From a virus, in IMG/VR virus record IMGVR_UViG_3300031918_000167, positions 1 through 21,224 of that record: 21,224 nt of DNA. One strand, 5' to 3'. Both the position numbers and the translations under genes were made by a program. The notes below the pieces were generated by a model. That model saw only the letters and a program-made list of their open reading frames with translations, had not been told where the DNA came from and did not search any database. Shown here piece by piece: positions 1 to 21,224 of this stretch (position 1 is the stretch's first letter; every line of letters begins with the position of its first letter).

Positions 1-1
1 C

Positions 2-1495
2 AATAGCATCAACTTCGGGCAGGGTTTCAACTACACAGGGCCATTTTCAGGCGGCATGTTGATACGACAAAATGCCGTTGGTTCGCCAAACTACGATTCA
101 ATCCTTCATAAAATCGACAACGGATCAATTCCGGGATATCTTTTCTTCGGCGAGTACCCAAGCGGAGGCCCATATTTCCAATTTCAAGATGCTGGTGGAA
201 CGACCTACACGACGCCCGACCTTGGCGCGCTCATCTCGTCTACCGTCTATGAGTTTTGGAGTTGGTGCGCAGATGGTGTGAATCTATCGCTATACCGAAA
301 CGGCATCCCGTTTTCATCTGTGGCATGCACTGGCTTCCCCGGCCCGAACACGTCGCCGCTTAAACTCGGCGCGCGTAATGGCGCTAATGGCATCTCCGGT
401 TCTATCGCAATGGCCGTGATGGGGCGCGGCACACTGACCGCTGCGCAGATGGCTGCGTGGGCGCGCAACCCGTGGCAACCGTTCGCCGCCCCGCCGCGTC
501 GATGGCTCGCCCCTGCTGCGTCGGGCACCACCGTAACCGTCGATGCGCGTATGCCCACCGAATTCCAACAAACAGCCATCGCCTCGGCTGTCGCCGCTAT
601 CGACTGGACAGCACCGCGCAGCATCGATACCCGCGTGCCCGTTGACAGCGGCGCGTCGGTCCTCGACACCGAAATCATCGCCGCCACATGGTCGGCCAGC
701 GTGCTTGACACCGAGACGGTCGCGACGACGTGGAACGCGCAGCGCAGCATCGACGCCCGCGCGCCGGCCGATTGGCTCGCCTCGTTGGTCGACACCGAAA
801 CCGTCGCCGTCGAACTGCGCGCCTCCGTGCTCGACACCGAAACGATTCCTGTCGAATGGTCAGGCGGCGTGTCGGTGAACGCTGACGGACGGATGCCTAT
901 CGAATGGCGTATCGCGATGAACGTCGACGCCTCGACGGCTGTTGACTGGCTTGGCCTGCGTTCCCGCGATGACGTTGCGCCGTCGGCCTGGGGTGCATCG
1001 CTGCTCGATACCGAGACGGTCGCGACGACGTGGAACGCGAGCACGAGTGCCGCCGCTGTTGCGCCTGTCGAATGGTCGGGCGGCGTGGCGATCAACGCTG
1101 ACGGGCGCATGCCTATCGAATGGTCAGGCGGTATCTCGGTTATGGCCGATGCGCGTATGCCGTTGGAGTTTGGCGGCGGCGTCGCGGCAACGTCTACCCT
1201 ACCCCTGAACTGGTCGGCCGCCGTGGTACGTTCCGACACCCTACCTGTCGACTGGGTTCGTGGCATCATCGCTGACCAGGCCAGCGCGGTCGAGTGGCTG
1301 CGCTCGGTGTTTGGCGACGCGGTGATACCTGGCGCAACGCTGGTTGTCATGCAAGCCGACGCCCGCGTGCCCGTTGAGTTCGGCGGCGCGTCGGCTTTCC
1401 GGGTCGGCAACACCGAGGTTTTCCGCGTCGACGCGCGCGGGGTTGTGTGGCACGTTGAAGCGCGTAGTACCATTTGGCATATTCCCTACCGATAA
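2..1495 (+). CDS. LamG-like virion protein with short Trp-ending repeats, 5' truncated
   Basis: The frame is open to the left edge, so the true start lies outside the window; the ATG at 56 is only an internal Met. The first third (to about nt 470) looks like a concanavalin/LamG-type beta sandwich: it has FWSWCADGVNLSLYRNG followed by LKLGARNG and a closing AQMAAWARNPWQPF segment, as in laminin-G folds of phage and bacterial surface proteins. From about nt 533 to the stop it consists of roughly 18-20 degenerate repeats of 13-16 residues with an approximate pattern D-x-x-x-P-V-E-W-x-G/A. It ends in three shorter units (VFRVDARG, VWHVEARS, IWHIPYR). The place upstream of the portal suggests a virion surface, head fibre or decoration protein, but no function is proven. 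The protein continues upstream and its full length is unknown. Confidence 0.75.
   Translation, partial: NSINFGQGFNYTGPFSGGMLIRQNAVGSPNYDSILHKIDNGSIPGYLFFGEYPSGGPYFQFQDAGGTTYTTPDLGALISSTVYEFWSWCADGVNLSLYRNGIPFSSVACTGFPGPNTSPLKLGARNGANGISGSIAMAVMGRGTLTAAQMAAWARNPWQPFAAPPRRWLAPAASGTTVTVDARMPTEFQQTAIASAVAAIDWTAPRSIDTRVPVDSGASVLDTEIIAATWSASVLDTETVATTWNAQRSIDARAPADWLASLVDTETVAVELRASVLDTETIPVEWSGGVSVNADGRMPIEWRIAMNVDASTAVDWLGLRSRDDVAPSAWGASLLDTETVATTWNASTSAAAVAPVEWSGGVAINADGRMPIEWSGGISVMADARMPLEFGGGVAATSTLPLNWSAAVVRSDTLPVDWVRGIIADQASAVEWLRSVFGDAVIPGATLVVMQADARVPVEFGGASAFRVGNTEVFRVDARGVVWHVEARSTIWHIPYR
533..1492 (+). repeat. in-frame short protein repeats with near-identical DNA copies
   Basis: The region encodes about twenty 13-16 residue units such as SVLDTETVATTWNA, NADGRMPIEWSGG and RSIDARAPADWLA. 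At DNA level, 710-739 and 1010-1039 are a perfect 30-bp direct repeat exactly 300 bp apart. Segments 878-907 and 1094-1123 match at 28 of 30 bases, 216 bp apart. Both spacings are multiples of three, so gain or loss of units would keep the frame. This suggests growth by internal duplication. Confidence 0.8.
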
Positions 1496-1509
1496 CCGAG
1501 GCTCTAAAA

Positions 1510-2541
1510 ATGTCCGTCATCCAATCCGATATTTCGTACTATGGTTCCGCGTCGATGCCTGACGTTGACGGCGCAACCACTGGCGGCGCTGTCGATTTCA
1601 CCAAGCGCGTTGTGTTCAACGACATCAACCCTGCCGGTACGTTGTCCTATTACTCGTCCTCGGCGAGCGATACGGCGGTCGTCATCACCAACACGGGCCG
1701 CGACGCAACGGGCGTCATCGTCACCGAGAACAAGACGCTCACGGGTACGACGGCGGTTGCGGGTTCGCAGGCGTTCGAACGCCTGTTGAAAGGCATCGTG
1801 ACCGGTACGGCAGCTGTCGGCGACGTGGCGGCGTTGAGCACCACGGCTGTCGTCACCGGCACGGCGGTTGCGGGCGCAGCAGCTACGGCCAGCACGCCCG
1901 CATCGCTGACCCTGGCGAGCGGCCAAGGCGCATCGGTGACGCTCGGCCAGATCATCCGTATCAGCAACAACTTGCCGGCCGGCGTGAACTTCCAACTGCG
2001 CCAAATCATCAACATCAGCGGCGACGTGGTACAGGTCAACCGCGATTGGGGCACCGTCCCGACCAGCGCGACAACCTATACCGTCAACGAAGGCTTCCTG
2101 TTCGACGTGTCGCCCAACAAAGTGACGCAGATTCGCCGCCCGTTCTACAACGCAGCGGCCGACGTGGCGGGCGGCTCGAACCGCAGCTACTACGAAAAAA
2201 TCTTCGCGGTGAACAACAACACCTCTACGGCGTTGACGGCGGCGAGCATCATCAAGCAAGTCGACCCGACCGGCGCGACGGCGCTTAACTTCGCCCTATG
2301 CTCGGCGCTCAACGACACTGGCACCGTCGCCACTCGTCAAACCGCGCCAGCCACCGGCATTACGGCGTTCTCGTCGGGCGCGGCACCGCAGACTATCGCC
2401 GTACCAACTGCCAACCTCACACCAGGCGCAGCACCGAACAGCGCAGGCGCTCAAGGCGTCTGGTTGTCGCTCGTGCTCAACGCTGGCGTGGCGGCTGCTA
2501 AAACGGCGCTCACGCTGCGCACGACCGGGACCACGACGTAA
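1510..2541 (+). CDS. putative virion structural protein, 343 aa
   Basis: Start chosen at ATG 1510, 14 bases after the previous stop, because GAGG at 1498-1501 lies 8 bases upstream; the in-frame ATG at 1474 would overlap the upstream gene and lacks such a site. The protein is rich in Ala, Thr, Gly and Val with few charges, as in beta-rich capsid or fibre proteins. The N-terminal half has SSSASDTAVVITNTGRDATG and a TGTTAVAGSQAFERLLKG segment. The C-terminal half resembles an Ig-like or jelly-roll domain (YYEKIFAVNNNTSTALTAAS to WLSLVLNAGVAAAKTALTL). Similar proteins are common beside portal genes in phages, where they carry no firm function. Head decoration or fibre is the likeliest role, by position only. 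Confidence 0.6.
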   Translation: MSVIQSDISYYGSASMPDVDGATTGGAVDFTKRVVFNDINPAGTLSYYSSSASDTAVVITNTGRDATGVIVTENKTLTGTTAVAGSQAFERLLKGIVTGTAAVGDVAALSTTAVVTGTAVAGAAATASTPASLTLASGQGASVTLGQIIRISNNLPAGVNFQLRQIINISGDVVQVNRDWGTVPTSATTYTVNEGFLFDVSPNKVTQIRRPFYNAAADVAGGSNRSYYEKIFAVNNNTSTALTAASIIKQVDPTGATALNFALCSALNDTGTVATRQTAPATGITAFSSGAAPQTIAVPTANLTPGAAPNSAGAQGVWLSLVLNAGVAAAKTALTLRTTGTTT

Positions 2542-2909
2542 TGTCGTCGCTTGAAAAACGGACGTACGACGCCCGCCTGTACGATATCGACTGTTCTAAG
2601 TTGCTATCGCTGGGTGAGGTCGTCGCTACGGTGGTGAGCGTCGCGGCCGACCAGGGCGAGTTGGTATTCGGTGCGCCGCTGGTTAATCCCGTCCCGATCA
2701 GCTACCAGAACAACGTCACGGCGGCTATCGGCAAGGTGATCCAAGTCGAAATTTCAGCGGGCACGATCCCACCAGGTAGCGACAGCGAGGGGCGCGGCGT
2801 GCCTAATCTGGACTGCACCGTGCGCGCCCGCTTCACGACGAATTATTCGCCAAATCAAATTGAGGCAACCGTGTGCCTCGTGCTGTGCGACCAACCGGGA
2901 TGTTGCTAG
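2541..2909 (+). CDS. small putative virion protein, 122 aa
   Basis: TAATG overlap with the preceding stop (ATG at 2541) and direct abutment to the portal ATG at 2910 show translational coupling. The product is a single compact, beta-rich domain: YDIDCSKLLSLGEVVATVVS, then alternating hydrophobic strands and ARFTTNYSPNQIEATVCLVL near the end, closing with CDQPGCC. Short phage proteins of this look often precede or follow the portal and have an Ig-like fold. It could be a partner or base domain for the two proteins before it. I do not recognise a named family. The three Cys in the last eight residues are unusual for a cytoplasmically assembled virion protein. Confidence 0.55.
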   Translation: MSSLEKRTYDARLYDIDCSKLLSLGEVVATVVSVAADQGELVFGAPLVNPVPISYQNNVTAAIGKVIQVEISAGTIPPGSDSEGRGVPNLDCTVRARFTTNYSPNQIEATVCLVLCDQPGCC

Positions 2910-4331
2910 ATGAACCTTAAAAAACACTGGAACCTGCTGCTCAAGGCTCGCCAGAAACCCCCTGTGCCCGATGCGTTCGTTGCGCCTGCGTTGCCTGATG
3001 GCGTCGGTCCGTCCGATGGTATGGCGATGGACTCGGCCAATATCGACTTGCAGGCGTACGGCTACGCGAACGGCGCAGGCTGCTACCAGGGTTTCATGGG
3101 CTACCCTGCCCTGGCTGCGCTGACGCAAATCCCCGAGTACCGCACGCCGTCCGAGAAACTCGCGCAGGCCATGACGCGCAAGTGGATCAAGATCACCAGC
3201 AAGAGCGACGACAAGAACAACAGCGACCGTATCAGCGCCATCCAAGACGCGATGACGCGCCACAAGGTGCGCGAACTGTTCCGCGACTGCGCGACGTACG
3301 ACGGCTTCTTTGGTCGCTGCCACCTGTTTATCGACGTGGGTCAAATCCAAGGCGACGAACTGGCACAACCGCTGCTGATGGACCCTCGCAAGCTCGGCAC
3401 CGGCAAGCTGCGCGGCTTTAAGCTGGTCGAGCCGATGTACACCTACCCTTTCGACTACAACAGCGACAACCCGCTCGACGTGACTTTCTACACGCCGCAA
3501 GCGTGGTACGTGATGGCGACAAAGGTACACCGCTCACGGTTGCTCGAATTCATCTCGCGCCCTGTGCCCAACATGCTCAAGCCGGCGTACAACTTCGGCG
3601 GCATGTCGATGTCGCAATTGATCAAGCCGTACGTCGACAACTGGCTCAAGACGCGCACGAGTGTGGGTAAGATCATTTCGAATTTCAGCATCACCGCTTT
3701 GAAGACCGACATGGCTAACATGCTCATCGGCGCAGGCGGTGAGGACGGCGAGGACTTGCTCGCGCGAGCATCGCTGTTTAACGACATGCGCGACAACCAG
3801 GGCTTGATGTTGATGGACTTCGACACCGAGGAACTGGTGCAGGTCAACACGCCGCTCACTACGCTCGACGCGCTGCAAGCCCAGTCCCAAGAGCACATGG
3901 CGAGCGTCGCCAACATGCCGTTGCCGATCCTGACAGGCATCACGCCTACTGGCCTCAACGCGTCGGCAGAAGGCGACATCGATATTTTCTATGACTACGT
4001 GAATTCGATGCAATCGGCGCTGTTCCAAGACAACCTAACCACGATCATCAACGTGATCCAGTTGGACCTCGATGGCGTGCTCGATCCTGACATCACGTTT
4101 GAATTCGTGCACCTGGGCCAGCAGACCGAAACGGAACTGGCAGCGAACCGCAAGGCCGACGCCGAAACGGCCGCTATCCTCGTCAACCAGATCGGCGCAA
4201 TCAGCGCCGACGAGGTGCGCGAGGCGTTGAGCCGCAACCCCGAGAGTGGTTACACGGGGCTGGTCGGTCAGGCGCAGGGCATACCCGTGGACGACAGCGA
4301 CCCTGCCAACGAGGTTGACGACGATGCCTGA
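2910..4331 (+). CDS. portal protein, DUF1073 type
   Basis: Portal (head-tail connector ring) through which DNA is packaged and ejected, and from which the prohead grows. The 473-aa length fits the family. Recognisable segments are the N-terminal GYPALAALTQIPEYRTPSEK, a long central region with HRSRLLEFISRPVPNMLKP and VDNWLKTRTSVGKIISNFS, and a later PLPILTGITPTGLNASAEGD that matches the conserved portal loop. The first 45 residues are low complexity and carry an AMDS tetrapeptide at 39-42, which may be a processing site. The acidic tail (GIPVDDSDPANEVDDDA) ends in an 8-base overlap with the next gene. Some relatives carry a fused or neighbouring Acb1 anti-CBASS nuclease domain; none is visible here. 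Confidence 0.9.
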   Translation: MNLKKHWNLLLKARQKPPVPDAFVAPALPDGVGPSDGMAMDSANIDLQAYGYANGAGCYQGFMGYPALAALTQIPEYRTPSEKLAQAMTRKWIKITSKSDDKNNSDRISAIQDAMTRHKVRELFRDCATYDGFFGRCHLFIDVGQIQGDELAQPLLMDPRKLGTGKLRGFKLVEPMYTYPFDYNSDNPLDVTFYTPQAWYVMATKVHRSRLLEFISRPVPNMLKPAYNFGGMSMSQLIKPYVDNWLKTRTSVGKIISNFSITALKTDMANMLIGAGGEDGEDLLARASLFNDMRDNQGLMLMDFDTEELVQVNTPLTTLDALQAQSQEHMASVANMPLPILTGITPTGLNASAEGDIDIFYDYVNSMQSALFQDNLTTIINVIQLDLDGVLDPDITFEFVHLGQQTETELAANRKADAETAAILVNQIGAISADEVREALSRNPESGYTGLVGQAQGIPVDDSDPANEVDDDA

Positions 4332-5136
4332 ACTGCGCGCACCTAAGCAAATTTCGCTACAGCCGACGCGCCCGAATATCGGCATCGTCGTCTGGTATCA
4401 GAACCGTATCGACGCGCTCGTTTCGCAGATGAACAAATCGATTGTGTATTGGGTCAGCGCGACATGGCGGGCCAACCCGCCGCACGCGACGATGGCGAAC
4501 GATGCTTCGCCGGCCGTCGATCTGCGCAACGCCATGCGCAAGCTGTCGCGCCGCTGGATTCGAAATTTCGACCAGGCCGCCGCCGAGATGGCGGGGAACT
4601 TCGCCGAGAAAACAGCCGGGCACGCTGATAAGAGTTTGAAAGGGATCCTTGACCGCGCGGGCTTCAGCGTACCGTTCAAAGCGACGCCCGCGATGAACGA
4701 CGCGTTTCAAGCCGTCGTGTCCGAGAACGTGGCGTTGATTAAATCCATCGCGTCGGAACACCTGACGAACGTTGAACGGCTCGTTGCGAGCAGCGTTCAA
4801 ACCGGGCGCGACCTGGGTACGCTGACGGACGAGCTACAGCACCGCTATGGCCTGACGCGCAACCGTGCGGCGTTCATCGCGCGCGACCAGAACAATAAAT
4901 CGACTTCGGCGATGGACCGTGCCCGCAAGCTGTCGTTGGGGATCACCAAGTCGAAATGGCGGCACAGTCGCGGCGGTCATCACCCGCGCAAGTCGCACGT
5001 CGAAGCTGATGGCACGATATTTGAAACGGCCAAGGGCTGTATGATCGACGGTGAATTGATTTTCCCCGGCGAGTTGCCGAACTGCGGTTGCCTCGGGCAA
5101 GCCGTGATACCAGGATTTGATGACGATGACGACTAA
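4324..5136 (+). CDS. Mu F-like head morphogenesis protein
   Basis: Minor head protein of the phage Mu gpF/SPP1 gp7 family, thought to associate with the portal and enter or complete the head. Start chosen at ATG 4324 (270 aa): GAGG at 4311-4314 sits 9 bases upstream and the overlap with the portal stop is 8 bases; the longer in-frame start at 4246 lies deep in the portal gene. The family core is in the C-terminal half: RDLGTLTDELQHRYGLTRNR, then AAFIARDQNNKSTSAMDRAR, SKWRHSRGGHHPRKSHVEAD, and the terminal CMIDGELIFPGELPNCGC. The His/Cys pattern of this last part is typical of the family. The gene ends in five Asp codons that contain the start codons of the next gene. Confidence 0.88.
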   Translation: MPELRAPKQISLQPTRPNIGIVVWYQNRIDALVSQMNKSIVYWVSATWRANPPHATMANDASPAVDLRNAMRKLSRRWIRNFDQAAAEMAGNFAEKTAGHADKSLKGILDRAGFSVPFKATPAMNDAFQAVVSENVALIKSIASEHLTNVERLVASSVQTGRDLGTLTDELQHRYGLTRNRAAFIARDQNNKSTSAMDRARKLSLGITKSKWRHSRGGHHPRKSHVEADGTIFETAKGCMIDGELIFPGELPNCGCLGQAVIPGFDDDDD

Positions 5137-6409
5137 CAATATCTGCCTCGCCTACGACCGCGCGAGCGTGCGCAGTATCGATCACGATGGGCGCATGCAC
5201 GTCGAGGTTTCGCCGATCAGCAAAGCATGCGTGAACCCGTATCGTGGCAGCGAAATTCCATCGGCGGGAACGCTCGGATTATCGCCTGACCGCGTGTATT
5301 GGCTGCTGCGCGACCCTGCCGAACTGGCTGCCGCCGCGCCTACGTTCAACAATATTCCGATTCTGAATCGCCATGTCCCCGTGTTCGCTCACGATCCGCA
5401 GCAGGGCGCTGTGTGCGGCTCGACGGGCACAGATGCGGCGTTCGACGGCTGCTATCTGACCAATTCCCTCGTCATCTGGACGCAAGACGAAATCGACGGC
5501 ATCAACACGAAACGCAAGTACGAACTGTCGAGCGCCTACCGCTATGACGCTGACATGACAAGCGGCGTGTTCGAGGGTGTGCGGTACGATGGTATTATGC
5601 GAAACATCCGGGGCAACCATGTCGCCTTGGTGGAAGAAGGTCGCGCCGGCCCCGACGTGGTGGTTGGCGATTCTAAACTTTTGGAGAAACCAGAAATGGC
5701 AAAGAAACTGACAGCGAACGCGCGCGCGGTGAAAGCAGGCCTGACGGCCTACCTTCTGCCGTTGCTCGCAGCGGATGCGCAGATCAAAGATGTGACGGCC
5801 GCTGCGGTCGCTGTCAAATCGTTGAAAGGCGACGCCGCACAGGCCGCTTTCGTGAGCAAAATCACGGTGGCGATGGACGGCAAATTGATCGAAGGCGCGA
5901 CCCTCGAAAAGCTGCCCCAACTGGTGGCGATGCTCGCAGCCGACGAAGCGGACGACCCGGACGACAAGCCGGCGAAAGTCGCGGTCGATGCTGACGACGA
6001 CGAGGAAGAAAGCGACGAGGACAAGAAAAAGCGTATCGCCGCGATGGACGCCGACAAGGTGGACAAACCAGCGATGGACGCTGCGATTGCCAAGGCCGTC
6101 ACCGCCGCCGAGGCGCGCACCGTGCAGCGCATGAACGCCATGCATTCGGCCCTCGAAGCCGTCAAGCCGCACGTCGGCGTGATTGCGGCGATGGACAGCG
6201 CCGAGGACGTGTTCAAATTCGCACTTGACGCCAAGGGCATCGATACCGCGAACGTTCACCCTTCCGCGTACGGCGCGATGGTTCGCATGCTCAACACGGC
6301 CGGCCCTGCGCCCACCGTGCGCGCGACGACCCTGGCGCAAGACTCGGCCAACGCTTCGGACTTCGACAAGCGTTTCCCCCTCGCCACCAAAGTGAAAGTG
6401 AGCCACTAA
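5120..6409 (+). CDS. prohead protease with C-terminal scaffold domain, DUF2213 type
   Basis: N-terminal protease that matures the prohead fused to a scaffolding region. Starts ATG 5120 (429 aa) and ATG 5126 are both possible: AGGA at 5112-5115 lies 4 or 10 bases upstream, and a TTG at 5117 is a less likely third choice. Residues 1-185 form the protease domain. His85 (NRHVPVF), Ser137/138 (YELSSAYRY) and His167 (RGNHVALVEEG) have the order and spacing expected of a herpes/HK97-like prohead protease; I infer these as catalytic. After residue 190 the chain becomes helical, Ala/Lys-rich, with a very acidic stretch (DADDDEEESDEDKKKR), as in scaffolds. A second start at 5696 probably makes the scaffold alone. 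Overlap with the Mu F-like gene is 17 bases. Confidence 0.88.
   Translation: MTMTTNNICLAYDRASVRSIDHDGRMHVEVSPISKACVNPYRGSEIPSAGTLGLSPDRVYWLLRDPAELAAAAPTFNNIPILNRHVPVFAHDPQQGAVCGSTGTDAAFDGCYLTNSLVIWTQDEIDGINTKRKYELSSAYRYDADMTSGVFEGVRYDGIMRNIRGNHVALVEEGRAGPDVVVGDSKLLEKPEMAKKLTANARAVKAGLTAYLLPLLAADAQIKDVTAAAVAVKSLKGDAAQAAFVSKITVAMDGKLIEGATLEKLPQLVAMLAADEADDPDDKPAKVAVDADDDEEESDEDKKKRIAAMDADKVDKPAMDAAIAKAVTAAEARTVQRMNAMHSALEAVKPHVGVIAAMDSAEDVFKFALDAKGIDTANVHPSAYGAMVRMLNTAGPAPTVRATTLAQDSANASDFDKRFPLATKVKVSH
5683..5686 (+). promoter_or_regulatory. internal ribosome binding site GGAG for a nested scaffold start
   Basis: GGAG sits 9 bases before ATG 5696, which is in frame with the protease gene. It is among the best-spaced Shine-Dalgarno sequences in the window, comparable with those of the capsid and tube genes, and is hard to explain as coding necessity alone. 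Confidence 0.6.
5696..6409 (+). CDS. nested scaffold protein (in-frame internal start)
   Basis: Proposed separate product of 237 residues beginning MAKKLTANARAVKAG, made from ATG 5696 within the protease-scaffold gene and sharing its stop. It begins exactly where the protease fold ends (after LVEEGRAGPDVVVGDSKLLE) and contains only the helical, highly charged, scaffold-like part. The design parallels lambda C/Nu3, where the scaffold is made in excess from an internal start. Evidence is the GGAG site at correct spacing, a second-codon context typical of real starts, and the domain boundary. Four Ala-Met-Asp sites lie in this segment and may be cut during maturation. Expression is inferred, not shown. 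Confidence 0.6.
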   Translation: MAKKLTANARAVKAGLTAYLLPLLAADAQIKDVTAAAVAVKSLKGDAAQAAFVSKITVAMDGKLIEGATLEKLPQLVAMLAADEADDPDDKPAKVAVDADDDEEESDEDKKKRIAAMDADKVDKPAMDAAIAKAVTAAEARTVQRMNAMHSALEAVKPHVGVIAAMDSAEDVFKFALDAKGIDTANVHPSAYGAMVRMLNTAGPAPTVRATTLAQDSANASDFDKRFPLATKVKVSH

Positions 6410-6410
6410 A

Positions 6411-7142
6411 ATGACCGGCTTCCAAAAACAAGTCAACAACCAGCCCGCACCAGGCGTAGCCGGCGCGTTCGCCTCGGCCAACCCGCGCGCGATCTACGTC
6501 ACCGGGCCTGGCGGCCTCGTGGCTGGCACCAACGGCGTGAGCGTCGCTCGCTTCGGTTGGGCTACTCCCGTGTCGGGCAGCCTCGACAACGGCGAGCGCG
6601 TCGACAGCAACGCCGCGTTGGTCGCGGCCGGTGCGGCTCGCACCCCGTCGCTGTTCGTGGCGAACACGCAGCAGGGCAACTTCGTGACCTACCTCGCCGA
6701 ATCGGGCCTCTCGATTCTGCCCGGCATGGCGATGGAAGGCTTCACGCGCGGCGACTTCTGGGCAGCGTGCACGACCGCCGCAACGCGCGGCCAGAAAGCC
6801 TTCGCCAACCTGCTCGATGGTTCGATTGCGGCGGCTGCGGCCGGTGCGACCATCGCGAGCAACGCTATCACGGCGTCGTTCGCTACCAACGTGATGACCG
6901 TGACCGCTACAGCGGCAACGCTGAAAATCGGCCAGATCATCACCGGCGCGAACATCCCGGCGAACACGTTCATCACGTCGTTTGGCACGGGCACGGGTGG
7001 TAACGGCACCTACAACCTGTCCACTTCGCCGGGTACGCTGTCTTCGCAGGCCGCCGTCGGTTCGGATTACGTCGAGACGCGTTTCTCGATCCTGAACACC
7101 TGCCTCATCAACGAACTTGCCAAAATCGGCTACGGAGATTAA
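6411..7142 (+). CDS. structural cement (capsid decoration) protein with inserted beta domain
   Basis: Probable capsid-stabilising protein of the Gp24-like cement family, placed between scaffold and major capsid genes as usual. The N-terminal half carries the family signature VNNQPAPGVAGAFASANPRA, then GPGGLVAGTNGVSVARFGWA and a central GNFVTYLAESGLSILPGMAM. Residues of about 145-215 look like an extra domain: ITASFATNVMTVTATAATLK, IGQIITGANIPANTFITSFG and GTGGNGTYNLSTSPGTLSSQ form the pattern found in a small beta module scattered among phage surface proteins. After it the family fold resumes with VETRFSILNTCLINELAKIG. At 243 residues it is longer than a plain cement protein would need, which supports an insertion. 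The start is only one base after the preceding stop. Confidence 0.72.
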   Translation: MTGFQKQVNNQPAPGVAGAFASANPRAIYVTGPGGLVAGTNGVSVARFGWATPVSGSLDNGERVDSNAALVAAGAARTPSLFVANTQQGNFVTYLAESGLSILPGMAMEGFTRGDFWAACTTAATRGQKAFANLLDGSIAAAAAGATIASNAITASFATNVMTVTATAATLKIGQIITGANIPANTFITSFGTGTGGNGTYNLSTSPGTLSSQAAVGSDYVETRFSILNTCLINELAKIGYGD

Positions 7143-7145
7143 ACC

Positions 7146-8165
7146 ATGCAACGACACGCAGATTTCCCCCTGCTGGCCCGCCGCTTCGGCATCGAAATGC
7201 CGCTCGCGATGGACTACATGCCATCGGATGCGGCGTTCGCGATGGACGCGCAGCCCGGCCTGATCACCGTCAACAACTCGGGTGTTCCAGGTTTCCTGAC
7301 GAACTACGTTGACCCGTCCGTCATACAGGTCCTCACCTCGCCGATGAAGGCCGCCATGATCATCGGCGAAACCAAAAAAGGCGACTGGACCACGAAAACG
7401 GCCCTGTTCCCTGTCATGGAATCGGCCGGTGAGGTGTCGTCGTACGGCGACTACGCCAACAACGGCGAGATCACCGCCAACGTGAACTGGCCGCAACGCC
7501 AGTCCTACGGCTACCAGACCGTGACGGAATGGGGCGACAAGGAACTCGCCGACATGGGCGCGGGTCGCATCGACTGGGCCAGCGGCTTGACCCGTTCGTC
7601 TGCGCTGATCATGAACAAGTTCCAAAACAAGTCGTATTTCTTCGGCATCGCCGGCTTGCAGAATTATGGCCTGCTCAACGATCCGAATCTGATCACCCCT
7701 GTTGCACCGGCCACGAAAGCGGGCGGCGGCGTGACCTGGGGGCCGCTGGCTACCGGTCTGGAAGTGTACGAAGACATCCGCACCATCGTCACGAACCTGA
7801 TCGCGCAATCGGGCGGTATCATCGAAATGACCGATCCGCTCAAGCTGTGCCTGTCGCCGGGTAAAGCCGTCGCGCTCACGAAGGCCACGCAATTCAACGT
7901 GAACGTGCTCGACCTGCTGGCTAAGAACTTCCCCGGCCTGACCGTGGAAACCGCCGTCGAGTATTCGACCGTCTCGGGCGAACTGGTGCAACTGATCGCG
8001 CCATCCATTGACGGCCAAGAAACGGCGTCGGCGGCGTTCACCGAGAAAATGCGGGCACACGGCGTCGTGCGCGCCCTGTCCTCTTTCGCCGAGAAAAAAT
8101 CGGGCGGCACCTGGGGCGCTATCATCTATCGCCCTGTCGGTATCGCGCAGATGCTCGGCGTCTAA
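7146..8165 (+). CDS. major capsid protein, DUF2184 type
   Basis: HK97-fold shell protein of the DUF2184 family, 339 residues. GGAG at 7134-7137 with an 8-base spacer gives it a strong start. Family features include SGVPGFLTNYVDPSVIQVL, then KKGDWTTKTALFPVMESAGE (the E-loop/N-arm area), SSYGDYANNGEITANVNWPQ, the Tyr-rich RQSYGYQTVTEWGDKELADM, and KSYFFGIAGLQNYGLLNDP. The end GGTWGAIIYRPVGIAQMLGV is the usual closing beta strand. The first 35 residues (with AMD at 21-23 and AMDA at 32-35) precede the conserved fold and may be removed by the protease encoded two genes upstream. The gene is followed by a terminator, consistent with a high-level product. Confidence 0.93.
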   Translation: MQRHADFPLLARRFGIEMPLAMDYMPSDAAFAMDAQPGLITVNNSGVPGFLTNYVDPSVIQVLTSPMKAAMIIGETKKGDWTTKTALFPVMESAGEVSSYGDYANNGEITANVNWPQRQSYGYQTVTEWGDKELADMGAGRIDWASGLTRSSALIMNKFQNKSYFFGIAGLQNYGLLNDPNLITPVAPATKAGGGVTWGPLATGLEVYEDIRTIVTNLIAQSGGIIEMTDPLKLCLSPGKAVALTKATQFNVNVLDLLAKNFPGLTVETAVEYSTVSGELVQLIAPSIDGQETASAAFTEKMRAHGVVRALSSFAEKKSGGTWGAIIYRPVGIAQMLGV

Positions 8166-8186
8166 ACCCTTCGTTCTACCCACCGT

Positions 8187-8213
8187 CCCCGGCCACTGCG
8201 CCGGGGCGTTTTT
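8187..8213 (+). terminator. rho-independent terminator after the major capsid gene
   Basis: Perfect 7-bp stem CCCCGGC/GCCGGGG (8187-8193 and 8200-8206) with a 6-base CACTGC loop, then CG and a run of five T (8209-8213). It sits 21 bases after the capsid stop and 13 bases before the next ATG, leaving no room for a separate promoter between terminator and gene. Confidence 0.85.
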
Positions 8214-8226
8214 AAGAGGCTACACC

Positions 8227-8673
8227 ATGAAATCGAATACCATCCTCATCGGATGCAAACTCCCGAACGGTATCAAGTTCAAAGGCTCGGACGGCGAGTA
8301 CATCCACATCAACGGCATGAACACGAGCCTGATCGTGGGCGCGGGCTTCGGCCTGACGCACGTTGACGCGAACGAGTGGGCGATGTTTGTCGCTACGCAC
8401 ACGGATTTTGCGCCGCTGCTGACCAATGCAATCTTCACCTGCGAAAGCGATAAGGTCGCCGACATCGCATCGATGGGCGACGAACTGGCCGACGAGCGCA
8501 CCGGCTTTGAAGGTCTGGACCCTACGCGCCCCGCTCCGAATCTCAAACCTGAGAACGAGAAGGCCGTCAAGGAAGCCACGCAGGCCAAGCGCACCAGCAA
8601 CGCCAAGACCCCGCAAAGCAAAGCCGACAAGGCCGCCGCGCTGGAACTGGCCGCAACCCTGGGCGATAAGTAA
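8227..8673 (+). CDS. conserved small phage protein of unknown function, 148 aa
   Basis: Start at ATG 8227, chosen over longer in-frame starts because GAGG at 8216-8219 lies 7 bases upstream and the terminator sits just before it. The N-terminal 75 residues look folded: ILIGCKLPNGIKFKGSDGEY with strands, then GLTHVDANEWAMFVATHTDF and a LLTNAIFTCE segment. This layout recurs in small proteins lying after the capsid gene in Mu-like and related phages. The last 50 residues are Lys/Ala/Glu-rich and probably disordered or helical. It overlaps the next gene by one base (TAATG). Role unknown; head completion is only a positional guess. Confidence 0.6.
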   Translation: MKSNTILIGCKLPNGIKFKGSDGEYIHINGMNTSLIVGAGFGLTHVDANEWAMFVATHTDFAPLLTNAIFTCESDKVADIASMGDELADERTGFEGLDPTRPAPNLKPENEKAVKEATQAKRTSNAKTPQSKADKAAALELAATLGDK

Positions 8674-9098
8674 TGTCGAGCGTCGTCGTCTTCGATCCCG
8701 CGTCGTTCGCTGCTGCGTATCCGGCGTTCGCCGCGTACAACAGCGCGAACCCGACCGCGTTGCAGTTCTATTTCGATCAGGCGGCGGCGTTCTTCGTCAA
8801 CAACACGATCACCAGCAACATCCAGAACGTCGACAAGCGGCGTTTGCTGCTGTGGATGGTAACGGCCCACCTCGCGCAGTTGGCGGGCGTGGCGAGCGCT
8901 ACAGGGGCCGCAGACGCCGCAAAACAAGTTGGCCGCATCTCGCAAGCGTCCGAAGGCAGCGTATCGGCGTCGTTCGATGCAGGCCCCGTGACCGGCTCAC
9001 AAGCGTATTGGATGCAAACGCAATACGGCGCTCAATACTGGGCCGCCTCGAATTTCGCTCGACGGTTCCGCTACGTCGCACCGCGCGGGTGCTGCTGA
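8673..9098 (+). CDS. head-tail connector/adaptor, DUF4054 type
   Basis: Adaptor that docks under the portal, of the DUF4054 family (141 aa, normal length). Visible signatures are FDPASFAAAYPAFAAYNSAN, the helical LLLWMVTAHLAQLAG, the strongly conserved VGRISQASEGSVSASFDAG, and the Tyr/Trp-rich YWMQTQYGAQYWAASNFARR end. The gene is translationally coupled on both sides (one-base overlap before, TGATG after). Its order after the capsid gene and before the neck genes matches its family in other contractile phages. Confidence 0.88.
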   Translation: MSSVVVFDPASFAAAYPAFAAYNSANPTALQFYFDQAAAFFVNNTITSNIQNVDKRRLLLWMVTAHLAQLAGVASATGAADAAKQVGRISQASEGSVSASFDAGPVTGSQAYWMQTQYGAQYWAASNFARRFRYVAPRGCC

Positions 9099-9640
9099 TG
9101 GCCGCTTCAATGAGCGGCGGCGGCAACCTCGACGCCTATTTGCGCAAGCTCGCTAAGCAGTTGGAGAAGCCTAAAACGCTGCGCGTCGGCTTCCTCGAAA
9201 CCGCTACCTATCCCGACGCCGATCACACGCAGGTTGCGCAGGTCGCCGCCTGGCTGAATTTCGGCAGCAAGACCGCGCCACCGCGCCCATTCTTCACCGA
9301 TATGGTCGCGTCGAAGTCGCCAGCCTGGGGCGATAAGCTGCTGCGCCTCATCCGCCAGAACGACGGCGATATTACGATGTCGCTCGGGCAGATGGGCGAG
9401 GGTATCAAGGGCCAGCTTGAAAGCGCCTTGATCAATCTGAGCGCCCCTCCATTGAGCGAAATCACGCTCATGTTGCGGCGTATGAAAGCCGACAATCCGC
9501 ACCTCATCGTGACCGGCGCAACGGTCGGCGAGGCAGCGCGCCGCGTGGCTGCTGGCGAATCTCCCGGCGATGTATCGACCAAGGTTGGCGTCGTCACCAA
9601 GCACATGTTGCACAGCATCGGATCGGACATCCAAGAATGA
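9098..9640 (+). CDS. neck/head-tail joining protein (virion morphogenesis, gp10/Mu gpG-like)
   Basis: Start is ATG 9098 (TGATG with the previous stop) or the in-frame ATG 9110; 180 or 176 residues. The motif LRVGFLETATYPDADHTQVA, then AWLNFGSKTAPPRPFFTDMV is the hallmark of head-tail joining or minor tail proteins that set up the neck: a GF-x-E strand, an alanine-rich helix and the FG-(5)-PPRPFF turn. The C-terminal half is helical with a VTGATVGEAARRVAAGE segment. Later genes continue with a 4-base ATGA overlap. The exact family is uncertain, but a neck or tail completion role is well supported by the motif and position. Confidence 0.78.
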   Translation: MAASMSGGGNLDAYLRKLAKQLEKPKTLRVGFLETATYPDADHTQVAQVAAWLNFGSKTAPPRPFFTDMVASKSPAWGDKLLRLIRQNDGDITMSLGQMGEGIKGQLESALINLSAPPLSEITLMLRRMKADNPHLIVTGATVGEAARRVAAGESPGDVSTKVGVVTKHMLHSIGSDIQE

Positions 9641-10032
9641 ACCTGCATGCCACCGTGCGCGGCGTTGTGACCTCGATCAATCCCGACAGCCGCATTTCCA
9701 TCTGGCGCAGCACCGGCTATGAAACGCTGCCCAACCACAAGCAGGTTCCGGCGTTCTCACGCCGCGACAACCAGCCTGTCAACATTCAAGCGTGCACGGG
9801 TAAGGATGTCGAGCGCGCCAATAACCTCGGCTTCCAAGGCGTGTTCCGCACCGTCTACCTGTTCGGCGAGGCTGTCGGTATCGTGCGCCCTGACGCCACG
9901 GGCGGCGACGTGCTCAAGTTCCCGCAGATGCCCGGCGCGAAGTGCCAAGACTGGAAGGTCGTCACCGTCAAGGAACAATGGCGAGACTGGGCCTGCGTGG
10001 TCGTGCAGCTTCAAGATACGGTGGTCGAATGA
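9637..10032 (+). CDS. small neck-region protein, 131 aa
   Basis: Four-base ATGA overlap with the gene before and again with the gene after. The chain looks like a compact beta barrel: ATVRGVVTSINPDSRISIWR, NIQACTGKDVERANNLGFQG, FRTVYLFGEAVGIVRPDATG, then DWKVVTVKEQWRDWACVVVQ. The layout of a reference to the trailing edge (W-x-V-x-x-V-x-E-x-W-x-x-W) is usual in phage neck or head-closure proteins encoded just before the tail terminator. I do not recognise a numbered family with certainty. Function by position: stopper or head-closure component. Confidence 0.62.
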   Translation: MNLHATVRGVVTSINPDSRISIWRSTGYETLPNHKQVPAFSRRDNQPVNIQACTGKDVERANNLGFQGVFRTVYLFGEAVGIVRPDATGGDVLKFPQMPGAKCQDWKVVTVKEQWRDWACVVVQLQDTVVE

Positions 10033-10529
10033 ATACCCCGACACAAGACGACGTGATGACCATCGTGGGCGACTTCATTCTGTCGCTCATCGACTGCGAA
10101 GTCGTGCAGGGACTCGGCAACAAAGTGCCGACGCCGCGCGGTGGATTCATCGCCATCACGGCCACAGGTCAAAAACGCCTGTCCACCAACGTCACCAGCT
10201 ACGATGCAAGCGCCGCACGCGCGGTGATGATGCCCACGCAGTACGCGATTCAAATCGACTGCTATGGCCCCCTGTCAAGCGACTGGGCGACAACGCTTAC
10301 CGCCATGTGGCGCGACCCATACGGCTGCGACGCGCTCGGCCCGACCATGCAACCACTCTACTCCGATGATCCCTCGCAAATGGGGCTGGTCGACGGGGAA
10401 GACGAGTACGAGCAACGCTGGATGATTTCCGCTATATTGCAGTTCAACCCGGTAGTAACCGCACCACAACAGTACGCCGACGCCCTGTACCTGGACGTCG
10501 TGAGCGTCGATGCCACTTTTCCGCCATGA
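10029..10529 (+). CDS. tail terminator/neck protein (gp12-like)
   Basis: Start ATG 10029 in the ATGA overlap; 166 residues. The domain looks like the phage neck terminator fold, which caps the tail tube and meets the head: DDVMTIVGDFILSLIDCEVV, then QGLGNKVPTPRGGFIAITAT, a strand with MMPTQYAIQIDCYGPLSSDW, a helix TTLTAMWRDPYGCDALGP and the late DEYEQRWMISAILQFNPVVT. The order strand-helix-strand and the Q-x-R-W-x-x-x-A-x-x-Q-x-N motif are typical. It lies directly before the sheath gene, the usual position for this component. Confidence 0.78.
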   Translation: MNTPTQDDVMTIVGDFILSLIDCEVVQGLGNKVPTPRGGFIAITATGQKRLSTNVTSYDASAARAVMMPTQYAIQIDCYGPLSSDWATTLTAMWRDPYGCDALGPTMQPLYSDDPSQMGLVDGEDEYEQRWMISAILQFNPVVTAPQQYADALYLDVVSVDATFPP

Positions 10530-10537
10530 GGTTTTAA

Positions 10538-12061
10538 ATGTCCATCCCAGCAAAAACACTGGTTAACGTAGTCCCCGGCGTCATCGCTGCGGGTGGCTCG
10601 GCGCTCGCGCTGTCGGGTCTGTTCCTGACCGCTGATACTTCCGTTCCACTCGGCAGCGTCGCGAATTTCGCCAACGTCGCGGCGGTGATCGCGCAGTTCG
10701 GCGGCTCGTCCGACGAAGCGGCGCAGGCTGCGATTTACTTCGGCGGTTACGACAACTCGACGCAGAAACCCGCCAATGTGCTGTTCGCCCAGTACCCGAC
10801 CGCCGCTGTTTCGGCCTACACGCGCGGCGGCAATATCGCTGCGATGACGCTAACGCAGTTGCAGGCGATTACGGCCGGCGTGATGACAGTCACGATGGAT
10901 GGCGTGCTGAAAACGTCGACCTCGATCAGCTTGTCGGCCGCCACCAGTTTCAGCAACGCGGCAACGATCATCGGCGCAGCCTTCACCAGCGGCCCTGTCG
11001 TCACCTACGACGCCCAACGCGGCGCGTTCAAGATGACGAGCAGCACGACCGGCGCGACTAGCACCATGACGTTTGCAGCCGGCGCAATCGCCACGGCGCT
11101 CAACCTGACCGCCGCAACCGGCGCGGTGTTGTCGCAAGGTTCGATTGCGGCCACGCCTGCGGCAGCGATGAACACCATCATCGCGTCGGCGCTCAACTGG
11201 GCAGGTTTCACGACCATCTTCGAGCCGCTGGTCGCCGACAAGGTGGCTTTCGGCACCTGGGCCACGCAGCAGGGCGACCGCTTCGTGTACGCAGGCTGGG
11301 ACACGGACCCCAACGCCACGGTGCAGGGCAACACGACCGCATTTGGCCCACAAGCCGTCGCCCTGTCGCTGTCGGGCAGCGTGCCGCTGTCGATCGATAC
11401 GGCCTATGCAACGTCCATCGGCGTCACTGCCGTGTCGCTCGCGCGACCGCTGGCCGCTTCCGTGCTCGGTTACATGGCGTCGCTCGATTTCGGCCGCACC
11501 AACGGCCGCGCAACGCTCGCGTACCGCAGCTTCGGCGGCGTGGCGTACGGTGTCGGCGATGCTACCGTGGCGGCCACGCTCAAGGCCAACGGTTACAACT
11601 TCTACGGCGCATACGCCACGTCGTCGCAGCAGTTCATCAACATGCAGGACGGCCACGTCGTCGGCCGTTTCGCCTGGCTCGATTCGTACGCCAACCAAAT
11701 CTGGATGAACGCCAATTTCCAACAAACGTTGATGGCGTTCCTCGCGGCGAACGGCTCGACGCCGTACAGCAATTTCGGATACTCGGCCATCGAATCGGCG
11801 TTGCAAGACCCGATCAACCAGGCTCTCAACTTCGGTGCGATCCGTGCCGGAGTGGCCCTGAGCGCGGCGCAAATCGTCGCGGTGAATGCGTCGGCCGGCA
11901 AGACCATCGATACCGTGCTGTCGTCGCGCGGCTGGTATCTGGACATCAAAGACCCCGGCGCAGCGGCGCGCGCATTGCGCCAAACCCCGCGCATGACGTT
12001 CTACTACTGCGATGGTGGATCGATCCAAGCCATCACGCTCGCATCCTTGCTGGTTCAATAA
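10538..12061 (+). CDS. tail sheath protein, DUF3383 type
   Basis: Contractile sheath subunit of 507 residues, the clear evidence for a myovirus tail. GAGG at 10528-10531 lies 6 bases before the ATG. N-terminus: VVPGVIAAGGSALALSGLFL and then a FANVAAVIAQFGGSSDEAAQ segment. A surface domain (about residues 105-205) contains MTVTMDGVLKTSTSISLSAA and FKMTSSTTGATSTMTFAAGA, a common insertion in this family. The core follows (VSLARPLAASVLGYMASLDF), then FYGAYATSSQQFINMQDGHV. The C-terminal strand that links subunits, RMTFYYCDGGSIQAITLASL, matches the usual family ending. Sheath and tube are adjacent, as expected. Confidence 0.93.
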   Translation: MSIPAKTLVNVVPGVIAAGGSALALSGLFLTADTSVPLGSVANFANVAAVIAQFGGSSDEAAQAAIYFGGYDNSTQKPANVLFAQYPTAAVSAYTRGGNIAAMTLTQLQAITAGVMTVTMDGVLKTSTSISLSAATSFSNAATIIGAAFTSGPVVTYDAQRGAFKMTSSTTGATSTMTFAAGAIATALNLTAATGAVLSQGSIAATPAAAMNTIIASALNWAGFTTIFEPLVADKVAFGTWATQQGDRFVYAGWDTDPNATVQGNTTAFGPQAVALSLSGSVPLSIDTAYATSIGVTAVSLARPLAASVLGYMASLDFGRTNGRATLAYRSFGGVAYGVGDATVAATLKANGYNFYGAYATSSQQFINMQDGHVVGRFAWLDSYANQIWMNANFQQTLMAFLAANGSTPYSNFGYSAIESALQDPINQALNFGAIRAGVALSAAQIVAVNASAGKTIDTVLSSRGWYLDIKDPGAAARALRQTPRMTFYYCDGGSIQAITLASLLVQ

Positions 12062-12076
12062 TCGGAGCATCAAACT

Positions 12077-12508
12077 ATGTCCACTCTTACCACTGCAAAT
12101 AGCGCGGCCACGCTGGTCGTGCGCGGCCTGTTCCCTGTTCCGCAAGCCCTGCAAGGCTACTCGACGGACGACTCGTTCTCGGCCGAGGATGTGAAACCGG
12201 GTGAGGTCCAAATGGGCGTCGACGGCAAACTGTCGGCGGGCTATGTACCTTATCCGACTGAAATTTCGTTCACCTTCCAGGCCGACAGCCGCAGCACGCA
12301 GATGTTCGACATCGTGCTCGGCGCGCAGGTCGCTGCCAAAGAAATGTTCATTTTCGATGGCACGCTGATTCTCCAAGGTACGGGCGAGAAATTCGCCATG
12401 ACCACGGGTTATCTGACCAGCGCGTCGCCGATGTCGAGCAGCAAAAAAATGCTGCAACCCCGCAAGTTCACCATCACGTTTGAAAGCGTGACGAAAGCAC
12501 CGAGCTAA
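12077..12508 (+). CDS. tail tube protein
   Basis: Inner tube subunit, 143 residues, lying between sheath and chaperone as in most contractile tails. GGAG at 12064-12067 is spaced 9 bases from the ATG, among the strongest sites here, fitting an abundant product. Features: ANSAATLVVRGLFPVPQALQ, the EVQMGVDGKLSAGYVPYPTE segment, and ISFTFQADSRSTQMFDIVLG, followed by a beta strand-rich C-terminus ending FTITFESVTKAPS. The pattern MGVDGKLSAGY-x-P fits the DUF3277-type tube family. Confidence 0.88.
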   Translation: MSTLTTANSAATLVVRGLFPVPQALQGYSTDDSFSAEDVKPGEVQMGVDGKLSAGYVPYPTEISFTFQADSRSTQMFDIVLGAQVAAKEMFIFDGTLILQGTGEKFAMTTGYLTSASPMSSSKKMLQPRKFTITFESVTKAPS

Positions 12509-12511
12509 ATC

Positions 12512-12937
12512 ATGGCACGCCTCGAAAAACTCTTTACCGGCGCGACCGGCCGCGACGCGGGGAAGAAATTCCTTATCACCGAAATGGCCCCGCGTCGCGG
12601 CCACGAATGGGCAACGCGCGCAATTCTGGCGATGATGTCGGCCGGCGTCGAAATCCCCGACAGCCTGAGCGAAGGTGGTATGGCGGGCCTGGCCGTGATG
12701 GGCCTGACTGCACTGGGTCGTGCGTCCCCCGTGGTCGTCATGCCGCTGCTCGACGAACTGCTGACGTGCGTGCAAAGCGTGCAGCCCAACGGCACACGGG
12801 CGTGGATCGATGACGACTTCGAGGAAATTTCCACGATTTTCATGTTGCAGAAAGAAGCGTTCCTGCTGCACACCAGCCCTTTTACTTCCGGCGACCTCTC
12901 GACCTCGGACCAGACGGCGGCGGCAACCGGCGCTTAA
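12512..12937 (+). CDS. tail assembly chaperone, short form (G-type)
   Basis: Short 141-residue form of the tail assembly chaperone, encoded between tube and tape measure, where it normally binds tube and tape measure during tail assembly and is absent from the virion. The chain begins MARLEKLFTGATGRDAGKKF, is helical through the middle (ATRAILAMMSAGVEIPDSL, AGLAVMGLTALGRASPVVVM) and contains DDDFEEISTIFMLQKEAFLL. A slippery heptamer at 12877-12883 near the end allows a -1 shift into a longer form; without a shift translation stops at 12937. The start lies three bases after the tube stop, with only a weak ribosome binding site visible. Confidence 0.78.
   Translation: MARLEKLFTGATGRDAGKKFLITEMAPRRGHEWATRAILAMMSAGVEIPDSLSEGGMAGLAVMGLTALGRASPVVVMPLLDELLTCVQSVQPNGTRAWIDDDFEEISTIFMLQKEAFLLHTSPFTSGDLSTSDQTAAATGA
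12877..12883 (+). promoter_or_regulatory. -1 ribosomal frameshift slippery site C CCT TTT
   Basis: The zero-frame codons are CCT (12878-12880) and TTT (12881-12883), preceded by C at 12877. This is an X XXY YYZ heptamer in exactly the right phase: both tRNAs can re-pair with CCC and TTT after slipping back one base. The next codon in the new frame is TAC at 12883, which opens a frame that stays open to 13104. Confidence 0.72.
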
Positions 12938-13104
12938 TCGGCTACCAGAACGTGCCGGGAATATTCGGCACGGTCGTTTCTCGCGGGTTCGCCACAATGC
13001 ACGAACTGGATACCGTGTACGGCCTCCAAGACGTTTACGACATGCTCGAAATTATCGCTGTCGATTCGTACAACCAACGCATCATCAATAAAGCGAGCGC
13101 TTAA
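12883..13104 (+). CDS. tail assembly chaperone frameshift extension (T part of GT form)
   Basis: A 73-codon frame with no good start of its own at its beginning; it fills the otherwise empty 167 bases between the short chaperone stop and the tape measure ATG. Read from the slip at 12877-12883 it continues YFRRPLDLGPDGGGNRRLIG and then YQNVPGIFGTVVSRGFATMH, ending ELDTVYGLQDVYDMLEIIAV and DSYNQRIINKASA. The D-x-Y-x-M-L-E-I-I-A-V-D-x-Y-N pattern is what the T part of lambda-like G/GT chaperones shows. With the 124 zero-frame codons before the slip the long form would be 197 residues. The TAA at 13102-13104 abuts the tape measure ATG. An internal ATG at 12997 exists but has no ribosome binding site. 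Confidence 0.75.
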   Translation, partial: YFRRPLDLGPDGGGNRRLIGYQNVPGIFGTVVSRGFATMHELDTVYGLQDVYDMLEIIAVDSYNQRIINKASA

Positions 13105-15153
13105 ATGTCCGTCAAGATTATCGATGCGCTGCTCGTCACGCTTGGCCTCGACGGCTCGGCGTTCCTCAAGACGGCCGCCGAAGCTACCAAGGCGCAAAAG
13201 AAACTCGGCGCGGACACGCGCACGACTGGCCGCGAGATTGACACGGCCGAGCGCCGCAGCAACGACGAGCGCAAGAAACGCCAACACGACCAGGACCAGC
13301 GCGCGCGGTCTACCGTTGACGGTTACAAGAAAATCCGCAATGAAGTGCTCGCGCTCGCCGCCATATTTACAGCCGGAGTAGGGATTAAGGATTTTGTAAG
13401 CAACACCATCAACCAAGCCGCCAGCTTGGGATATCTGTCGGCCAACCTGAAAATGTCCATCGCTGATATTCAGGCGTATGGTCGCGCCTCGGAGCGCGCC
13501 AATGGCAGCACGGCAGGACTTGTTGCGCAGTTCAAAGCATCGTCGGACGCGCTCGGGCAATTGAAGGCCGGCATGGGTCCGAACAGTAGCCTTCAGAACT
13601 TCTTCAGATGGGGCGGCACCGACAAGGATTTGAAGGACTCGGAAACGCACATCCTGGCAATGTCCCGCATTGTGAGCGAAATGTTCAAGCGCGACCCGGG
13701 GCAGGCGATGGTGATCGCCAAAGAAATTGGCGTGCTCGACGACCAATTCGATTTCATGAAACAAGGCCCCGAGTTGATGAAGGCGCAGCGGGATGCGCAG
13801 ATGAAAAATACGGCCGTCACTGAAAAGGACGCCGCCGCCGCTCACGAGTTACAAGTGCAGATGCTTGACTTGCGCGACTCGCTGCAAGCCACGGCTACGC
13901 GCGTCATTCTCCAACTTGCCCCCGCATTGAAAGATCTTTTTGCGCAATTGGAGAAAGGTGCAATATGGGTCGCGCAATGGGTTGCCACCAGCATCGTCGC
14001 GGTTCGTGAATTTATCGGATACGCGGACGATGTCGCTAAATCACTCGGCGGCTGGAAAAATGTGCTGATCGGATTGGCTGCGCTCAAGATCGCCAGTATT
14101 CTTGCACCCCTTGCGTCGCTGGCGTTGGGACTGGCGGGCGTTGGCGCGTCGCTGGCAGGCGTCGTGGCCGGCGCTGCGGGTGTCCCCCTCCTTGTCGCCG
14201 CGCTCGCCGCCTTGGCTGCGTACGGGGGCTACAAAGCGGCGGAATTTGCGTTCGGCGACAAGACCGACAAAGTCAACGAGGAACTAGGCGCGGAATCGAA
14301 GCGCCGCAACGCGGAAATTATGGCAGGCGGAACGGGCCGCGAACTGTCGATGCCTCGATCACCAAAGCAAGATGGTGACGACCGCCGCGCAAACGCCGAC
14401 ATCATGAAAGGCGGGTCGGGTCGCCCACTGGCGTATATGTCGCTCCGTGATCAAGTTGCGAACGCTATCGATGCCGGGATGCAGAACAATGCAGGCGCGG
14501 CGGGCAATGCAGATGCACGCGCCAAGTACATCATGGAAAAGCTCAAGGCGACCGGCTGGACACCTGAGCAGGCGGCCGGTATCACGGCCAGTTTCAAGCA
14601 GGAAAACGCCACCTTCGACCCTGACAAGTCCAACCCAAAATCGGGCGCGTATGGAATGGGGCAATGGCTGTCGAAAGACCGCATCGCCGATTTCAAAAAA
14701 ACTTATGGCCGCGATATCCGAGGCTCGACGCTGGACAACCAGATCGACTTCTTCAACCACGAGACGGCACCAGATGGTAGCGAAGCAGCCGCAGGCCGCA
14801 AGCTGCGCGCCACCAAGACCGCCGAGGATGCCGCGCGCGTGCACAGTGAGGCATACGAACGACCAGGTAGCGACGAGGCCAACGTAGCGCGCCGCCAGCG
14901 CCTCGCCGCGCAACTGGCGAGCGTGGACCGCATGAGCAACGCCGCCGCCGCGCTACGCATCCCTGCTGGCGCGCAGGCGAGCGCCCCGAACGTGTCGACC
15001 GACAACCGCACGAGCACCGCCACGCACGAGACGACCATCGAAAATATCAACATCACCACGCAGGCCACCGACGCGCGCGGCATCGCCGATTCGATCCGGC
15101 CGGCGCTCGGCAAGCTGACTTTCGCCACGCAAGCCAACACGGGGATGCAGTAA
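13105..15153 (+). CDS. tape measure protein with C-terminal tail lysozyme domain
   Basis: Sets tail length and is ejected ahead of DNA; 682 residues, short for a tape measure. The N-terminus (LLVTLGLDGSAFLKTAAEAT) is followed by a charged helical region (about 20-90, KKRQHDQDQRARSTVDG) and helices of the usual tape-measure type. Residues about 320-375 form a long Ala/Gly/Leu hydrophobic stretch. From about 470 to 615 the chain matches the phage tail lysozyme domain: KLKATGWTPEQAAGITASFK, with Glu500 in KQENATFDP as probable catalytic acid, then SGAYGMGQWLSKDRIADFKK and a late VHSEAYERPGSDEANVARRQ. The enzyme would cut peptidoglycan during infection. The C-terminus has TTQATDARGIADSIRPALG, a conserved tail. 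The ATG directly follows the chaperone extension stop. Confidence 0.88.
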   Translation: MSVKIIDALLVTLGLDGSAFLKTAAEATKAQKKLGADTRTTGREIDTAERRSNDERKKRQHDQDQRARSTVDGYKKIRNEVLALAAIFTAGVGIKDFVSNTINQAASLGYLSANLKMSIADIQAYGRASERANGSTAGLVAQFKASSDALGQLKAGMGPNSSLQNFFRWGGTDKDLKDSETHILAMSRIVSEMFKRDPGQAMVIAKEIGVLDDQFDFMKQGPELMKAQRDAQMKNTAVTEKDAAAAHELQVQMLDLRDSLQATATRVILQLAPALKDLFAQLEKGAIWVAQWVATSIVAVREFIGYADDVAKSLGGWKNVLIGLAALKIASILAPLASLALGLAGVGASLAGVVAGAAGVPLLVAALAALAAYGGYKAAEFAFGDKTDKVNEELGAESKRRNAEIMAGGTGRELSMPRSPKQDGDDRRANADIMKGGSGRPLAYMSLRDQVANAIDAGMQNNAGAAGNADARAKYIMEKLKATGWTPEQAAGITASFKQENATFDPDKSNPKSGAYGMGQWLSKDRIADFKKTYGRDIRGSTLDNQIDFFNHETAPDGSEAAAGRKLRATKTAEDAARVHSEAYERPGSDEANVARRQRLAAQLASVDRMSNAAAALRIPAGAQASAPNVSTDNRTSTATHETTIENINITTQATDARGIADSIRPALGKLTFATQANTGMQ

Positions 15154-15794
15154 TGCCCATCGATATCATTCCAAAATCGCTGTACCCGTTCGTCGGCAAG
15201 TACGCTGGCGTGCCCGCCTTGCTTCGCAGCGGTGCGCGCATTCTCGACACGATCACGCTGGGCCTGTTCGGCATTGGCGACGCGCTGTCGCAACTGATCG
15301 GCGAAGGCTCGACGGGATGGGGGGTGTTCGACCCGAGCGGGCAGACAATCGCTGACTACGACAGCGTGCACGCGGTGGAATACCAGAACAGTTCCAAGCT
15401 GTCGAACTACCCGCTTGAGCAAGGCGCGTTTGCTTCGTACAACAAGGTGGAAACGCCGTTCGGGGTGCGCGTCACGCTGCGTTGCGGCGGCGACTTGCAG
15501 CGGCGCGCGCAGTTCCTCGCCGCGATGGAAACGGCGCGCCGTGGCCTTCTGTTCTTCACCGTCGTGACGCCTGAATACACTTACCAGAACGTGAACTTTA
15601 CGGAATTGAGTGTTCGCCGCACGACAGCCGAGGGCGCTGGTATCATCATCGCCGAACTGACGGGCGAGGAAGTGCGCCAGCGCGCCAACGCTGCGTACTC
15701 GGCACCGAAAGACGCGAGCGGATACGGGACTTCGGACCTGGGCCAAGTGCAAACCGTGGACGATTCCAACATCGACGTTTCGGGGGTCGTATGA
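15153..15794 (+). CDS. baseplate Dit-like/adaptor protein
   Basis: TAATG overlap with the tape measure stop; 213 residues. The core GWGVFDPSGQTIADYDSVHA, then VEYQNSSKLSNYPLEQGAFA and SYNKVETPFGVRVTLRCGG form the beta-rich N-terminal domain of Dit-like tail proteins that ring the end of the tube. RRAQFLAAMETARRGLLFFT and the YTYQNVNFTELSVRRTTAEG part complete the fold, with IIIAELTGEEVRQ as a typical last strand. The first 50 residues (LYPFVGKYAGVPALLRSGAR) form a hydrophobic helical lead that may contact the tape measure. Assigned role: adaptor between tube and baseplate hub. Confidence 0.76.
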   Translation: MPIDIIPKSLYPFVGKYAGVPALLRSGARILDTITLGLFGIGDALSQLIGEGSTGWGVFDPSGQTIADYDSVHAVEYQNSSKLSNYPLEQGAFASYNKVETPFGVRVTLRCGGDLQRRAQFLAAMETARRGLLFFTVVTPEYTYQNVNFTELSVRRTTAEGAGIIIAELTGEEVRQRANAAYSAPKDASGYGTSDLGQVQTVDDSNIDVSGVV

Positions 15795-16081
15795 CGCAGG
15801 TTATCCCGATCATTGCAGCACCGTCACAAACGATGACGGTCACGCTTGGCGGCCAACAATGCCGCATCACGATCAATCAAAAATACGGCCTCGTGTTTGT
15901 CGACGTGACAGTGGGCGGCATGCCTGCTGTATCGGGCGCTATCGCTCGCGACCGCGTGTCTATCGTGCGTTACCCGTACCTGGGTTTCGTCGGAACGTTG
16001 TCGTTCGTTGACACGCAAGGCACCGACGACCCGCTTTACACGGGCATGGGCACGCGCTGGAAATTGGTGTACCTGCCATGA
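15791..16081 (+). CDS. baseplate plug protein (Pam3 gp18-like)
   Basis: ATGA overlap on both sides; 96 residues, the usual length of this small family. Sequence shows IIAAPSQTMTVTLGGQQCRI, then TINQKYGLVFVDVTVGGMPA and VRYPYLGFVGTLSFVDTQGT, followed by DDPLYTGMGTRWKLVYLP. The Q-x-x-x-V-x-L-x-G-Q-x-C/Y-x-x-x-x-x-Y/Q-x-x-x-G-L-F-x-D-V-x-V-x-G pattern and the D-P-x-Y-T/x-G-L-G-x-R-W-x-L-x-Y end are those of cyanophage Pam3-type baseplate plugs. It likely plugs the tube end between the Dit-like ring and the hub. Confidence 0.78.
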   Translation: MTQVIPIIAAPSQTMTVTLGGQQCRITINQKYGLVFVDVTVGGMPAVSGAIARDRVSIVRYPYLGFVGTLSFVDTQGTDDPLYTGMGTRWKLVYLP

Positions 16082-16944
16082 GCGACACGTTGACTAAAAA
16101 ACTGTTGGCGTTGACGATCACCCTTGGCGCTGGATCATTCGGCGACGAGGTGGGCGACACCGTTACGCTGACGGGTTTTCGCATGTCAGCCCTGTGCCAG
16201 AACAACGGCGGCGATTCAATGGGCATGTGCCAATTACGCGTATTCGGCCTGGCTGAAGCGATGATGAACAAGCTGACGACAATCGGCCAGATCAACAAAT
16301 CGATTCGCATCAAGACTGCGATTCTGCTCGCGGCCGGAGATGACGACAACGGCATGCAATCGGTGTTCCAAGGCACGATCATGGACGCCTGGGCAGACTA
16401 CAACAGTGCGCCGGATGTAGCGTTTAATGTCCTCGCCTATTCAGGCCTCGGCGCAGCTGTAAAACCAGTCGGCGCGACAAGCTATAAGGGGAGCGTTGCC
16501 GTGGTGGATATCATGCGAACCTTCGCCTCCGAAATGGGTCTTGTATTTGAGGACGGAGGCGTCGATGTGAAACTCGCAAGCCCCTATTTCCCAGGCACCA
16601 CGCTTTCCAAGGTTCGCGCGTGTGCGATGGCCGCGAACTGCTGCTGGATCATCGACCGTGGCGTACTCGCTATTTGGCCGCGCGATGGTGCTCGATCAGG
16701 TGTAGTACCACTCGTTTCCCCCGATACAGGGATGGTCGGCTATCCGTCGCTATCGAGCAAGGGTATGACTGTTAAAATGCTGTTCAACTGGAATATCAGG
16801 GGAGGTGGGCCAGTGGCCATTAAAAGCAGTATCCCTATGGCAAACGGAACATGGACTGTCGGCCGCGTCGAGCACGACTTGTCAAGCGAAACCCCGGATG
16901 GCCCTTGGTTCACAAACATGGATTGCTCAAATGTCAGACCTTGA
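16078..16944 (+). CDS. baseplate hub protein
   Basis: Starts in an ATGA overlap; 288 residues. Several segments are typical of the phage hub fold (gp27/gpD-like) that trimerises around the tube axis: TKKLLALTITLGAGSFGDEV, CQLRVFGLAEAMMNKLTTIG, FQGTIMDAWADYNSAPDVAF, then VVDIMRTFASEMGLVFEDGG, ACAMAANCCWIIDRGVLAIW and a late MVGYPSLSSKGMTVKMLFNW. The final GTWTVGRVEHDLSSETPDGP is the classical hub ending (V-x-x-x-x-H-x-L-x-S-x-x-P-x-G-x-W). Its stop (16942-16944) overlaps the start of the next gene by 14 bases. Confidence 0.85.
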   Translation: MSDTLTKKLLALTITLGAGSFGDEVGDTVTLTGFRMSALCQNNGGDSMGMCQLRVFGLAEAMMNKLTTIGQINKSIRIKTAILLAAGDDDNGMQSVFQGTIMDAWADYNSAPDVAFNVLAYSGLGAAVKPVGATSYKGSVAVVDIMRTFASEMGLVFEDGGVDVKLASPYFPGTTLSKVRACAMAANCCWIIDRGVLAIWPRDGARSGVVPLVSPDTGMVGYPSLSSKGMTVKMLFNWNIRGGGPVAIKSSIPMANGTWTVGRVEHDLSSETPDGPWFTNMDCSNVRP

Positions 16945-17686
16945 TTGATACGCAGGCACACAGGATCAAGTCTCGGCGACTGACGAATACAGCGCGTCCG
17001 TGTTCGTCATCCGTTCAATTCTCGCTGGCCTGCATCACGTTGACCTTGTGCGTGTCGTCACTGTGGCTGGTGGCCTGGTTGATGTGCAACCTATCGTGAA
17101 CCAGCTTGACGCAAACGGCAACGCCGTCGCGCATGGCATCGTGAACGACTTGCCGTACTACCGCATGCAAGGCGGCGGGAACGGCATCATCATGGACCCC
17201 GAGGCAGGCGATATCGGTATGTGCCTGTTTGCGGATCGCGATATCTCGGCGGTCGTCGCCACGCGCGACACCGCAAACCCCGGCAGCGCGCGGCGCTGTG
17301 ACATGGCCGACGGCGTGTACCTGGGCGGGTTGCTCAACGCCGAGCCAACGCAGTTCATCAGCTTCACCGCAGCCGGGATCGATATCACGTCGCCGAACGC
17401 TATCACGATGGAAGCGCCGAGCGTGACCATCACGGCGCCGAGCGTTACCATCGACGCCAGCGACGCCACCACGATCACGACGCCAACGTTCACAGTCAAC
17501 GGCGCCACGGCCCTCAACGGCCCCGTGACCGCCTCCGAAACCATCGACGCGGACGGAAATATCAGCAGCGGTGGCGACATCACCACGACGACGGGCGACG
17601 TTCACGCTGCCACGGTGTCGCTGCGCTTCCACCAAACCACGCTCGTTACGACGGGCTTCGGATTATCAGGACCGCCAAAACCGTGA
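16931..17686 (+). CDS. baseplate spike (Gp138/Mu gp45-like), in-frame TGA at codon 6
   Basis: Membrane-piercing spike below the hub. From GTG 17000 the frame gives 228 residues: an OB-fold (VRVVTVAGGLVDVQPIVNQL to GDIGMCLFADRDISAVVATR) and a repeat of short beta strands (ITMEAPSVTITAPSVTID, TTITTPTFTVNG) expected to form a triple-stranded helix. Upstream in the same frame ATG 16931 reads MSDLD, then TGA at 16946-16948, then YAGTQDQVSATDEYSASVFV; this looks like the natural start of such a protein, broken by the stop. The usable start may be GTG 17000, which has no clear ribosome binding site, or the TGA may be a mutation or a sequencing fault. The expected apex H-x-H is reduced to a single His (SLRFHQTTLV), so metal binding at the tip is doubtful. 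Confidence 0.72.
16946..16948 (+). other. in-frame TGA in the spike N-terminus
   Basis: The triplet is TGA in the frame running from ATG 16931 to the spike stop at 17686. The frame before (MSDLD) and after (YAGTQDQV) looks coding. Elsewhere in the window TGA ends genes normally (portal at 4329-4331, hub at 16942-16944), so a genome-wide reassignment is unlikely. Confidence 0.8.
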
Positions 17687-18033
17687 AAACCATGTTACTC
17701 GCCACCGACACTTGGGACCTCGTTCTGGACGTTGCCGGAAACTGGGCCGTCGCGACTGACCCGTACGCCATCGCGCAGGACGTGGCGAGCGCTGTCCGTC
17801 TGTTCAAGGGCGAACAGTGGTTCGACACCATCCCCGGCGTTCCATATTTCGACGGCATCCTCGGCGTGCAACCTAACCTGCAATACGTCAAAGCGCAGAT
17901 TGAAGCAGCAGCGCTCACCGTGCCGGGCGTCGTGCGCGCGCGCTGCCTGTTCGCCTCTTTCACCAATCGAGTTTTGTCCGGTCAGGTGCAGATCACCGAC
18001 ACCGTGGGCGTCTCGAATAACGTCACCTTCTAG
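17683..18033 (+). CDS. baseplate wedge protein, gp25-like
   Basis: Wedge component of the gp25/lysozyme-like family that primes the sheath and connects to the hub; 116 residues, normal length. Start is GTG 17683, giving a GTGA overlap with the spike stop and AGGA at 17668-17671 11 bases ahead; ATG 17692 in frame is the alternative (113 residues). Features: DTWDLVLDVAGNWAVATDPY, AIAQDVASAVRLFKGEQWFD, TIPGVPYFDGILGVQPNLQ and VKAQIEAAALTVPGVVRAR. The Q-D-V-x-x-x-x-R-x-F-x-G-E and Y-x-x-x-I-L-G segments are hallmarks of the family. Confidence 0.87.
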   Translation: MKTMLLATDTWDLVLDVAGNWAVATDPYAIAQDVASAVRLFKGEQWFDTIPGVPYFDGILGVQPNLQYVKAQIEAAALTVPGVVRARCLFASFTNRVLSGQVQITDTVGVSNNVTF

Positions 18034-18041
18034 GGCTTCAC

Positions 18042-19259
18042 ATGAGCGGCACAACCAGCGTACCGGCAATTCAATTTACCCCTGCGGGCTTGGTGCTGCC
18101 GAGCGACGCCGATATCCTGGCGGGCGTGCAAGCCGACCAAAACGCGGCGTTCGGCGGCAACCTCAACCCGTCGTTGAGCACGCCACAGGGTCAGCTTGCG
18201 AGCAGTCAGGCCGCGATCATCAGCGCCAACAATGCCGACTTCGCGCTGTTCATGGCGGGCATCGATCCTGCCACGGCGTCGGGCGTGATGCAGGACGCCA
18301 TCGGGCGTATCTACTTCCTCGACCGCCTGCCTGCCCTGCCCACCACCGTCAACGTCGTGTGCTCGGGTCGCACGGGCGTCACGATCCCGACAGGCGCGAC
18401 GGTGAGCGACGGTAACGGCAACCTGTACAACTGCACGACGGCGGGCGTCATCCCCGCTGGCGGTTCGATCACGCTGCCGTTCGCCGCGCAGATCGTCGGC
18501 CCTACCGCGTGCCCTGCCTCTGCGATCACGGGTGCACCGTATCGCACCATCCCTGGGTGGGACAGCGCGACGAACACGACGGCGGGCACGATTGGTCGAC
18601 TGGTCGAAAACCGCGCCGATTTCGAGTACCGCCGCCAGCTTTCCGTGGCCGCCAACGCGGTCGGCTCGCTCAACGCCATCTATGCGGCGGTGATCAACGT
18701 CGCGGGCGTGTCGGACGCGTATTGCACCGAGAATTTCACCGACTCGCCTATCGTCATTGACGGCGTGACGCTCGTCCCACACTCGCTGTACGCGGCGGTC
18801 GTCGGCGGAACCGACCAGGCGGTCGGAGATGCGATTTGGTCCAAGGTCGATGTCGGTTGTAATTTCAACGGCAACACGACCGTGACCGTTACCGACACGA
18901 CAGGCTACAACACGCCCGCGCCGACGTACCCGATTACGTTCAACCGCCCGGCCGCGATGCCGATCTATTTCGCCATCACCGTGCAGAATTTAAGCAGCAC
19001 GCCAAACTCCACAGTTGCCGCATCGATCCAAGCGGCTGTGATAGCGGCCTTTGGAGGCGCTGACGGCGGACAGCGCGCGCGCATCCACTCGACCATCATT
19101 GGACTGCGCTACGCGGCTCCTATCGCGGCTGTGGGGGCGTTGGCAATCCTGTCCATCTTCGTCGGCGCGGCGGCGTCGCCTACCGGCTCGTCGGTCTACG
19201 TGGGCATCGGCAGCACGCCCACGATTGCCACGGGCAATATTGCGGTGACATTCGTATGA
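18042..19259 (+). CDS. baseplate J-like wedge protein
   Basis: Main wedge protein of the Baseplate_J/gp6 family, 405 residues, joining neighbouring wedges around the hub. AGGG at 18032-18035 lies 6 bases before the ATG. The N-terminus has PSDADILAGVQADQNAAFGG and STPQGQLASSQAAIISANN, then DAIGRIYFLDRLPALPTTVN. The middle carries TVSDGNGNLYNCTTAGVIPA, then NTTAGTIGRLVENRADFEYR, RQLSVAANAVGSLNAIYAAV and YCTENFTDSPIVIDGVTLVP. All match the order of the J fold. The C-terminus includes a Gly/Ser-rich ASPTGSSVYVGIGSTPT stretch and ends by overlapping the next gene. Confidence 0.9.
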   Translation: MSGTTSVPAIQFTPAGLVLPSDADILAGVQADQNAAFGGNLNPSLSTPQGQLASSQAAIISANNADFALFMAGIDPATASGVMQDAIGRIYFLDRLPALPTTVNVVCSGRTGVTIPTGATVSDGNGNLYNCTTAGVIPAGGSITLPFAAQIVGPTACPASAITGAPYRTIPGWDSATNTTAGTIGRLVENRADFEYRRQLSVAANAVGSLNAIYAAVINVAGVSDAYCTENFTDSPIVIDGVTLVPHSLYAAVVGGTDQAVGDAIWSKVDVGCNFNGNTTVTVTDTTGYNTPAPTYPITFNRPAAMPIYFAITVQNLSSTPNSTVAASIQAAVIAAFGGADGGQRARIHSTIIGLRYAAPIAAVGALAILSIFVGAAASPTGSSVYVGIGSTPTIATGNIAVTFV

Positions 19260-19846
19260 CGAATTTCGTACCTTTCGAGCCGTCGCAAACGGTCATCAGC
19301 GAGTACGCGAATAGCCCGACGATTCGCCAGCTAATCGACAACCTCGACCAGCAGATAAACCCGACGCCGCTGTTCCAGCAGTTTTACGACTACGTGTGGA
19401 ACATCAGCACGGCGCAGGGGTTCGGCCTCGACATCCTGGGCCGCATCATCAACCTGCAGCGCCAGATCGACAACGTGCCGGCGCTGTACCCTGTGACCGT
19501 CGCGCCGGGAACCGTGAGCATGACGGACACGCAGTACCGCCGCGCGCTGCTCAACAAGGCATACGCGAACATTTCGAACAGCAGCGCCAAGAGCATCAAC
19601 ACGCAATTGCGCAGCATGTCGAATGGTCGCGGCAACGCCTTCGTGCGCAACGACGGGAACATGCACATCACGTATCGTTTCTTCTTCGCGCTCGAAGCCT
19701 ACGAACACGCTATTATTGCGGCGGGAAATATCGTCAGTCGCCCGGCTGGCGTAGGCTTCGGCGTGACGACCATCAACCCGTATTTCGGCTTTTCCGAGGC
19801 GAATTCTTGGCAACCGTTCGACCAGGGCGTGTTCGCCGCATATTGA
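19256..19846 (+). CDS. DUF2612 baseplate/tail protein
   Basis: ATGA overlap with the J-like gene; 196 residues, usual length of DUF2612 proteins, which are encoded after gene J in many contractile phages and probably attach tail fibres to the baseplate, like P2 gpI. Visible are YANSPTIRQLIDNLDQQINP, the strongly family-like TPLFQQFYDYVWNISTAQGF and GLDILGRIINLQRQ, then MTDTQYRRALLNKAYANISN and SSAKSINTQLRSMSNGRGNA. The ending PYFGFSEANSWQPFDQGVFA (F-G-F-x-x-x-x-x-x-P-F-x-x-G-x-F) is a clear signature. Confidence 0.86.
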   Translation: MTNFVPFEPSQTVISEYANSPTIRQLIDNLDQQINPTPLFQQFYDYVWNISTAQGFGLDILGRIINLQRQIDNVPALYPVTVAPGTVSMTDTQYRRALLNKAYANISNSSAKSINTQLRSMSNGRGNAFVRNDGNMHITYRFFFALEAYEHAIIAAGNIVSRPAGVGFGVTTINPYFGFSEANSWQPFDQGVFAAY

Positions 19847-19856
19847 GGATTAACAC

Positions 19857-20966
19857 ATGGTCACACCATTAGTACGGCCCGCGCGGATCGTTGAACCGTT
19901 CGCCAAGAGCGGCAGCAAAAACACGATACCGCAGGCACCGAGCGGAACGCCCGGCGCGGCCTCGCTCGACCTGGGTTTCCCGCCGCCCACGATGCAGTCT
20001 ATCCAGACGGGGGGCGTGCCCCCGAGCGGGTTGGACTTCAACGGTATTCTCAACCTGATCACGCAGCACACCGCCTGGGTCGCGGCTGGTGGTCAATTCG
20101 TTTTCGACGCCACGCTGTCCGCTTTTATCGGCGGATATCCGAAAGGCTCGATCCTGCAAGATAACAACAGCGTGGCGTCGTATCGGTCGATGGCCGACAA
20201 CAACACGACCGATTTCAACAGCACGCCGTCGAGCATCGGAACGCTATGGGAAGCCGTCGACCAAACGTCGTCGGGCCTATTCTGCGGCACCTCGACGGGC
20301 AGCGCGAACGCGCAAATTCTTACGCCTACCGTCCCGCTGCCTGCATATCGCCAAGGCGTATCGCTGTCGTTTATCGCGGGCTTCACGAACACGGGGGCGC
20401 TTACCGTGAACGTCTCGGGACTGGGCGTGCGCAACGTCTACAAGGACGGTCCAACCGGCCCCGTTGCGTTGACGGGCGGTGAGATTGTCGTCGGCAACAT
20501 CATCAACATGCGCGACGACGGTACGCGCTTCCAGTTGACCGCGACCGAGTTGGGCACGGCGGCGCTTGCTAACGCGTCGAGCAATACCGGCATCGTGGCC
20601 GCCGTGAGCGGTGCTGTGCAAATTAACCACCTGGCGGTGTTCAGCACCACGACCGGCACATTGGTTGATGGTGGCCCTGCTGGCGTCGCCCCGGCCCCTG
20701 CGTTCATCAACAGCGCGACGACAATCGCCACGGGTGTTTTTGAATGCGACACCACGTCGGGGCCGTTCTCGGTCACGCTGCCCGGTAGCCCCGTGCTCGG
20801 TTCGACATGCGAGTTTATCGACCCGTTCGGCACATGGGGAACGAACAACCTAACAATTCTGCGCAACGGATCGACTATCGTCGGATCGGCGACTGATTTG
20901 ATTTGCAATATCTCGGGCGAAGAATTCCGCCTGATCTACAACGGCACCACTTGGAAAGCTCAATAA
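19857..20966 (+). CDS. tail fibre protein
   Basis: 369-residue fibre carried on the baseplate. GAGG at 19845-19848 lies 8 bases before the ATG. The N-terminal attachment part resembles many phage fibres: PFAKSGSKNTIPQAPSGTPG, then AASLDLGFPPPTMQSIQTGG and VPPSGLDFNGILNLITQHTA, ending in IGGYPKGSILQDN. The middle has beta-rich stretches (AYRQGVSLSFIAGFTNTGAL, TVNVSGLGVRNVYKDGPTGP). The last 75 residues form a small domain seen at many fibre ends: VTLPGSPVLGSTCEFIDPFG, TNNLTILRNGSTIVGSATDL and closing EFRLIYNGTTWKAQ. This tip may bind the host. The protein on the right edge probably cooperates with it. Confidence 0.85.
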   Translation: MVTPLVRPARIVEPFAKSGSKNTIPQAPSGTPGAASLDLGFPPPTMQSIQTGGVPPSGLDFNGILNLITQHTAWVAAGGQFVFDATLSAFIGGYPKGSILQDNNSVASYRSMADNNTTDFNSTPSSIGTLWEAVDQTSSGLFCGTSTGSANAQILTPTVPLPAYRQGVSLSFIAGFTNTGALTVNVSGLGVRNVYKDGPTGPVALTGGEIVVGNIINMRDDGTRFQLTATELGTAALANASSNTGIVAAVSGAVQINHLAVFSTTTGTLVDGGPAGVAPAPAFINSATTIATGVFECDTTSGPFSVTLPGSPVLGSTCEFIDPFGTWGTNNLTILRNGSTIVGSATDLICNISGEEFRLIYNGTTWKAQ

Positions 20967-20967
20967 A

Positions 20968-21224
20968 ATGACACTCTTAAGCGACGTAATCGCGTCACCG
21001 AGCAAAGCGCCACCAGGCACGACAACAGTTATTGGAACGGGGGCAATGAAGTCTTCGATTCTGCTGTTTGATTATGCGGTGGGCACTCGCAATTTCATGC
21101 CATCCGTTACCGGCAAATACCGCGTGGCCGTCATTGGCGGGTGTTCTTCGGGGGCTGGTGGATATTCCGAATATTACCCGACGCTAATAGCGGGAACGGC
21201 GTACCCCTACACTGTGGGGAATGG
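20968..21224 (+). CDS. putative glycine-containing fibre-tip protein, 3' truncated
   Basis: Frame 20968 is open from ATG (one base after the fibre stop) to the right edge: 85 codons, no stop. It begins MTLLSDVIASPSKAPPGTTT and continues with ILLFDYAVGTRNFMPSVTGK, then YRVAVIGGCSSGAGGYSEYY. The pattern V-x-V-I-G-G-x-x-S-G-A-G-G leading into AGTAYPYTVGNG recalls the glycine-rich domain of tail-tip adhesins, where a strand from Y-x-V is followed by glycine runs. A weak GGAA at 20952-20955 lies upstream. The rest lies outside the window, so this is likely but not certain to be a receptor-binding or fibre-tip protein. Confidence 0.62.
   Translation, partial: MTLLSDVIASPSKAPPGTTTVIGTGAMKSSILLFDYAVGTRNFMPSVTGKYRVAVIGGCSSGAGGYSEYYPTLIAGTAYPYTVGN

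Follow-up and report, generated by a model that had tools for sequence, protein, structure and literature searches.

A two-part tail assembly chaperone gene, very probably expressed by -1 frameshifting at an unusual slip sequence, in an uncultured contractile-tailed phage

The model system for tail assembly chaperones made in a short and a frameshifted long form is the gpG/gpGT pair of phage lambda (Levin 1993; Xu 2004, 2013), which we draw on as presented in the review PMC5009743. The same review describes the G/GT arrangement as widespread among long-tailed phages (PMC5009743). Two further systems stand close to the locus described here. For the Vandenendeviridae and Andersonviridae, e.g., Pseudomonas phage Adele, a closely similar frameshift inference has been published, with a GTTTTT core (PMC12846349). 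Those phages share with ours a myovirus TAC-N / TAC-NC, a conserved -1 site and a core made of a T run, and annotations routinely treat the extension as a hypothetical gene in its own right; they belong, however, to other phage families, and their T core is preceded by G whereas ours is preceded by CC. In Escherichia phage 9g, the tail chaperone G/T is reported to use a -2 shift on CCCUUUUUUU (PMC4276943), a slip motif that begins CCCUUUU as ours does, although 9g is a siphovirus and the size of its shift differs from the one we propose.

The locus studied here is likened to lambda by arrangement, not by protein sequence: the slip site is GGGAAAG in lambda and CCCTTTT in our phage, which is contractile-tailed. 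In the literature that we searched, outside which lie key subscription papers (including Xu 2004), we found no phage chaperone that uses CCCTTTT for a -1 shift and no report of frameshifting in the phrog_1932 chaperone family, to which our protein belongs. The arrangement is that of lambda G/GT and is known for tailed phages; the present case adds a little-documented family and an unusual slip sequence.

The DNA analyzed, which we refer to as the window, is the 21,224 bases of IMG/VR virus record IMGVR_UViG_3300031918_000167, a fragment of an uncultured phage. Its tail genes are ordered sheath, tube-like, G, T and tape measure (Table 1), and because the neighbors of the chaperone include a sheath (DUF3383), a tube-like protein and a tape measure protein, we assign the fragment to a contractile-tailed phage. 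The tube role of the upstream neighbor was assigned from its position after the sheath. Both the tube-like gene and the tape measure gene directly adjoin the chaperone, as expected for a protein of this kind. The tail lysozyme domain (PF18013) occupies residues 472-605 of the tape measure protein, which accounts for the "tail-fiber/lysozyme" names that its counterparts carry in relatives. No nucleotide-level relatives of the window were found in the phage collection, and a search of the window against Rfam gave no match.

Table 1. Tail genes and frameshift features of the window, with supporting matches.
Feature	Position	Strand	Support
Tail sheath (DUF3383)	10538..12061	+	phrog_205 E=1.1e-72; PF11863 E=4.3e-117
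Tail tube-like protein (E217 gp32 family), upstream neighbor	12077..12508	+	PF22764 E=2.2e-23; phrog_1964 E=2.3e-40
Short form of 141 aa, predicted G-like (TAC-N) tail assembly chaperone	12512..12937	+	phrog_1932 E=1.2e-36
Open stretch of the -1 frame, whole	12814..13104	+	overlaps short form by 121 nt
Slippery heptamer C CCT TTT (codons Pro123-Phe124), putative -1 slip site	12877..12883	+	direct reading
T-like extension, 73 codons + TAA (13102-13104)	12883..13104	+	phrog_3976 E=1.2e-21
Tape measure protein with tail lysozyme domain, downstream neighbor	13105..15153	+	phrog_9570 E=3.8e-56; PF18013 Phage_lysozyme2 E=2.5e-24

The short form runs from an ATG at 12512 to a TAA at 12935-12937, and its product is predicted to be a tail assembly chaperone. 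The identification, which an earlier note on this DNA had made from the letters of the window, is upheld by membership in phrog_1932 together with the position between the tube-like and tape measure genes. All 28 aligned homologs of the short form match phrog_1932, and 10 of the 28 family members also reach E<=0.01 against Pfam Phage_TAC_15, with 7.7e-7 as the best value; the short form of the window itself falls below that cut-off. Its AlphaFold model (pLDDT 74.6) drops to low confidence over residues 127-141, immediately beyond the slip site. The viral proteins that match this model best are AB1gp01 (TMq 0.73) and one annotated as a tail assembly chaperone (TMq 0.72); the top solved structure is the HK97 chaperone 2ob9, a weak match that is not significant (E 0.93). 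A sequence-profile search of solved structures with both G and T returned no significant match, and a profile scan with the G alignment gave no usable pattern. The model of the T domain was helical, with a pLDDT of 60, and was dropped for low confidence.

Beyond the slip site, a second domain lies in the -1 frame, overlaps the end of the first and is without an efficient start of its own; it belongs to phrog_3976, a PHROG family that has no assigned function. After a -1 slip, residues 1-124 of the short form would be joined to the 73 of the extension in a protein of 197 aa with the junction SPFYFRRP. The coordinates in the earlier note proved exact throughout: CCCTTTT at 12877-12883 in the phase C CCT TTT, a 141-residue short form, a 197-residue long form and a tape measure start at 13105, which is an ATG. 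Its description of the extension as having no start of its own is nearly right, although strictly two starts lie in that frame, GTG 12952 (50 aa) and ATG 12997 (35 aa), neither preceded by a recognizable Shine-Dalgarno sequence. It had also predicted that standard gene calling would miss the extension, and this is so in the deposited relatives examined: the T part is unannotated in RCIP0114, Orisa03 and a Helicobacter prophage, and is called as a separate hypothetical gene in PA-1, Aeromonas 56, Edno5 and others.

We conclude that the locus is very probably one gene in two parts, from which this contractile-tailed phage makes its tail assembly chaperone in the manner of lambda G/GT. Most ribosomes would stop at 12935 and yield the 141-residue short form, while a minority would slip back one base at 12877-12883, with tRNA-Pro on CCT and tRNA-Phe on TTT, and read the -1 frame to 13102 to give the long form of 197 residues. 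If the roles known from lambda carry over, the short form would coat the tape measure protein and the extension would recruit tail-tube subunits. The slippage itself, its rate, the tRNAs involved and the division of labor between the two forms are what we infer for this phage.

Taken by itself, the sequence of the window gives only a modest signal. CCCTTTT is the sole strict in-phase X XXY YYZ heptamer in the 121-nt overlap, and its two codons are minority codons in the window (CCT is 20% of Pro and TTT 17% of Phe). When the same protein was recoded with the codon usage of the window, a strict heptamer arose at the slip site with P = 0.088 and anywhere in the overlap with P = 0.092, and in base shuffles the stretch after the short-form stop stayed open with P = 0.097. 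The significance of both the slip site and the open frame comes from the relatives, through the frame relation and the enrichment of heptamers.

Loci for this comparison were drawn from IMG/VR, GTDB genomes and GenBank phages; profiles identified both parts in 131 fetched loci, of which 97 were distinct, forming 70 clusters at 80% T identity. T occupies the -1 frame with respect to G in all 131 loci, never lying in frame and never at +1, a count that covers loci having a T part, because that part was in some measure sought by its own sequence. At the junction, 76 of the 97 distinct loci have a strict in-phase heptamer, compared with 28 of 590 control windows of the same size and phase taken upstream in the same genes, and if an in-phase TTTT is also accepted the figures become 96/97 and 51/590. 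The single exception (L059, ~2001) has GGATTTC at the junction with T still at -1; either the shift works differently in this locus or its sequence is a variant. Direct homologs in phrog_1932 occur in Acinetobacter phages phiAC-1 and C62, Aeromonas phage 56, Pantoea phage PA-1, Klebsiella phage RCIP0114 and Pseudomonas phage Orisa03; in all of those examined the T part is at -1, as in the window, with sites of the types TTTTTTA/C/G, GGGTTTT or CGCTTTT, and the extension is not annotated within the chaperone. The Klebsiella group has at the junction (~1950 in RCIP0114) only C GCT TTT, a poor site for a tandem slip, yet it retains the -1 extension, in a region without annotation there.

If the two parts are expressed as we propose, phrog_1932 and phrog_3976 would be the halves of one frameshift-expressed protein across many contractile-tailed phages, and many deposited annotations would therefore need joining. 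Two families of unknown function, phrog_4774 and phrog_18181, have a T-like C-terminus at 123-170 of 170-177 residues in a protein of long-form length, and may represent this chaperone with its two parts joined or fused in frame.

Could the extension instead be a separate small gene with a start of its own (GTG 12952 or ATG 12997), at which ribosomes perhaps re-initiate once they have passed the stop at 12935-12937? The GTG is in frame and only 14 nt past that stop, and several deposited relatives treat the region as an independent hypothetical gene. Against this stand the lack of a Shine-Dalgarno sequence at either start, the conservation of the -1 frame ahead of any start, and the slippery site at the junction of 96/97 loci, which a separate gene would leave unexplained. 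The conservation is seen in the stretch directly after the slip site (FYFRRP/GFF-RRP), which lies upstream of GTG 12952, and in comparisons of the window with 14 relatives that have NCCTTTT at the junction. Over the whole extension in the -1 frame, dN/dS was about 0.12-0.35 with synonymous change high and often saturated, and changes concentrate at third positions of that frame. In most comparisons purifying selection on the -1 frame extends into the overlap, which lies upstream of GTG 12952. There this frame generally shows tighter constraint than the 0-frame tail, which after the slip site is mostly looser (the exceptions are L094, and L009, in the latter of which both frames are loose). Since this constraint acts on codons before the first possible internal start, it speaks against an independent gene, and we consider that explanation very improbable.

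Frameshifting at the junction remains our preferred reading, and the comparison with homologs bears on how the slip sequence is to be understood. The earlier note had proposed such an alignment as a check, and in it the extension and the presence of a slippery site are conserved, but the exact heptamer CCCTTTT is not. Over the family, the junctions are of the types GGGTTTT (the commonest), TTTTTTN, CCCTTTT and AAATTTN, with relaxed forms that include GCCTTTT, ACCTTTT, GGATTTT and others; CCCTTTT itself occurs in four distinct loci and NCCTTTT in 15, and the closest relatives have [C/G/A]CCTTTT. Of the 15 NCCTTTT loci, 11 begin the site with G or A as the first X base, and re-pairing of the P-site tRNA would there leave a mismatch at the first position, making for an imperfect version of the textbook tandem slip. 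None of the 15 has lost the 0-frame codons CCT and TTT despite a high, often saturated synonymous distance, a retention that is supportive only, because these loci were picked by that motif. The conserved element is the A-site TTTT, which is nearly constant, and not a perfect X XXY YYZ.

More tentatively, and with less than even confidence, we suggest that in this family the main determinant of slippage is the A-site Phe codon (a TTT with one more T behind it), the P-site codon being free to drift (GGT, CCT, GAT, TTT, GCT). Were this true, much of the phrog_1932 family would use not the canonical X XXY YYZ tandem slip but a single-tRNA or mismatch-tolerant slip site with no evident structural stimulator. 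The near-constant TTTT behind a variable codon constitutes a natural mutagenesis series for P-site re-pairing in bacterial -1 frameshifting.

A stimulatory RNA structure or an upstream Shine-Dalgarno sequence is a frequent accessory of G/GT frameshifting and not a defining requirement of it. Downstream of the slip site in the window we found no stable RNA structure among local, pseudoknot-free folds (z = +0.76 and +0.60, no better than shuffles), next to it no conserved one, and 8-20 nt upstream of it no Shine-Dalgarno-like purine run. The close clade yields a single consensus hairpin, some 75-95 nt past the slip site and inside the sequence that codes for T; it showed almost no covariation and was rejected. 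The system may need no more than a low rate of shifting, as lambda does, or it may be helped by an element of another kind, such as a pseudoknot or long-range pairing.

A long form could in principle also be encoded by a message produced through transcriptional slippage on the T run, with no slippage of the ribosome, and some relatives do have runs of at least seven T at the homologous place. The run in the window is of four T only (CCCTTTT), which is shorter than the runs generally needed for slippage by RNA polymerase, and with a slipping polymerase neither the bases on the X side nor the codon phase would matter; we regard this origin of the long form as very unlikely. Two further explanations can be set aside as having next to no probability: a sequencing or assembly error, or the decay of a former single ORF, would fit two frames joined by a single-base difference but is refuted by the same -1 break in 131/131 loci (unrelated contigs, isolated phages and two Methylobacterium genomes) with none fused in frame, and a chance heptamer beside a chance open frame, at ~9-10% each on the window alone, is refuted by the family-wide frame relation, the enrichment of sites and the conservation of the protein.

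In Xanthomonas phage phiXaf18 (L133) and Pbunavirus E215 the sheath is shared, and their annotation has no recognized chaperone directly after the tube gene. In phiXaf18 a short ORF (5426-5779) lies directly after the sheath, at the tube position, and is followed in the annotation by neither a chaperone nor a tape measure gene; the tail module of this phage seems to be rearranged.

Elsewhere in the window, an open-ended ORF at 2-1495 encodes 497 aa, the second half of which contains many short repeats of the (V/L)DTETVA-TWNA and DGRMPIEWSGG types, and its product has the look of a structural or adhesion protein rich in repeats. Two very long ORFs of 715 and 630 aa lie antisense to the structural genes, at 10850-12997 (-) and 6291-8183 (-), respectively; rather than being genes, they most likely arise from the G+C-rich codon bias.
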